NCBI RefSeq assembly: GCF_020966775.1
Contig: NZ_JAJKFV010000029.1
Coordinates: 1,811,372-1,875,371, forward strand
Length of the DNA stretch: 64,000 nt
Direction: 5' to 3'
Origin: Rhodopirellula halodulae
GTDB taxonomy: Bacteria; Planctomycetota; Planctomycetia; Pirellulales; Pirellulaceae
The notes under the pieces were generated by a model that saw only the letters and a program-made list of their open reading frames with translations, had not been told where the DNA came from and ran no database searches. Positions 1 to 64,000 of this stretch are shown here, in pieces. How positions within the stretch are numbered: the first letter of the stretch is position 1; each line of letters begins with the position of its first letter. Made by a program: the position numbers and the translations under genes.

Positions 1-1
1 G

Positions 2-1237
2 TTACTGAAGCCCGCGCCGGAACCGGTTTGGCCGCCGTTGATGCCGCCAAATTTCTTGCCGTTGGTCGGCAGTCATTCCGGCGATTGGCTTTGCTTGCGT
101 TTGGCGGATGGAGACGCCGAAGGCAGCGGTTACGACATTTGTCATTGGTATCACGGCGGTGGTGATTGGCTGCCGTGGGGTGAGACGCTGGCGGAAGCTT
201 TGTTGTTTGATCAACTGTTGCCCTCGCTGCCGGCGAGCGACCAGCGACACGCGATTCCCTCACCCATGGAAGTCGGACGATCGAACAACTCCGGCGGAGA
301 TGCCTGGCATGAGTGGATGGTCCGTTGTTTGCCCGACTCCGCTTCTCATTTGGCCGCGAATCGGTGTTGGGAATCCGGTTCGCGAGACTGGTTGGATCCG
401 TTGTTGCAAAGCAATGTTTGCGGCGCGGCGGTTCGTTGTCAGTTGGTCATTGAGGCTTTGGGCAACGAGTTAGCAAAGCGTTTGAAGCCGGCCGATGCGA
501 ACCGGATGGGCATCCCTTGGAACAGCATCATGAAATGGTGCTTTGATTTAAGGACTTTGCCGCACGATATTTTGACTCGGTTGAAGGAAGCCGGATTGGC
601 GACGGAGGACGCGGCCGATCCAGGACAACAAGACTGGGCCAAGATCGAAACGCTATGCGAGCAGGCTCATCTGGTGTCGCCGGAGTTGGCTTGGCCGGCG
701 GAATTGTTGGGGTATTGCCGTTGGCAACGTGGTGACCAAGCGACGGGGGCCGATGCACTGCGAGCCTCCATTCGTTGCAGTGTTTTCACCGACCAAAGTG
801 TGCGTTTGCGAACGCATTGGGCCACCTCCGGAGCGGATGGTTTGGCGAAGTTTGGGGCGCATTGGTTGACACAAACATCGGCCGACGACGTTGGCTCATC
901 CGATTCGTTCTCGCGAAACCATGCCAATGCGTTGCCAGCGTCGGTTGAGATCGCGGACTATCTGGCTTGTTTAACGAATCGCGAAGGCGGTTCCGTTCGC
1001 AATGGCGTGACCACTTTCCTGCAATCGCAGTCGCAACGATTTGCTGCGGAGGGAAATGCGAAAGACGCCGTTCGGTGTCTCTACGCCGCGGGTTGGGACC
1101 TGGGCGCGGAGCCGATGTCGTTGTACGCCGAGTTGTTGAACCAGCTGATCGAGGCGACTCGTTCGGCCAACTGGTTGAGCCACGAGACGTTCGCACAAAT
1201 GCATCGCGATTGCTTTCGAAAACGCTACGGCGTCTAG
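2..1237 (+). CDS. 5'-truncated protein with SMI1/KNR4 (SUKH)-like N-terminal part
   Basis: The frame is open from the first base of the window, so the true start lies upstream; 411 codons are visible. TTG at 38 and ATG at 41 are only internal candidates. The first 60 or so visible residues (PPNFLPLVGS, then ICHWYHGGGDW) match the pattern of SUKH domains, in which a glycine/aspartate turn is followed by an aromatic strand; this is pattern recognition only. SUKH proteins are best known as immunity proteins or regulatory scaffolds. The remaining 300 residues are alpha-helix-prone and rich in Trp, Ala and Leu, and match nothing I know. No toxin-like gene is visible downstream, so an immunity role is not supported. 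Confidence 0.6.
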   Translation, partial: LLKPAPEPVWPPLMPPNFLPLVGSHSGDWLCLRLADGDAEGSGYDICHWYHGGGDWLPWGETLAEALLFDQLLPSLPASDQRHAIPSPMEVGRSNNSGGDAWHEWMVRCLPDSASHLAANRCWESGSRDWLDPLLQSNVCGAAVRCQLVIEALGNELAKRLKPADANRMGIPWNSIMKWCFDLRTLPHDILTRLKEAGLATEDAADPGQQDWAKIETLCEQAHLVSPELAWPAELLGYCRWQRGDQATGADALRASIRCSVFTDQSVRLRTHWATSGADGLAKFGAHWLTQTSADDVGSSDSFSRNHANALPASVEIADYLACLTNREGGSVRNGVTTFLQSQSQRFAAEGNAKDAVRCLYAAGWDLGAEPMSLYAELLNQLIEATRSANWLSHETFAQMHRDCFRKRYGV

Positions 1238-1395
1238 CGGAGGCTCCTCGGCAGCTTCGCGAGGTTTTTCCATCCTCGTTGGGGTCTGAAAATTTGTCGC
1301 CGCGGATTAGGATGCTTGCGAGAGATTGGCTCCGTTTGCACCGGACGGTTTCATTGCTCTTTTTCGAAACGAAATCCGCCCATCGGTTGAACTTC

Positions 1396-2127
1396 ATGAG
1401 CCAGACTCCTGACGCCTCGTCGACCCCCAACGAATCTTCCCCCAAACGTGACATCAAGGACGACATTGTTTGGCATGCCCACACGGTGACTCGCGAAGAT
1501 CGTGAAGCGAAACTTGGGCAGCGCGGCGTGGTGATTTGGTTCACGGGATTGAGTGGTTGCGGCAAGAGCACCATCGCGAATGAGCTGGACCGATTGCTGC
1601 TGGATCGTCGGGCGGCTTGCACGTTGCTGGATGGGGACAATGTGCGTCACGGATTGTGTGCTCCGCCCGCGGTGTTGAGTGAGGAACACAGCGAGGAATT
1701 CGCCTCCCGGTTTGGTCTGGGGTTTGGCCCGATCGATCGAGAAGAGAATATTCGCCGGATTGGTGCAGTCACGGAATTATTCGCGTCGGCCGGCGTGATC
1801 ACCTTGGCGGCCTTTGTCAGCCCCTATCAGCGAGATCGCGATCGTGTCCGCAAGACGATCGAATCAAGCGGTCAGAAGGGCGATTTTCTAGAGGTCTTTG
1901 TCGATACGCCGTTGGAGGTCTGTCAGCAACGAGACCCGAAGGGGCTTTACCAGAAAGCTCTGGCCGGCGAAATCAAAAATTTCACTGGAATCAGTGACCC
2001 CTACGACGCTCCGCCGAACCCCGAGGTCCATCTGAAATGGAAGGAAGGGCAGACGCCGCACGAGCAGGCTTCGGTGATCCTGCAGGAACTCGAGAATCGT
2101 GGAATTTTGAAGAGCAAACGCGGCTAA
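1396..2127 (+). CDS. cysC: adenylylsulfate (APS) kinase with lineage-specific insertion
   Basis: This enzyme phosphorylates adenosine 5'-phosphosulfate to PAPS with ATP, the second step of sulfate activation. The 243-residue protein has the Walker A motif GLSGCGKST (51-59), the APS-kinase signature GDNVRHGL (80-87), the ENIRR helix (117-121) and the C-terminal FTGISDPYDAP/PE motifs of the family. The ATG at 1396 is chosen because it precedes the first family-like residues; the frame is open further upstream without similarity. Between HGL and the GLGF segment sits an extra stretch of about 18 residues (88-106) absent from the usual CysC, where NKDLGF normally follows directly. No sulfate adenylyltransferase gene is adjacent, so PAPS may serve sulfotransferases or assimilation with partners elsewhere. 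Confidence 0.93.
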   Translation: MSQTPDASSTPNESSPKRDIKDDIVWHAHTVTREDREAKLGQRGVVIWFTGLSGCGKSTIANELDRLLLDRRAACTLLDGDNVRHGLCAPPAVLSEEHSEEFASRFGLGFGPIDREENIRRIGAVTELFASAGVITLAAFVSPYQRDRDRVRKTIESSGQKGDFLEVFVDTPLEVCQQRDPKGLYQKALAGEIKNFTGISDPYDAPPNPEVHLKWKEGQTPHEQASVILQELENRGILKSKRG

Positions 2128-2334
2128 AATCGGGCGCAAAATCGAACCAATTCGGCGGTGAACGCTTAACAGATTGATTCTCGATTGTTCGGGGATGCAT
2201 TAGACTGCGTGGAGACTTGATTCGGACGGACGCTTGTTCCGAGCGATTCAACGTTTTGATCTCCTTTTCAGAGCTTCCTTTCTGAGCTCGTTTCCCACGG
2301 CCGCAATGGATGGCCTCAACGTTTGCTTCCCATC

Positions 2335-4143
2335 ATGCTCGGTCCCGTTTTTCAGCGTGAAGCGTCGGTTGTTCCCAAACGGCCCGCAACCTACGTCACG
2401 CGTGGTGTCTACTTGATGGCATTGTTCCTGTTGCTTTGCACGGGATATCTGGTGCTGGACGGGTCACGGTCTTTGGCCGCGAACGCGGATGCGGCGAAGT
2501 TCGGCGGGTGGATGTTTCGGTTGCTGGCACCGCTTCAGTTGGTGATTTTGTCCGCATTGGCAGCGGTGGGAGCGGCCAGTAGCGTGGCTCAGGAGAAAGA
2601 TCGTCGGACACTGATTCTGATGTTGATGACGCGATTGTCCGGCTTTGAAATCGTGGGTGGGAAAGCGGCTGCAACGTTGCTATCACCCTTGGCGTTGTGC
2701 GTTATTTCTTTGCCGCTCTTTTTGACGTTGCCTCTGTTGGGCGGAGTCGCGCCGGGGCAGGTTTTCGCTGTCTTTGCGGTCACGATCGTCAGTATCGTGG
2801 TTTCCGCCGCGGTCGGGACGGTGGTCGCGTTGTGGCGAGAGAAAACATTCCAATCGATCGCACTGACCGTGTTGGTGTTGCTGCTGTTGGTCGCTGCTGG
2901 TGAAATCGCGGCATCGCTTACCGGAGACGAGTCCAAATGGGCAATGGCGATCAGTGCTCCCCGAGCGTTGTTGGCCGCAACCAACGCGGACGCGGGTTGG
3001 GCGGCCTTCCTGAGCGATGGCGGCGGTTTGTTCGTGTTGGTGGGCAGTGCTTTGTCGGCCGTGATTTTGGCGGTTGGAATCACGAAAGTCCGTGTGTGGA
3101 ACCCGTCACGCGAAGTTCGCTTGAAGGCACCCGAGCCTGAAACCAGCGAAGAGTTCGATCGCGAAAAAGATCCCACGTCCTGGAAGGTGCGTCAGCCTCG
3201 ACCCGTGTGGGACAACCCCGTTTTGTGGCGTGAGATCCGCACGTGGGCCTACGGTCGAAAGATCCTGTTGATACGCGCGGTGTTCATGTTGATCTTCGCA
3301 ATCATCGCGACGGCGGTGTTTTTGCAGGTCCAAAGTGGCGTGGCGATGGAGCCCGCTGGTCGCATCGGTCGTGCATTGCCCGCAGTGACCATTCCAGTGG
3401 CAGCATTGGGCGTGATCAGCTTGGTCCTGGTCAACGCGTTGGCCGTGAACGCGGTGACCGGCGAACGTGATGGTTTGGCGCTGGACTTGTTGCTGGTCAC
3501 GGATCTGCGACCCAGCGAGTTTGTGTTCGGCAAGCTTTGGGGCGTGATGTATGCCGCGAAGGAAATGATTTTGCTGCCGATGTTGCTGGCGATTTATCTC
3601 GGCATCTCTGGAGTGATGACCATCGAGAACATGGTTTACGCGTTGGTCGGCGGTTTTGCGTTGATTGTGTTTGTGTCCATGTTGGGCATTCATTCGGGGC
3701 TGAACTATGTGTCGGGACGGACCGCGACCTTGGCGAGTCTGGGAACCGTTTTCTTTCTGTGTGTCGGCATTGCAATTTGCATGACGATCATGGTGAGTTT
3801 CCGAGGCGCGTTCCAACTGCAACTGGCTCCGTTCTTGGTGATGATTTTGGGTGGTGGGTTGGCTCTCTTTGCGGCACTCGGGTGGCGTAATCCGTCGTCG
3901 GCCATCTTTGCCGCATCGTTCGCCTTGCCGCTGATCACGTTCTATGCCATCACGCAGTTCTTGTTGCAAACGGACCACTTGTGGGTCGTGTTCAGCCTGC
4001 TGGTCGGTTACGGATTCACCACGGCGTCGATGATGATTCCCGCTCTGAGTGAATTTGACGTCTCGCTGGAACCGGATCGCGGGAACGAAACGACTCGCAC
4101 CACGGGCGATCAACCCGAACCAATGCCGGGGACGGCGACTTGA
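2335..4143 (+). CDS. ABC-2-type transporter permease-like protein, two membrane halves
   Basis: A 602-residue integral membrane protein. Each half has about six hydrophobic segments. The first half carries the SSVAQEKDRRTLILMLMTRLSG segment and the second a similar NAVTGERDGLALDLLLVTDLRPSE segment, both typical of the amphipathic coupling region of ABC-2/gliding-type permeases (family knowledge), so the protein looks like an internally duplicated permease. A hydrophilic loop at about 265-300 joins the halves. ATG 2335 is preferred over the in-frame TTG at 2323. No ATPase gene is adjacent, so the partner must be encoded elsewhere. The stop overlaps the TTG start of the next gene, which suggests co-translation. 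Substrate unknown. Confidence 0.8.
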   Translation: MLGPVFQREASVVPKRPATYVTRGVYLMALFLLLCTGYLVLDGSRSLAANADAAKFGGWMFRLLAPLQLVILSALAAVGAASSVAQEKDRRTLILMLMTRLSGFEIVGGKAAATLLSPLALCVISLPLFLTLPLLGGVAPGQVFAVFAVTIVSIVVSAAVGTVVALWREKTFQSIALTVLVLLLLVAAGEIAASLTGDESKWAMAISAPRALLAATNADAGWAAFLSDGGGLFVLVGSALSAVILAVGITKVRVWNPSREVRLKAPEPETSEEFDREKDPTSWKVRQPRPVWDNPVLWREIRTWAYGRKILLIRAVFMLIFAIIATAVFLQVQSGVAMEPAGRIGRALPAVTIPVAALGVISLVLVNALAVNAVTGERDGLALDLLLVTDLRPSEFVFGKLWGVMYAAKEMILLPMLLAIYLGISGVMTIENMVYALVGGFALIVFVSMLGIHSGLNYVSGRTATLASLGTVFFLCVGIAICMTIMVSFRGAFQLQLAPFLVMILGGGLALFAALGWRNPSSAIFAASFALPLITFYAITQFLLQTDHLWVVFSLLVGYGFTTASMMIPALSEFDVSLEPDRGNETTRTTGDQPEPMPGTAT

Positions 4144-5387
4144 GCGAATTGGTGTCGAAGTGGCCGTTTCTGGCTGCGATGCTCGTTCTCATCTTGGCCA
4201 GCGGACTCTTCAGTGGCAGCGAAGCGGCTCTTTTCTCGTTGAAAGAACGCGATCGAAAACGGATGGGTCGCCAAGGTGCGGCTGGACGAGTGGTGACTCA
4301 GTTGCTGTCTGAGCCCGATCGATTGTTGGCGGCGATTTTGTTTTGGAATTTGCTGATCAACATGACCTACTTCACGCTGGTCGCGATTGTGTCGGCGGAC
4401 CTCGCTCGACCGGGCATCTTCACGTTGGTCTGCTTGCTGACCATTATTTTCTTTAGCGAAATGTTGCCCAAGAGCTTCGCGGTGATGACGCCCCTGCGGA
4501 TCTCGTTGGCCGTCGGCGTGCCGATGACCGTGGCGGTTGGCATCGTGTCGCCAATCTTGCCGACGGTGAAGTGGGCGAACGAAGCCGCCGGGCGTTTGTT
4601 GTGGCCGTCGTTCGAGCCTGAACCGGAAATCGAACTGACGGACATTGAACGTGCCATTGAGTTGGGAACTGATGACGCAACTTTGCTGCGACGCGAACGA
4701 TTGGCGTTGCGATCGTTGGTGATGATGGCGGAAATTCAGGCGGACGAGATGATGCGTCCGCGAAGCAAGTTGATGATTGTTTCGCCGCCGCTGGAGACAT
4801 CGTTGTTAGCGGAAGGGTCACCTCCGGGCGGTTACATCATGGTGTCAGATCCAGAGGACACATCGGGTCAAACGATCTTGGGGTCGATCGCGGTGCGTTT
4901 GTTGCGACCTCAGCAGATCGATGACTTGGCGTCCGCCATGGAGCAAGTGCTGTACGTTCCATGGTCAGCCCGAATTGCGCAGGTCTACGACCAACTGGAT
5001 GAGAAAGACCTGAGTGTTGCTGTTGTTGTGAATGAATTTGGCGAAGTGGTGGGGGCGCTCACCGTGGATGACATTTTGCGTGGAGTCTTGGCGAGTACGG
5101 ACCAGTTGGATGCGGCCGAGGATCAAATCAAGCAATTAGGGACCAATCACTACCGGATGCCGGGATCGACGAGCTTGCGTGCTTTGGCGAAACGATTGGA
5201 AATTGAATTGCCGGAAGAACGTACCGCGACAGTGGCTGGGCACATTCAACGCCACAACGAACGCGTGCCCAGGACCGGGGATGTCGCGCCTTTGGCAACT
5301 TACGAATTGGTCGTTTCCGAAGAGGACGAAGACGGCATCTGGGTGGAAGCCTGGTATGGACCTGAGAGCGAAGGGCCCGCCGTATGA
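4140..5387 (+). CDS. CNNM/CorC-type DUF21-CBS membrane protein (first of pair)
   Basis: 415 residues starting at a TTG that overlaps the upstream stop by four bases. The N-terminal 180 residues form a DUF21 (CNNM transmembrane) domain with the family signature ASGLFSGSEAALFSL near the first membrane helix and FFSEMLPKSFAV near the third. The C-terminal half contains a CBS-pair region (VPWSARIAQVYDQL, VVVNEFGEVVGALTVDDIL) and a CorC_HlyC-like end (YRMPGSTSLRALAKRL, ATVAGHIQRH). CNNM/CorC proteins are linked to magnesium or cobalt efflux and homeostasis. The gene is followed by a second DUF21 gene in ATGA overlap, so the two probably act together as a heteromeric membrane complex. Confidence 0.9.
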   Translation: MSELVSKWPFLAAMLVLILASGLFSGSEAALFSLKERDRKRMGRQGAAGRVVTQLLSEPDRLLAAILFWNLLINMTYFTLVAIVSADLARPGIFTLVCLLTIIFFSEMLPKSFAVMTPLRISLAVGVPMTVAVGIVSPILPTVKWANEAAGRLLWPSFEPEPEIELTDIERAIELGTDDATLLRRERLALRSLVMMAEIQADEMMRPRSKLMIVSPPLETSLLAEGSPPGGYIMVSDPEDTSGQTILGSIAVRLLRPQQIDDLASAMEQVLYVPWSARIAQVYDQLDEKDLSVAVVVNEFGEVVGALTVDDILRGVLASTDQLDAAEDQIKQLGTNHYRMPGSTSLRALAKRLEIELPEERTATVAGHIQRHNERVPRTGDVAPLATYELVVSEEDEDGIWVEAWYGPESEGPAV

Positions 5388-6325
5388 CCTTGGCGCTGTG
5401 TATCTTCTGCATTGGTCTGACGTTGTCCGCGTTCTTCAGCGGCAGTGAAACTGGTCTGTATCGAGTTTCGCGAACGCGGTTGGTATTGGACGGATTGGGC
5501 GGCTCGTTTGCCGGACGCGGATTGGTTTGGATGATCAACCATCCAGCGTTCTTCGTTGCGACGACATTGGTGGGCAACAATCTGGCCAACTATTTGACCA
5601 GCTTAGCGATTGTCATGTTTGTTGGTTCGTTGATCGGCGGTGGAGAGGCGATTGAGCTAGCGGCAACCGTGTTGATGACGCCGGTGGTGTTTGTGTTCGG
5701 CGAGCTTTTGCCGAAGCATCTTTTTTATCAAGCGCCGTATCGATTGTTGCGTGCGACTCGATGGTTGTTGCTGACCGCGACCGCGGTGTTTTCGCCTATC
5801 TCTTTGTTCTTAAGCTTGTTGGGCAACGCACTTCAGAAGCTGACCGGAGAAACGCCGTTCCGTCTGCGACTGTCGATGGCCCGCGGTGATTTGGATCAGG
5901 TTCTCCAAGCCGGGCAGGACGCGGGAATCTTGGCGGCCGGTCAACGCAATTTGGCTCAGAACGTGTTTGACGTTGGAAACCAACTGGCTGTTCAGTTCGG
6001 CGTGAGGCCGGATCGATTGGCGGTGGTGGATACGCCGGTCGATCTCGAGTTCGCGCGGCGACAGGCTCGTCGCCAAAATCACCCAATCATTTTGGTGCGT
6101 CGCAAGGGACGGATCATCGGTTTCTATCGATATGCCGATTTGGTTCATCAGGACCAAGTGCCTTCGCCGCTGCCCATTATCCGCGGTGCGATGAACGATC
6201 GGCACTTGGGCGTTCTACTGCGTTTGTACGACGCCCACAGCGATGTGGCGGTGCTCTACGAACCCGGTGGCAAAATTGGCAGCGTGGTCACTCGCCGGCA
6301 GTTGTTGCAGCCACTGCTTGGATGA
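5384..6325 (+). CDS. CNNM/DUF21 membrane protein (second of pair)
   Basis: 313 residues, ATG overlapping the TGA of the preceding DUF21 gene. The first 170 residues carry the same DUF21 signature (LSAFFSGSETGLYRVSRTR) and the FGELLPKHLFYQAP motif, with about four hydrophobic segments. The C-terminal 110 residues look like a shortened CBS pair (NHPIILVRRKGRIIGFYRYADL and DVAVLYEPGGKIGSVVTRRQL), and the CorC_HlyC C-terminal domain seen in its partner is missing. The pairing of a full-length and a short DUF21 protein suggests heterodimerisation; this is inferred from gene order. Transported ion unknown, with divalent cation the best guess from the family. Confidence 0.88.
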   Translation: MTLALCIFCIGLTLSAFFSGSETGLYRVSRTRLVLDGLGGSFAGRGLVWMINHPAFFVATTLVGNNLANYLTSLAIVMFVGSLIGGGEAIELAATVLMTPVVFVFGELLPKHLFYQAPYRLLRATRWLLLTATAVFSPISLFLSLLGNALQKLTGETPFRLRLSMARGDLDQVLQAGQDAGILAAGQRNLAQNVFDVGNQLAVQFGVRPDRLAVVDTPVDLEFARRQARRQNHPIILVRRKGRIIGFYRYADLVHQDQVPSPLPIIRGAMNDRHLGVLLRLYDAHSDVAVLYEPGGKIGSVVTRRQLLQPLLG

Positions 6326-6432
6326 GTTGACGGCTCGTGAAAAAACGCGATCTTGCAACAAGCAAACGCGTATCCGTGTCGCGAAGCGAGGCTTCGAGAC
6401 CACTTTCGGCGAAAAGCCGAGATTGAAAGAAG

Positions 6433-6519
6433 CGGATGGGGTGGGATTCGAACCCACGGTAAGGTTTCCCCTACGCTAGTTTTCAAGACTAGAGCCTTCG
6501 ACCACTCGGCCACCCATCC
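6433..6519 (-). tRNA. tRNA-Ser (anticodon UGA)
   Basis: Read on the minus strand, an 87-nt class II tRNA folds with a 7-bp acceptor stem GGATGGG/CCCATCC (6513-6519 with 6434-6440), a discriminator G at 6433, anticodon stem CTAGT/ACTAG around the loop CTTGAAA (anticodon TGA), a long variable arm and a T arm GTGGG-TTCGAAT-CCCAC. The long variable arm and discriminator G are typical of serine tRNA. CCA is not encoded. Two small hairpins lie just downstream of its 3' end (6406-6420 and 6382-6396), without a T-run. Confidence 0.97.
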
Positions 6520-6700
6520 AGTGCGGCGGATTTTAGCAGGACACCGCCGTTTCGCCCAGACGAGGATGGGGCGGTGATTTGCGAACGCGTTGATCTTGGG
6601 ATGCAGAACAAATGGCGTTATCTGCTTGGGAAACGTGAACCTTTCTCCCTTGGAGTCGCTCCATTCGCTGGACACCCGCTCTCGCACGAGGTGAAGCAGA

Positions 6701-6982
6701 GTGAAGCGTAAACGCGACCCGGGCCAAGCCCTCGAATTCTCGATCGAATCGTTGCGGCATGCCATCGCTGCCAATCTTCGCATCGATCCAGCTCGTTTGA
6801 GATTCGGCAATCTGCCCGGCAAGGGGGTTGGGATGAGAGGGACCGCCGGGGAGCACTGGCAGATCCACTATCGCGGCAAGTGGAGGGAGTTGCCTTGGCA
6901 TCCGGAGGGCCCCGCCGGTGTGAGACGGGAGCATGTCCGCCAATGGCATGGCCATGCAACCGAAGAAGAGAGGCGATCGTGA
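6701..6982 (+). CDS. small hypothetical protein, translationally coupled to next ORF
   Basis: A 93-residue frame with a GTG start. The product is basic and hydrophilic, with no signal peptide or membrane helix. I do not recognise it. Support for coding comes mainly from the 4-base GTGA overlap with the following small membrane-protein-like ORF (GTG at 6979, TGA at 6980-6982). Antisense frames also cover this stretch, so the call is tentative. Confidence 0.35.
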   Translation: MKRKRDPGQALEFSIESLRHAIAANLRIDPARLRFGNLPGKGVGMRGTAGEHWQIHYRGKWRELPWHPEGPAGVRREHVRQWHGHATEEERRS

Positions 6983-7173
6983 TTCCTAACCCGTATCAGA
7001 CACCCCATTCGCCGCCGCAACCGGCCAACAATTTTCCAAAGCAAAAGCGATTCTGCACGTTGCGGGTCATCACGGGGCAGATCGTCCGTGTGATGACTGC
7101 GATGTGCTTCCTGATGCTGCTCGGTTCATTGGTCAAGGACGAGCCGACTGGCGTGGGGTGTTCGGTTGTTTGA
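6979..7173 (+). CDS. small predicted membrane protein
   Basis: A 64-residue ORF starting at the GTG that overlaps the upstream stop. It begins with IPNPYQTPHSPPQPA, a Pro/Asn/Tyr-rich head of the kind often seen on short planctomycete membrane proteins, followed by one hydrophobic segment (VRVMTAMCFLMLLGSL, about residues 36-51). Function unknown. The longer frame running in from 6880 is not supported by a better start. Confidence 0.4.
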   Translation: MIPNPYQTPHSPPQPANNFPKQKRFCTLRVITGQIVRVMTAMCFLMLLGSLVKDEPTGVGCSVV

Positions 7174-7418
7174 CCGGATTCTTCATCGTGTTATCAGCGG
7201 CGACCATCCCACGAGACTGACGAAGATTGACTGCAGCTCGATCGAAAAATTCAAACGCAGCGAAGTTTCACGAACTCGGCAAGCTTGCGATGATCACTCT
7301 CGGACGCACGAGCTGGAAAACTCTTCCGAATCTTCGGATTGTAGTGAAGTGGGGCGAGTTGATTTGTCGATGGAGATATCGGGGGCGGAGACGGTGCGCG
7401 ATGACCGAGGGGTCGATC

Positions 7419-8714
7419 GTGAAACACACTTCTCGCCAAATGGCATTCGAAGACGCTCGCATTGTGACCAAGCTAACCCTTTTGGGACTGGCGTGTTGGG
7501 CACTGTTGTCGAGCGGATGCACGCTCGTACCCGAGGCTCGGCTGCGGGACACGGTTCACAATCCGTTTCCGCAATTGAAACGTGTGGCGGTGCTGCCTTT
7601 CTTCAACCAAAGCAACCAACCCAACGTGGATGGCGAGGCGGTTGCTCGGTCGTATTACGCGGCGCTACAGGCGATTCCGGGGTTTGAAGTTTTGCCCGTG
7701 GGTGTCACGGCAACGCAGTATCGAACGTACGCGATGCAGTACGGCGAGCCTCGTGTTGGAGCGGACTTCCAGCGTTTGGCTCAGATGATGGACGTGGAAG
7801 CAATTGTGGTTGGCTCCGTGACGGACTTTGAAGCTTACTATCCGCCACGCATGGCGATGACCGTTCATTGGTACGCCGCGAATGAAGGGTTTCACGCGAT
7901 TCCGCCGGGGTACGGTTTGCCGTGGGGAACCGAGGCGGAGGAGAAGATACCCGCACGGATCGTTCGAGAAGCTGAATTCGAGTTGGCTCGCAGCCAGCTG
8001 AAGACGCAAACGCCTCAGAAAGCCATGGAGCCAGCGACCGTTGAGAACGCTGGTGTCCAACCATTGGAAACAGCGACGGTCAACGAACAATCCAATCCGC
8101 TACGTGGCAATGAAGATCCTTTCGGTGACGAGCCGGCGAAGGCTTCGTCGCAAGGTGTGATTCGCTTGGTCGATGATCACTCCTATCAAGTGGACATTGC
8201 CGAACATCAAGTCATCAGCCCAGCCACGCCGGGATACGATGATGGTTATGTCCACGACGGAGAAGTCATCATGGATGACGAATCGATCGTTTGGGATGAG
8301 AGTCAGTCGTGGGATGGCCAGGTGTTGCTGGATGAGCACGGAATGGTGATCGAGCCTGGATGCGGCAACGATTCGTTCGCCGAGATGGCACCCTTGCCTC
8401 CCGCGTGGCCAAATCCGACCGACCTGATCCCCGATGCCCCCGCGATGTCGCCTCCGCCGATGATCTCTCAACATGATCCGGTGCTTTCACACACGCGTCT
8501 GTATCGAGGCGACGATCCGTACTTCACGCAGCGTTTGGCGGACTACGTTGAGACGGGGGATGATGCACGTGGTTCGTCTTGGCAGGGTTATATCAAACGT
8601 AGCGATGATTTCATTCGTTTCTGTTGTCACTTGCACATCGTTGAAATGTTGGAGTCGCGTGGCGGTCGAGACCAAAGCGACCTCATACTGCGATGGCCGG
8701 TGAGCCGATACTGA
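7419..8714 (+). CDS. TolB/CsgG-like outer-envelope lipoprotein
   Basis: A lipoprotein whose lipobox LLSSGC follows the hydrophobic segment LTLLGLACWA, placing it in the envelope. GTG 7419, ATG 7401 or ATG 7440 could be the start; the frame upstream of 7401 does not look coding. After the lipidated Cys the sequence RVAVLPFFNQSN, then SYYAALQAIPGFEVLPVG and LAQMMDVEAIVVGSVTDFEAYYPP, follows the strand-helix pattern of the TolB-N/CsgG/LpoB fold. That fold is used by lipoproteins that scaffold secretion or activate envelope enzymes. A long acidic, Pro-rich, probably disordered linker (about residues 190-350) precedes a C-terminal block (TRLYRGDDPYFTQRLADYV) of unknown role. It stands alone on its strand. 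Confidence 0.7.
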   Translation: MKHTSRQMAFEDARIVTKLTLLGLACWALLSSGCTLVPEARLRDTVHNPFPQLKRVAVLPFFNQSNQPNVDGEAVARSYYAALQAIPGFEVLPVGVTATQYRTYAMQYGEPRVGADFQRLAQMMDVEAIVVGSVTDFEAYYPPRMAMTVHWYAANEGFHAIPPGYGLPWGTEAEEKIPARIVREAEFELARSQLKTQTPQKAMEPATVENAGVQPLETATVNEQSNPLRGNEDPFGDEPAKASSQGVIRLVDDHSYQVDIAEHQVISPATPGYDDGYVHDGEVIMDDESIVWDESQSWDGQVLLDEHGMVIEPGCGNDSFAEMAPLPPAWPNPTDLIPDAPAMSPPPMISQHDPVLSHTRLYRGDDPYFTQRLADYVETGDDARGSSWQGYIKRSDDFIRFCCHLHIVEMLESRGGRDQSDLILRWPVSRY

Positions 8715-8787
8715 GCAGCATCGCGGGAAACTCCTCCAACGGACGAGTCTCCGTTCTCGCGACCTTCGCACTCAGGACGATCAAACG

Positions 8788-9033
8788 ATGGAAAAGGAAG
8801 TCAACGTGTTGGCCTTGGTCAAAGGCGAAGAACGTTTCATCTTCTTGTTCGACGACGATAACCGCGACGAAACGTTGCGTCAGTTGGCTCGCTTTGCCGC
8901 GAATCCGGAATTGGATTTTTCTTGGTACGACGCAGCCATGCTGTCACGAAAGATTCGCGAAACCGTGGTGGTGGACGAAGAGCTTTCCGCCAGTGCCGAA
9001 TTTGATTCGTTGTCCATCGACGATTTTGTTTGA
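8788..9033 (+). CDS. small conserved-looking acidic protein upstream of xerC
   Basis: 81 residues from ATG 8788; acidic and soluble, with a compact alpha/beta-like pattern (VNVLALVKGEERFIFLFDD, then LRQLARFAANPELDFSW). It ends 28 bases before the xerC start on the same strand, so the two are probably co-transcribed. I do not recognise the family. Confidence 0.65.
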   Translation: MEKEVNVLALVKGEERFIFLFDDDNRDETLRQLARFAANPELDFSWYDAAMLSRKIRETVVVDEELSASAEFDSLSIDDFV

Positions 9034-9061
9034 GCCCATTCCCCGCAAGTGAGCCTCGGCT

Positions 9062-9961
9062 TTGCGAACGGCAATCACACGATTCCTGCAGCACATGGCG
9101 ACCGAACGCAATGCGTCGGATCTGACCATCAAGGCTTATCGCGAAGACCTGTTCTCTTTCGCGGAATGGATCGGTGCGGATAAGTCCCGTATCGAACTGG
9201 ATTCGCTGACGCCGCAGCAACTACGCCAATTTCAGGCGGCTCTGCAGCAGGCCGGATATGCGAGAAGCACCATCTCGCGGAAGTTGGCGTCGCTTCGCAG
9301 TTTCTTCAAGTTCGCCATGCGAGAAGGCTTGGCCACCCAGAATCCGGCCAAGCCACTTCGCAATCCACGCAACAATCGCAAGCTGCCTCACGTGCTTTCC
9401 AGTGACGAGGTGGGACGTCTGTTGGAGGCACCACCGGCGATCAACGAAGCGGGACTTCGCGACCGAGCGATCCTCGAGACGATGTATTCATCGGGTTTGC
9501 GGGTCAGTGAATTGGTCGGACTGCGTGACAGTGATTTGGATTTCTCGCAAGGCATCACTCGAGTCCGCGGGAAAGGACGCAAAGAACGGATCAGCCCGCT
9601 TGGGTCCTACGCGATCAAGGCGATTCAAGCCTACGCTGGGCGACGGTGTCGTTCGCCGGAAGCCGAGAAGTTGGGGCGAAGTGCGCCGGTGTTCGTGAAC
9701 CGGTTTGGCAACGCGTTGACGACGCGGAGCGTGGGACGGATGTTGGAAAAGTACATCGCCAAAGCGGAGTTGGATTCACGAACCAGTCCGCACACGCTGA
9801 GGCATTCCTTCGCGACTCATTTGCTGGATCGAGGAGCGGACATTCGCAGCGTTCAAGAGTTGCTCGGTCACAAGTCGCTGACCACGACGCAAATTTACAC
9901 GCATGTCAGCGCCGCGAATTTGCGTCAGATCTACGAGAAAGCTCACCCGCGGTCGATGTGA
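9062..9961 (+). CDS. xerC: tyrosine recombinase XerC/XerD
   Basis: A 299-residue site-specific recombinase of the chromosome-dimer-resolution type. The N-terminal SAM-like DNA-binding domain (residues 1-90, RFLQHMATERNASDLTIKAYREDL) precedes the catalytic domain with all six expected residues: R147 (SGLRVSEL), K171 (RGKGRKER), H244 and R247 (HTLRHSF), H270 (LLGHKSL) and the nucleophile Y279 (IYTH). TTG 9062 is chosen because the family's N-terminal helix is complete only from there; ATG 9095 would remove it. Length and lack of flanking attachment repeats fit a housekeeping Xer protein and not a phage integrase. XerC versus XerD cannot be settled from sequence alone. Confidence 0.93.
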   Translation: MRTAITRFLQHMATERNASDLTIKAYREDLFSFAEWIGADKSRIELDSLTPQQLRQFQAALQQAGYARSTISRKLASLRSFFKFAMREGLATQNPAKPLRNPRNNRKLPHVLSSDEVGRLLEAPPAINEAGLRDRAILETMYSSGLRVSELVGLRDSDLDFSQGITRVRGKGRKERISPLGSYAIKAIQAYAGRRCRSPEAEKLGRSAPVFVNRFGNALTTRSVGRMLEKYIAKAELDSRTSPHTLRHSFATHLLDRGADIRSVQELLGHKSLTTTQIYTHVSAANLRQIYEKAHPRSM

Positions 9962-9995
9962 AGGTGAGTGTGTCCGCACTGAACGGGGATGACGT

Positions 9996-10469
9996 TCACT
10001 CGGCTTCCAACGCAAAAATTTTGTCCAGTCGGCGTTGGTGGCGTTCTTCCGGTGTGTACTTGGCATTCAAAAAGGCGGAGATGATCTCAAACGCCAATTC
10101 GCTGCCGATGATCCGGCCACCGATGCACAAGACATTCATGTCGTCGTGCTCGACGCCTTGGCGAGCCGAGTAGGTGTCGTGACAGATCGCGGCGCGGATC
10201 CCCGTGATCTTGTTCGCGGCCACGCTGACGCCGACGCCGCTGCCACAGATCAACAAACCTTTGTCGGCTTGTCCACTGTTGATCCGTTCGGCGACTTCCA
10301 CCGCGAAATCGGGGTAGTCACAGGATGCTTCGTCGTGAGTTCCGCAATCGGAAAGGCTGGTGACCAGGGGACCAAAACGCTCGATCACCAATTGCTTCAG
10401 GGCAAAACCGGCGTGATCGCCTCCAACTGCCAGACGAACGGGCGAAACGGAATTCGCATTTTGCGACAT
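9996..10469 (-). CDS. rpiB: ribose-5-phosphate isomerase B
   Basis: 157 residues of the RpiB/LacAB family, interconverting ribose 5-phosphate and ribulose 5-phosphate in the pentose phosphate pathway. Visible hallmarks are GGDHAGFALK (16-25), the catalytic Cys75 in GLLICGSGVG, the anion-binding SVAANK segment and CHDTYSARQGVEHDDMNVL with the family's His and Asn. ATG at 10469; the protein is full length. It is convergent with xerC, separated by 34 bases. Confidence 0.96.
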   Translation of the reverse strand: MSQNANSVSPVRLAVGGDHAGFALKQLVIERFGPLVTSLSDCGTHDEASCDYPDFAVEVAERINSGQADKGLLICGSGVGVSVAANKITGIRAAICHDTYSARQGVEHDDMNVLCIGGRIIGSELAFEIISAFLNAKYTPEERHQRRLDKIFALEAE

Positions 10470-10621
10470 AGGACCAAAACCGACGGGAAAAACGAGCCAA
10501 ATAGCTCAAAATCGCCAGCTCGACGGCGATTCGGGTGAGCCTGGAAAACGCCACAGGATAATGGGTGAACCGCAATTCGTAACGGGGCCTTTCGAGTGGA
10601 TCGTCAGCACCGCTAGGCGGC

Positions 10622-11653
10622 TCAGATCAGGTCCTCGTCATCCTCGTCTTCGCGATCAGGGTGCAGTGGATCGTCCGCGTCGAAAAAGAGGTCGGCCAGT
10701 CCGAGCGGAACGGCGTCGCCTCCCAATGTTCGTTTTCGCCTTTCGGCCATCGTTTCCAAATCGACCGCGTCGTCGCCCAAGCACTTCTCCAAGGCTTCCT
10801 GCCAAGCGACATCGTGGGCGATCGGGTGATTGGGATCCTGCTTCATCCGCTTGATCGCGAATCTCAAGAGGTTGATGCCGTCGCGAGGCGAGAAGTCCAG
10901 TTTCAGCTCGTGCGAACGCTGGAGGAAATCGACCGTGAGGGCCAACATTTCGGGTTCGGCAAATGGCAGATGGTACTGCAGGATTGCCATCTCGTCTTGT
11001 TTGTTGGGAAAGCCAACCTGCAGGGTCGGCTGGAGACGACTGAGAATGTAGTCGGGAATCTCAAACGTGGATTCGTCTTGGTTCATCGTCACCGCCGCAC
11101 GAAAGTCGGGCGAGGCTTGGATGGTGATTCCCGCGACGATTGATTCGACGTATCGCCGGCTGTCGAACAGCGGAGCCAGCGATGCCCAAGATTTCTCGTT
11201 CATCCGGTTGCCTTCGTCGAGCACGCACACGCCGCCTTTGATCATCGCGGTGACCAGGGGCGAAGCGTGGTAGGCGATCTCTCCACCGCGGCTGAGGACG
11301 GGCGTGACCAGCAAGTCTTCTGGACGTGTGTCCGCGGTGCACTGGTAAATGTACAGCGGCAATCCTTGGCGTTTGGCAGCCGCGATGGCCAGCTGTGTCT
11401 TGCCGACGCCTGGCGAGCCAATCAAACGTGGCGTCAGCGGGATGTCTGATTCATCCACCGTCAACCAACAAGCCAGCAATTGCATCAACAACTCGTTTTG
11501 ACCGATCCATTCCCCGGCGGCTACGTAGGGATGCGCGAGCTTCAGATCGACGCCGCCAATTTGAACGACCTCAGGTTCGTTCGCTGGGCCGGCGGAGGAT
11601 GATTGGCTGCTTCGAGGGCGATCGTCGGATGGATTCGTCGAGGGCGAATTCAT
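10622..11653 (-). CDS. MoxR-type AAA+ ATPase
   Basis: A 343-residue single-domain AAA+ protein (AAA_5/MoxR-like). The Walker A motif is GSPGVGKTQ, Walker B is [12 protein letters not shown], sensor 1 is AVTMNQDE, and the arginine-finger region is [14 protein letters not shown]. The N-terminal 35 residues are Ser/Pro-rich and probably disordered; the C-terminus is very acidic ([11 protein letters not shown]). MoxR ATPases usually act as chaperones for von Willebrand A proteins, but no such gene is adjacent here; the nearest lies 50 kb away at 60855. The next gene upstream on the same strand is a lipase, 13 bases away. Confidence 0.85.
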
Positions 11654-11666
11654 GGATGTTCCGTCG

Positions 11667-12596
11667 TTAGGCTTCGGTCGGGGAATCTTGTCCCGTCAAG
11701 TCTGAAGCATCGACGGCGCTTTCGCCACGCCCCATCGCTTTCTGCTCGTCTCGGACGGCATCGAGAATGGGCGTGATGTAATTGTGAAGCGGATGGTCGC
11801 TGAAATGGTCGATTCGAAAACGCCGCAATCCACGAACAAACCCGCGCCAGCGGTCACGGCGTTTGCGAAGCATCCCGAGGTGCCCAAGATTGCCGTTCCG
11901 GTCGATATAGACCTCGTCCCCGCAGTGGCGGTACCCCATCCAGGCCGGCGGAACTCGCGTGACCACGTCATTGTTGTTGACAAATCGATAGTGCGGCAGC
12001 TTTACGAAATTGATGTACCGTTTGTCTCCCACACGTGGGCTGCCGTAAGTGAACAAGCCCTGCGGAACCGAAGGGATGTGGGACAGATAGCAGCGGCCCG
12101 CACAGATGGTCGCCATGGCACCGCCAAGCGAATGCCCGCAGAACCAAACGGGTTGCTCGTTGCCAACCAACGCGGTTTCAAGCATCGGCCACAGGTCGTC
12201 CACTTCGGTCTTGAAACCCCGATGGACTTTGCCCGCTGTTTCTGCCAGCACCGATGCCGCGTTGGCGTCCGCGCGAATGTCGTTCCATTCGTTAGGCTCC
12301 GTGCCGCGGCAAGCGATCACACAGTCGAAGTCATTCCTGAATCGGTATGCCTGCGATCCATCGTGATCGAAAAAGGTGACATCGGGAAAGCCGACCATCG
12401 CCGCGGCAACGGTGGCTTCGCGTTCGTCGTTGTAAGCCACCATCGCCAATTCGGCGAACAGCAATGATTTCTGCAGGAACGTCATCTTCTCGATGGGGCC
12501 TTTGACATCGCTGTGCACGACCACCGGGACTTCGTTAGGGTCCTGGACGACACCCGCGATGGGTTTCAATTCCAATGCATCCGATGGCTCACTCAT
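11667..12596 (-). CDS. class 3 (Rhizomucor-type) lipase-like alpha/beta hydrolase
   Basis: 309 residues with the class 3 lipase signature [15 protein letters not shown]; the nucleophile is Ser156. An oxyanion-hole-type segment [12 protein letters not shown] lies at 93-104 and a [16 protein letters not shown] block follows the elbow, as is usual in this family. A His in [11 protein letters not shown] near the C-terminus is the likely catalytic base. No signal peptide, so the enzyme is probably cytoplasmic or membrane-associated. ATG 12596 is preferred to the upstream in-frame start at 12680 because a GGAG motif sits about eight bases before it. The gene probably shares a transcript with the AAA+ ATPase downstream. 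Confidence 0.88.
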
Positions 12597-12857
12597 CGAA
12601 AACGCTCCGTGTTGAAAGAGAGGGTCAGCGACAACATTGTGCCACATCAATCTTCCATGGGGGATAGGCGTGCGAGACATCCATCATGGCAAATTCATAT
12701 TCACACCAAAGCTGAAAGATGAGTGCTGCTCATACGTGAGAGTGGAATCACTTCGATGGCAGTGGCGTCGTTCGGCTGGTCGCGTATCGGCGTGACTGGT
12801 GCGTCCGTCCTGGTCGTTCAGCGATCTGAACGCTCCTTTCTGCTCAGCACAATCTGC

Positions 12858-13949
12858 TCAGTCGCACGCTTCACGCAAGCAGGTCTCATAGGCGTCGACC
12901 ATCGCGTCCCAGCCATAACGTTCGACGACAGCGGCAGCTTGCGTTGCCAAATGGTCTCGTAGTCGTGGATCACGGAGGCAATGAAGCAGTCCGTCTCGCA
13001 AGGCGGCTTCGTCGTTTGCAACGAGCCACCCGTTTTGCCCATGCTCAATCACTTCGCGGATCGATCCGGCCGCATCCACGGCGACAACGGCTGTTGAGCA
13101 AGCCATGGCTTCCAGCAACGCAGACGGGAATCCCTCGTAGCGACTGGGCAACACGAACCAGTCGGCTTGTTGATAAGCGTGCCAAATGGGACGTGTCCAA
13201 CCGGGAAACACCACGCGTTCATCCAGTTGTAATTCAGACGATAACGTCTGCAATGATGATCGCTGGCTACCTTCCCCATGGATGGTTAGATGCCACTCCG
13301 GTGCATCGCTTGGCAACTGATGCAGTGCCCGCAGCAATCGGTCGAATCCTTTTTCAGTTTCGAGCCGTCCGACCGCGACAAGTCGTTGGCATGTTTGGGA
13401 ACTTGATGACGGTTGGTTACCCGAGGTGGCAACATTCGGAGGAGCCTCGACGGCGCTAGGAATGACACGTGTGTGGCACTTCATCCGGGCACGGAGCGTG
13501 GTGGCAACATCTTGGCTCAAACACACCACACTCGCGGCTCGTGGATACAGGCGTTGACGAAGTGACTCCCGCGCGCGGCCAAGACTTTGGTGCCGGGGAT
13601 CGCTCCGTTCACTGACCACCACCGGAAGACCAAGGCCGATGGTCGCCAGCAGTGTCAGCCAATTGGTGGCATCGCAAAAGGAGAGCACAACATCACAGCG
13701 ATCATGGGTGATGGCTCGACGAAGTTCCCTCGCACGCGTCCAGAGTGACGTGGGTTGCTGTGGTGTTGAAAGCACGTCGAGTGAGACTCGTTGAACGCCG
13801 GAGTCGACTTCGTGTCGATCGTTCAATCCATCGTCCAGCGTGATCAGGGTGACCGAATGAGAACGTTGGGCCAGCCGCGAGGAGAGGCCTGCCATGACTC
13901 GTTCCGCACCGCCACCGTCGAGAGAATGAATCACGCAGGCGATCTTCAT
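12858..13949 (-). CDS. GT4-family glycosyltransferase
   Basis: 363 residues with the GT-B fold pattern of retaining GT4 enzymes. The N-terminal MKIACVIHSLDGGGAERVM block is the donor-side start common to capsule and lipopolysaccharide glycosyltransferases; the C-terminal half has RLVAVGRLETEKGFDRLL, HGEGSQRSSL and the EX7E-type segment LPSRYEGFPSALLEAMA. The frame opens 10 residues earlier (GTG/ATG region to 13979), but ATG 13949 is the family-like start. No other polysaccharide gene is adjacent, so the acceptor is unknown. Confidence 0.9.
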   Translation of the reverse strand: MKIACVIHSLDGGGAERVMAGLSSRLAQRSHSVTLITLDDGLNDRHEVDSGVQRVSLDVLSTPQQPTSLWTRARELRRAITHDRCDVVLSFCDATNWLTLLATIGLGLPVVVSERSDPRHQSLGRARESLRQRLYPRAASVVCLSQDVATTLRARMKCHTRVIPSAVEAPPNVATSGNQPSSSSQTCQRLVAVGRLETEKGFDRLLRALHQLPSDAPEWHLTIHGEGSQRSSLQTLSSELQLDERVVFPGWTRPIWHAYQQADWFVLPSRYEGFPSALLEAMACSTAVVAVDAAGSIREVIEHGQNGWLVANDEAALRDGLLHCLRDPRLRDHLATQAAAVVERYGWDAMVDAYETCLREACD

Positions 13950-14168
13950 GGTTGACTCATCGGGGCGTTGAGTTTTCAAGTCGTCGGAAGTCGATGGTTT
14001 GACCGGAATGACTGTACGTATGCACGCGGAAAATTTCGGTTTGCATCGAATGTTCCGATTGCAACGGTTGTCAGGGTAACTACGGTGGAACGTACACGGG
14101 GGTGTTCAGTTTCAAACTTAGCCAATCAACCCCGATATGCTCCCGCTGGGAGAGAAAGCAGGTCAACC

Positions 14169-14714
14169 ATGTTGTCTCGAACTTCCACCGTACTGCGGGC
14201 GATCGATCGCTCTCGTTGTGCGGTTCCGTCGATGGTCTTTGCGGCGGCCGTCGTGGTCGGATCGCTGTTTGGCGGCGAAGAAGCCTCGGCTCAGTCACCC
14301 TACGGTTTTGGATTCCAGCCATTTGGTTTTTACCAACCTTACGGCTCGGTTTATCGCAGTAGCATCCCCAATCCGCCGTACTTTGCCACTAACCCACCGG
14401 TCTACTACGGTTCGCGGCACTTCCGGCCCTATGGCGTCAGCCCGTTTGCGTCTCCGCCAGTGGTGAGTCCCGCTTGCGACTATCGCAGTCAGGCCGCGCC
14501 CGTGAACCAACGTCGTGGTTATGTGGGACCGGTTGCCAACCCGTTCATCTGCAAAGCGGGTGAATCATCGCCTCACTTGGTGTCCCACGCCAAGTCGAGT
14601 GGCACGGACAAGAACGCCGAGACGACTTTAGTTTCCAACACCGTCGATTTCACACCGGGCAAGGTGCGAACCAATCCATTCGCGACCAGCGAATTGCAGT
14701 TTGCAAGTCGCTGA
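14169..14714 (+). CDS. small secreted Tyr/Pro/Gly-rich protein
   Basis: 181 residues with a predicted signal peptide (hydrophobic VPSMVFAAAVVVGSLF, cleavage near EASAQS). The mature protein starts with an aromatic, low-complexity stretch (YGFGFQPFGFYQPYGSVYR) and is rich in Tyr, Pro, Phe and Ser throughout. No catalytic motif. ATG 14169 is chosen because the signal peptide begins there and a GAGAAAG-like site lies upstream. It may be a surface or matrix protein; function unknown. Confidence 0.7.
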   Translation: MLSRTSTVLRAIDRSRCAVPSMVFAAAVVVGSLFGGEEASAQSPYGFGFQPFGFYQPYGSVYRSSIPNPPYFATNPPVYYGSRHFRPYGVSPFASPPVVSPACDYRSQAAPVNQRRGYVGPVANPFICKAGESSPHLVSHAKSSGTDKNAETTLVSNTVDFTPGKVRTNPFATSELQFASR

Positions 14715-14760
14715 TGCCTTTGCTTTGAGTTGGCTTCCCTTGCCAGCTATACTTGCCGGG

Positions 14761-15699
14761 TCAAACCTGAATGTTCTCTGCGATCCACTCGGGTCGCAGA
14801 AGTTGAATCAGCAAAGCTTTTTGAGCGTGCATTCGATTGCCCGCTTGTTCAATGACAACGCTTTGCGGACCATCCATCACCTCATCGGTGATCTCCTCGC
14901 CTCGCACGGCGGGCAAACAATGGAGCACGCGAGCGGTCTTCGGGGCCGCTCGCAGTAGCTCTTCATTGACTTGGAAGTCTTTGAAGGCCGCACGGCGAAC
15001 GATTGATTCAGCCTCTTGCCCCATGCTGGTCCACACGTCGGTGTAAATTGCATCGGCATCTTTGACCGCTGCGATCGGATCGTCGATCTGTTGCAGATTC
15101 GCGTTGGGGTATTTTGCCGTGATGCGGTCCAGCCAAGGTTGATCCAGTTCGTAACCTTCGGGGCAGGCGAGCGTGAAGCGAATGTCCAGCATCGCACAGG
15201 CAAGTGCCAACGACCTGGACACATTGTTGCCATCGCCGACGAAGACCATGTGGCGGCCTTTGACTTCACCAAAGTTTTCCTGCAATGTCAGCACGTCCGC
15301 GATGGCTTGGCAGGGGTGGCAAAGGTCCGTCAGACTATTGATGACCGGCACTGCGTTGTATTCAGCCAATTGTTCCACGCGGTCATGACCTTTGGCGCGG
15401 CATGCCACGGCGTCCACGAACTGCCCTAAGACCCTCGTAAAATCAGACGGTGATTCGCGTTTGCCCCAGCCAACATCTGCGCCGAGGAAAAGGCTGCTGC
15501 CGCCCAGGTGGGTCATCCCGGTTTCGAAGCTGACGCGAGTTCGCAAGCTGGGTTTTTCAAACAACAACGCCAAGGTGTAGCGTTCCAAAATGGCGGGGCG
15601 TTCGCCCTGTTTCAGCTTCGCTTTGAGGGTTTGAGCGGTCGCTAAGATCTGACGCAATTCTTGCGGTGTCAGGTCAAAGAGTGTTAGCAAGTGTCGCAT
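14761..15699 (-). CDS. argF: ornithine carbamoyltransferase
   Basis: 312 residues. It transfers a carbamoyl group from carbamoyl phosphate to ornithine to give citrulline in arginine synthesis. Carbamoyl-phosphate motif SLRTR (51-55), HPCQ (128-131), the ornithine-side SMG (225-227) and HCLP with Cys261 are all present. The Thr of the common STRTR motif is Leu here, a variant that also occurs in acetyl- or succinylornithine carbamoyltransferases, so substrate preference should not be assumed. The ATG overlaps the TGA of the upstream argD-like gene (ATGA), making it the last gene of an argB-argD-like-argF operon. Confidence 0.95.
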
Positions 15700-17264
15700 C
15701 AGAATTTCTCCGTTTCCTCGTTGGTCTCGAACTCATCCAGTTCGACTTGTTCCAGTTCAGTTTGTTCTGTTTCTGTGGGTTGGGGGGCAGCTTGCGACTG
15801 CGGCGTTTCGTTCGGCTCCGCCTCGCCAACGATTTCCCTCTCATCGTCCGATTCACCGTTCAGCTCATCTTCATCTTCCAATTCTTCATCCGCTTCGAGG
15901 GCATCTTCCTCGTCGTCGGTTTCTTCTTCGTAATCTTCGTCCTCATCCGACGCAGGGTCATCGTCGGATTCGTTCGACTCGGGTGCATCAGCGTCGTCCC
16001 ATGCCGAATGGTTGTCTTCCCAGGCATCGTCGGCGGGGCCCGCCGATTCATGTTCTTCTACCTCGTGGGCATCGTTCGACAGAATCGCGTCTCCTGCATC
16101 GTTGGTACCCGTTGACTCGGTTTCGCTCGCGATGTGTTCGTCCGAGCCGCCTTCCAGATCCGCCAGCACGCGGTCGATGCGATCGATCAACGCTTCCTGG
16201 TCTTCGTCGGAGATTAACAAGGGAGGCTGAAACAGGACCGAATGTTCGCTTGCAATCGTTGCGTGAAGCCGATGTTGGCTTGCGTGGTGAGTCCAAGCGT
16301 CCGATTCGACATCCAACTCGAGAATCACGGTCCGTCCGCAAGTATGCATGTCTCGCACGCAGCCTCGCGTTGCAATGCGTTCGGCCAGCGTGACAGCGAA
16401 TTCATTCGCGTCGATGGCCAGCGCGTTGGCTTCTTGCAACGTAAGCAACGATTTCAAAACCAGGCGACCCACCAGGTCGTGCGATGCGTGCGACGAGGAT
16501 TTCCCGAGTGCCCGCAGTTGATCGCGAATTGTGTTCGAAGCCACGAGCAATCCACCTGGTAGATCACCGACCAAGCCGGAGGACAAAATGACCGCGTCGG
16601 CGGATACGCCACCAACCAATTCGTGTGCGAACAGATATCCATTGCCAACCGGAGGCAACTGGCTGTGGTCGACAACCAACAGAGTCCCGGTTTGATCACA
16701 TCGCTGACGACATCGTTGCCACCAATCCGCCGACAACGGTTCACCAATTCCACTTCGGTCGATGGGAGAAACCAATGCCATCGCCGTGGATTCGTCGATT
16801 CGCTCGATGAATTTTTCAGCGGTCGCGTGAACAAAGCCCGGAAGCATCGGCCATTCCGCCGATCGCTTTTCCGTGATACCGCTGGCCATCCTGCCCACGA
16901 TGCCGTCGCCGTGATCCGACCCGACCATGCAGACGCATTTGGGCGACAGCGATCCGTCGGATGACGAGTCCGCGGATGCGACTTGCGTGAGAAAGTGGGC
17001 TCGAGCCGCGACCAAAGCCTGTTCCAACGCCAATTCTCGCGTGGCGGTGGATTGGCAATGAGCGATCGCGTCCGCATGGTCACTCGACAGTGATCGGAGC
17101 GTCGAAACGAGTTGTTCGTTCAACTCAGCATCGCCGGACCAAGACGTCTGGTCGGCGAATTGGCGAAGGACTTCGCGGTAGATGTTGTTTCCCGTGGCGG
17201 AGATCCGGCCAGAGACCGCATCGATCCATCCATCGTCGAGTTCGCTGGGAGCCGACCCGCTCAC
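15699..17264 (-). CDS. degenerate ArgD-like (class III aminotransferase fold) protein with acidic tail
   Basis: 521 residues between argB and argF, where acetylornithine aminotransferase (argD) is expected. Residues 1-370 follow the class III aminotransferase plan: the [16 protein letters not shown] region (69-84) stands where the phosphate-binding NSGAEANEAA motif is expected, and LLVVDHSQ (195-202) matches the PLP-Asp motif with Asp199. In the LAKGLGGG position the sequence reads LSSGLVGD (227-234), so the Schiff-base lysine is replaced by Ser229. Residues 372-521 form a long, extremely acidic, low-complexity tail. GTG 17264 overlaps the argB stop (GTGA). The enzyme is probably inactive as a transaminase, although a scaffold or regulatory role is equally unproven. 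A true argD would have to lie elsewhere. Confidence 0.75.
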
Positions 17265-18124
17265 TGGTGAATCTCCGTGCCCACGCCGTCGGTGGTGAAG
17301 ATTTCAAGCAACAGCGAGTGTCGCAGACGTCCATCGATGATGTGAACTTTCTGTACGCCGCGGCCAAGCGTTTCCAAGCAGGCTTCCACCTTGGGAATCA
17401 TTCCTGATTGAATCACTCCGTCGCGGATCAGTTGGCGAGCTTCCTCGGCGGACAACGCCGGAATGATGGTGTCCGGATCGGATGGGTCTCGCCGGACGCC
17501 GTTGACGTCCGATAGGAACACCAACTTGTCTGCTCCCAGCGATTGAGCAACCGCCATCGCAGCGGTGTCGGCGTTGACGTTGTAGAGCTGTCCGTTTTCA
17601 TCCTCGCACAACGACGGGATCACAGCGACTTGATCGGTGTAGGCAAGCCCTTCAATCACGTCGCGATCCACTTCGGTGACTTCGCCCACAAAACCCAGAT
17701 CATCGCCTTCGGGATCGATGAGTTTCTTGCCCTTCAAAACGCAAGTGGTGCGTGGCGAAAGATTGATCGCCCGGCCGCCGAAACGCTCCATCATCTCGGT
17801 CAGTTCCACGTTCAGCTCACCGGCCAGAACTTGTTCCACCACCTTCAACGAAGCCTCATCGGTGACGCGGCGACCGCGAATGAAATGAGCCTCGATGCCG
17901 GCTTTGGCCATCGCTTCCGTGATCGCTTTTCCACCTCCGTGAACAACAACGGGACGTAGACCCACCGTTTCCATGAAGATCACGTCGAGCAACAAGTGCT
18001 GCAACGCTTCGCGATTTTCTAGCAGACTGCCCCCCAGCTTGATGACTGTGGTTTTGCCGCGAAACCGCCGGATCCATCCCATGGCTTCGATGAGGGTGTC
18101 GGCTTTGGCAATCGCTTGATCCAT
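17261..18124 (-). CDS. argB: acetylglutamate kinase
   Basis: 287 residues of the amino-acid kinase family, phosphorylating N-acetylglutamate in the second step of arginine synthesis. Motifs: [10 protein letters not shown] near residue 27, [11 protein letters not shown] for substrate and phosphate binding, [12 protein letters not shown] for acetylglutamate, and the nucleotide-side VFLSDVNGV plus GMIPKVEAC. An N-terminal helix ([20 protein letters not shown]) of the sort found in hexameric, arginine-inhibited enzymes is present, so feedback inhibition by arginine is likely. First gene of the minus-strand operon; ATG 18124. Confidence 0.96.
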
Positions 18125-18296
18125 GATCGATGCGTGTCCCGAATTGCGTTGGGTAAGTGCAGGGGAAGTCGTGAGCCCGTAAAACCTCGACTGAAAAAAA
18201 ATGATGCCGGCGAGCGATTGCTGGCCGGCGTGCGCGAATTTCGTCGAGAATTGCTGGGCGGAAACCGACCAAGTCTACGAATGGCCACCGAGCGGG

Positions 18297-19628
18297 TCAA
18301 TCATGGCCGGCCGGGCGACCCCGGTTCTGCATTTGGTTTTGGCGATAGCCCATTCGGCTGCCCAGAAGTCCAGTGAGGATCGCGATGGGAACGAAGCCAG
18401 CGGCGATCGTGGTCAGATTCAGCCCCGCCAGTCGAAGTGCACCAAACAATTGCGCCGACAAGACGTCACCCCCTCGAACGACGGCGGTGTCCAAGAAACC
18501 TTTGGCTTGATACAGCGTTCGGCGGTCCACGACGGTGTACAGAACTTGGATCCCCGGGGCGAACACGGCGTAGCTGGCCGCACGGTGGACCACCACCAAT
18601 CCGACCATCCAATGCAAGTTGGGCATCCAAGCCAAACCGGCAAATCCGATCACATAGATGATTGGAAAAAGCCCCAGCACAATCGTCATGCCGACTTTGC
18701 GAAGCAATGTTGCGGTGCCCAACACTTGGACAGCCAGCGTCAAACAAAGCACCCACAAATTGATCTTCGAAACCAAACTGAAACGAGCGGACTCGCTCAG
18801 GTTGGCTTCTCGGATGAAGTCGGCTTGTTCGCAGTAGACCGTTGTCGCGCAAGCTTGCAGCGTCAGCATGAACGTGCACATTCCAAGCAAATAAGGCGAA
18901 CGCCAAACTGCCGAAATGCCCGTCCAAAGTGACCGTGGCGGTGGATTGTCGTCGCCGGAAGTTTGAACCTCGTCAGAGGATCTGTGCTGCGTCAATGATT
19001 CAGATGTCTGGTCAGCGGAACGTCGCAGCGTTGCGAGAAAATGGCGTCCACAGAACTGGCAAAGCTCCAGTGCGACTAGTCCGACGATCAGGACGTAGGA
19101 GACATCCGCAAAACTGGACAACCAGTTCGCAAAGGCGGATCCCGCGATGCCGCCTACGGTTCCACCGGCAGAGATGAATCCGAATAGTCGCTTGGCTTGT
19201 TCACTTCGGTAGGCGTCAGTGAAGACACTCCACATCAGCGACACAACGAACAGGTTGAATACGCTGAGCCAGACAAAGAAGATGCGGCCCACCCAACTCG
19301 CAACGGTCGAGTCAGTGATTTGCATCGCGAGAAAGAAGAGCAACAGGTTCAGTTCAAAGAACCGATAGACACGACTGACCAGCTTCAGGCCGCGTCCGCG
19401 ATTGGCAACGGCAGAGTAGATCGGCGACGCAATCAGCATGGCGAGAAAGCTGGCCAAAAACAGCCACGGAATTTCATCGCTGCCGCGTGCAAAGGCTTCT
19501 GTTTCTCGCAGCGGTCGCAGTTGATAGTAACCGCCGAGCAGGCAAAAGAACCAAGCGATTGACCAGAACAACAGACGAACCTCGCCCGGCCGAAATCGTT
19601 CGTTCAGCCAATCGCGAAACTCGGTCAC
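18297..19628 (-). CDS. NTT/TLC-family-like (nucleotide-translocase-type) membrane transporter
   Basis: 443 residues with about 11-12 hydrophobic segments. YYQLRPLRET near the N-terminus and the conserved block SEQAKRLFGFISAGGTVGGIAG after the fourth segment are characteristic of the MFS-related NTP/NDP exchange-type transporter family (family knowledge). True ATP/ADP translocases are known from intracellular bacteria; the free-living relatives have no established substrate. A charged loop rich in Ser, Thr and Gln (about 205-230) divides the protein. GTG 19628 overlaps the stop of the CopD-like gene upstream. Confidence 0.78.
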   Translation of the reverse strand: MTEFRDWLNERFRPGEVRLLFWSIAWFFCLLGGYYQLRPLRETEAFARGSDEIPWLFLASFLAMLIASPIYSAVANRGRGLKLVSRVYRFFELNLLLFFLAMQITDSTVASWVGRIFFVWLSVFNLFVVSLMWSVFTDAYRSEQAKRLFGFISAGGTVGGIAGSAFANWLSSFADVSYVLIVGLVALELCQFCGRHFLATLRRSADQTSESLTQHRSSDEVQTSGDDNPPPRSLWTGISAVWRSPYLLGMCTFMLTLQACATTVYCEQADFIREANLSESARFSLVSKINLWVLCLTLAVQVLGTATLLRKVGMTIVLGLFPIIYVIGFAGLAWMPNLHWMVGLVVVHRAASYAVFAPGIQVLYTVVDRRTLYQAKGFLDTAVVRGGDVLSAQLFGALRLAGLNLTTIAAGFVPIAILTGLLGSRMGYRQNQMQNRGRPAGHD

Positions 19629-20116
19629 TCCGTCGCCGCCGATGCGGGTTGCGACGTCGATGTTTCGTCAGCAGTCACCGGTCCGCGAACTTTCACAAAA
19701 CCAGAAATCCCAACGATGATCGCCGCGCACAGAACGACGATGCCCAACCACTTCGAACGATTTTCACGGATCCCGGCAAACGCGGCGCTGCGTCCGACCA
19801 AGGCTGACGCCAGAAAAAAGATCACGAAGGCCAACAGCATCTTGATACCGAGCAACGCGTGATACAGACCATCGCCTTTGTGATTGGGGATCGCTCGCAT
19901 GTAGTTGTAAAAACCACTGACCAGGAACAGCAAAATGCCAGCGTGGATGAACCGTTTCCATCGACCGACCACGGCCTGCGAGAGCGTTTGATGGGCTTCT
20001 TCAGAAATCAGCTTGGCCGAAGGCAGCAACACCAGCAGCAAGAACGTGGAACCGCCCACCAAAGTGATCGCGGTCGCGACGTGAACGATGCGTGAAACGA
20101 CATCCAAAGCAAACAT
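19625..20116 (-). CDS. CopD-like membrane protein
   Basis: 163 residues with four hydrophobic segments. RIVHVATAITLVGGSTFLLLVLLP and RFIHAGILLFLVSGFYNYM resemble the His-bearing helices of the CopD/DUF2269-type family, in which His residues may bind haem or copper. The C-terminal 20 residues are Ser/Thr/Ala-rich and soluble. GTGA coupling to the following transporter suggests one functional unit. It diverges from the sugar-binding-protein gene; the 156-bp gap (20117-20272) must hold both promoters. Confidence 0.72.
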   Translation of the reverse strand: MFALDVVSRIVHVATAITLVGGSTFLLLVLLPSAKLISEEAHQTLSQAVVGRWKRFIHAGILLFLVSGFYNYMRAIPNHKGDGLYHALLGIKMLLAFVIFFLASALVGRSAAFAGIRENRSKWLGIVVLCAAIIVGISGFVKVRGPVTADETSTSQPASAATE

Positions 20117-20272
20117 GATTCGACCGGTGATTGGTGAAAGAGGACAAAATGATTCACCCGCAATTTGGGTTTGGATTCGTTCGGGATCAACCCCTCGCCA
20201 AAACGCAAAGCCGCTATGCTATGCGGTTCCCTTCAGTCCATCGACTTCATTCCCACCCCAGAATCCCCTCGT

Positions 20273-21274
20273 ATGAATGTTGCTTCCACCGTCGTGCTGC
20301 GACGAAATGTTTGGTTCGTGGTCGCTTTGACGCTTCTGTTCAGCGGATGTTCTTCGCGAACGGACACCGCCGGATCCGCCGAGGATAGCGGCAAGCCTCG
20401 CGTGGCATTGATCATGAAATCGTTGGCGAACGAGTTCTTTTCGACCATGGCGAAGGGAGCGGAAGCTCACCAAGCTGAGCACGCGGAAGAATACGAGTTG
20501 GTCGTCAACGGAATCAAAGACGAACGCGATGTGAGCCGTCAGGTTGCGTTGGTGGAGGAAATGGTTGCCAGTGGTGTGGATGCGATCGTGATCGCACCGG
20601 CCGACTCTCGCGTGCTGGTTCCAACGCTGCGACGCGCGATGGAAGCCGGAGTCACCGTGATCAACATTGACAATCGTTTGGATGCGGAGGTCCTCCAAGA
20701 AGAGGGCATCACGATTCCGTTTGTTGGCCCAGACAACCGCGCGGGGGCTAAGAAAGTCGGTGAGTATTTGGCGGCGAATCGAAAGGGCGATCAAGTCGCG
20801 ATTTTGGAAGGCATTCAGACGTCGTTCAACGCTCAGCAGCGTCGTCTGGGTTTCGAAGACGCGATGAAAGAGGCGGGCATGCAAATCGTCAGCAGTCAAT
20901 CGGCGGACTGGGAAATGTCACGTGCCAACACCGTCGCGTCTTCGATCTTGAGTGAGCATCCCGAGGTGTCGGCGATCTTGGCCGCCAACGATTCCATGGC
21001 TTTGGGGGCAATCGCAGCCGTCAAAAGTGCGGGACGATCCGGTGAGGTGCAAATTGTTGGCTTCGACAATATCTCTGCCATTCAACAAGCCATTCGCGAA
21101 GGCAAGGTGCTCGCGACGGCGGATCAACACGGCGACCAATTGGCAGTGTTTGGCATCGAAGCCGCACTGAAGCACCTGTCGCAAGAAGAGTCTGTCGCGT
21201 CGGACGCGATTGAGGATGTCGAAACGCCGGTGGATTTGATCACCGCCGACACATTGGCCCCGCCAACACCTTGA
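20273..21274 (+). CDS. rbsB: ribose-type ABC sugar-binding lipoprotein
   Basis: 333 residues. Start ATG 20273 gives a lipoprotein signal peptide with lipobox LFSGC at residues 18-22. The mature protein is a periplasmic binding protein type I (RbsB-like): VALIMKSLANEFFSTMAKGAE, VIAPADSRVL and LAANDSMALGAIAAV are characteristic. It delivers a sugar to the ATPase and permease encoded downstream. The stop codon lies in the first copy of a 19-bp tandem repeat. The actual sugar cannot be read from sequence; ribose or a related monosaccharide is a family inference. Confidence 0.9.
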   Translation: MNVASTVVLRRNVWFVVALTLLFSGCSSRTDTAGSAEDSGKPRVALIMKSLANEFFSTMAKGAEAHQAEHAEEYELVVNGIKDERDVSRQVALVEEMVASGVDAIVIAPADSRVLVPTLRRAMEAGVTVINIDNRLDAEVLQEEGITIPFVGPDNRAGAKKVGEYLAANRKGDQVAILEGIQTSFNAQQRRLGFEDAMKEAGMQIVSSQSADWEMSRANTVASSILSEHPEVSAILAANDSMALGAIAAVKSAGRSGEVQIVGFDNISAIQQAIREGKVLATADQHGDQLAVFGIEAALKHLSQEESVASDAIEDVETPVDLITADTLAPPTP

Positions 21275-21315
21275 GCCCCCGCCAACACCTTGAACCCCCG
21301 CCAACACCTTGAGCC
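21261..21315 (+). repeat. 19-bp tandem repeat, nearly three copies
   Basis: Unit CGCCAACACCTTGAGCCCC at 21261-21279, again at 21280-21298 (one G to A change) and a 17-base third copy at 21299-21315. The first copy encodes the last codons and the TGA of the binding protein, and the third ends two bases before the ATG of the ATPase gene. It therefore sets the spacing between the two cistrons. Confidence 0.95.
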
Positions 21316-21316
21316 A

Positions 21317-22864
21317 ATGAGTGGTGCCACATTCTTGTCGGTCGAAGGGCTGATGAAACGTTACGGGAACGTCACCGTTCTCCGCGACGTTTCGATCGAA
21401 TTCGCGGCGGGACAAATTCACGCTCTGCTCGGAGCAAATGGGGCGGGCAAGAGCACGTTGTGCAAAATCATCAGCGGTTTGACGCCTGCTTCCGATGGAT
21501 GCATGACGTTGGGCGATACAAGTTATCAACCCGCCAGCAAGCAAGATGCGGAAGCTCACGGTGTGCAAATTGTTCACCAAGAATTGAATCTGATTGAAAC
21601 GTTGTCAGTGGCGGAGAACCTGCGTCTGACTCGTTTGCCTCATCAATGGGGAGTCCTCCGCGTCGCGGGACTGCACCGAGACGCGAGAATGATCTTGGAT
21701 CGTTTTGGATTGAACGATGTCGATACCAAGACGCTGGTTGGCGATCTCGGCGTTGGAAAGCAACAAATGTTGGAGATCGCAGCGGCGCTGGCACGTGACG
21801 CTCGGGTATTGATTCTCGATGAGCCCACCGCGGCGTTGTCGGGAACCGAATCGGAAGAACTGTTTCGCCATCTGCGTGGTTTGCGAGACCAAGGCGTTGC
21901 GATCATTTACATCTCCCACCGGTTGGAAGAAGTTCAGCAACTTTCTGACCGAATCAGCGTGCTACGTGATGGCCGATTGGTCACAACGACTCCCACGATC
22001 GAAGTGGATCGAGAAAAGATGGTCGCGTGGATGAGTTCTGGGGCTCAAGAAGCGGACGAGAAAAAGCTAGGCCAGAGCAACGACTCGCCAAATTTCAACA
22101 GCCACCGAACCGAGCAGACGGGACTTCGGGTTCAGAACCTTTCCTGCGGCATGGTTCGCGATGTGTCATTGAACGTACGCCGTGGGGAACGTTTGGGAAT
22201 CGCGGGATTGGTCGGCGCTGGACGGACGGAGTTCTTGCGAGCGGTGTTCGGTGCCGATGTGGCTGAGTCTGGCACGGTTGCCATCGGTGATTCGCCAGCT
22301 CGACGATTCAGTCATCCGTCGGAGGCCGTCTCGGCGGGGTTTGCGATGGTCACGGAAGACCGCAAGCAAAATGGTTTGTTGCTGAGTCAATCGATTCTGG
22401 CCAACACTTCGCTGGCGGCTTTGGCGACGAAGTACTCGAGCCGAGGTTGGATTGATCAAACGCGAGAGAAGCAGGATGCGATGCAGATCCATCTTTCGCT
22501 TGAAACGCGAAGTCAATCATTGTCGCAAACGGTTGGGACGCTCAGTGGTGGTAACCAGCAGAAAGTCGCGGTGGCGAAGTGGCTGACTCGTGGCGCGGAT
22601 GTGTTCTTGTTTGACGAGCCTTCGCGAGGGATTGATGTCGCCGCGAGATCGAAAATGTATGAACTGTTTGAACGATTGGCCGAGGAAGGCAAAACGATTG
22701 TGATTGTCAGTAGTGATTTGGAAGAGTTGTTTGAGACCTGTGACGCGATCGCGGTGATGTCTTCGGGACGCTTGGTGCAAACGTTTCAGCGAAGTGAATT
22801 TGATGAGGAAGCGATTCTGCAAGCTTCGTTCGGACAACGATCAAAGGCGGAGGCTGCTCAATGA
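21317..22864 (+). CDS. rbsA: ribose-type ABC importer ATPase (duplicated)
   Basis: 515 residues with two ABC domains. Domain 1 has Walker A GANGAGKST and Walker B LILDEPTAALS; its signature region is LGVGKQQMLE, where the usual LSxGQ is LGVGK. Domain 2 has the degenerate loop GLVGAGRTE expected for RbsA-type second domains, signature LSGGNQQKVA and Walker B FLFDEPSRGID. ATG 21317 is preferred; the frame reaches back through the tandem repeat. The stop overlaps the ATG of the permease gene (ATGA). Confidence 0.93.
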   Translation: MSGATFLSVEGLMKRYGNVTVLRDVSIEFAAGQIHALLGANGAGKSTLCKIISGLTPASDGCMTLGDTSYQPASKQDAEAHGVQIVHQELNLIETLSVAENLRLTRLPHQWGVLRVAGLHRDARMILDRFGLNDVDTKTLVGDLGVGKQQMLEIAAALARDARVLILDEPTAALSGTESEELFRHLRGLRDQGVAIIYISHRLEEVQQLSDRISVLRDGRLVTTTPTIEVDREKMVAWMSSGAQEADEKKLGQSNDSPNFNSHRTEQTGLRVQNLSCGMVRDVSLNVRRGERLGIAGLVGAGRTEFLRAVFGADVAESGTVAIGDSPARRFSHPSEAVSAGFAMVTEDRKQNGLLLSQSILANTSLAALATKYSSRGWIDQTREKQDAMQIHLSLETRSQSLSQTVGTLSGGNQQKVAVAKWLTRGADVFLFDEPSRGIDVAARSKMYELFERLAEEGKTIVIVSSDLEELFETCDAIAVMSSGRLVQTFQRSEFDEEAILQASFGQRSKAEAAQ

Positions 22865-23820
22865 ATCGCGTGGAATCCATTTTGCGTTCATTGACGCCTC
22901 ATCTGGGTTTGGTTGCCGTGCTGGCCGTGTTGGTCGCGGTCTTTTCCATGCTCAGCAAGAACTTCTTTCAGGCATCCACCGTGGTGTCGATTGCGAATCA
23001 GATTCCGGATCTGACGTTCTTGGTGGTCGGGATGACGTTGGTGTTGATCATCGGCGGAATCGACTTGTCCGTGGGGGCGTTGTTGGCGTTGGCATCGGCT
23101 GTGTTGGGCGTGTTGATGGACGTTCACGGTTGGTCCATTTGGTTGGCATTTCCCATCGCCATTTTGGTTTCTGCCGCGGCGGGCGGCATCAATGGTGCGA
23201 TCTCGGTTGGCTTTGGAATCCCTTCGTTCATTGTGACGTTGGGGATGTTGGAAATGGCACGCGGAGCTACGAAAGTCGTCACGGAATCCAAGTCGATCTA
23301 CATCGGCAGCCGCATCGAATGGTTCGGACAACCGATTCAAGGATTGGCAATTTCACCGGCGTTCATGGTGGCCATTGCCGCGGTCGTGGCCGGGCAACTC
23401 TTTTTAACGCGGACCATTTGGGGGCGTTACTGCATCGCGATTGGAACAAACGCTGAAGCAGTCAGAATGTCGGGCATCCGTTCGGCGCCGTTGTGTGTCT
23501 CGATCTTTGTGCTCAGCGGAGTGATGTGTGGCATGGCCGGGCTGGCACAAACTTCACGTTTGTCGTCGTCCGATCCCAATGCGGCAATTGGCATTGAGCT
23601 GGCTGCCATTGCCGCCTGTGTGATTGGGGGGACCAGTTTAATGGGCGGTCGTGGGAACGTGATCCGGTCCTTCATTGGCGTGTTGATCATCCAGGTTCTG
23701 CAAACGGGGCTCGCGCAGTTAGGAGTCTCCGACGCCAGCAAGCAAATCATCACCGGGTTGGTGATTGTCGTCGCGGTGTTGTTGGACGCGTTACGAACTC
23801 GATGGAACGATCGAACTTGA
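22861..23820 (+). CDS. rbsC: ribose-type ABC importer permease
   Basis: 319 residues with about nine hydrophobic segments; IGGIDLSVGALLAL and GIPSFIVTLGMLEMARG are the BPD_transp_2 (RbsC) signatures, and GRYCIAIGTNAEAVRMSGI is the cytoplasmic coupling loop that contacts the ATPase. Together with the upstream genes it forms a complete binding protein-ATPase-permease importer. Convergent with recQ; a bidirectional hairpin lies between them. Confidence 0.94.
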   Translation: MNRVESILRSLTPHLGLVAVLAVLVAVFSMLSKNFFQASTVVSIANQIPDLTFLVVGMTLVLIIGGIDLSVGALLALASAVLGVLMDVHGWSIWLAFPIAILVSAAAGGINGAISVGFGIPSFIVTLGMLEMARGATKVVTESKSIYIGSRIEWFGQPIQGLAISPAFMVAIAAVVAGQLFLTRTIWGRYCIAIGTNAEAVRMSGIRSAPLCVSIFVLSGVMCGMAGLAQTSRLSSSDPNAAIGIELAAIAACVIGGTSLMGGRGNVIRSFIGVLIIQVLQTGLAQLGVSDASKQIITGLVIVVAVLLDALRTRWNDRT

Positions 23821-23824
23821 AGGG

Positions 23825-23860
23825 GCGAGTGAAGTGTTGCCACTCGAGTGGTTCACTCGC
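23825..23860. terminator. hairpin between convergent rbsC and recQ
   Basis: An outer 9-bp stem GCGAGTGAA (23825-23833) pairs with TTCACTCGC (23852-23860) and encloses the perfect 12-base palindrome CCACTCGAGTGG (23840-23851). It overlaps the last codons of recQ. There is no strong T-run on either side, so termination is inferred from position. Confidence 0.55.
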
Positions 23861-26072
23861 TGTTTGACGCTGACAACTCGTTCTTAAGACAGCTCGATAC
23901 AATGCGGATCTTTTCGTAGGAGACCTTTTCGTCGAGCGCTTCGTAGATCGGCCGCAAGCGTTCGTCTTCTGCGGCCATCAATGCGGATCGAATCGCGGCG
24001 GCTTCATCGGTGTCGACCCACGGAGACGGGTCGGTGATCTTTTCAAGCTGGATGAATTCGCCGAGGTATTTGTGGACGGTCGACTCAGCCCGATCCATCC
24101 TTTGGGCAACCTCGTCAACAGAATGTCCTTCGCGAAACAGGTTCGCCGCCTGCATGCTGGCCGCATTGGGTTGAACGGGCATTTTCGGCGTGGGAACGGA
24201 GCCGTTTGCTTGGTCACGGTCGGTGGATGTCTGGTCGCAATACTCGTTGATGGAATCGAGAAAGAGCTGTCCGAATTCGTTGCGTTTGTGTTCGCCGATG
24301 CCGCGAATTCCTTCTAGCTTCGCAAGTGAACTGGGGCGAATCCTGGCCAGTTCTCGCAGAACCGCATCGCCAAAGATGACGTAGGCGGGGACGCCACGTT
24401 CGGATGCCAGTTGGCTCCGCAACGCTCGTAAGTGATCGAACAAGGCGCGGTCCACTCCCTCCCAAGAATCTCTGCCCGCGTTGGACGCACTGGATTTGGT
24501 GGCGACTCGCGTGAGCGACACCTGTCCTTCACCACGCAGCAATTCGCGGCCGGACGGCGTGAGGTGCAGGGAGTGATACTCGCCGACTGACACCAAATGA
24601 TTTTGTGAGATCAATTGGTCGATCCAGGTCCTCACGGCAGCGGCGCCGTCGTTGGACAGCAAACCGTAAGTGCTGAGTTCATCATGCCCGGCTTGCAGAA
24701 CCTTTTGGTCTCGAGAGCCGGTGAGGACCTTGACGGTATGGCCCGCGCCGTAACGTTCCTTCAGTCGCACAACGCAAGAAAGGATCTTTTGGGAAAGCGT
24801 GATGGGGTCTTCGACCACATCAAGTTCCCCCAAGCATACGTCGCATGCGTTGCAGTTATCAGCGTCGTATTCCTGTCCGAAGTATTCGACCAACGCGGCA
24901 TGTCGACAATGCACACCGTTGCAAAACGCCGCCATCGAGTTGAGCGATTGCATCGCGGCGTCGAAGTTGTTCCGGTCTCCGTTTTCAAGAATGCGTTTCC
25001 ATGACATGAGATCGCCGGGGCCATGGATCAGAACGCATTCCGCAGCCAAGCCGTCTCGCCCCGCACGACCGCTTTCCTGTTGATAGTGTTCAATCGACTT
25101 TGGCATTCCGGCGTGGATGACGTAGCGAACATTGGATTTGTCGATCCCCATTCCGAACGCGACCGTTGCCACGATCACGTCGACTTTCTCCTGGATGAAA
25201 GCTTCCTGGTTGGACTGTCGTTCTTCGTCTGACAGGCCGGCGTGATAAGGCAACACACGCACACCCGTGCCGGCAAGCGCCGCGGAAGTTTGTTCGACTT
25301 CCTTGCGCGTGATGCAGTACACCACGCCGGATTCGCCGGGATGCTTTTGGATGAAGTGTTGGATCTGATTCATCTTCCCGGCGTTGCGAACCATCCGATA
25401 AGTCAGGTTCGGACGGTCGAAGTTGCCGACCAGTACATGCGGATTTTCCAGGTTGAGTTGTTCCGCGATGTCGTCTCGGACGAGTTGGGACGCGGTTGCC
25501 GTGAAGGCGTGCACGGACGCGTTTGGGAACTGCTCTTTGAGCACGCGCAGCCCGCGATATTCCGGCCGGAAATCGTGCCCCCAATTGCTGACGCAGTGTG
25601 CTTCGTCGATCGCGAAAAAGGAGATGGGAACACCACGGAGGAAATCCATGGTTTTCGCAGTCAGCAAACGTTCGGGAGCGAGGTAGAGAATCTTGATCTC
25701 GCCGCGACGAATTCGATCGGCCGTTTCCCGTTTTTGATCGTTGGTTTGAGTGCTGTTGACGAGTGCGGCCGCGACGCCGTTGTTGGTCAATGCGTCGACT
25801 TGGTCTTTCATCAACGAGATCAAGGGCGAAACGACGACCGCCATTCCGTCGCGGACCAATGCGGGAACCTGGTAGCAAAGTGATTTTCCGCCGCCGGTGG
25901 GTAGAACCACCAAGCTGTCACGTCCGTGGATGACGTCTCGGACTGCTTCCTCTTGCAGGGGCCGAAACGAATCGTATCCCCAGACGGTTTCCAGGACCTG
26001 ATGTGCACGCTCAAGCGATTCGGTCGAAGATGAATCGGAGGCTGGTCCAGTGGACGGTGATGAAGGCGACAT
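23853..26072 (-). CDS. recQ: ATP-dependent DNA helicase RecQ
   Basis: 739 residues. Superfamily 2 helicase core (about 20-350) with Walker A PTGGGKS, IDEAHC, TATAS and the QESGRAGRDG motif VI. A RecQ zinc-binding/RQC region follows, with Cys residues in the FCNGVHCRH and DNCNACDVCLG segments and RLKERYGAGHTVKVLTGS. An HRDC domain begins at FDHLRALRSQLASERGVPAY. The C-terminal 100 residues contain a helix-turn-helix-like block (LFREGHSVDEVAQRMDRAESTVHKYL) found in the longer RecQ subgroup. Acts in recombination and replication-fork repair. Confidence 0.96.
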   Translation of the reverse strand: MSPSSPSTGPASDSSSTESLERAHQVLETVWGYDSFRPLQEEAVRDVIHGRDSLVVLPTGGGKSLCYQVPALVRDGMAVVVSPLISLMKDQVDALTNNGVAAALVNSTQTNDQKRETADRIRRGEIKILYLAPERLLTAKTMDFLRGVPISFFAIDEAHCVSNWGHDFRPEYRGLRVLKEQFPNASVHAFTATASQLVRDDIAEQLNLENPHVLVGNFDRPNLTYRMVRNAGKMNQIQHFIQKHPGESGVVYCITRKEVEQTSAALAGTGVRVLPYHAGLSDEERQSNQEAFIQEKVDVIVATVAFGMGIDKSNVRYVIHAGMPKSIEHYQQESGRAGRDGLAAECVLIHGPGDLMSWKRILENGDRNNFDAAMQSLNSMAAFCNGVHCRHAALVEYFGQEYDADNCNACDVCLGELDVVEDPITLSQKILSCVVRLKERYGAGHTVKVLTGSRDQKVLQAGHDELSTYGLLSNDGAAAVRTWIDQLISQNHLVSVGEYHSLHLTPSGRELLRGEGQVSLTRVATKSSASNAGRDSWEGVDRALFDHLRALRSQLASERGVPAYVIFGDAVLRELARIRPSSLAKLEGIRGIGEHKRNEFGQLFLDSINEYCDQTSTDRDQANGSVPTPKMPVQPNAASMQAANLFREGHSVDEVAQRMDRAESTVHKYLGEFIQLEKITDPSPWVDTDEAAAIRSALMAAEDERLRPIYEALDEKVSYEKIRIVSSCLKNELSASNSE

Positions 26073-26238
26073 CCAATTTCCAAGTGCTATTCGCGATCCG
26101 TTGACTGTGTGGGATCAGCGTAGCAACTTTGAACCGAATTGTCTTTTTGCGAATCGAGCAGATGAGTGGAGGGCGTTGGCGCACGCGGTCGGCCAGAGCG
26201 GTCGGCCAAAGCGGTTGGCTCGAGTGGTGCCGGCGATT

Positions 26239-26847
26239 CTACTGATCGCTCATCTTGGCACGAGCCCGGTGGAGCATCGGACCAATGCTGTTTTCGTTCA
26301 GACCAACGGCTTGGCTGATTTCCTGGTAAGACTTGCCTTCCAAGTGATACATGCGAACGACGCTGGCTTCTCGCGGATCCAAACGCATCATCAGGTGCTG
26401 CACTTCCTCAGCGTTTTCAATCCGCTGAAGTTCTCCGTTGATTTGGCACGGGTGAGCGTGTCCGTTGCTGCTGCCGTTGACGGTGGCTCCTGTGACAGTG
26501 GCCCCGTTGCTGCTCGGGCTCGACAGATGAGTGTTCGCGGCGGATTGATTGGCCATCAGACGACGAACCACCACACGTCGAGCAACGATGGTCAGGTAAG
26601 TTGCCAGCGAGCACTGACGACGGAATCGACGCAGGACCGCAAGATCGTGGCGAATGAAAACCAGGAACACTTCTGCGACCAAGTCATCACGGGTGGCTTC
26701 GTCCATCGACAACCCACGGCCCATCGCCGTCCGATTGACGACGTGGACAACCAGCCCAACAAATCGATCGACGAAGTCTTGCCACGCACGGGGTTCGCGG
26801 TCCAGACAACGTTGAAGCAATTGACGATCGACGTCGGAGAGGCTCAC
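26239..26847 (-). CDS. ECF-type RNA polymerase sigma factor
   Basis: 202 residues from GTG 26847. Region 2 (FVDRFVGLVVHVVNR, then DDLVAEVFLVFI) and region 4 with its helix-turn-helix (GKSYQEISQAVGLNENSIGPMLHRARAK) identify an extracytoplasmic-function sigma factor. The linker between them is unusually long and rich in Ser, Asn, Gly and Thr (about 100-135). No anti-sigma gene is adjacent; a separate kinase or anti-sigma must control it. Confidence 0.9.
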   Translation of the reverse strand: MSLSDVDRQLLQRCLDREPRAWQDFVDRFVGLVVHVVNRTAMGRGLSMDEATRDDLVAEVFLVFIRHDLAVLRRFRRQCSLATYLTIVARRVVVRRLMANQSAANTHLSSPSSNGATVTGATVNGSSNGHAHPCQINGELQRIENAEEVQHLMMRLDPREASVVRMYHLEGKSYQEISQAVGLNENSIGPMLHRARAKMSDQ

Positions 26848-27256
26848 AGTGAAGATCCGGGAAGATGGAAGATCCGATAAGACAAGAGCGGTGAGCCGAG
26901 TGACTCAGGAATGAGGGCGGAAGATCCGTCATAAGCCTTTCCGCCATGTTAGATCGACCACCCGCCGGTGGCAAGTTTTTCGCCGAAGATTGCGATGAAG
27001 GAGGCTGTAGCGATTGGGGGCTATGTGAGGACGAAATCCGACGATTTGCGAGGATTTGACCAGAGACGGACCTCCAATTTCGTAGGCTGCCGATTGTTTG
27101 GATCAGCAGGGTCATGCGGATCATGGCGGTCAGTTGGTCCGGGCAATCGCCGATACGTCATTGCTGAAGACTTGAGAGGGGGGCACAGACGACCAGGCAA
27201 TATTTGGAACCTATGGTTCTGCGTCTCGCCAAAGATTTCAAGCAAAACAAGCGGCC
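26848..27256. other. intergenic region between divergent sigma factor and GGDEF gene
   Basis: About 409 bases without a convincing gene. It must hold both divergent promoters. Long frames crossing it belong to no recognisable protein and run antisense to the GGDEF gene. I see no clear promoter boxes or repeats. Confidence 0.5.
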
Positions 27257-29650
27257 ATGAACGACAACTTGGTTCCAAACGACCTGACCCACGACAGCCT
27301 GCCATCCGTCGTGCCGGTGACTGTCCCCGGCAATTCTTCTGTCGATCCATCCGCGGAAGTAACGGAAGCGGATGCGATTTCGCAACCCACCGTGTCCGAC
27401 AACGATGCGGACCGTGTGGCCAAACAAGAGCAATCTCAAGACGCTGCCTACTCGGCGTCTCGGTTGAGCGAGTTGTTGCTGGGTTTGGGGGAAGCCGCGA
27501 CGGGCCATCTGCCCGGTTCGATGGCTTCCGATGGCACATCGACGGATGGACAGTCCGCCTCGGCCGAGGACACTCGACCGTTCGAGAATCATTTGGCGAT
27601 GGTTCGTTTGGGCATGGCGACGTCCCTCTTCTACGCACTGCGAACCAAGCACGCTCCCACGGCGGCGCACAGTCTGCGAGTGGCGTTGGCTTGTTCGGCT
27701 TGGTGTGAGCGTTTGGGATTGGCCGAGGACGTCCGCGATCGAATCGAAGTCGCCGCGTTGCTGCACGATGTCGGGAAAATTGGTATTCCCGACCGCATTC
27801 TACGCAAGCCCAGCAAGCTGAGCGTGGAAGAACAACTGACCATGGACTCCTGTTCCGAGCTCGCATGCGAGATTCTGCGTGGCTGCACGGCGGATCAGAA
27901 TCTGCTGAACATCGTGAAATACTGCGGCGTTTGGTACGATTCGCGTCGACAAGAAGACCATGTTCGAGGCGACGCCTTGCCGTTGGGTGCTCGGATGATG
28001 TCGATCGCCGGCGCGTTCGATGCCATGACGACTGACCAGATCTATCGCCCGGCCCTTAGCCGCGAACGTGCGGTTCAGGAGCTTTTTCGTGGCAGCGGGA
28101 CTCAGTTTGATCCAGAACTCACACGCGATTTCGCAACGATGTTGGAGCATCGTCCAGAGTTGCTTCACAGCAGCGTTGTGAATCGCTGGTTGCAAAAGCT
28201 TCAATCGGATTCGCCTGACTTCGTGGGCAGTCTGAAGGATATGTCCGAATCGGGGATTTCAAATGCCGATTCAATGGGCTCGCCCGTTACGTGGCAAACC
28301 GAATCGGTTTCCATCCTGCCGTACTACGAGACTCTGGGAGCTCAAATTCGTGACGGCGTCGCGTTCACGGATTGCGAAGGCCAAGTCACCTATTGGAACG
28401 AGACGCTTTCACGCATGACCGGCGTCGCATCCGATGCGATGGTTGGTCGCCACTTCGATGTCGACTCACTGGGAATCGTGACCGATTCTGGTGATCAGCC
28501 AGAGACTTGTCCGTTGGAAGAGAGCTTGCGTTTGCAGACCTCCGTGAATCGAACGATGAAGGTCAACCATGGCGGCAACACGCGAGACGTTCTGTTCCAA
28601 GCAACCCCCGTGAATGATGGCTATGGTGGTGGCGCGGTTGTGGTGCTTCGAGACATGTCGGACCGCACCAAGCTGCAAAGCCAAATTCAAACTCTGCATA
28701 AAAAAGCCACCAGCGATCCACTGACCGGAATTGCCAACCGCGCCGAATTTGATTCTCGTTTGAGCAAGGCGACTTCGGACGCCAAGGGAAATGGCAACAC
28801 GTTTAGCTTGATCATTTGTGACATCGATCACTTCAAACAAGTCAACGACGTGCACGGGCACCCCGCCGGTGACGAAGCGTTAGTGCAGTTCGCCCGCGTG
28901 CTGGAAAAACACACTCGCGATGAGGATTTGGTCGCTCGCTACGGTGGCGAGGAGTTTGTGTTCCTAGCGATCAACAGCGACAACGCCACGGCGGCTCGTC
29001 GTGCCGAACAAATTCGTCGTGCGATCGAGGTCACGCCGCTGGACGGTTTGAAGGGGGAATCGGTCACGGTCAGCTTCGGTGTGACGGAATATCAATCCGG
29101 TGACGCCGCAGAAACCATCTTGGCTCGTGCCGACCGCGCCCTTTTGAAAGCCAAAGAGAACGGACGTAACCGGGTGGTTCAGCTTGGTTCCGGCATTCAA
29201 CAAGAAGAGGCCGAAGCGAGTTCCAGCAGCTGGTTCAGTTGGTTGACATCAGGCAAGCAAGATCACGGTTGCGAATTCCTGTTGGTCACTCCGGTGCCAA
29301 CTGATTTGGCGGTCGAAAAGCTGCGTGGTTTCATCTCGGATCACCGTGCGGAGATCATTCAGGTTTCTGGCAACGTTGTCTCGTTGCGGATTGTGGCTCA
29401 TTGTGGTGGCAAAGGACGACGCGCCAGCGATCACCGAATCACGTTGCATGTGATGATTCACCTCAACGAAGGTTTGGGCAAACGAAGCCGCACCGACCAT
29501 GCGATCACGCAGACCAATCTGCGAGTCTCCATCCAACCGGTGCGAAATCGCGACCGTCGCAACCGCGATTTAAATGGTTGTGTTCGAGAAGTCTTGGGCA
29601 GCCTCCGCAGTTACCTGATGGCAGAGATCGTTCAGAACAAAGAAGACTGA
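27257..29650 (+). CDS. HD-GYP-like/PAS/GGDEF signalling protein with extra C-terminal domain
   Basis: 797 residues. An Asp/Thr/Ser-rich N-terminus (1-105) precedes an HD-GYP-like domain (about 110-300) that keeps HD (H170-D171, LLHDVGKIGIPD) but has lost the HHE and GYP motifs: the matching stretch 222-236 reads YCGVWYDSRRQEDHV. A PAS-like sensor (about 355-470, VAFTDCEGQVTYWNETLSRMTG) follows. The GGDEF domain (about 485-640) has active GGEEF at 563-567 and an RxxD inhibitory site R554-D557, so it probably makes cyclic di-GMP with product inhibition. The last 150 residues form an unrecognised, basic alpha/beta domain. Phosphodiesterase activity is unlikely. Transcribed alone. Confidence 0.87.
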   Translation: MNDNLVPNDLTHDSLPSVVPVTVPGNSSVDPSAEVTEADAISQPTVSDNDADRVAKQEQSQDAAYSASRLSELLLGLGEAATGHLPGSMASDGTSTDGQSASAEDTRPFENHLAMVRLGMATSLFYALRTKHAPTAAHSLRVALACSAWCERLGLAEDVRDRIEVAALLHDVGKIGIPDRILRKPSKLSVEEQLTMDSCSELACEILRGCTADQNLLNIVKYCGVWYDSRRQEDHVRGDALPLGARMMSIAGAFDAMTTDQIYRPALSRERAVQELFRGSGTQFDPELTRDFATMLEHRPELLHSSVVNRWLQKLQSDSPDFVGSLKDMSESGISNADSMGSPVTWQTESVSILPYYETLGAQIRDGVAFTDCEGQVTYWNETLSRMTGVASDAMVGRHFDVDSLGIVTDSGDQPETCPLEESLRLQTSVNRTMKVNHGGNTRDVLFQATPVNDGYGGGAVVVLRDMSDRTKLQSQIQTLHKKATSDPLTGIANRAEFDSRLSKATSDAKGNGNTFSLIICDIDHFKQVNDVHGHPAGDEALVQFARVLEKHTRDEDLVARYGGEEFVFLAINSDNATAARRAEQIRRAIEVTPLDGLKGESVTVSFGVTEYQSGDAAETILARADRALLKAKENGRNRVVQLGSGIQQEEAEASSSSWFSWLTSGKQDHGCEFLLVTPVPTDLAVEKLRGFISDHRAEIIQVSGNVVSLRIVAHCGGKGRRASDHRITLHVMIHLNEGLGKRSRTDHAITQTNLRVSIQPVRNRDRRNRDLNGCVREVLGSLRSYLMAEIVQNKED

Positions 29651-30147
29651 TCGTCGCCACCGCCTTGCAGAATGATTCGCATCAGTTCATGCGTCTGTTG
29701 GCAAATGCCTGGTGAGTTGCTTTCGCGAGGTCCCGCCACGTTCAGGTTGTCCGGCTGAACTTCATTGAGCCAACGACGGATGCGTTTGGCTGCCGCGGGA
29801 ATTGATCTTAAATTGACGGCCAAGCAGGGGCGATCCTCGCGTCGACAGATGCGTTTGGTCAGTGCCGTGCCGCCACTGAGTTTGTTGCGATACAAGATCA
29901 ACGTGGCATCGGTGTCGACGACATTTTGCTCGGTTCGGTCGGGGTAATGCGACGACGCGTGCTCTTGCAATTCATATTGGTCGGGGATGCGTCCATCTTC
30001 CGCAATGCGTCCGGCCGGACACCATCCACCGTGTGGGATTCCAAGCTCCATCGCTGCGTCGAGGGCACCACGATCGACGCCGGTTTGCCCACCGGAAATG
30101 ATCCAGCGTGGAACGAAGGGGCGGGGTGTATCGGAAGGAGATGCCAT
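29632..30147 (-). CDS. molybdenum-cofactor-carrier-like (LOG/YpsA-fold) protein
   Basis: 171 residues. WIISGGQTGVDRGALDAAMELGI is the hallmark start of the putative molybdenum carrier family, and GGWCPAGRIAEDG, DATLILY and GTALTKRIC continue its Rossmann-like pattern. The family is thought to bind molybdenum cofactor, but that role is inferred from plant and algal relatives. ATG 30147 is preferred over the frame start at 30186. Its last 19 bases overlap the 3' end of the GGDEF gene on the other strand. Confidence 0.8.
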   Translation of the reverse strand: MASPSDTPRPFVPRWIISGGQTGVDRGALDAAMELGIPHGGWCPAGRIAEDGRIPDQYELQEHASSHYPDRTEQNVVDTDATLILYRNKLSGGTALTKRICRREDRPCLAVNLRSIPAAAKRIRRWLNEVQPDNLNVAGPRESNSPGICQQTHELMRIILQGGGDDQSSLF

Positions 30148-30222
30148 GTACGGATGATAGCAATCCGCGCACGGGTGAGAATCCACCGTGGTTTCGCGAA
30201 GGCAAGTTGCCCGATCGTGAAC

Positions 30223-30513
30223 TCAGGGTGGATCGTAGCCGCCGGGGTTCCATGGATGGCACCGGCCGATTCGTCTAATGGCTCGCCAAGTCCCACGAAA
30301 TGGGCCGTGTTTTTGAATTGCCTCAATGGCGTAAGCACTGCAGGTGGGGGTGAAGCGACAGCTAGGCCCCATCATCGGACTGATCACAACTTGATACCAT
30401 CGGATCGCCAGAACGAAACACGACACCACGAACCGCGAAAAAATGTTTCGTGGCGGGAGTTTGTCGTCGGAATGAGATTCCGGTGATTCGGATGATTCTG
30501 GCGTTGGCTGCAA
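30223..30513 (-). CDS. yidD: membrane protein insertion efficiency factor YidD
   Basis: 96 residues. The core [19 protein letters not shown], then [20 protein letters not shown] ending NPGGYDPP, is diagnostic of YidD, an amphipathic peripheral membrane protein that helps YidC insert membrane proteins. TTG 30513 gives an N-terminal extension of about 25 hydrophilic residues; no ATG precedes the conserved part. Unlike the usual rnpA-yidD-yidC cluster, it stands alone here. Confidence 0.92.
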
Positions 30514-30544
30514 ACGATTGGACTCTCTAGCACAGGCTGTTCGG

Positions 30545-31135
30545 ATGACAAACTCAATGGATCGGGATCAGGACGAACGGCCGCGTCGTGATCCTGTGGT
30601 GACGGCGACCCCGGATCAACGGTTGATCGACCCTTCCGTCTTCATTGCCCCCAACGCCACCGTGTTGGGTGAGGTTCATGTGGCGGAAGGAGTCAGCATT
30701 TGGTTCGGTGCCGTGATGCGAGGCGACACGGAGAAGATCGTCATCGGTCGTCACAGTAACATCCAAGACCAATGTGTGCTGCACTGCGACCCAGGAATGC
30801 CGTGCGTGATCGGGGAACGTGTGACCGTCGGCCACTCGGCTGTCGTTCATGGAGCGACCGTGGAGGATGATGCGCTGATCGGCATTGGGGCGATCGTGCT
30901 CAACGGAGCCACCATAGGCAAAGGGGCTATTGTGGCGGCCGGAGCCCTGGTCACCGAAGGCACCGTCATTCCCGATGGTATGTTGGCAATTGGTACACCC
31001 GCGAAAGCGGTGAAAGAAGTTTCCGACGCATTGCGTGAACGTACTCGCGAAGGCAACCAGCATTACGTCGAGTTGGGCCAACGGTATCGCGAGAGTTTTG
31101 CCGCTACAAACGATACTATCGGAAAGGCTGAATGA
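30545..31135 (+). CDS. gamma-class carbonic anhydrase-like hexapeptide protein
   Basis: 196 residues of left-handed beta-helix repeats ([60 protein letters not shown]). The three zinc-ligand His positions of the gamma-carbonic anhydrase group are present: VLHC, VGHS and VVHG. ATG 30545 is preferred to TTG 30518. It diverges from yidD with only 31 bases between them. The active role could be CO2 hydration or an acyltransferase-like function. Confidence 0.88.
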
Positions 31136-31152
31136 GCCAAGTGCCTCGCGGG

Positions 31153-31183
31153 GGCAGAATTCAGAATGCCGCTGAATTCTGCC
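31153..31183. terminator. perfect 12-bp hairpin after the carbonic anhydrase gene
   Basis: GGCAGAATTCAG (31153-31164) pairs perfectly with CTGAATTCTGCC (31172-31183), loop AATGCCG. It starts 17 bases after the stop codon. No T-run follows, so it would be an atypical terminator or an RNA-stability element. Confidence 0.6.
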
Positions 31184-31255
31184 TGAATGGCACCAGGGAC
31201 ATCCTACGTTTGGGGGAACATTCCTTGTGTCCTCCAATTTTGACCCGTGTTCCAA

Positions 31256-32728
31256 ATGTCTGCAGCTCCGATTCCGTGGAAACACATTCGTAATGTCCTC
31301 GTTCTATTCGCACCTGTTTGGTGTGGAGCAGCCGTGGTGTTTGGCATCTTGGGCTTGGGGGTCGCTTTGTTTTCCAGCGACCGCTGGGCTGCACGCCAAC
31401 CCTTGGTGCTTCGTGACGAAGCAACCGGTGCGGTGGATCGCTTGGGACGTTTCTCCAGCCAAACCGATTTGAAGGCCGCTCAAGAAACGCTGCTGGAAAT
31501 GGCTCGCAATCCAGAAGTGGTAGCGGCCGCTCTTCGCGATGTCGGACCCGTCGGTGGTGGAACGGACGAAAACTATCCATCCACCACCTTGGTCGATACC
31601 GTCGCGAATAAACGTGTAAACGTGGTGGCTCCTCAAGGGAGCGAATTCGGCAACAGCGAATTGGTTTATTTGAAGGTCGAAGCGGAATCCCCTGAGCGTG
31701 CCTCCGACTTTTGTCGTGCCTTGCTGGGCAATCTCACCAGCCACCTGCGAACGGTTCGACGCATTCGAGCGGACAGCGTCATTGTTGAGTTGACCAATGC
31801 TCGCGATTTGACACGTCAGAAATTGGATTCCGTATTGGCCAAGATGAATGAGATCGAAGTTCGCTTCGGTTCTGACCTCAGTGAGCTGCGGAACCTCAAC
31901 GATGCCATTTCGGGCGACGGTGCGAACCGCCGGACCATGGAAGACAATGCCAAAGAATTGCAACTGGCCGAATTGGAGCTGGAACGTCTGAACGCTTTGC
32001 AGCAACTGCTGATCGCCGGTTCGCAAGACCCTAGACAGTTGTTGGTCAGTGGAGATGAATTGCTGTCCAGCCAACCTTCGTTGCAGCGGTTGAAGGACGG
32101 GTTGATCGATGCCCAAATCGAATCGAGTCGATTGGCCAGCGTTTACACCGAGCAACATCCCCGACGTCGTTCCGCAATCACCACCGAACGCGAAATCACT
32201 GCTCGGATGTTGGAAGAAGCCAAAGCGGCCGTTCGTGCTATGAAGCCAACCTTGAAGTTGGCCGAGGATCGTGTTCAACGATTGAAGAACAAACAAGATC
32301 AACTGCAGGAGAAACTGAGTCGATTGGCCGGTGTTCGCACGAGCTATTCAAAACTGGACAATGAAGTCGAAGCTTTGACGCAACAGTTGGCCGAAGCCGA
32401 AGCCGCGCTGGGTGAAGCACAAGCCAGTCGTTCGGCCGCTTTGTCGACCAACTTGCTCGCGGAATTGGGACCGCCACAGGTGGGCGATTCTCCCGAAGGC
32501 ATGTCCGGTTTCTCCGTGACCTTTGGTTCGTTGTTTGCCGGTTTGGTATTCGGGTTGGGAACGGTCTTCTTGATTGCTCCGGGACCTCAAGGCCCCAGCG
32601 CTGGACGACGTTGGAGTGATCGATTGACCGGTCGAAGAGCTACCGATCACATGCCGCCGGAAATTGCCGCTCAGGTCACGTCGACTCCGCCGGACGGCGT
32701 TGATCGACGACGACAAGCCGTTCGCTGA
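31256..32728 (+). CDS. Wzz/GumC-like polysaccharide chain-length protein
   Basis: 490 residues. One hydrophobic segment near the N-terminus (VLVLFAPVWCGAAVVFGILG) and another near the C-terminus (GSLFAGLVFGLGTVFLIA), with a long periplasmic coiled-coil region between (about 150-400: TRQKLDSVLAKMNEIE, LKLAEDRVQRLKNKQ). This is the Wzz/GumC plan without an attached tyrosine kinase. Such proteins set the length of exported polysaccharide. ATG 31256 gives the best signal-anchor position; TTG 31247 is an alternative. No exporter gene is adjacent. Confidence 0.75.
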   Translation: MSAAPIPWKHIRNVLVLFAPVWCGAAVVFGILGLGVALFSSDRWAARQPLVLRDEATGAVDRLGRFSSQTDLKAAQETLLEMARNPEVVAAALRDVGPVGGGTDENYPSTTLVDTVANKRVNVVAPQGSEFGNSELVYLKVEAESPERASDFCRALLGNLTSHLRTVRRIRADSVIVELTNARDLTRQKLDSVLAKMNEIEVRFGSDLSELRNLNDAISGDGANRRTMEDNAKELQLAELELERLNALQQLLIAGSQDPRQLLVSGDELLSSQPSLQRLKDGLIDAQIESSRLASVYTEQHPRRRSAITTEREITARMLEEAKAAVRAMKPTLKLAEDRVQRLKNKQDQLQEKLSRLAGVRTSYSKLDNEVEALTQQLAEAEAALGEAQASRSAALSTNLLAELGPPQVGDSPEGMSGFSVTFGSLFAGLVFGLGTVFLIAPGPQGPSAGRRWSDRLTGRRATDHMPPEIAAQVTSTPPDGVDRRRQAVR

Positions 32729-32770
32729 TCCGAACGAAGCTGGTGTTTAAAAAGCAACGTATGTAAGAGA

Positions 32771-32802
32771 AACACCTCGCCGGATGAATCCAGCGAGGTG
32801 TT
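32771..32802. terminator. bidirectional terminator hairpin
   Basis: AACACCTCGC (32771-32780) pairs with GCGAGGTGTT (32793-32802). On the plus strand TTATTTGTT follows, and on the minus strand TTTCTCTT follows, so it can end both the Wzz-like gene and the cysteine-rich genes. Confidence 0.75.
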
Positions 32803-32877
32803 ATTTGTTGGGCGAAAGCAGTGTCAATCAATTGAATTGAATGACAATCGTTTTCACCGTTCTTGCTGCTTCAGCAA

Positions 32878-33327
32878 TCAGGCACTGGTGGCGACTTGAT
32901 CGTCGCATTTGGTGCACTGGCATGATTCGCAACTGCAGTCTTCGCAGCTGACGGAATCGTCCGAGCAGCATTGGCAATCTGCATCGCATTCACCGCATGC
33001 ACATGCAGCCGCAACAGCAGCGGTCATCGCTTCAGCACCTTCGGCGTGAGCGGTCATTTTGCAGTTGCCTTTGCCGTCACAGCAACTCTTGGTGGATGCG
33101 GTGGCGGTGGTGTCGCAGCCTTCGCATTCACATTTGTCGCAAGCGCAGTCTTCGCAAGAAACATCGTCGTCGAGGCAGCATTGGCATCCAGCATCACATT
33201 GCCCGCATGGACATGCGGCGGGAGTCGCTGCCGCGGCGCCTTCGTTAGAAATCGCACTGCGAGTGGCAAACAATACGGCAACACCGACCAACAACATGGC
33301 GGCAACGGTCATGGAAGTACGTAACAT
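32878..33327 (-). CDS. secreted cysteine-rich (27 Cys) duplicated protein
   Basis: 149 residues with a signal peptide (MTVAAMLLVGVAVLFA). The mature part contains two 12-cysteine modules, Cys 39-71 and Cys 109-141, whose cysteines are all offset by exactly 70 residues: spacing CxCxxCxxxCxCC-x6-CxxCxCxxCxCxxC. Three further cysteines (82, 83, 89) lie in the linker. Every module is also rich in Asp and Glu. The pattern suggests metal binding (metallothionein-like) or a disulfide-rich envelope protein. ATG 33327 has AGGAG eight bases upstream; the in-frame region to 33513 lacks support. A second cysteine-rich gene lies directly upstream on the same strand. Confidence 0.8.
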   Translation of the reverse strand: MLRTSMTVAAMLLVGVAVLFATRSAISNEGAAAATPAACPCGQCDAGCQCCLDDDVSCEDCACDKCECEGCDTTATASTKSCCDGKGNCKMTAHAEGAEAMTAAVAAACACGECDADCQCCSDDSVSCEDCSCESCQCTKCDDQVATSA

Positions 33328-33392
33328 CTGTAGGCTCCTATTGAACCAAGTTGAAATTGAACATTCGAAAGAAATCGGGCTTCGAACGATTC

Positions 33393-33896
33393 TCAATTCA
33401 ACCAGCGGCACAGCATCGCGCATTGATCCTTGGCCGATGCGACCAAGGTAGCGGCGGGAGCAGGATGCCAGGTGTTGCGTCGGTCTGGCATCCGAGAGAA
33501 GGAGTCGACCCACATCCCGATGGGGATGGAGGCAACGAGCGTTTGGTCTTCTGAACTATCGACACGTGAACTCACCCAAGCGTCGGTCAGTTCCGACCGG
33601 ACTTCGCAATCACAATTCGATTGATAAACGCAATCGCAAGCGTCGTGAGGATTCGCGATTCCGGACGGTTGCGAATCCGTCGTCGATGTTTGACAACACG
33701 CGGGCGTCGAAGATTGGCAACAGCTCGAGGCGGTCACCGGTTGGTCAGCCGATGCAATGGTGCAACAACGAACCGAATCGGCGGAGGAAGCTGCACAGCA
33801 ACAAGGCGGCTGAAAGATCGGCCAACTGCAAATCGCGAACACCGCCAGCGAAACTGGTAATCGGAGGAGCGATCGTTTCAAAACGGTTGGGACCAT
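33393..33896 (-). CDS. secreted cysteine-rich protein, unrecognised
   Basis: 167 residues from ATG 33896. Hydrophobic N-terminus (LLRLPVSLAVFAICSWPIF) followed by CCC, several CC pairs and CDCVYQSNCDCE, giving about 16 cysteines. The second half (about 105-167) is less cysteine-rich. Located 65 bases upstream of the 27-Cys protein gene on the same strand, so probably co-transcribed. Not recognised; a metal- or redox-related envelope function is only a guess. Confidence 0.6.
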   Translation of the reverse strand: MVPTVLKRSLLRLPVSLAVFAICSWPIFQPPCCCAASSADSVRCCTIASADQPVTASSCCQSSTPACCQTSTTDSQPSGIANPHDACDCVYQSNCDCEVRSELTDAWVSSRVDSSEDQTLVASIPIGMWVDSFSRMPDRRNTWHPAPAATLVASAKDQCAMLCRWLN

Positions 33897-34088
33897 GCTT
33901 TCAATGTACGCACAAAACCCGCGTTAGGTCGAGGGAAATCTTGCCGCAATTCAATCTTTGACGGACGAACGCCGCGGAACCTGAGGCCGCGGCGACTCGT
34001 CGAGCTACTCGATAAATGTCCCTCCGTCGGGCCGTTCCGCCAAATCGAGCCGTTCCGTCAACTGGACGTTGATAGCAGCGAAACTGGG

Positions 34089-35603
34089 TTAAGAGCCCGA
34101 CGCTTGCGTCTTTGTTTCAGGCAAGCGGACGTTTCGCGAGACTCCTTCCGGCGTCAGGACGACAATCCGCCGAATGTCCTTGTTCGGTTTGATTTGTCGA
34201 ATTTCTTCGAACGTCAATTCGACTTTCTCGGGATGATCATCCGCCGGCGTTCCGTGCGAACCGTATTCGCGAAACGTTTCGATGGTATCTCGTGAGTGAA
34301 AACCAATCCAAGCAATTCCCGATGGCGATTGGATGCTGACTTTCTCCTCCGCCTCGTTCACTTCGACCTTTGGCCGTCCACTCGTCGAGTCCGGTGCATC
34401 CAAGGCAAACCATGGGCTCCAACGCAGGAAGGATGCGCTGACCGGTGCAAAGTAGGCTTCTTGTTGGTTTGAAAATGGACGAACCTTTTTGTTTTGATTG
34501 CTGGGGGGATCTTGAAACGTGAACACACGGTGAAAGTGATCGAAGCCACGTGTCATGATTCCCATGGGATCGGTGCAGTGCGGCAGGCCCATCGCATGTC
34601 CTGTTTCGTGCAGAGTCGCACCGATGGTCGTTGACGCGAGTGCCCAAACACGACTGCGGAACGCGCTGTCATCGTGGACCCGCGTGGCGTCGATTGGCGA
34701 ATCATCTTGAAAGACTTTCATGGCTGTTTGAATGTCGCTAGGCCAACTGAATACCGATGCACTGCCGAACAAGCCAAGGTTGGCTCCGCCCAAGGCTGTG
34801 TGTCCGAGCATTTTTCCGGTGCGTGGGTCTTTCCGCGTGTAGGCGGCAAGGACGACGTTCTTCGCCATTGGGTCCGGATGGGTTTCGTCAATCCATCGAC
34901 GGACGTTTGGCCACCAAGTTTGATTGTCGGCTTGAGCGTAATAGTCTTCTTTCGGGCGGTCGCCCTTCCATGTATGGACGATGATTTGTCCGTCAGCATC
35001 GGTTTCCAATCGAAACGTTCGCTGGCCGTAACCCAAGTCTCGCATGCGTTCGGCCGTGAAGGTTTGCATCAACAACGCGGCGGTGCGTAAGCGGGCTTCG
35101 TAGTCCTGTGTCACCGAATCATTCGGCGTGGCGAATTCGGTTTGACCCGAATCGTCGGTCATCCAAATCAAACGGACGTAGTGAGGGTTGGTTTGCGGTG
35201 TGTAGGTGATCTCCAGTTGACGAGTCGTCGCGGACGGATGTTCCAGCGTGATTAAGTTTTTGCCTTCCGACAGATGCACCAATGCTTTGAACTGAGACCC
35301 GCGAGTGATCACGGTGACCGGTTGAGCGTGCTCAGGCGATTGGGCGTTCGCGATCTTGAGCGTGTTGGCGTCTTCAGTCTCGGTGCCGTCTAGTTGTCCA
35401 CGCAGAAGAATCACCGGGTACCGAACTTCGGAACCCGCTTTGTGATTGTTGACAACAATGCCGGGTTTCGAATCCGTCGCCAGCGTGGTGTCGAAGTGGA
35501 GAAGGGTGCCGAGAGCAATGAACGCGATTGCCGATTTCCACGCAAAGAATCGGCTTGTGGAAAATGGTGACTGAAAAAATGGTGACATAGAACGAGAGGG
35601 CAT
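34089..35603 (-). CDS. secreted zinc metalloprotease (metzincin-like)
   Basis: 504 residues with an N-terminal hydrophobic segment (WKSAIAFIALGTLLHF). The zinc motif HETGHAMGLPH (332-342) follows HExxHxxGxxH, and MGIMTRG (347-353) can supply the methionine turn, so the metzincin fold is likely. The N-terminal 140 residues form a beta-rich domain (VILLRGQLDG, VTVITRGSQFKALVHLSEGKN) and the C-terminal 120 residues another. The closest family I can recall is the fungal-type Metallopep group (PF12044), recognised by feel only. ATG 35603 is preferred; the frame extends to 35702. Monocistronic. Confidence 0.78.
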   Translation of the reverse strand: MPSRSMSPFFQSPFSTSRFFAWKSAIAFIALGTLLHFDTTLATDSKPGIVVNNHKAGSEVRYPVILLRGQLDGTETEDANTLKIANAQSPEHAQPVTVITRGSQFKALVHLSEGKNLITLEHPSATTRQLEITYTPQTNPHYVRLIWMTDDSGQTEFATPNDSVTQDYEARLRTAALLMQTFTAERMRDLGYGQRTFRLETDADGQIIVHTWKGDRPKEDYYAQADNQTWWPNVRRWIDETHPDPMAKNVVLAAYTRKDPRTGKMLGHTALGGANLGLFGSASVFSWPSDIQTAMKVFQDDSPIDATRVHDDSAFRSRVWALASTTIGATLHETGHAMGLPHCTDPMGIMTRGFDHFHRVFTFQDPPSNQNKKVRPFSNQQEAYFAPVSASFLRWSPWFALDAPDSTSGRPKVEVNEAEEKVSIQSPSGIAWIGFHSRDTIETFREYGSHGTPADDHPEKVELTFEEIRQIKPNKDIRRIVVLTPEGVSRNVRLPETKTQASGS

Positions 35604-36240
35604 GGCGGGTTCGCGAATCCGGGTCAGCGATGTGTGTTGGCGGGAGGTGCTGTGAGAGCGAGAATGGCTCGCCAGCGAAACCGATTTTGTTCGGCGAGCC
35701 AAGCAAATACCAGCGACTGATTCGCTTTGCCTGCAAATTGCTCGCTAGCCCCGGATGTGGCTCCCCTATTCGCCGCGAAGGTCAAAATGCTGGCGTGACA
35801 GCATCCACGTTTTCGGTTGGATTGCGATTTCCGGTGCGCCCACCCGCGGCTGAACGTTGGCCGCTGGAACGCGGTTTTGAATGCTTGTCAGCCGACTCGT
35901 TTTCTTTCAATAGTCTTTGGCATAGAATCCTGGAACCATGCAGCAATGTCTTAGTCGGTGCGTGAGTCTCGAATCTGAAATTTGGTTCGGCCAATGAATT
36001 TGGACGATTGCTGGACGATGAACTCGACGTTCACACCAGTAGTCCATCGACTCGCAAAATGGTCGCTGGCTCGTTCGCGAAAACCATTGACTTCGACGCG
36101 TTGATGACGGTGACGTGGAGCCTCAGCCCAGCTGAATTGGGTTGGGCGGCTTGGTTGTGCAACCGTTGACTCACGTCTCGACAGAACATTCCTGTCATTG
36201 CTTCCGATTCCCCACTCTCCTACTGCCAAAGACGACTCCC
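35604..36240. other. 637-base intergenic region
   Basis: Between the divergent metalloprotease and alcohol dehydrogenase genes. No frame has family similarity or a supported start. A small inverted repeat ATGCTG-GCGTGA-CAGCAT sits at 35787-35804, flanked by AAAA and TTTT. No tRNA or repeat was seen. Confidence 0.5.
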
Positions 36241-37281
36241 ATGAAGGCCATGCTGCTGACCGAATACAAAAACATGCAAGTGACCGATGTGGAGGAGCCG
36301 GAGGTCGGTGCCGACGATGTCTTGGTTCAGGTCGAAGCGTGTGGCATCTGCGGTAGCGACATTCATGGCTACGATGGCAGCACCGGACGTCGGATTCCAC
36401 CGTTGGTGATGGGGCACGAGGCTGCTGGTGTGGTGGTTCAAGTTGGCGAGAATGTCACGGACTTGGAAGTCGGTGCCCGCGTGACATTCGATTCAATGGT
36501 CTCTTGTGGCAAGTGTCAGTTCTGTCGCGAAGGACATGGCAACTTGTGCGACAACCGAATGGTTTTGGGAGTTTCGTGTGGGGACTATCGACGTCATGGT
36601 GCCTTTGCCGAACGCATTTCTGTGCCGCGTCGCATCGTTTATCGCTTGCCCGATTCCCTTCCGTTTGAACACGCCGCATTGGTGGAAGCAGTCAGTGTTG
36701 CCGTACACGCGGCCGAGGTGACGCCGATCCGATTGGGCGACACCGCGGTTGTCGTCGGTGCCGGAATGATTGGTTTGTTGGCCGTGCAAGCTGTTCGTGC
36801 CGCGGGGGCAACGCAGGTCATCGCCGTCGATTTGAATGACAAGCGATTGGAGACCGCAGGATCACTCGGGGCGGACGTTTTACTACGAGCCGACCAAGTC
36901 GACGTGCCCGAAAAAGTTCGTGAGTTGACGGGTGGCCGAGGTGCCGATGTTGCCTTGGAAGTGGTTGGCGCGACGCCAACCGTGAAGACGGCAATTGAGT
37001 CCGTGCGAAAAGGCGGTGCGGTCACGTTGGTAGGAAACGTTTCACCGACGATTGAACTGCCGTTGCAATCCGTCGTGACTCGCGAAATTCGTTTGCAAGG
37101 CACCTGCGGTTGCAATGGTGAGTACCCGCAATGCATCGACTTGATGAATCGTGGCGTGATCAACGTCGAGCCATTGATCACCGCAAAAATTTCGTTGGCA
37201 GATGGACCTAAGTGGTTCGAACGTTTGTACGCTGGCGATGCTGAGCAAATGAAAGTCTTGGTTTGCCCTCGCGTGGAGTAG
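36241..37281 (+). CDS. zinc-dependent medium-chain alcohol/polyol dehydrogenase
   Basis: 346 residues. Catalytic zinc ligands Cys37 (CGICGSD), His59 and Glu60 (MGHEAAG) and the structural zinc cysteines C89, C92, C95 and C103 are present. The Rossmann motif VVGAGMIG and the acidic residue after strand 2 (VIAVDLND) indicate NAD over NADP. The nearest feel is the sorbitol/threonine/galactitol-phosphate dehydrogenase group; substrate unknown. Stand-alone gene. A weak hairpin AACACAA/TTGTGTT (37298-37317) follows the stop. Confidence 0.9.
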   Translation: MKAMLLTEYKNMQVTDVEEPEVGADDVLVQVEACGICGSDIHGYDGSTGRRIPPLVMGHEAAGVVVQVGENVTDLEVGARVTFDSMVSCGKCQFCREGHGNLCDNRMVLGVSCGDYRRHGAFAERISVPRRIVYRLPDSLPFEHAALVEAVSVAVHAAEVTPIRLGDTAVVVGAGMIGLLAVQAVRAAGATQVIAVDLNDKRLETAGSLGADVLLRADQVDVPEKVRELTGGRGADVALEVVGATPTVKTAIESVRKGGAVTLVGNVSPTIELPLQSVVTREIRLQGTCGCNGEYPQCIDLMNRGVINVEPLITAKISLADGPKWFERLYAGDAEQMKVLVCPRVE

Positions 37282-37490
37282 GCAAAGTGAACGTGGAAAC
37301 ACAAACTTTCTTGTGTTGCTAAAATTCGGGCAGATCGTTCGAAAACACGACGCAATTGATGGTGATCTTTGTGAACCGATTTGCGATTGGCGAAACTCCG
37401 GTCGCATTTCGACGTTGACACTGATAGCGGCGTGAAACTAGTTTTCTGCGGTCGCCTTTTGATGACTTCCCGTTGACCGATTCAGGACGA

Positions 37491-38279
37491 ATGATGAGCG
37501 ATCCGTTTGCAAGCCGATTACGCTCGCACGCCACAGAGAAGTCCCTCGAAGATAGGCCACGTCGGCACCGCCGTCCGCTGACGGTCGTTTCGCCGCTTCA
37601 CTACACCGCCTCGTATGCGTACCCGTTACTGGTATGGCTTCATCATGGCGGTCACAACGAACTCCAGGTCGAACAAGTCCTTCCGCACATCAGTGTCCGC
37701 AACTACGTGGCCGTCGGTGTGCGTGGCAATCAGGCCACGGATGTCCGCGGTTGGGGATTTGATTGGTCGAATGGAAAGTCGTCCGTGGCGTCGGCTCGCG
37801 AAGCCGTGATCGAAGCGGTGGAACACGTGCAAGATCACATGAACATTCATCCGGAGCGAATCGTGATCGCCGGCTATGGCAGTGGCGCGACGATGGCCTG
37901 CCGGATCGCTTTGATGGAGCCCGACCGTTTCGGTTGCGTTGCGATGATGGGCGGCGAATTTCCTTCGCGTCAAAGCGTGATGCGAGAGTATCATCGACTG
38001 CGACAACGCCGGTTGCCGGTTCTTTGGCAACAAGCCATCAATGGCGTCGATGACGATCCGGATCGATTGAAACGAGGGATTTTGGCGGCCGAATCCATCC
38101 GGGCGCGTGTTGAAATTCGCCAGTACCGAGGCGATGATGTCATGAACGCGGTGGCGTTGCGTGACATGGACCAGTGGTGTTTTGATACCATCATCCAGCC
38201 ACGTCCCGAGTCCACCGCGGATCACTCGACGATGCGTCCCGATGAGGGATTGTCACCGATCGATTTTTCCGCCAATTGA
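37491..38279 (+). CDS. alpha/beta-hydrolase-like protein with replaced catalytic residues
   Basis: 262 residues of the phospholipase/carboxylesterase type. LLVWLHHGGHN is the oxyanion strand, and PERIVIAGYGSGATMACRIAL aligns without gaps to the family's nucleophile elbow ERIVLAGFSQGGAMAL; at the nucleophile Ser the residue is Gly130 and Ser131 stands one place later. Where the C-terminal His of YPGGHE is expected, Asp216 stands (QYRGDDVMNAVAL). The Asp loop also does not match. Either the active site is rearranged or this is a pseudoenzyme. ATG 37491 or 37494 is the start. Confidence 0.72.
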   Translation: MMSDPFASRLRSHATEKSLEDRPRRHRRPLTVVSPLHYTASYAYPLLVWLHHGGHNELQVEQVLPHISVRNYVAVGVRGNQATDVRGWGFDWSNGKSSVASAREAVIEAVEHVQDHMNIHPERIVIAGYGSGATMACRIALMEPDRFGCVAMMGGEFPSRQSVMREYHRLRQRRLPVLWQQAINGVDDDPDRLKRGILAAESIRARVEIRQYRGDDVMNAVALRDMDQWCFDTIIQPRPESTADHSTMRPDEGLSPIDFSAN

Positions 38280-38289
38280 TCGCCGCTTG

Positions 38290-38685
38290 ATGAACACCCC
38301 TGCTCAGCCGGAATCCGCCACCACGACCGCCAAAATTCTCGTGGTGGACGACGATGCGGAAATCATCGAATCCGTGTCCTACGCGTTGGAATCCAACGGA
38401 TACGAAGTGGTGGTCGCACGCGATGGCAACCAAGCGCTCGCATTGGCTGAATGCGAAAACCCCCAGCTGATGATCTTGGACATGATGATGCCCAAACGCA
38501 GCGGATTTCTGGTGCTCGAAAAGATGCGTCGCGAAACGGAATTGCCCGTTCCCGTGATCATGATCACGGGCAACGAAGGCAGTCGTCATCAAGCGTACGC
38601 GGAGTTGCTCGGGGTCAGCGAATACATTCGCAAACCCTTCGCCATCGAAAAACTGTTGGAAGCGGTTGATCGTCTTTTGAAGTAA
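38290..38685 (+). CDS. single-domain response regulator (CheY-like)
   Basis: 131 residues. Receiver domain with the acidic pocket DDD (20-22), the phospho-accepting Asp64 in ILDMMMPKRSG, Thr93 and Lys115 (RKPFA). No output domain, so it signals by protein contact. ATG 38290 gives the standard receiver length. It faces the Tad genes but is not in their operon; a role in Tad regulation is speculation. The cognate kinase is not in this window. Confidence 0.93.
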   Translation: MNTPAQPESATTTAKILVVDDDAEIIESVSYALESNGYEVVVARDGNQALALAECENPQLMILDMMMPKRSGFLVLEKMRRETELPVPVIMITGNEGSRHQAYAELLGVSEYIRKPFAIEKLLEAVDRLLK

Positions 38686-38731
38686 TCTCAGCCGTTCCGG
38701 GCACCTGGTGAATATTTACTTGGGGTGATGC

Positions 38732-39715
38732 TTACTGAAGCATCTGGCGATACATATTGATCGCGGCTGGTCCGACGAGGACCACGAAGATTCCCGGGAA
38801 GATGAACAACACCAACGGGAAGATCATCTTCACCGCAGTCTTGGCAGCTTTCTCTTCCGCGATTTGACGACGTTTGGTCCGCATCGAATCGCTTTGAACT
38901 CGCAACGCCTGTGCGACGCTGGATCCGAACTTGTCGGCTTGGATCAAGATCGACGCGAGCTGTTTCAGGTCGTCCACACCGCTGCGGTAACCAAGCCCTG
39001 AGAGCACTTCGCTCCGGGGGCGTCCAAGTTGCAATTGATGGTTCGAGATTGAAAACTCTTCACCAATCGCTTTGTGGCTCTTCTGCATCTCTTCCGCGAC
39101 TTTTCGAAGTGCTTGGTCCAGACCCAAACCGGCTTCCACGCAAACAACCATCAAGTCGAGTGCATCGGGCAAACCCAAAAAGATCTTTTCGCGACGTTTG
39201 CTAGCCATGAAACCGAGGATCAACGAAGGCAGCATGAAGCCGACGATCATGCCGATCAGCAATTTCATGATCATGCCCTGAGTCAATCCATCAACGAAGG
39301 CACCGGTAACGCCACCCAGCAGCAAACCGATGCCGGTGCAGACCAGTTGGATCATCTTGAAAATGATCGGCGCACTTTCACGACGGAAACCGGCGTTGAC
39401 CAGCTTCTCACGCAGCTTGCCCATCTCTTCTTCGTTGCCCGACACGGAGCTGGCGATTGGCGTGGCCGCTTTTTCAAGAGCTTCCGTCAGGGCTTCGTTT
39501 TTGGACTTTTGCTTTTCTTCTTCAGCAATGTCGCGAATGCCACGTTTGGTTGTTTTGAGTCGTTCCAGTCTGGATTCGGCTGGGGCTTGATCATCTCCAC
39601 CCACCTTCATCATCACGAACCACGCGAAGGAGGTCACCGCGAGGAAAATGGCAATGGTGGTCAGGGTGACGGGGCTGATGAAACCCAGGGTCTCGATGAA
39701 TGGCAGAATGTTCAT
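38732..39715 (-). CDS. tadC: Tad pilus/type II secretion inner-membrane protein TadC
   Basis: 327 residues with one N-terminal and several central and C-terminal hydrophobic segments. LPDALDLMVVCVEAGLGLDQALRKVAEEM is the T2SSF signature of TadC, with the second signature region GVDDLKQLASILIQADKFGSSVAQAL. Builds the inner-membrane platform of a Flp/Tad pilus with TadB. Last of three same-strand genes, 58 bases after tadB. Confidence 0.94.
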   Translation of the reverse strand: MNILPFIETLGFISPVTLTTIAIFLAVTSFAWFVMMKVGGDDQAPAESRLERLKTTKRGIRDIAEEEKQKSKNEALTEALEKAATPIASSVSGNEEEMGKLREKLVNAGFRRESAPIIFKMIQLVCTGIGLLLGGVTGAFVDGLTQGMIMKLLIGMIVGFMLPSLILGFMASKRREKIFLGLPDALDLMVVCVEAGLGLDQALRKVAEEMQKSHKAIGEEFSISNHQLQLGRPRSEVLSGLGYRSGVDDLKQLASILIQADKFGSSVAQALRVQSDSMRTKRRQIAEEKAAKTAVKMIFPLVLFIFPGIFVVLVGPAAINMYRQMLQ

Positions 39716-39773
39716 GGCAGTGTGCGGGTCAATGAGCGAAAGTGGGAGAACGCAAATTCAAATCGAGAAAGGG

Positions 39774-40739
39774 TCAGACTTTGATCGTGATGATTTTCTT
39801 GATCGCGATGGCACCAAGGATCTGAGTGACCAGTCCCGCACCCAACGCGTAGCGTCCGAGTTCGTCGGTGAAAAGCATCAACACGTATTCCGCATTGATC
39901 TTGAGCATCACCAAGAACAAAACCGGCGGCAGCGCCAGCAGCACCGCACCACTCATGCGACCTTCCCCGGTCAACGCTTGGATCGTTCCCAAAATCTGCA
40001 AACGTTCACGAACGAGGTGACCGATCTTGTCCAGAATTTCGCTCAAGTCACCGCCGGTTTGACGTTGCAGAATGACGGCGGTCGCGAAGAATCGAAGGTC
40101 CATGTTGGGAACGCGTTCCGCCATGTCTTCGATGGCTTCATCCAACGGGATGCCAAACTTTTGCTCTTCGAAACATCGGCGAAATTCGGTTGCCAAAGGA
40201 GCTTCCATTTCTTCGCCAACCAATCCGAATCCGGCGTTCAGCGAGTGACCGGCTCGAAGCGAACGACCGAGCAACTCGAGAGCTTCGGGAATCTGTTCGC
40301 CGAATCGTTTCAGGCGACGTTTTCGTTTGAACATGACGTAGAAGACGGGCCCGCCCACGAACGCGGCACCGACGATGGGACCAAGCAGGATTGGCACGGG
40401 TGTGACGACGCATAGCACGACACCGACAGCGAAGCATGCCCCACAGATCATGGCGAATTTGCTGACGGAGATATCCACGTCGGCTTGTTCCAGGATTTTG
40501 TGAACCGCTGGAACGCGGTCCATGATCGTTTTTAGGATCCCCGTAGCATCGTCCAAGTCATTGAGCAAGAACGAAGGGGTGTTGCTCTCGGCCTCAGCAC
40601 CACGGTTGCCGTGTGCCAATTGTGTGAGACGATCTTCTGTGGCGGTCGTTTCTTCCGACGGCATCAAAACCGAGGCGCCAAAGGCGATCAGCGAGGCGAC
40701 GAAGACACCCGCGGCGATGATGATGATGATCGAGGACAT
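39774..40739 (-). CDS. tadB: Tad pilus inner-membrane protein TadB
   Basis: 321 residues. Hydrophobic N-terminus (SSIIIIIAAGVFVASLIAFG), a pair of central membrane helices (FAMICGACFAVGVVLCVV) and the T2SSF domain IPEALELLGRSLRAGHSLNAGFGLV; a C-terminal helix VLFLVML follows. The GspF/TadB subfamily partner of TadC. Gap of 78 bases to tadA upstream. Confidence 0.94.
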   Translation of the reverse strand: MSSIIIIIAAGVFVASLIAFGASVLMPSEETTATEDRLTQLAHGNRGAEAESNTPSFLLNDLDDATGILKTIMDRVPAVHKILEQADVDISVSKFAMICGACFAVGVVLCVVTPVPILLGPIVGAAFVGGPVFYVMFKRKRRLKRFGEQIPEALELLGRSLRAGHSLNAGFGLVGEEMEAPLATEFRRCFEEQKFGIPLDEAIEDMAERVPNMDLRFFATAVILQRQTGGDLSEILDKIGHLVRERLQILGTIQALTGEGRMSGAVLLALPPVLFLVMLKINAEYVLMLFTDELGRYALGAGLVTQILGAIAIKKIITIKV

Positions 40740-40817
40740 GGGACGTTGCTGTGGAGAAAGGTCGAGAGTTGAGTTCGATTCAAGTGGCTTGCCGAGGCGG
40801 TTGTCCTCGGCGAAACA

Positions 40818-42137
40818 TTACGCTTCCATCATGACTCGCTCGCGGAAGGCGCTGGCGGGCAAACGCACACCGGCGGCTTCCAGTTTGTCCATGAAGCTTG
40901 GGCGAACGCCGCTGCAGACAAAGTGGCCGTGAGCCTTGCCTTCGGAGTTGATGCCCTTTTGATTGAAGCGATAAATGTCTTGCAGGATGATCGTGTCTTG
41001 TTCCATGCCGACCACTTCGGTGATTGCCGTGACGCGGCGAGGTCCACCTTGCAGTCGGTTGGCTTGGATCAAAACATCCACTGCCCCGCTGATTTGCTGA
41101 CGGATGGCTTTCACCGGCAATTCAAAGCCGGACATCATGACCAGTGTTTCCAAACGGGCGATCGCGTCTCGCGGCGTGTTGGCGTGAATCGTGGTCAACG
41201 ATCCATCGTGACCCGTGTTCATGGCCTGCAACATGTCCAACGTTTCACCACCACGGCATTCCCCGATGATGATTCGTTCCGGACGCATCCGCAGGGCGTT
41301 CTTGACCAGGTCCGTCGCGGTGACGGCGCCGTTGCCTTCAATATTGGGTGGTCGAGTCTCCAATCGAACAACATGGTCTTGTTGCAATTGAAGTTCTGCC
41401 GCATCCTCGATGGTGACGATTCGGTCTTCGTGGCCGATGAATGAGGACAGAGTGTTCAGCAGCGTCGTTTTACCGGAACCCGTACCGCCGGCGATGATCA
41501 TGTTCAGGCGGGCTTTGATGCAGCCTTCGAGCAACATCACCATTTCGGGCGTGAAGGCTCGGTAGTTCAGCAAGTCTTCCAGTCGCAACGGGTTGCTGCC
41601 GAAACGACGAATTGAAACGGCGGCACCATCCAAGGCCAGTGGTGGAATGATGGCGTTGACCCGCGAGCCGTCTTCCAAGCGAGCGTCGACCATCGGACAG
41701 GTTTCGTCGACTCGACGGCCGACCTTACTGACGATTCGGTCAATGATCTGCAGCAAGTGTTTCCCGTCGCGGAACTCCACGTCGGTCTTCTGCATTTGGC
41801 CGCCTTTTTCGACGTAAATGTTCTTGGGGCCGTTGATCAGAATATCGCTGACCTTGGGATCTTTGAGGATCAACTCCAAGGGGCCAAGGCCGAACGTTTC
41901 GTCCAGGACTTCATCGACGATGCGTTCGCGTTCCTGACGGTTCAGCAGCGTGTCTTCTGCATCGCAAAGGTGTTCGACCACCATGCGAATTTCGCGTTTC
42001 AGCGTGTCGCCTTGCAAGTCGCCGACACGCGACAGGTCCAGTTTGTCGACCAATTTGCCGTGGATGCGGCGTTTGATTTGTTCGAATTGTTCCTGACGAT
42101 TCGCTTCGGAGCGTTGGGGAGGCGCAGCTTGTCGCAT
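40818..42137 (-). CDS. tadA: Tad pilus assembly ATPase TadA/CpaF
   Basis: 439 residues. Secretion ATPase of the CpaF type: N-terminal four-helix region ([14 protein letters not shown]), Walker [10 protein letters not shown] (217-225), Asp box [12 protein letters not shown], Walker [11 protein letters not shown] and a His box ([12 protein letters not shown]). Powers polymerisation or retraction of Flp-type pili. The usual pilin, prepilin peptidase and outer-membrane genes are not in this window. Confidence 0.97.
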
Positions 42138-42495
42138 GTTTCTTAGATCCTTGACGGTGTGTCGGACGCTCGCACAGAGCGCCTAAAATGACTCACCGAA
42201 CCCTACGACGTGAAAAGTGCGCATGCTGCCAAAACGCAACGTTTGCCCGTAAAAAGAATCGCTCTGGAGAGCGTTTAACGATTGTGACGAGGCTGCGTGT
42301 TGGAAAAGATAAACCGCTGCGAGTTGAAGCCGGACATGCACACTCGACATTCGCGAAAATCGACGGGCTCGCACCAATCGAGCAAGTTCGCTCGCCGATG
42401 TTGGGTGGTTTCGAATTGGGTGAGCGCCGTGTTTGAATAGAGGCGAGTGGTTCGCAGAGTTCCGGATTCGTAGGTTGGCGTAAAGTTTGAAAACG
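42138..42495. other. 358-base divergent intergenic region
   Basis: Separates tadA from the cyclase gene and must contain both promoters. The short frames here are rich in Arg and Cys and have no family resemblance. No repeat or hairpin stands out. Confidence 0.5.
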
Positions 42496-44499
42496 ATGGT
42501 TGCTGAAGAAACGCCGGGGGCGTCCGTGGATCAGAGTGAGCTGCGGAGGACGCTAAATCGGCTGCGGGAAGAGTTGTTGTCGCAGCGGACAGCCGATGGG
42601 CATTGGACCGGAGAGTTGTCAGCGTCCGCACTCTCGACAGCGACGGCGATCAGCGCGATGAGTGTCGCTGTGCGGGCCGGCGAATTGTCGATCGACGAGG
42701 AAGAGACACTGCGGAAACAGATCCAGTCGGGGCGTGCTTGGCTGGCGGGGCAGCAAAACGACGACGGTGGTTTTGGGGACACCGACCGCAGTCACAGCAA
42801 CATCGCGACAAGTTACTTGGTGCTGGCAGCTTGGGAGTTGTCGGATCAGGTGATGGGAGAAGTGACCGACCCCGATGCGGTCTCGCGATTGAAAGCTTGG
42901 ATTGAAAACGCGGGCGAGTTGGACGGGCTACGCAAACGCTATGGCAAAGACAAAACCTTCGTTGTTCCGATTCTGACCAACATGGCGATCGCCGGATTGG
43001 TGCCATGGAAGAGTGTTTCCGCTTTGCCGTTTGAGGCCGCCGTTGTGCCTCAGTCGCTGTATCGCTTCCTTGGTTTGCCAGTGGTCAGTTATGCCGTGCC
43101 GGCCTTGGTCGCGATTGGGCAAGTCAAGTTTCTAAGAGGTGGTGGCTGCTTGCCGCCTTGGTCGTGGGTGCGAAGATCCGCGATTGAATCTTCGATGAGG
43201 GTGTTGCTTTCCATGCAACCACAAAGCGGTGGGTATTTGGAAGCAACGCCACTGACCGCGTTTGTGGTGATGTCTTTGTCGGCCAGTGGACGAGCCAACC
43301 ACGAAGTGACTCGTAACGGGTTGCGGTTTTTGAAAAATTCCATGTTGCCGGATGGAAGTTGGCCGATCGACACGAATCTTGCGAACTGGGTAACGTCGCT
43401 GGCAACGACGGCGCTCGCGATGGATCCTGACGACGATCGATCGTGGTCCACGCCCGAGTTGATCGATTGGCAACGCGGATGCCAGTATCAAGAGCGTCAT
43501 CCGTTCACCGGAGCGGATCCCGGTGGATGGGGGTGGACGGATTTAACGGGATCGGTGCCCGACGCGGATGACACGCCTGGTGCGATCGTTTCCTTGAGAA
43601 TGCAGGCGACATTCCGGTCGGATCCTTTGTCTGATGACTTTGCAAGAGAATGGCCAACGGAGTCCGGCGAAGGTTCGGTTTCGCAAACCGCGATGGAGAC
43701 TTGGCAGTCGTGTGATCGCGGAGTGGATTGGTTGTTGGGATTGCAAAACCGAGACGGCGGATGGCCGACGTTTTGTCGCGGATGGGGGAAGCTGCCCTTT
43801 GATCGCAGCAGCAATGACTTGACGGCTCACGCGTTGCGAGCCATCGCCTGTTTGCCGAAGCGAAACTCGCTCGGGAGAGAACGTGCGACGCAACGAGGGT
43901 TGGCGTTCCTTCGCAAGAGCCAGTTGCCCGATGGGTCGTGGTTGCCGCTGTGGTTTGGCAATCAAGATCGACCCGATGAAGACAATCCGATCTATGGAAC
44001 GTCGCGAGTTTTGATCGATGTCGATTCCAATTTGGGGCACGACGCCATTTCTCGCGGGCTGGCGTATTTGATACAAAGTCAAAACGGCGACGGGGGGTGG
44101 GGCGGTGGTGAATCGGTCCGCGAAACTTTTGGGTTGCCGCAGGGTTGCATCAGCAGCGTGGAGGAAACGGCTCTCGCGTTGGAAACGTTGGCATGTTGGT
44201 GGGCGAGAATTCACGATTCCTTGCCCGGCGAAAATGCAGCGAGTCCGGGCGGGGCGGATTCCTCAAGCGACATTTTGGACGGAAGCCCGTGGGATGCGTC
44301 GATGCGTTCATCGTTGCGAGCGGCTATACTTGCGGGCACCCGCTGGCTGATCGACGCCGTGCAATGCGAGCGTCACCGGGTGGCTTGGCCGATCGGGTTT
44401 TATTTTGCCAAATTGTGGTATTACGAACGGCTTTATCCGTTGGTCTACACGACTGCGGCATTGGGCCGGGTCATGCAACGCGACGAACTCCTTAGGTGA
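42496..44499 (+). CDS. squalene-hopene-cyclase-like terpene cyclase
   Basis: 667 residues from ATG 42496 (a TTG lies three codons before). The protonating DxDDT motif is present as DADDT (about 356-360), and several QW-type repeats can be seen: LAGQQNDDGGFGD, FLKNSMLPDGSW, LLGLQNRDGGW, FLRKSQLPDGSW and LIQSQNGDGGWGGG. The fold is therefore the double alpha-barrel of class II terpene cyclases, which cyclise squalene or a related chain by protonation. The usual squalene-hopene cyclase C-terminus is present but divergent. The stop overlaps the GTG start of the next gene, tying it to a prenyl chain synthase. The substrate may not be squalene. Confidence 0.85.
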   Translation: MVAEETPGASVDQSELRRTLNRLREELLSQRTADGHWTGELSASALSTATAISAMSVAVRAGELSIDEEETLRKQIQSGRAWLAGQQNDDGGFGDTDRSHSNIATSYLVLAAWELSDQVMGEVTDPDAVSRLKAWIENAGELDGLRKRYGKDKTFVVPILTNMAIAGLVPWKSVSALPFEAAVVPQSLYRFLGLPVVSYAVPALVAIGQVKFLRGGGCLPPWSWVRRSAIESSMRVLLSMQPQSGGYLEATPLTAFVVMSLSASGRANHEVTRNGLRFLKNSMLPDGSWPIDTNLANWVTSLATTALAMDPDDDRSWSTPELIDWQRGCQYQERHPFTGADPGGWGWTDLTGSVPDADDTPGAIVSLRMQATFRSDPLSDDFAREWPTESGEGSVSQTAMETWQSCDRGVDWLLGLQNRDGGWPTFCRGWGKLPFDRSSNDLTAHALRAIACLPKRNSLGRERATQRGLAFLRKSQLPDGSWLPLWFGNQDRPDEDNPIYGTSRVLIDVDSNLGHDAISRGLAYLIQSQNGDGGWGGGESVRETFGLPQGCISSVEETALALETLACWWARIHDSLPGENAASPGGADSSSDILDGSPWDASMRSSLRAAILAGTRWLIDAVQCERHRVAWPIGFYFAKLWYYERLYPLVYTTAALGRVMQRDELLR

Positions 44500-46472
44500 T
44501 TGGCTTGTCGACCGGATCCCCCTCCTATCCCGCCTCCGTCCAACCGACCAACGATCTCGCTGATGATGCGACGTCTGCGGTTCGCACGTCTGGACGCCGC
44601 CGCAAAACCAGTCACCTAAAAGAGGTGCCGGAAACGCTGGCCATGCGGGAAAGCTTGCGGGACCGCTGTGCCGAAGTCGCTGCCAAGTTGGACCGTTCTC
44701 ATCCGATGACCAAGGATGAGATGGAGCAAATTTCGCGACGAATGCTGGAGGAAGCCGATCTGCCCGAGAGTTATCTCGGATGGGTGATGGTGATGATCAG
44801 CAGTGCTTTCTGGGCGGATGAATTGGCATCGGTGCCGCCGGAACGCCGGTTGTTTTTGCTGCCGCACTGCTTGAAGCACGCGGAAGGTTGCCCCGCCGAA
44901 TACGACCAATTCGGGATGAACTGCAAAGAATGCGGTGCGTGCAGCATCGCAGATTTTCGTTCGATCGCGGAAGACATGGGCTATCGAGTCTTGGTGGCCG
45001 AAGGTTCACCGGTGGTGATGAAAATCATCGTCGGTGGATACGTGGACGCCGTCGTCGGTGTCGCTTGTTTGAACGTTTTGGAAAAAGCGATCGACAAGGT
45101 TTTGTTGGCTGGTATCCCGTGCATGGCGGTGCCTTTGCTGTCGAGCGATTGCCGAAACACCAAGGTCGATGAGCCTTGGGTGGAGCAGATGATTCGGACT
45201 CCGTACAAGCCAGCGGCTTCGAAAACGAAGAGCTATGTGCACCTGATGCGAGCGGCGGGATCCTTGTTCGAAGACGCCACGCTCGAACGTTTAGCACCAC
45301 GGCAACGGGACAGCCAAGTCATCACGAATACTCTGTCGCAGGGTTATTCGCCCGGCACGCGGATGTTGGAATCCGGGCCGACCGAAAACACAGTCCGGGC
45401 TGCTATCACGCCGGATCAATTGGAAGGCGTCGATCCGATTGCCGCGACAGAAGCCATCGCGATGGATTTCCTGGCTCGCGGGGGTAAGCACTCACGCCCG
45501 TTCATCACGATGGCCGCCTACGATGCGATGACCGGTGGCGAAGGAACGGGTGCCGAGGGCGAAGCGTCGCTAGAGAAAATGCCGGACGCGGTTCGACGTG
45601 CCGCACTGAGCATCGAAACGTTTCATAAAGCCAGCTTGGTTCACGACGACATCGAAGACGGCGACGCTTATCGCTACGGCCAGCCCGCGGTTCATCAACG
45701 GTTTGGAATGGCCAGTGCGATCAACGTGGGTGACTACTTGATCGGGTTGGGGTATCGATTGCTCAGCCGAAATGTGATGGGCGATGAAGTGGACGCGGAG
45801 ACTCGTGTCGACTTGCTGGATTCGTTGGCTGCCGCTCACGTTCGCTTGTCAGAAGGTCAGGGAGCAGAACTGCTTTGGCGAGACGCGAAAGATCGCCGAT
45901 TGACTCCGCTGGATGCCTTGAAAATCTATGCTCTGAAAACGTCACCGGCGTTTGAAGCGGCTCTTTACAGCGGTGTTCGGATGGCGGGCGATGCGACGGA
46001 GTTGGTCGATCCGATTCGAAAGTTCAGCCGGAATTTGGGTGTGGCGTTCCAAATTATTAACGACCTGAATGACTGGGTGGGGGACGACTTCAACAAGATG
46101 ACCGCGGGTGCCGATGTCATCGGTGGTCGGCCGACGTTGTTGTGGGCGTTGGCTTTGGAGCATCTGGACGCTGATGACCAGCAGCGTTTGTTGAATTTGG
46201 CCAACGATGACTGCGAACTGTCCAATCGCGAACGTTTAACGCGGACTCGCGAGCTGTACGAAAAGGCCAATGTCTTTGAGATGAGCTTGCAGTTGATCGA
46301 CAAGCATCAAGCTCGCGCCGAAAAAGTCGCCGACGAGATCGAAAACGAAAGTCTGCGGCGTTTGTTGTACTTCTTGGTGGATACGGTTTTGGAACGTCCC
46401 GAAGCGTTGTCTCCCGAAGAGGAATCGTCCAAAACGCCCGCGGTGGTGAGCATCGGTGTGGTGGCGCGTTAG
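44496..46472 (+). CDS. fusion of DUF116 domain and polyprenyl synthase
   Basis: 658 residues. The N-terminal 280 residues are DUF116-like: LLPHCLKHAEGCPAEYD, MNCKECGACSIADFR and a later SSDCRNTK give Cys125, 132, 143, 146, 149 and 219, a plausible metal or iron-sulfur site. The C-terminal 350 residues are a polyprenyl diphosphate synthase with FARM DDIED (384-388, after LVH), KTS (480-482) and the second Asp-rich motif NDLND (521-525), in which the first Asp is Asn. GKHSRP (330-335) corresponds to the GKRLRP motif. GTG 44496 overlaps the cyclase stop. The product chain could feed the cyclase. I know of no standard family with this fusion. Confidence 0.85.
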   Translation: MIGLSTGSPSYPASVQPTNDLADDATSAVRTSGRRRKTSHLKEVPETLAMRESLRDRCAEVAAKLDRSHPMTKDEMEQISRRMLEEADLPESYLGWVMVMISSAFWADELASVPPERRLFLLPHCLKHAEGCPAEYDQFGMNCKECGACSIADFRSIAEDMGYRVLVAEGSPVVMKIIVGGYVDAVVGVACLNVLEKAIDKVLLAGIPCMAVPLLSSDCRNTKVDEPWVEQMIRTPYKPAASKTKSYVHLMRAAGSLFEDATLERLAPRQRDSQVITNTLSQGYSPGTRMLESGPTENTVRAAITPDQLEGVDPIAATEAIAMDFLARGGKHSRPFITMAAYDAMTGGEGTGAEGEASLEKMPDAVRRAALSIETFHKASLVHDDIEDGDAYRYGQPAVHQRFGMASAINVGDYLIGLGYRLLSRNVMGDEVDAETRVDLLDSLAAAHVRLSEGQGAELLWRDAKDRRLTPLDALKIYALKTSPAFEAALYSGVRMAGDATELVDPIRKFSRNLGVAFQIINDLNDWVGDDFNKMTAGADVIGGRPTLLWALALEHLDADDQQRLLNLANDDCELSNRERLTRTRELYEKANVFEMSLQLIDKHQARAEKVADEIENESLRRLLYFLVDTVLERPEALSPEEESSKTPAVVSIGVVAR

Positions 46473-46589
46473 CCGCTGGGCCGGATCAGCAGGAGCGTCA
46501 AATGAGGTGGCGCGGCGGATGAGTGGACGAGTCCGCAATGAACAGAATGCCCGTCCCATGTTCCAGCGGACTTCCACTGAAGGTTGCTC

Positions 46590-47234
46590 ATGACTCCCGG
46601 TTCACCCTCCTCCGAGATCGAAACATTGAGCGAGTCCGCGGAACAGGTTGATCTCAATTCGTTGCTACGCGAGTTTTACGACGACTTCGCGGAGTTGGCT
46701 TCGTTCGAGCTGGCGTCCGAGATACCGGAACCGTTCGATACATTGCTGAACCACCAGTCGCACATGACGGTGACCGTCGAGCACTATCACGGCGAGCCTG
46801 TTGATGTGGCGGTTCATCGTCGGCGAAACCGTTTCGCCAGTGGGGATGTGGTTCAGGCGGTTGATGTTGCCAATCCGGAGGAGTTGGATGCAACGGTGGC
46901 TTACACGCGAGAAATCACGCTGGTCACTCACGACACGCAGCAAGTGGTGCAGCACGGAATTGTCCGGTTGGACCCATCTGCCCTCTCGCGTTCTGTCTGG
47001 CATCAAATTGCCAGCGGCGAAATTCCGCTCGGTCGAGTGTTGATCGAAAACAACGTGCTCCGGCAGGTTCAGCTTTGTCGTCTGTGGCGGGTCACCGCGG
47101 GGCCATCCCTGGCGAAATACTTGAATCTACAAGTGGGAGACGTGGTCTACGGTCGAACCGCACTGATCCGATGCGACCACAAACCGGCAATTGAATTGCT
47201 GGAAATTGTCCGCGGAAACGGGCCTTTGAGCTGA
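46590..47234 (+). CDS. chorismate-lyase-like (UbiC/DUF98-fold) protein
   Basis: 214 residues. HMTVTVEHYHGEPVDVAV, EITLVTHDTQQVVQHGIVRL and the segment EIPLGRVLIENNVLRQVQL look like the UTRA/chorismate-lyase fold, in which a PLG-type turn precedes the key ligand; a relative in mycobacteria makes 4-hydroxybenzoate. ATG 46590 is used; TTG 46584 is just upstream. It lies 117 bases after the prenyl synthase gene on the same strand. Whether it makes 4-hydroxybenzoate is not demonstrated. Confidence 0.55.
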   Translation: MTPGSPSSEIETLSESAEQVDLNSLLREFYDDFAELASFELASEIPEPFDTLLNHQSHMTVTVEHYHGEPVDVAVHRRRNRFASGDVVQAVDVANPEELDATVAYTREITLVTHDTQQVVQHGIVRLDPSALSRSVWHQIASGEIPLGRVLIENNVLRQVQLCRLWRVTAGPSLAKYLNLQVGDVVYGRTALIRCDHKPAIELLEIVRGNGPLS

Positions 47235-47573
47235 TTTTCTTGGGTGCCGGTGGTTGCCAAGTCGATTGATTCTTTCCCCCCGCCAGGCGGTGAGTTAATT
47301 GACACAACAAGTCTATTTGATACGATCTAAAAAGTTTTCAGAGTACGAATCCTTCTCGCTGACGTTCCTGTTGCGAGGCGATTCGCTCCTTTGCTGAGAA
47401 CTTGGCCTCGAAGAATCGTCCACGAATTGTTGGATCCCACCTTTCACCCAGCTGGTCCGATTGGATTACGCCGGGTCCCACCCACCTCTTGATTTGTTCG
47501 CGAAAGTCGCCTCTGTAGGTGAACGATGGCGCAACAGATCAATCGCCCGCTTCATTTGAGGAGCAACAGAGAC
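47235..47573. other. upstream region of the cytochrome-type locus
   Basis: 339 bases between the chorismate-lyase-like gene and the DUF1501 gene. AT-rich near 47290-47345 (TTGACACAACAAG at 47299 resembles a -35 element, with GATACGATCT downstream); a promoter for the following operon is plausible but unproven. Confidence 0.4.
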
Positions 47574-48893
47574 ATGCGTTGTCACGGAAACCCACTGATG
47601 CAACCCGGCATGTTTGGTCGCCGAGGATTCTTGGTTGCGGGAGCAGCCAGCGGACTTGGATTGAGTTTGCCCCAATTGCTGATGCGAGAAGCATCGGCGG
47701 AAATCAAGCAATATGATTTTGTGAAGGCTCGAGCCAAGAGCGTGATTCACATTTTCTTGCCGGGCGGAATGGCTCAGCAAGAATCATGGGACCCGAAGCC
47801 CTACAGCCCGATGGAGTATCGTGGCGATCTCGGCACGATCAAAACCAACACGGGCGAGGTGATCGGCAGTGCCATGCCTCAACTGGCGAAGCGAGCCGAC
47901 AAGTACTGCGTGATTCGTTCGATGTCGCACGGTGAAGCGGCTCACGAACGCGGGACGCACAACATGTTCACGGGCTACAAACCCAGCCCGGCATTGAGCT
48001 ACCCGAGTTTTGGTGCGGTGGTGAGCCATGAATACGGGCCACGCAACAATTTGCCTGCCTACATCTGCGTGCCCAACGTTCCCAATGAATTCGCGGGAAC
48101 GGGATACCTTCCCAGTTCGTATGGCGGATTCGCTCTTGGTGCCGATCCTGCTCGTGATGATTTTCAGGTCCGCGATTTGAACTTGGCTGGTGGAGTCGAC
48201 GAGGCACGTTTCATGCGGCGCAAACGTGCGTTGGAAATGGTCAACCAGCGATTCGTTTCGGGGACTTCTGCGGACAACGTCGGGGCGATGAACACGTTCT
48301 ACGAGCGTGCTTATGACCTTCTCGATACTCCCGAAGCCAAAGCCGCGTTTGATCTGTCAAAAGAAGACGCCAAGATGCGTGATCGCTACGGCCGAAACCA
48401 AGCCGGTTCACGCATGTTGATGTGCCGTCGACTGATTGAGGCGGGCGCTCGTTTGGTGACCATGACCTACGGCGGTTGGGACATGCACACCAACATCACC
48501 TCCGGTATTCGCGGGCAGATGCCGAGCTTCGATCAAGGATTGGCTGTCCTGCTAGATGACTTGAGCGAGCGAGGTTTGCTGGATGAAACGTTGGTCATGG
48601 TGACCAGTGAGTTCGGCCGCACACCGAAAATCAATGCTGATGCTGGACGCGATCACTGGCCGAAGGTCTTCAGCGTGATGCTGGCGGGCGGCGGTGTGCA
48701 AGGCGGACAGATCTACGGTGCTTCGGATTCGACGGCTTCCGAGCCCGAGCTGAATCCGGTCTCGCCCGCCGACTTGGCAACTACCATGTATCGTCTGCTG
48801 GGCATCGTGGCTGATAAAGAGCTGATGGCCCCCGGCGACCGACCCATTGAAATTGTCGATGGCGGCAACGTCATCGAAGAAATTTTGACTTGA
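47574..48893 (+). CDS. DUF1501 (sulfatase-fold-like) exported protein
   Basis: 439 residues. A GAGGAG motif (47558-47563) lies 10 bases before ATG 47574; the frame extends to ATG 47526. A twin-arginine-type signal (FGRRGFLVAGAASGLGLSL) opens the protein, predicting Tat export. The body shows DUF1501 hallmarks: HIFLPGGMAQQESWDPKP, HERGTHNMFTGY, MTYGGWDMHTN and TSEFGRTPKINADAGRDHW. The fold is related to alkaline phosphatase/sulfatase, but no reaction is known. DUF1501 genes usually accompany DUF1549/DUF1553 genes in planctomycetes, as here. Confidence 0.93.
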   Translation: MRCHGNPLMQPGMFGRRGFLVAGAASGLGLSLPQLLMREASAEIKQYDFVKARAKSVIHIFLPGGMAQQESWDPKPYSPMEYRGDLGTIKTNTGEVIGSAMPQLAKRADKYCVIRSMSHGEAAHERGTHNMFTGYKPSPALSYPSFGAVVSHEYGPRNNLPAYICVPNVPNEFAGTGYLPSSYGGFALGADPARDDFQVRDLNLAGGVDEARFMRRKRALEMVNQRFVSGTSADNVGAMNTFYERAYDLLDTPEAKAAFDLSKEDAKMRDRYGRNQAGSRMLMCRRLIEAGARLVTMTYGGWDMHTNITSGIRGQMPSFDQGLAVLLDDLSERGLLDETLVMVTSEFGRTPKINADAGRDHWPKVFSVMLAGGGVQGGQIYGASDSTASEPELNPVSPADLATTMYRLLGIVADKELMAPGDRPIEIVDGGNVIEEILT

Positions 48894-48914
48894 GTCTCGA
48901 CTCGAGCGATATGA

Positions 48915-48940
48915 CGGCAACTTGAAACTTCAAGTTGCCG
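48915..48940. terminator. 26-base near-perfect palindrome after the DUF1501 gene
   Basis: CGGCAACTTGAA (48915-48926) and TTCAAGTTGCCG (48929-48940) are perfect reverse complements separated by AC. No T-run follows. It lies inside the locus, so it could attenuate transcription into the downstream genes or protect an RNA end. Confidence 0.55.
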
Positions 48941-48992
48941 TTGCTGATTCCCACCTCCCGCCCCGCCTCTCTCCCACCGAAGGTTTGTTGTG

Positions 48993-51554
48993 ATGTTGCA
49001 CGACAATCTCTCTGTCTGCGCAGACTCGTTGCAAGGACGCTCCCGGTGCCGATCCAAGTCTCGCCGATCGAAGGCACCCTGGAACACCCGAGCCCAGTCC
49101 GCAATGGTCGACCGCGGCTCGAAATCTTGGCCTGCGTTAACGTTGGCATGCCTAGCGGTAATGGGCATGACAAGTGTCGCTTCGGCGGCCTTTCCAAAGA
49201 TCACCTACATGCGGCCACTGGGCGTGGTGCGAGGCCAAGAGGCCACGGTCACGTTGCACGGAAGTGCGTTGGGTGACGCCACTCAAGTCCTGACGGATCT
49301 GCCCGGGATCGAGATCTTGGAAGTCACACCGGTCGATGAAAAATCGGTTACCGTGAAATTGAAGACGGAAGAGACTCTCTCACCGGGGTTGTATCCGATC
49401 CGCTTGGTCACGAAGAGCGGGATCACGAATTTGCGTCTGTTGGGCGTCGGAACGATGCCCATTGTGAACGAGCAAGAACCAAATAACTCGTTCGAAGAGC
49501 CACAAATCATCGAGATGGACCGGACCATCGAGGGCAATATCGATCGTGAAGACGTGGATTGCTTCAAGGTTCAGTTGGAAGCCGGGCAAAAGCTGACGGT
49601 TGAAATTGAGGCCATACGGTTGGTGCAAGAGCTTCGCAACCGAAACATCTTTGATCCCGCGATTGCCATTTTGGATGCTGATCGGTTTGAGGTCGCGGTC
49701 AGTGATGATTCGTCATTGTTGCAGCAAGACAGTCTGTGTTCGTTCACGCCCGAAGAAGCGGGGGAATACACGATCACGGTTCGCGAAAGTTCGTTTCTGG
49801 GTGCGTCCAACGTTTGCGGTTACCGACTGCACGTGGGATCGTTCCCGCGACCCGTGACGGTGATTCCATCGGGTGGTGTTCAGGGGCAAGTTTTGCAAGC
49901 CAAGTTGATCGACATCGATGGTTCCGTCACAGATTCCAGTGTTCAGTTGCCGAGTGAGCCTGTTGCCCAATGGCCGGTGGTGACGCAGGATGACCGTGGC
50001 GTGTCTCCATCGCCCAATTGGATTCGCGTGAGCAATGCTCCGATTGTGACCGAGACCGAACCGAACGAAGGCCGAACGGAAGCTTCACCGGCCGAGTTTC
50101 CCGCTTTGCTTTGCGGCGTGATCGAAGAGGGTGATCAATACGATTGGTATTCGTTTGAGTGTAAGAAGGGCGACCGGATGCGTGTTCAACTGCACGCTCG
50201 CAAGACCCTTCGGTCACCGCTGGACGGTGTTATCCACGTCTTTGATCCCGACGGAAAAGTTTTGAAGGGTAGTGATGACATTGGCCCCAATCCGGACGGA
50301 TTGGTGGACATCGACATCGCCAAAGACGGTCTGCACTACGTTCGTGTGTATGATCACTTGCGACGTGGCAGTCCCAATCACAATTACGTGATTGAACTCA
50401 GCCGTCGTGAACCCTCGCTGGGGTTGTCGCTGAAAGAACTGCGACGCGACGAAGCCATGGTTGTTCCTGTTCCGGTGGGCGGACATGGTGCGATGGTTTT
50501 GACGGCTCAGCGAAGTCAATTCAACGAAGCGTTCGAGGCGATGGTGAAGGGTCTGCCCGAAGGCGTCACCGCAACCACGTTCCCTATGCCGGCCGGTCGC
50601 GTTGAAATTCCAGTCGTGCTTCACGCGACAAAGGAAGCACCGCTCGGAGGCGCTCTGTTTGAGGTGACGGCGGTCGGTAAAGTTGGCGACAAAGAAATCC
50701 TCGGCGATTTCAATCAGCACCACAAAATGGTACTCGGCCAAAACCGCCGCGAAATGTTCGGTTATGAAACGGAGAAGGCGGCCTTGGCCGTTTGTGAGGC
50801 AATGCCGTTTGAGGTCGAGTTGGTGCAGCCCAAAACACCGATCCTGCGTCGCGGTAGTAAAGACCTCATCGTTCGAATCAAACGCGATGAAGGCTTTGAT
50901 GGCACCGTCTCATTCCGCACGCTTTACAACCCACCGGGTGTGGGCGTGAACAACAGCAAACGGATCGACAAGGGGAAAAGCGAAGTCGCCATTCCGATCA
51001 CGGCAAACGGAAACGCCGCGATTGGTGCTTGGCCGATGGTCATGCAGGTCAGCTACGGAACGAACCGTGGAACCGCGACGATGTCGACCGCTCCCATCAT
51101 GCTCGATGTGGAGGAACCCGTGTTTGACTACTCGTTCCCGAAGTCGGCCGCGGAACAGGGAATGTCGACAACATTGGCAGTCGGCATGAGTAAGCGTCGT
51201 GATATCGAAGGTGACATCAAAGTTCGTCTGGTTGGAATCCCCAACGGCGTGACCTGTGACGAACCTCAAAAGAAGGTCAGCTTGGACAGCGAAGCGGTTC
51301 AGTTCGAGTTGAAGGTCGCAAAGGACGCGAAACCGGGCACGCACAAGACGATGGTCTTGCAAACGTTGATCACTCGTGACGGCGAGACCATGGTTCAGAC
51401 CGACGGGACAGGCGAGATTCGGATCGATAAGCCGTTGCCGGTGAAGAAGGATCCGCCTGCCGAAAAGAAAGAAGCAACCAAACCAAAACCAAAGCCTGCT
51501 GCCAAACCACTGAGTCGTTTGGAGCAACTTCGTCAGCAAAAGGAGTCGAAATGA
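48993..51554 (+). CDS. secreted PPC-domain (pre-peptidase C-terminal-like) protein
   Basis: 853 residues. GAAGG about eight to ten bases upstream supports GTG 48990 or ATG 48993; the signal peptide itself (ALTLACLAVMGMTSVASA) starts around residue 48, so the n-region is long. ATG 49104 is an alternative. The mature part begins with an IPT/TIG-like domain (ITYMRPLGVVRGQEATVTLHG), followed by two pre-peptidase C-terminal domains (NEQEPNNSFEEPQIIE, TETEPNEGRTEASPAEF) and more beta-sandwich domains. The C-terminus is Lys/Pro-rich (PPAEKKEATKPKPKPAA). Its stop overlaps the next gene's ATG (ATGA). Likely cell-surface; function unknown. Confidence 0.85.
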   Translation: MLHDNLSVCADSLQGRSRCRSKSRRSKAPWNTRAQSAMVDRGSKSWPALTLACLAVMGMTSVASAAFPKITYMRPLGVVRGQEATVTLHGSALGDATQVLTDLPGIEILEVTPVDEKSVTVKLKTEETLSPGLYPIRLVTKSGITNLRLLGVGTMPIVNEQEPNNSFEEPQIIEMDRTIEGNIDREDVDCFKVQLEAGQKLTVEIEAIRLVQELRNRNIFDPAIAILDADRFEVAVSDDSSLLQQDSLCSFTPEEAGEYTITVRESSFLGASNVCGYRLHVGSFPRPVTVIPSGGVQGQVLQAKLIDIDGSVTDSSVQLPSEPVAQWPVVTQDDRGVSPSPNWIRVSNAPIVTETEPNEGRTEASPAEFPALLCGVIEEGDQYDWYSFECKKGDRMRVQLHARKTLRSPLDGVIHVFDPDGKVLKGSDDIGPNPDGLVDIDIAKDGLHYVRVYDHLRRGSPNHNYVIELSRREPSLGLSLKELRRDEAMVVPVPVGGHGAMVLTAQRSQFNEAFEAMVKGLPEGVTATTFPMPAGRVEIPVVLHATKEAPLGGALFEVTAVGKVGDKEILGDFNQHHKMVLGQNRREMFGYETEKAALAVCEAMPFEVELVQPKTPILRRGSKDLIVRIKRDEGFDGTVSFRTLYNPPGVGVNNSKRIDKGKSEVAIPITANGNAAIGAWPMVMQVSYGTNRGTATMSTAPIMLDVEEPVFDYSFPKSAAEQGMSTTLAVGMSKRRDIEGDIKVRLVGIPNGVTCDEPQKKVSLDSEAVQFELKVAKDAKPGTHKTMVLQTLITRDGETMVQTDGTGEIRIDKPLPVKKDPPAEKKEATKPKPKPAAKPLSRLEQLRQQKESK

Positions 51555-54046
51555 ACCGGTCCTTCAATCGATTGACTGTTCGCACGCTTGGGCTGGCGGT
51601 GGTTGCCGCGGTCTTGGGTACATCCAGTTTGGCAAACGCCGCCACACCGGAACCCGTCAAATCTGACAGTGGCGAATTGCCCAAAATTGATCTGGCGATT
51701 TATCCGCCGGAAATCTCACTGACAACCGCTGCGGATTTCCAATCGTTTGTGGCGGTTTTGCGCCGCGACGATGGTGTGACCGAGGACATCACGGAACAGG
51801 TTCGCTGGTCGGTGGTGAACGACAAACTCGCCAAAATTGACGGGCATCTCTTACGACCAGTCGCCGATGGTGAAACGACGCTTCGAGGTCGTTTCAGCGG
51901 AACGACGGTGGATGTGAAAGTCACCGTTGCGAAGGCCGGAACCCATCCGCCGGTTAGCTTCATCAAAGACGTGATGCCAACCTTGACACGTGCCGGATGC
52001 AACACGGGATCGTGTCACGGCGCGGCTCGAGGAAAAGATGGTTTCAATCTCAGTTTGTTTGGGTTTGACCCCAACGGCGACTACCAACGCATCACTCGTG
52101 AAATTGGCGTCCGACGTATCAACTTGGCCGTTCCTTCGGAAAGTCTGCTGCTGAAAAAGTCTGTTGGGTCGGTACCGCACACTGGCGGTAAGTTGTTCGA
52201 TGTGGATTCGGACTACTACGAGACCATGCACAGTTGGTTGGAAGCAGGTGCTCCAAAAGACGCGGCCGACGCATTGCCACCCGCCGTGACTTCCGTTGCG
52301 ATCTATCCACCACAAGTCGTCTTGGAGGGCGAAGGTGCGAAGCAACGAATGGTTGCCGTCGCGACCTATGCCGACGGGACGACCCGTGATCTAAGCCGAT
52401 TGGCAACGTTCTCGACGAACGACGCATCCGTGGCGCCCATCGACCAAGACGGCGTTGCCACGGCGGGATCACGGGGCGAAGCGTTTGTGATGGCCCGCTT
52501 CGACACGCATACCGTGGGATCGCAGGTTTTGACCTTGCCTGCGGACCTGAAGTACATCGCACCCGAACCGCAACCCAGCAGCTATGTCGATGAATTGGTT
52601 GACAAGAAACTCAATCAGCTACGTTTGGTTCCGAGCGGGCAATGCACGGACGAAGAATTCATCCGCAGAGCGACCATTGACATCACAGGATTGTTACCGA
52701 CTGAAGAAGAGCTGAATCTGTTCGTCAACGATGTCGCCCCGGACAAACGAGAAGCTTTGATCGATCGTTTGCTTGAGCGCAAAGAGTTCAGTGAGATTTG
52801 GGCGATGAAGTTCGCTCAGTTGCTGATGATCAAGAGTACCAACCAGGTCAGCAAGAAGTCGGCTTTGCTTTATGCAAACTGGTTAACGGACCAGTTCGCT
52901 CGAAACGTGCCGATCAATGAGATGGTCCATGATCTGTTGACCAGTACCGGGGGCACCTTTGGAGAGCCCGCCACGAACTTCTATGAAATCGAACGCGACA
53001 CACTGAAGACCGCGGAAAACGTCGCTCAGGTCTTCATGGGGATCCGCACACAGTGTGCTCAGTGCCACAATCACCCCTTCGATCGTTGGACGATGGATGA
53101 TTATTACGGATTCGCCGCGTTCTTCAGCCAAGTCGGCCGCAAGCAAGCGGAAGACTATCGGGAAAAGATTGTCTACAACCGGTTCAGCGGTGAGACCAAA
53201 CACTTGGTGACCAAGCAAAACGTGCCTCCGAAGTTCCTTGGCGGCGACGCCCCCGATACCAAGGGGAAAGACCGACGCGAAGTGCTGGCCGAATGGTTGG
53301 TTGCCGGTGACAACCCGTTCTTCTCCACCAGCATCGCCAACCGTGTTTGGGCTCACTTCATGGGATCGGGTTTGGTGGATCCGGTGGATGACATTCGTGT
53401 TAGCAATCCGCCCAGCAATCCAGAGTTGTTCGATCGTTTGGGTGAGAAGTTAGTGGAGTACAACTACGACTTCCGAAAACTGGTTCGCGACATCTGCACG
53501 AGTCGTGCTTATGGCCGCAGCACCAAGACAAACGATTCCAATGCTCATGACACACGAAACTACGCTCACGCGACGATTCGACGTGTTCCTGCGGAGAGTT
53601 TGTTGGACTGTATTTGTCAGGTCACCGAGAGTCCGGAGAAGTTCAGCGGTCTGCCGCTGGGTAGTCGTGCGGTCCAAATTTCAGATGGAGCCACGTCCAA
53701 CTATTTCTTGACGACGTTTGGGCGTTCGCCTCGCGCCACCGTTTGTGAATGCGAAGCGACCACTGACCCATCGCTATCGCAGGCATTGCACCTGCTCAAT
53801 GGAAGTTCGGTTCACAACAAAATTGTGCGTGGTGGGCTGATCAAACGTTGGATCAACGATGAAAAACTGGATCCGGACGCAATCTTGGATCGAATCTACC
53901 GTCGAGCATTGAGTCGCGATCCTTCCGCAGAAGAACGCGAAGCCGTGAAAGCGTTGCTCGCCGAAGAGGGGGCTCAGCCTCAAGCTGTCATGGAAGATGT
54001 GTTCTGGGCCGTGTTGAACGGTCGGGAATTCGTTTTCAACCACTGA
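51551..54046 (+). CDS. DUF1549/DUF1553 (planctomycete cytochrome-type) protein
   Basis: 831 residues with a signal peptide (residues 1-30). Two Big-like beta domains (about 45-130 and 255-345) flank a segment with the haem-like motif CNTGSCHG (C150, C155, H156: CX4CH). Next come DUF1549 (YVDELVDKKLNQLRLVPSG, FIRRATIDITGLLP), a standard CAQCHNHP (CXXCH) and DUF1553 (RREVLAEWL, NRVWAHFMGSGLVDPVDD, DGATSNYFLTTFGR). The haem sites suggest periplasmic redox activity. The gene is coupled to the upstream PPC protein. The reaction is unknown. Confidence 0.93.
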   Translation: MNRSFNRLTVRTLGLAVVAAVLGTSSLANAATPEPVKSDSGELPKIDLAIYPPEISLTTAADFQSFVAVLRRDDGVTEDITEQVRWSVVNDKLAKIDGHLLRPVADGETTLRGRFSGTTVDVKVTVAKAGTHPPVSFIKDVMPTLTRAGCNTGSCHGAARGKDGFNLSLFGFDPNGDYQRITREIGVRRINLAVPSESLLLKKSVGSVPHTGGKLFDVDSDYYETMHSWLEAGAPKDAADALPPAVTSVAIYPPQVVLEGEGAKQRMVAVATYADGTTRDLSRLATFSTNDASVAPIDQDGVATAGSRGEAFVMARFDTHTVGSQVLTLPADLKYIAPEPQPSSYVDELVDKKLNQLRLVPSGQCTDEEFIRRATIDITGLLPTEEELNLFVNDVAPDKREALIDRLLERKEFSEIWAMKFAQLLMIKSTNQVSKKSALLYANWLTDQFARNVPINEMVHDLLTSTGGTFGEPATNFYEIERDTLKTAENVAQVFMGIRTQCAQCHNHPFDRWTMDDYYGFAAFFSQVGRKQAEDYREKIVYNRFSGETKHLVTKQNVPPKFLGGDAPDTKGKDRREVLAEWLVAGDNPFFSTSIANRVWAHFMGSGLVDPVDDIRVSNPPSNPELFDRLGEKLVEYNYDFRKLVRDICTSRAYGRSTKTNDSNAHDTRNYAHATIRRVPAESLLDCICQVTESPEKFSGLPLGSRAVQISDGATSNYFLTTFGRSPRATVCECEATTDPSLSQALHLLNGSSVHNKIVRGGLIKRWINDEKLDPDAILDRIYRRALSRDPSAEEREAVKALLAEEGAQPQAVMEDVFWAVLNGREFVFNH

Positions 54047-54107
54047 CCACCTGGTTTGCCAATTGATGTTGTCGCTTTCTACCCTGATTTCCCGCCGGTT
54101 TGATTTC

Positions 54108-56147
54108 ATGTCACGTTCCATCTCTCGTTTGCGAATTCCATCGCTTTCGGTCAGCTTGCATTGCACGCTCGTGCTGTTGAGCGGAACCCTGGTGAGTGCT
54201 GCCGAAGATGGCAAGTCCACCGATTCGGTGAAGAAGGTGACGTACGAAGACGACGTCAAACCGATCTTCCGGCAACACTGTTTGAATTGTCATAGCCAAA
54301 GTGACAAACGCGGTGGTTTGGCAATGGATTCGTATGGCGCACTCATGGAAGGCGGCGGGAGTGGCGAGATTGTCTACGACGACGGCGATGCCGAATCCAG
54401 TCGCTTGTGGCAATTGGTGAATCATGACGATACGCCGGTGATGCCGCCTAGCCAGCCCAAGTTGCCCGACGCACAACTGAGTGTCATCCGTGCTTGGATC
54501 GAGGGTGGCATCCTGGAGAATTCAGGATCCAAGGCGAAAGCCAAGAAAAAGAATGCGCTCGCATTTGTTGCTTCGACAAGCGGACGTCCGGAGGGGCCGC
54601 CTCCTATGCCCGAGACGCTTCCGCAACGGGTCCCAGTGGTGACAAAGCGAGCCGCCGCAACCACGGCAATTGGTACCAGTCCGTGGGCTCCATTAGTTGC
54701 CATTGCAGGACAGAAGCAAATCTCTTTGTACAACACAGACACGGCCGAACTATTGGGTGTGCTGCCATTTGAGGAAGGCATACCTCAATCTTTGCGATTC
54801 AGTCGCGATGGTCAGTTTTTGATTGTGGGTGGTGGTGAACACAGCGTCAAAGGAATCGCTGCGGTCTACAGCATCAAAACGGGGGAACGCGTTGCTCAAG
54901 TTGGCGATGAGCTGGATACCGTTTTCGACGCCGATGCCAATGACAAAATGTCGAGAATCGCATTGGGGGGCCCCCAGCGAATGCTGCGGATCTTCGATGC
55001 GACCGATGGAACGCAGTTGTTCGACATCAAAAAACATACCGATTGGATTTATTCGGTTGCATACAGTCCCGACGGAGTCTTGATTGCGTCCGGTGATCGC
55101 AGCGGCGGCCTTTGTGTCTGGGAGGCCGACACCGGTCGCCTCTACTTGGACCTGACGGGGCACAAAGGAGCGATCCGTTCGATCGCTTGGCGAGATGATT
55201 CCAACGTGATGGCAAGTGCCAGCGAAGACGGCACCGTCAAGTTATGGGATATGAATTCGGGCAAAGCGATCAAGTCGATCAATGCTGGCAGTGGTGGCGT
55301 GACTGCGGTTCAGTTCGACCACAAAGGTCAATTGGTGACCGCTGCCAAAGATCGTAAGGTCCGGCTTTGGGATGCATCAGGAAAACAGATCAAAGAAACG
55401 CCGGCCGCCGCCGAGGCGGTGCTCGAAGCCGCGATCACTCACGACAGTTCCAAAATGGTTTATGGAGACTGGACGGGAGTGGTTCGCATGGCGTCGGTGG
55501 AAGACCCCAAGCAGATTCAAGAGATTGCAGCCAATCCCCCACCAGCCAAAGAACGCATCGGTGCGGTGGAACAAACCTTGGCGTCGATCAAGGTCAAACT
55601 GACACCGCTGCAACAAAAGCGAGATGCGACGCAAACTGCATTGAAGCAGGCAACCGATGCGGTCGCGGCACTGGATACCAAGATCGAAGGTTTCAAAAAG
55701 GCAAACGCAACGGACCAGCAAGCGATTGACAAACGTAAATCAGAGCGTGAGGCCGTGGGCAAGGAGCTTCCAGGATTGGTGGCTTCATCACGAGATGCAC
55801 ACGACGCGGTGATTGCGACGCGATTGGGGTTGGGGGATCAGCCTGACGATGCGGCGATTGCAAAAGCCGCCGAGGTGGAAACGACACTCGCTAACCAACT
55901 GCTGAAAATTGCAGAGAAACGGCAAGCGGTCATTCAAGCGAAGAAGATAGAAGCTGAACTGGCCAAGAGCATTCATGAACGTCAAACGCAGATTGATGCG
56001 ATGGCGAAGCAACGTGACGACCTCACTCAAAAGGTCGCGGCGGCCAAGTTGGCTGCGGACCAGGCCCAACAGTCTTACGCTGCGGTCGCAGGCGAATTGA
56101 GCGAGGTCGAAAAGAAGCGGCAATTGCTGGCCGAAGCCATTCAGTGA
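54108..56147 (+). CDS. PSCyt1 cytochrome fused to WD40 repeats and coiled coil
   Basis: 679 residues. A signal peptide (SVSLHCTLVLLSGTLVSA) precedes the haem motif CLNCHSQSDKRGGL (planctomycete cytochrome C, PSCyt1) in the first 110 residues. WD40 repeats follow (about 160-440; HTDWIYSVAYSPDGVLIASGD, HKGAIRSIAWRDD). The C-terminal 200 residues are a charged coiled coil (LTPLQQKRDATQTALKQA, QTQIDAMAKQRDDLTQKV). ATG 54108 is preferred because the signal peptide starts there; ATG 54066 is possible. Ends four bases into the birA start. Confidence 0.92.
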   Translation: MSRSISRLRIPSLSVSLHCTLVLLSGTLVSAAEDGKSTDSVKKVTYEDDVKPIFRQHCLNCHSQSDKRGGLAMDSYGALMEGGGSGEIVYDDGDAESSRLWQLVNHDDTPVMPPSQPKLPDAQLSVIRAWIEGGILENSGSKAKAKKKNALAFVASTSGRPEGPPPMPETLPQRVPVVTKRAAATTAIGTSPWAPLVAIAGQKQISLYNTDTAELLGVLPFEEGIPQSLRFSRDGQFLIVGGGEHSVKGIAAVYSIKTGERVAQVGDELDTVFDADANDKMSRIALGGPQRMLRIFDATDGTQLFDIKKHTDWIYSVAYSPDGVLIASGDRSGGLCVWEADTGRLYLDLTGHKGAIRSIAWRDDSNVMASASEDGTVKLWDMNSGKAIKSINAGSGGVTAVQFDHKGQLVTAAKDRKVRLWDASGKQIKETPAAAEAVLEAAITHDSSKMVYGDWTGVVRMASVEDPKQIQEIAANPPPAKERIGAVEQTLASIKVKLTPLQQKRDATQTALKQATDAVAALDTKIEGFKKANATDQQAIDKRKSEREAVGKELPGLVASSRDAHDAVIATRLGLGDQPDDAAIAKAAEVETTLANQLLKIAEKRQAVIQAKKIEAELAKSIHERQTQIDAMAKQRDDLTQKVAAAKLAADQAQQSYAAVAGELSEVEKKRQLLAEAIQ

Positions 56148-56893
56148 TCGCTTCGACGATTCGTCTGGAAACCGTTGGTTCCACCAACAGCTGGGCGTTG
56201 GATTGGTTACGCGTCGCATCGGAGTCTGAACTTCGTCAGGAAGTCCCGCGATTGATCGTGGCGGAAAAGCAAACGGCGGGACGCGGTCGGCAGGGGAAGT
56301 CCTGGTTTGCCGCAAGCGATGGCTTAGCTTGCACTTTGGTGGTTTCGGCCTCTCCTCAGCTCCTGTCGATTGCGGTTGGTGTGGCGGTTGCTGAAAGCCT
56401 TGAGATGGTCGCGGGCCCAGCTGCGGTGCAGTTGAAATGGCCCAACGATGTTTGGATTGCCGAGCGAAAAGTAGCAGGCATCCTGATTGAAAGTTTCGCG
56501 GACGCTCTGAATTCCGAACCCATGTTTGTCATCGGAATAGGTTGCAACCTACGCCAGTTTCCGACTCTACACGAGGAAGACACTCAGGCCACTCAACCGA
56601 CGTCGATACTGGAGGCAACGGGACGGTTGGTATCGACCGAACAGGTGCTGGAAACCTTGGTTCCGCATTTGTTGGAAGTGATCCACGACGCGGCGAATGA
56701 TCCAGGCGATGTGCTGGAGCGGTTTCAAAGTCGTCACGTTCTACAGGGGCGACCGGTGCGGTGCTTGATCCGGGGGCAGGAAACGACTGGTATTTGTGAA
56801 GGCATTGATGACGACGGTTCGCTGGTCTTGCAGACTCCGGCGGGGACGCAAGTTTGCCACAGCGGCGAAGTCCATCAACTGCGACGCGACTAA
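56144..56893 (+). CDS. birA: biotin-protein ligase
   Basis: 249 residues. Biotinylates carrier domains such as acetyl-CoA carboxylase. Visible are VGSTNSWALDW, the biotinyl-AMP loop GRGRQGKSW (46-54), KWPNDVWI (98-105) and AGILIE, followed by a short SH3-like C-terminal domain (TTGICEGIDDDGSLVLQTP). The N-terminal helix-turn-helix of bifunctional BirA is missing, so it is not expected to be a repressor. GTG 56144 overlaps the stop of the cytochrome gene (GTGA). Confidence 0.95.
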   Translation: MIASTIRLETVGSTNSWALDWLRVASESELRQEVPRLIVAEKQTAGRGRQGKSWFAASDGLACTLVVSASPQLLSIAVGVAVAESLEMVAGPAAVQLKWPNDVWIAERKVAGILIESFADALNSEPMFVIGIGCNLRQFPTLHEEDTQATQPTSILEATGRLVSTEQVLETLVPHLLEVIHDAANDPGDVLERFQSRHVLQGRPVRCLIRGQETTGICEGIDDDGSLVLQTPAGTQVCHSGEVHQLRRD

Positions 56894-57228
56894 ACCCAGC
56901 GGCTTCGAGTTGGTTGGGACCAGTCTCTCTTCTTCCTGGTTGCCACGCCATTCTCTCCACGCAGCTATCTCGTTGCTCGGCAACCTTTTTGCCCGATGAA
57001 GAGTCGCCGAATTCTGGCGAACCAGGCGTTGCGCCGTTGTTTTTGGGAGGCCCCGATTGCTGTTGCTCAAATTACGCAAACAGAATCTTAGTCGATTTCC
57101 GTCCACCATCGGATTTCTGACCTAGTGTTGTTTCAGAGGTGGTCGCGACTGTCGGATCATTTCTCGGGGGGGCCGTCTACGAAGACTTTTTACCCTGATT
57201 GTTTCCTGATCAACATAAAGAAAACGAA
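56894..57228. other. 335-base intergenic region
   Basis: Between birA and the pilin-like gene. No convincing gene or repeat was seen; it probably carries the pilin promoter. A G-run lies at 57166-57172. Confidence 0.4.
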
Positions 57229-57561
57229 ATGAAACGTGTCAAGAAGAATGGTTTCTCGCTTCTCGAAGTCATCGCCGCTGTTGTGATCTTGGCTGTTGTT
57301 GCCGCTGCAACCGTTGCAACTGTTGCACCAATGCGAGCCAAAAGCGAAGACAAGTTGGCCGAGCAAGACATTGCATCGCTGAACGCAATGGCTCAAACGT
57401 ACTACCTTGAGAACGGTTCGTACCCTCGTAACATCGCCTACTTGGTTCGCGATGGTTACATCAAAGCTGACGATACCGCTTCGCGTACTCGCTACAACAA
57501 GTTGCGTCAGTATCCATACGACTCGGCAACCGGCACGTTCAGCAAGCCAGTCACGAACTGA
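57229..57561 (+). CDS. type IV pilin-like/major pseudopilin-like protein
   Basis: 110 residues. Class III signal: MKRVKKNG is followed by FSLLEVIAAVVILAVVAAAT, with cleavage after Gly8 and Glu at +5 (E13). The short mature domain has a Tyr-rich end (YYLENGSYPRNIAYLV). ATG 57229; the frame extends upstream to 57199. It stands alone, and a strong terminator follows 140 bases downstream, so it may be expressed separately and at a higher level than the pseudopilins behind it. Confidence 0.88.
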   Translation: MKRVKKNGFSLLEVIAAVVILAVVAAATVATVAPMRAKSEDKLAEQDIASLNAMAQTYYLENGSYPRNIAYLVRDGYIKADDTASRTRYNKLRQYPYDSATGTFSKPVTN

Positions 57562-57869
57562 TTGGGATAGGCGAGATTCATCATTTGATCTTGCTTCTGC
57601 AATCTTTCGAAGACGTGTGACCACCAAAAAACTTGATCAATAAATCAAGTAGCAGGGGCATTCGTCCAACAAGTTCAGCGAGACATTGACTCGCCATTGC
57701 AACCTCCGGCTGGCGAACAGCGGGAGGTTTTTTTGTGGCCACAGTTTGACCTGTTAGAGAGTCTGCTGTTGGGGCATGCTCGATTTCGTTTTCGTTCCGC
57801 GGAGTAAATCTCGGATCGATTTTCAACGTGAATCTATCTTTGGTTAGGTTCGCATCAAGGCTGACAACA
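57562..57869. other. 308-base region holding a terminator
   Basis: Between the pilin-like gene and the pseudopilin operon. Apart from the terminator at 57701-57734, no gene-like frame was found. A promoter for the pseudopilins is expected in 57740-57869. Confidence 0.5.
57701..57734 (+). terminator. Rho-independent terminator after the pilin-like gene
   Basis: AACCTCC (57701-57707) pairs with GGAGGTT (57723-57729), and inside it GCTG with CAGC, with the loop GCGAA; a run of seven T follows (57728-57734). This is a canonical intrinsic terminator. Confidence 0.92.
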
Positions 57870-58430
57870 ATGTCCATTCCATCTGATCTACCAACGACAA
57901 CGAACGTAACCGCATGCTGCGGGCGACGCCGGCACGGCGTGACGTTGGTAGAAGCGTTGATGGTCATCATGGTGTTGACCGCATCCATGGTCGCCGCACC
58001 GCGGGTTGGTCAATTGTTCTCGCAACGCACCACAGTGGATCAAGATTCGGCGCTCGTGCTGCGAACACTGCGGTTGGCGCGAGAAACAGCGGTTCTAAGA
58101 AAGTGCTCCGTGACGGTTCGTTGGCGATGGCTACGAGACGATGAAGGAACCTACCGCACCGTGTTGGATTTGACGGCAACGCCCGGCGTGTACAGCGATG
58201 GTCGCGATGCTTTTGGCGCTCCGTCCAGTCCGGGGGCAAACACATGGATGTCCAAGCCCATCGAATTGCATCCCGAGGTTCGAGTGCGAGGAAATGCATC
58301 CAGCATTGTCTTCACCGCAACGGGATCGGCGAATCGTGATTTGGAACTTGTGGTTTCTCGAGACACCACGTCCGTGGACGTGAACGTGCAGTCGGCCTCA
58401 GGCAACATTTACAAGACAGCATCCCCATGA
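57870..58430 (+). CDS. GspH-like pseudopilin
   Basis: 186 residues. A long leader ends RRRHG and is followed by VTLVEALMVIMVLTASMV, with Glu at +5 (E28). The mature domain has the beta-rich pattern of GspH/FimT pseudopilins (LETAVLRKC-like LARETAVLRKCSVTVRW, then IVFTATGSANRDLELVVS). ATG 57870. The stop overlaps the next gene by ATGA. Part of a four-gene pseudopilin operon. Confidence 0.85.
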   Translation: MSIPSDLPTTTNVTACCGRRRHGVTLVEALMVIMVLTASMVAAPRVGQLFSQRTTVDQDSALVLRTLRLARETAVLRKCSVTVRWRWLRDDEGTYRTVLDLTATPGVYSDGRDAFGAPSSPGANTWMSKPIELHPEVRVRGNASSIVFTATGSANRDLELVVSRDTTSVDVNVQSASGNIYKTASP

Positions 58431-58888
58431 GTACCCAGCCGATGCATGCGCGATCGATTTTAGCTTGTTCGTTCAACAAACGAGTTCGCCTACGCAACCG
58501 TGGAGCAACTCTGATTGACGTGGCTGTTGGTGCGGGCCTGTTGTCGTTGGTCTTGATTCCGGCTCTGTCGTTGATGGGGCAATCCAGCAAGTTATTGCAG
58601 CGTTTGGAAATTCAAGATCAGTTGTTGTTTGAGGCGGAGAAGCTCATTGAGCAAACCAAGATTGATCTCTGCGATCCGGCCGTTTTCGCTTCGCGTCGTG
58701 GAACCTTTGAAGCACAGGTCGTCGGCAACGAAACCGATTCCTTGCGGTCGCGTTTGACCATTGAAAACTCAATCACGTCCAACCTTGTCACCATTGAAGT
58801 GACCGTTTGGGAAGACGCAAACAACAGTCGGTCGCTCAACGCCAATGAATTGAGCGAGACCCTTCGGACGCAGTGGAGCCAACCGTGA
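58427..58888 (+). CDS. GspI/PilV-like pseudopilin with Asp at +5
   Basis: 153 residues. After Gly26 the helix starts ATLIDVAVGAGLLSLVLIP. The usual Glu at +5 is Asp31. Mature domain about 110 residues, acidic. Overlaps both neighbours (ATGA and GTGA). The order and sizes resemble the GspH-I-J-K minor pseudopilins of type II secretion. Confidence 0.82.
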   Translation: MSTQPMHARSILACSFNKRVRLRNRGATLIDVAVGAGLLSLVLIPALSLMGQSSKLLQRLEIQDQLLFEAEKLIEQTKIDLCDPAVFASRRGTFEAQVVGNETDSLRSRLTIENSITSNLVTIEVTVWEDANNSRSLNANELSETLRTQWSQP

Positions 58889-59445
58889 CAAAGGCTGCTT
58901 CCTTAGATCGCCTGAACGTTTCACACCGTCATCGCGGTGTCAGTTTGATTGAAACCATCGCTTGTGTCGCGATCGTGGCCACGCTCGCGACCAGCATGGT
59001 CGGCATGATGCGAGGGTCCGCGAGAGTGTCAGCAATCTCGCAGGGTCACGAGGGTGCTCCGGCGGAGGCTCGTCAAGCATTGCGTTTCGTCGGACAGAAA
59101 ATTCGTGATCTGACCAGCGGAGGTCAATCCGTCGTCTCCGTTCGCAATCGCGATTTTCAATTGGACGATGGTTTGAGTGTGCGTCGCGTACGATTTGAGA
59201 TCCGGCGCTCATCGGACGGAGTCAATCGTTCGTTGGTGATGGTCGATCCGCTCTTCGGAGAGACCGTGTGTTTGGATGGAGCAATTCGCACTTTCAACAT
59301 GAACGAATTGATCGTGGCTGGTCAGCGAGTTGGGATTGAGATGACTGTTCAGATGCAAGCCAGCGCGGATCGAGCTGCTGAGCTTCGACCCGATCAAAGG
59401 AATGCCGAGGTCACCACCGTTGTTTGTCTGTCACCGCAGTTGTAA
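58885..59445 (+). CDS. GspJ-like pseudopilin
   Basis: 186 residues from GTG 58885, which overlaps the upstream stop; GTG 58873 is another start. After Gly18 the helix runs VSLIETIACVAIVATLATSM, with Glu at +5 (E23). The mature part has ARQALRFVGQKIRDLTSGGQ and beta-rich segments expected for minor pseudopilin J. Confidence 0.83.
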   Translation: MTKAASLDRLNVSHRHRGVSLIETIACVAIVATLATSMVGMMRGSARVSAISQGHEGAPAEARQALRFVGQKIRDLTSGGQSVVSVRNRDFQLDDGLSVRRVRFEIRRSSDGVNRSLVMVDPLFGETVCLDGAIRTFNMNELIVAGQRVGIEMTVQMQASADRAAELRPDQRNAEVTTVVCLSPQL

Positions 59446-59452
59446 GAGACCC

Positions 59453-59902
59453 ATGATGTCAATTGACAAAGCAGCCCGGCATGCACACAACCGTCGGCAT
59501 ATGCTAGAGCAGACAAACCATTCGCGTGATGCCAGTCGAAATGGTTCTGCGGTGGTACTCAGCTTCCTCGCGATGGCAGTGGTCTCACTGGCCGCAGTCA
59601 GCATCGTGAGGTCGCACCGACGCGCGAACGTTCGGTCCGCCAGCGTTCGCGATCAAGTCGAGGGACGCTTGATCGCGGAGGGCTTGGTCCATCGCAATGT
59701 TGCATTGGCTCGCACCAATGGTTCGTTGCCCTTGGTGAGCTTGGATGCTGAGCTCAGCACCTCTGCCTTTCCGGATACTTGGATGGCACCGCCGGTGGTC
59801 GACGTCGCGAATCAAACTGTTTCGTTGCAGGTATACATGTATCCGGGTGCGACGGTTCCCGCGACGACGGTGACGACGTCAATCGCACCCGCAGCTCCTT
59901 GA
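59453..59902 (+). CDS. GspK/PilX-like membrane protein
   Basis: 149 residues from ATG 59453. After Gly31 the helix reads SAVVLSFLAMAVVSLAAVSIV, without the Glu at +5, as expected for the GspK type. The C-terminal domain is Thr/Ala/Pro-rich and much shorter than in full GspK. Starts seven bases after the preceding stop, so it is the last gene of the operon. No ATPase, secretin or platform gene of type II secretion lies nearby. Confidence 0.75.
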   Translation: MMSIDKAARHAHNRRHMLEQTNHSRDASRNGSAVVLSFLAMAVVSLAAVSIVRSHRRANVRSASVRDQVEGRLIAEGLVHRNVALARTNGSLPLVSLDAELSTSAFPDTWMAPPVVDVANQTVSLQVYMYPGATVPATTVTTSIAPAAP

Positions 59903-59973
59903 ATGCCGGCAAAGCTTGTGAACCCTTGAGCAAGTATCAGGTTTTGGCGGACGCGGGTTCTGGTCCGCACTGA

Positions 59974-60651
59974 CTAGCGAAGCAGAACGCCGTCGGGCTT
60001 GGCTTGCCAAACTTGGCGAGTTCGCACATCCATCGCGGTCAGACATCCACCGCCATAGCAATGCGTGTCCAAGCAGACGAGGTGTCCCACATCTAGAATC
60101 TGGGCGTCATGGTTGGCTGTGTGTCCAACGAACGCCGTCTTGCCGCTGAAGTGCGGCTCGGGAACGCCTTGTCGAAGTGAGTGCCAACGCAGCATTTCAA
60201 CCGTCTGTTCCTCCAGCGGAACGTTGGGATCGTAGGCTGCATGGGTGAAGAAATAGTCTTCGTAAACGAAGTAGTCACCGAGAGACTCGAAGAAGACACG
60301 GTGGTCTTCCGGCAAGAAGTCCAGTCCCCCGTCAAATCCATAGCTCTCCAGCGTCTCAACGCCTCCGTAACGAAGCCAGCTGTGATGGGACTCGGATCCG
60401 TGCAACACGTTCAACATCATTTCTTCGTGGTTGCCCTGCAAAGCAACCAACTGAGTTCGCCGGCCGCATTCCAACAGAGTGTCCACTGCCCCTTTGGAGT
60501 CGGGGCCTCGATCCACCACATCGCCCAGCGTGACCACGATGTCATTTGGCGTGGGATCAATCGCCGCCAGGATGGCCTGCAACGCTTGATTGCAACCGTG
60601 GATGTCTCCAATTGCAATCAGCCGTCCTTGAGTTTCGTGCGTTGATTCCAT
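59974..60651 (-). CDS. calcineurin-like metallophosphoesterase (PrpA/PPP type)
   Basis: 225 residues with the five metal-binding motifs of PPP phosphatases: GDIHGC (17-22), GDVVDRG (43-49), GNHEEM, HAAY and GHT. The sequence is close to bacterial serine/threonine and diadenosine-tetraphosphate phosphatases; substrate unknown. ATG 60651. Convergent with the pseudopilin operon, 71 bases between them, with a weak hairpin GCGGAC/GTCCGC at 59947-59968. Confidence 0.93.
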   Translation of the reverse strand: MESTHETQGRLIAIGDIHGCNQALQAILAAIDPTPNDIVVTLGDVVDRGPDSKGAVDTLLECGRRTQLVALQGNHEEMMLNVLHGSESHHSWLRYGGVETLESYGFDGGLDFLPEDHRVFFESLGDYFVYEDYFFTHAAYDPNVPLEEQTVEMLRWHSLRQGVPEPHFSGKTAFVGHTANHDAQILDVGHLVCLDTHCYGGGCLTAMDVRTRQVWQAKPDGVLLR

Positions 60652-60854
60652 CTAGTCGGCCTGATCCTCGTTTCTTCAGGGGGCGTATTCTGTGGTGAAG
60701 ACCGCGATTCGGACTTTCGACTACAATAAAGGGTTCAAATCGTCGCAAAAAACGTTTGAGACAGTAAGGGATTGGCAAATCTTCGACCAATTACGCTGGT
60801 TTGCAATCCCCGAGTCCGAGCTTTGTGAACGCATCCTTCTGAAAACTGGATTTC

Positions 60855-62960
60855 ATGAGCGATCTGTCGTTGTTCCAGACCGTTAAACACAAGTTGTTCC
60901 GTCACTCCGGTTCACCAACCGCCGAGCACGAGGATGCTTCCGTGACGCGGCCCTATGAAACGACCGATGCTTCGGAAATTTGGGAAGACGAATCGTTCTG
61001 GGATGCCGACGAAACGGTCGCGATGGTCGGCAGCATGCTGGTGCACCTGATCGTCATCCTATCGCTGGCACTCGTGCAGCTTCAAAACCCGGTGGATGAA
61101 GAAGCGGTGGTGATGATCGCCCCGCCACCGGAATACGAAGAAACGGTCGACTTGATCGAAGAGATCGTGGTCAGCGATCAACCTCAGGTCGAGATCGGGG
61201 CGGATGCTCTCGCTGAATTCGACATGGCCGAAGCTTCCGCAGCGACCTTCGCTGAAATCGCGAATATGGTCAGCCCCGTTGACTTGGAGCCCACCGATCT
61301 GGGTGACATCATGGTCAACAAAATGTTCAGCCAACCGGTGGCACCGCAGGATCGGCTCACCGACCAAAAGGGCCGAGTTGGCAAAGGCACCGCTGGAGCA
61401 TCGGGGGCCGTCGATCAAATCACTTTCGAAGTGATGCAGGCGGCGGAAGAACGTCCCACCCTGATCGTGTGGTTGTTCGACCAGAGCGGATCGTTGACTC
61501 GCCAGCGTCAGGACATCCGTGATCGTTTCGACCGGATCTACGAAGAGTTGGGAATGCTTCGCGAGCAGTTGGATTCAAAAACCGCTGGCGAAGACCCGCA
61601 GGACGGCGATCAAGCTCGCGTGTTGACGTCCATCATTGGGTTTGGCGAAAAGGTTCAGTTGTTCACGGAGGAACCCACGGCTGACCTCGAAACGATCAAG
61701 CAAACGGTGGCGGAGATTCCGGTTGATAACTCAGGAACGGAACGAGTTTTCACGGCGATTGAGTCGGCGGCAAAGCAATACAATTCGTTGCGACGAAACA
61801 ATGGGCCGCGCGGTCCGAAACGCAATGTGATGTTCGTGGTGGTGACCGATGAACGCGGTGACGATGCCCATCTGTTGGAATCGTCGATCTCGTCGTGCCG
61901 GAAATGGGGCATTCCCGTTTATGTGATCGGTGTTCCTGCACCGTTTGGTCGCGAACACACTTTGGTGAAGTACGTGGACCCGGACCCCGAGTATGACCAA
62001 ACGCCGCAGTGGGCTCAGGTGGACCAAGGTCCGGAAACCTTTTTGCCCGAACGTGTGCAACTCAGCTTCACCGGCAATTTCGAACAAGAACCCGTGATCG
62101 ACAGTGGCTTCGGCCCCTACGGACTGACTCGGTTGTGTTACGAGACAGGTGGCATCTACTTCACCGTGCACCCGAACCGCAACGTTTCGCGAGAAGTTCG
62201 TCGTGGTGAGATCGATGCGTTCACGGCTGATCTGCGTGCCTTCTTTGATCCGTCTGCGATGGCCCGGTATCGGCCTGACTACTTGTCGCCACAAGACTAC
62301 GTGAAAGCAGTCAAACGCAGTCCCTTGCGACAAGCTTTGATCTCGGCGGCTCAAATCAAGAACGTCAACGGAATCCAACGCCCACAAACGCGTTTCGTCA
62401 AACGAAGTGAAGCCGGTTTGGCTCAAGCTTTGACCACGGCCCAGCAAGACGCGGCGAAATTAGAACCTGTTTTGGTTCAACTGTCGGCAACATTGGAGCA
62501 GGGATTGAAGGATCGCGAAGAAGAGGAAAGCCTGCGTTGGTTGGCTGGATATGACTTGGCCTACGGTCGCGTGTTGGCCCAAAAAGTTCGCACGGAGACT
62601 TACAACGCGATTTTGGCGAAAGCCAAACGCGGGATGCCGTTCGAGAAAGAGAAGAACAACACGTGGGTACTTGTTCCTGCTGACGAAATCACCGTTGGAA
62701 GCAAGTGGCAGCGGGAAGCCGACACCGCTCGCGAATTTTTGCAGCGTGTCGCTAGCGAGCACGAAGGAACGCCCTGGGCCATGTTGGCAAAGAAAGAGTT
62801 GGAAGTGCCAATTGGTTGGAAGTGGACGGAGACGTTCACGGACTTGAGTCCGCCACGGCAAGGTGGAGGCAACAACGGAAACAACAACAACCGCCCTCCA
62901 CGCGATGATGAAAAGCGAATGATCAAGCGTGCTCCCAAACGTCCCGTACCAAAGCTCTGA
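60855..62960 (+). CDS. membrane-anchored von Willebrand factor A protein
   Basis: 701 residues. An acidic N-terminus and one membrane helix (about 56-76, VAMVGSMLVHLIVILSLALV) precede an acidic linker and a vWA domain with the MIDAS motif DQSGS (209-213). LTSIIGFGEKVQLFT and NVMFVVVTDERGDD (third MIDAS segment) fit the family. The C-terminal 250 residues are a helical domain, then an Asn/Gly-rich, basic tail (about 660-701). Such proteins often assemble with MoxR ATPases, but none is adjacent. ATG could be 60855. Confidence 0.85.
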   Translation: MSDLSLFQTVKHKLFRHSGSPTAEHEDASVTRPYETTDASEIWEDESFWDADETVAMVGSMLVHLIVILSLALVQLQNPVDEEAVVMIAPPPEYEETVDLIEEIVVSDQPQVEIGADALAEFDMAEASAATFAEIANMVSPVDLEPTDLGDIMVNKMFSQPVAPQDRLTDQKGRVGKGTAGASGAVDQITFEVMQAAEERPTLIVWLFDQSGSLTRQRQDIRDRFDRIYEELGMLREQLDSKTAGEDPQDGDQARVLTSIIGFGEKVQLFTEEPTADLETIKQTVAEIPVDNSGTERVFTAIESAAKQYNSLRRNNGPRGPKRNVMFVVVTDERGDDAHLLESSISSCRKWGIPVYVIGVPAPFGREHTLVKYVDPDPEYDQTPQWAQVDQGPETFLPERVQLSFTGNFEQEPVIDSGFGPYGLTRLCYETGGIYFTVHPNRNVSREVRRGEIDAFTADLRAFFDPSAMARYRPDYLSPQDYVKAVKRSPLRQALISAAQIKNVNGIQRPQTRFVKRSEAGLAQALTTAQQDAAKLEPVLVQLSATLEQGLKDREEEESLRWLAGYDLAYGRVLAQKVRTETYNAILAKAKRGMPFEKEKNNTWVLVPADEITVGSKWQREADTAREFLQRVASEHEGTPWAMLAKKELEVPIGWKWTETFTDLSPPRQGGGNNGNNNNRPPRDDEKRMIKRAPKRPVPKL

Positions 62961-63226
62961 AGCCGCTTGATTGCCGGACGCACTGGTGCGATGCCAGCGT
63001 GGGCGTGAGTTTCGACCTGCCGCCCGAAGTTTGTTTCCCGCGTGAAACAGCTGGGAGGGCCTGGATTTCCCTCGTAAATACGGGTGGGTTGGTGTGGCGG
63101 CGGACGAAGAAAACTTCGTAGCTTCCGCTCAAGCGTCAAGGTCGACGCAACCGATACCACCGATGCCGGGCCACCCGAGCCTGTCTTTTGGCATTCCTTC
63201 GAGAACGACAAAAAGGATTTTGTCCG

Positions 63227-64000
63227 ATGCGTTTGTGCACCCAACCGCCGCGAAGCAAGTCTGAAGCTTCACCAGCAGGACTTGGTCGAGTGTTGCCTTT
63301 GTTTGCAATTGCGTTTGGGCTTTGCACTCTGAATGCCAACCTCGCGCACGCTGAGATTGCTTGGCGGAAGGATCTGACCACGGCTCAGGCGGAAGCGGCT
63401 CAAAGTGGCAAAGCGTTGCTGTTGCATTTCACCAGCGACAATTGCGTCTGGTGCGATCGTTTGGAAGCCGGTGCTTTCCAAGATCCCACCGTTAATTCCG
63501 CGATCGAAAAGAGCTTCGTTCCTGTCAAGATTCACGCGGGAAAGTCACCGGAGCTGGCTCGCATGTTCAAGGTCACCAAGTTCCCAACGGACTTGATGTT
63601 GACGGCCACCGGTAAACCTCTCGGGGGTTCGGTCAGCCCTCAAAAACCACAGCAGTACATCGCAATGTTGGGGCAGGCAGCCAGCAAAATGCCAGCACCT
63701 GTGACCACGCCACCGTCCGCTCCTGCACAAACGATGCTTGCTTCTGGACGAACAGGAGCAGCGACAACCACGACTGCTCAAGCAACCACCGGGCAACCGC
63801 AGCAGAACCCGCATGTGGGGCCAACTGCCAATCTGCCCTCCGCGGAAAGTCAATTTCCTGGTGGAGCGACCGCACAATTGGCCGGTGCTCGCACCGACGG
63901 CATGACGCTCGGAATGCCTGCTCAGTCGCAACCTCCGATCCCAAACAAAACCCCTGCATTTGGGACCGATCAGCCAAAGCTCGCCATGGAAGGTTTCTGT
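63227..64000 (+). CDS. secreted thioredoxin-like protein, cut by the window end
   Basis: 258 codons are visible from ATG 63227; no stop occurs before the end of the window. Signal peptide (LPLFAIAFGLCTLNANLAHA) followed by a thioredoxin-fold domain: WRKDLTTAQAEAAQSGKALLLHF, the CVWC motif (C73, C76), and the cis-Pro segment VTKFPTDLML. The rest, after about residue 155, is Pro/Thr/Gln/Ala-rich low complexity. A DsbD- or SoxW-like role is possible. Confidence 0.88.
   Translation, partial: MRLCTQPPRSKSEASPAGLGRVLPLFAIAFGLCTLNANLAHAEIAWRKDLTTAQAEAAQSGKALLLHFTSDNCVWCDRLEAGAFQDPTVNSAIEKSFVPVKIHAGKSPELARMFKVTKFPTDLMLTATGKPLGGSVSPQKPQQYIAMLGQAASKMPAPVTTPPSAPAQTMLASGRTGAATTTTAQATTGQPQQNPHVGPTANLPSAESQFPGGATAQLAGARTDGMTLGMPAQSQPPIPNKTPAFGTDQPKLAMEGFC

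Follow-up and report, generated by a model that had tools for sequence, protein, structure and literature searches.

The question raised by this locus is whether three neighbouring genes, encoding a hopene-cyclase-like protein, a fusion of a DUF116 domain with a prenyl synthase and a chorismate-lyase-like protein, serve one terpenoid pathway. The original prediction for the window (i.e., the whole stretch of 64,000 nucleotides analysed here) was that they do, with 4-hydroxybenzoate from the third protein accepting the prenyl chain and a cyclised meroterpenoid as the product. The features concerned are as follows.

42496..44499, plus strand: CYC, a class II terpene-cyclase-like protein of the squalene-hopene cyclase (SHC) fold, with SHC domains and DADDT at residues 356–360
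44496..46472, plus strand: FUS, a DUF116 domain joined to an all-trans polyprenyl diphosphate synthase, assigned by domain matches
44631..45263, plus strand: DUF116 domain of FUS, with eight conserved Cys (residues 125, 132, 143, 146, 149, 191, 209 and 219)
45456..46211, plus strand: polyprenyl synthase domain of FUS (residues 321–572), with the first Asp motif DDIED at residue 384
46590..47234, plus strand: CHL, a DUF98/UbiC-fold protein of 214 aa, assigned by its fold

All three domain calls hold in domain searches and by fold, including the chorismate-lyase fold at 46590–47234, and the start of FUS overlaps the end of CYC in GTGA. On the minus strand upstream (38732–42137), a CpaF-like ATPase, which the domain scan covered, and two more open frames on the same strand form a tad-pilus-like set transcribed away from CYC. 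Downstream (47526–54046), a DUF1501 protein, the first frame and the one covered by the scan, is followed by large open frames, presumably of a type common in planctomycetes. The answer reached below is that CYC and FUS are the local part of an undescribed terpenoid gene set (the module), mostly kept or lost as a unit with iron-sulfur and radical enzymes in the family; CHL is separable from this set, whose unexpected partners are radical SAM and iron-sulfur proteins.

First of all, the gene order is conserved, as had been expected: at least 80 of the 119 genomes of the family have CYC, FUS and CHL next to one another in this order. CYC-like matches occur in 106 of these genomes; in 99 they are read as members of the CYC family, and the other 7 are read as weak hits on different cyclases, with SHC loci accounting for at least three of them (G015, G041 and G062). 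Among the best 80 of 576 confirmed named loci, CYC lies ahead of FUS in 71, and in 74 the gene right after FUS is CHL; named loci with this arrangement include Gemmata and other Gemmataceae, and some contigs end inside the cluster. It was the family genomes with odd arrangements that led to a larger context, namely a full cluster in the order GcvH-like protein, CobW, a small protein, 4Fe-4S protein, radical SAM protein, FUS, TOR, CYC and cysteine desulfurase, which is seen in loci of many families of the phylum. In G010, as in such loci, FUS and CYC are flanked by the CobW, small protein, 4Fe-4S, radical SAM and desulfurase genes, often with the GcvH-like gene upstream. TOR is an alpha-alpha toroid protein of about 294 residues, often placed between FUS and CYC. 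In 20 phylum loci, hand-picked from fused DUF116 matches so as to spread over families, CYC was found in 18, the 4Fe-4S protein in 15, the radical SAM protein, CobW and TOR in 13 each, the small protein in 9, the GcvH-like protein and the desulfurase in 7 each, and CHL in 1. DUF116 itself occurs in 99 of 294 phylum genomes; one family (f44; L105, L107, L111 and others) has stand-alone DUF116 proteins of about 155 residues, in contrast to the fused form of other families.

Within Pirellulales, named loci such as L217, L218 and L231 bring together the GcvH-like, 4Fe-4S, radical SAM, CYC, FUS, CHL and TOR genes. Of the 95 family genomes in which both CYC and the radical SAM gene occur, 31 have the radical SAM start within 8 kb of CYC. 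In the genome of the window the radical SAM gene (67% identity), the 4Fe-4S gene and the TOR gene are scattered, each at a site of its own away from CYC and FUS (C2:671950, C29:966090 and C1:86356).

Moreover, the four genes are inherited together. Across the 119 family genomes, 94 carry all of CYC, the radical SAM protein, the 4Fe-4S protein and TOR, 14 carry none of them and 11 are mixed; 8 of the mixed genomes are under 90% complete. The pairwise Fisher p values among the four range from 1e-11 to 4e-17, and since the genomes are not independent, these values serve as a guide only. The 14 genomes without the module span ten genera, three of which (g24, g38 and g64) include a sister genome that retains it; more than one loss is therefore probable. 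Among the FUS matches listed for these 14, five genomes keep a FUS-type protein (G047, G051, G062, G096 and G117) and nine have none, their best matches (E 1e-13 to 1e-18) being other synthases. In addition, the cluster of G010 and G037 is divergent and compact: its FUS is of about 35% identity, with CYC, radical SAM and 4Fe-4S genes to match. The CYC of these two genomes falls within a set of other families (support 100/99), and CHL lies on another contig. Such displacement as a unit is expected if the cluster genes cooperate and CHL is independent of them.

The cysteines of FUS follow the same pattern. The DUF116 domain scores 137 bits against PF01976 (cut-off 25) with all eight Cys present, and the synthase half 148.6 bits against PF00348 (cut-off 27). 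In the best 80 of the 576 confirmed loci, 8 of 8 Cys are kept in 78 and 7 of 8 in the other two. In G047, G051, G062 and G117, which are without CYC, radical SAM, 4Fe-4S and TOR, no more than one of the eight remains, and in the three of these that were scanned (G047, G062 and G117) DUF116 falls below the Pfam cut-off and the synthase domain stays above it. That is to say, the cysteines are mostly lost in these four genomes without the module, and they therefore appear to be needed only when the radical and iron-sulfur partners are present. A metal or iron-sulfur cofactor brought by DUF116 had been anticipated as a possibility, and a link of DUF116 to iron-sulfur partners is supported. As for the synthase half, the first Asp motif has Ala at −5 and Phe at −8 in 87 of 87 rows; the second motif of the window's FUS (46059–46073) is NDLND, not DDxxD, whereas L076 and L075, which have divergent clusters, show DDVED or DDLED at this place; the difference may affect how metal is bound or how long the chain grows.

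Taken together, it is probable that CYC and FUS are members of a module spread across Planctomycetota that makes a putative cyclised polyprenoid with radical/iron-sulfur modification. We infer the order of the enzymes, the chemistry of each step, the electron flow, the involvement of carrier and desulfurase, and the product as follows. The synthase half of FUS would build a linear all-trans polyprenyl diphosphate; the DxDDT acid of CYC, perhaps with TOR as a partner, would protonate and cyclise the polyprenyl chain or a derivative of it into a polycyclic terpenoid; and the radical SAM enzyme would then perform a radical step on this terpenoid, with electrons supplied by the 4Fe-4S protein and the Cys-rich DUF116 half of FUS. 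In full clusters, a lipoyl-type carrier, the CobW GTPase and the cysteine desulfurase may also take part.

An alternative is that CYC is a divergent squalene cyclase supplied with squalene by HpnC/D/E, and that FUS serves another purpose, e.g., the menaquinone side chain. This agrees with the SHC domains and DADDT of CYC, and the genome of the window does encode HpnC, HpnD and a following FAD enzyme. However, CYC scores only 80.5 bits against TIGR01507 (squalene-hopene cyclase; cut-off 431.1), whereas true SHCs from two family genomes (L257 and L254) reach 677.6 and 641.6 bits; true SHC loci are separate from CYC, with HpnH and HpnG matches adjoining the SHC gene in 5 of 5 loci fetched (one of these HpnH confirmed by TIGR03470 at 522.5 bits, cut-off 225); and the genome has two other polyprenyl synthases. 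In a tree of 56 rows the 5 SHCs split from the 51 CYC rows at 100/100 support, although a very long branch is involved and the tree program flagged a meeting of long branches. Clustering with hpn-adjacent SHCs, against which CYC was to be checked, was thus not found. Judged by sequence, CYC belongs to a cyclase family separate from hopene cyclases and is no ordinary SHC, and the squalene-cyclase reading is considered unlikely. The co-inherited radical SAM protein was also compared with HpnH and rejected as such, its score against TIGR03470 being 47.9 bits. On contig C115 of G003, the radical SAM gene (26948) lies about 14 kb from a true SHC gene (L253:6175-8277).

A second alternative is the meroterpenoid pathway itself, in which CHL would convert chorismate to 4-hydroxybenzoate, a UbiA-type enzyme would join it to the FUS chain, and CYC would cyclise the chain. 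The catalytic residues of UbiC chorismate lyase are an Arg and a Glu. CHL keeps Met-Thr, R107 and the PLG motif, and R107, present in 120 of 120 rows, is taken to be the aligned UbiC catalytic Arg; the aligned part ends before the UbiC Glu, for which E202 (115/120) and E205 (119/120) are conserved candidates. Among the 120 CHL homologues listed, 13 carry the source annotation "chorismate-pyruvate lyase". No Chor_lyase or DUF98 Pfam match was obtained at E 1 among 34 CHL members, and a UTRA match appeared in five of them (best 0.022); identity as a GntR/UTRA regulator was rejected, CHL having 214 aa and no N-terminal DNA-binding domain in Pfam scans. The frequent position of CHL right after FUS favours the meroterpenoid pathway, and in G047, G062 and G117 (loci L260, L079 and L088) the altered FUS still directly precedes CHL with the cyclase module gone, a point for a cyclase-independent FUS-CHL link. 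A cyanobacterial merosterol pathway that pairs a UbiA-like prenyltransferase with an SHC-like cyclase (PMC5618424) is a further point in its favour.

Against this, CHL, found in 111 of the 119 family genomes, occurs in every one of the 14 from which CYC, radical SAM, 4Fe-4S and TOR are missing, and its shared presence with each of the four gives Fisher p values of 0.11 to 0.60. Its single occurrence in the 20 hand-chosen phylum loci is based on three family CHL queries, so distant CHL could be missed there. CHL is a conserved neighbour of FUS in Pirellulales and Gemmataceae, yet separable and not co-inherited with CYC. Searches of 112 cluster loci and the window with E. coli UbiA and the three UbiA proteins of the genome gave no UbiA-type match, and the mean number of UbiA matches is 3.21 in the 14 genomes without the module and 3.27 in the 94 with it (p 0.80); nothing here, therefore, points to a 4-hydroxybenzoate prenyltransferase belonging to the module, although one of the existing UbiA proteins could act as its prenyltransferase. 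The three, all on other contigs, resemble MqnP, heme O synthase and EboC, the EboC-like one (L087:7608-8867, C10 of the same genome) scoring 132 bits against a cut-off of 250. MqnE, with a UbiA of the MqnP kind beside it, and a UbiE-like gene occur in this genome, which thus appears to make menaquinone by the futalosine route. The meroterpenoid pathway is accordingly rated as quite improbable. In summary, the original prediction was right about the domains, the CHL fold, the gene order, menaquinone rather than ubiquinone, and the link of DUF116 to iron-sulfur chemistry, whereas the joint inheritance of CHL and the cyclase that it would lead one to expect is not seen, and its meroterpenoid product is not the preferred reading; the co-inherited partners are radical SAM, 4Fe-4S and TOR instead.

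Finally, there is very little probability that the set serves cofactor or protein maturation with no lipid pathway, in which radical SAM, CobW, desulfurase and lipoyl-type carrier would build or load a cofactor bearing a prenyl or cyclised prenyl group, with TOR and CYC as prenyl-handling partners: the CobW, desulfurase and GcvH-like partners would suit it, as would partial matches of the radical SAM protein to the heme-biosynthesis enzymes NirJ, AhbC and AhbD (E about 1e-14 to 1e-20) and to peptide maturases (to 1e-23), and archaeal DUF116 near sulfite/nitrite reductase genes (PMC5898192), but these radical SAM matches are generic and all far below cut-offs, and the DxDDT acid is kept in 93 of 93 aligned CYC rows, as expected for terpene protonation.

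The cyclised polyprenoid module is thus the preferred reading. A wider version of it, put forward tentatively and with more doubt than belief, would be a previously unrecognised lipid pathway across the phylum, in which a class II cyclase acts together with a radical SAM enzyme, a lipoyl-type carrier and an iron-sulfur electron chain dedicated to this task (DUF116 being part of the prenyl synthase) to yield a radical-functionalised polycyclic polyprenoid, a squalene-free counterpart of the hopanoids. The gene set is kept as a unit in 94 of 119 family genomes, occurs also in other families of a phylum known for odd membranes, and points to an unrecognised, probably membrane-related terpenoid that might serve as a new biomarker lipid. 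For DUF116 and an unnamed radical SAM family, this provides a concrete candidate pathway. It also follows that SHC-like matches in planctomycete genomes need not mean hopanoids; an SHC gene has been noted in a Phycisphaerae genome (PMC7783415).

Compared with known systems, CHL shares with the DUF98/UbiC chorismate lyases the fold, Met-Thr, the catalytic Arg and the PLG motif, and differs from them in having no sequence match to either Pfam family. What the hopanoid pathway (SHC and HpnH) has in common with the module is a DxDDT class II cyclase whose gene adjoins that of a radical SAM protein or is inherited together with it, and among radical SAM enzymes that act on cyclised terpenoids HpnH offers the closest precedent; however, the CYC and radical SAM proteins of the module lie far below the SHC and HpnH cut-offs, the module adds the DUF116-prenyl synthase, 4Fe-4S, TOR and the carrier, and true SHC-HpnH loci are separate. 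In the Bacillus sesquarterpene pathway, for which the literature mentions a tetraprenyl-beta-curcumene cyclase, a prenyl synthase provides the linear chain and an SHC-like enzyme closes it into rings afterwards, as proposed for the module, but unlike the module it has, to our knowledge, no radical SAM, DUF116 or carrier partners. The cyanobacterial merosterol pathway (PMC5618424) shares an SHC-like cyclase and an aromatic-acid theme, and differs in including a UbiA-like prenyltransferase, none of which was found in the module's cluster loci, and in that CHL is not co-inherited. Closest to FUS is Psta_0175 of Pirellula staleyi, reported as a DUF116-polyprenyl synthase fusion, i.e., the same kind of fusion, with an electron-transfer role proposed for DUF116; the cyclase, the radical SAM protein and co-inheritance are not mentioned in the passages of that report on this fusion (PMC5898192).
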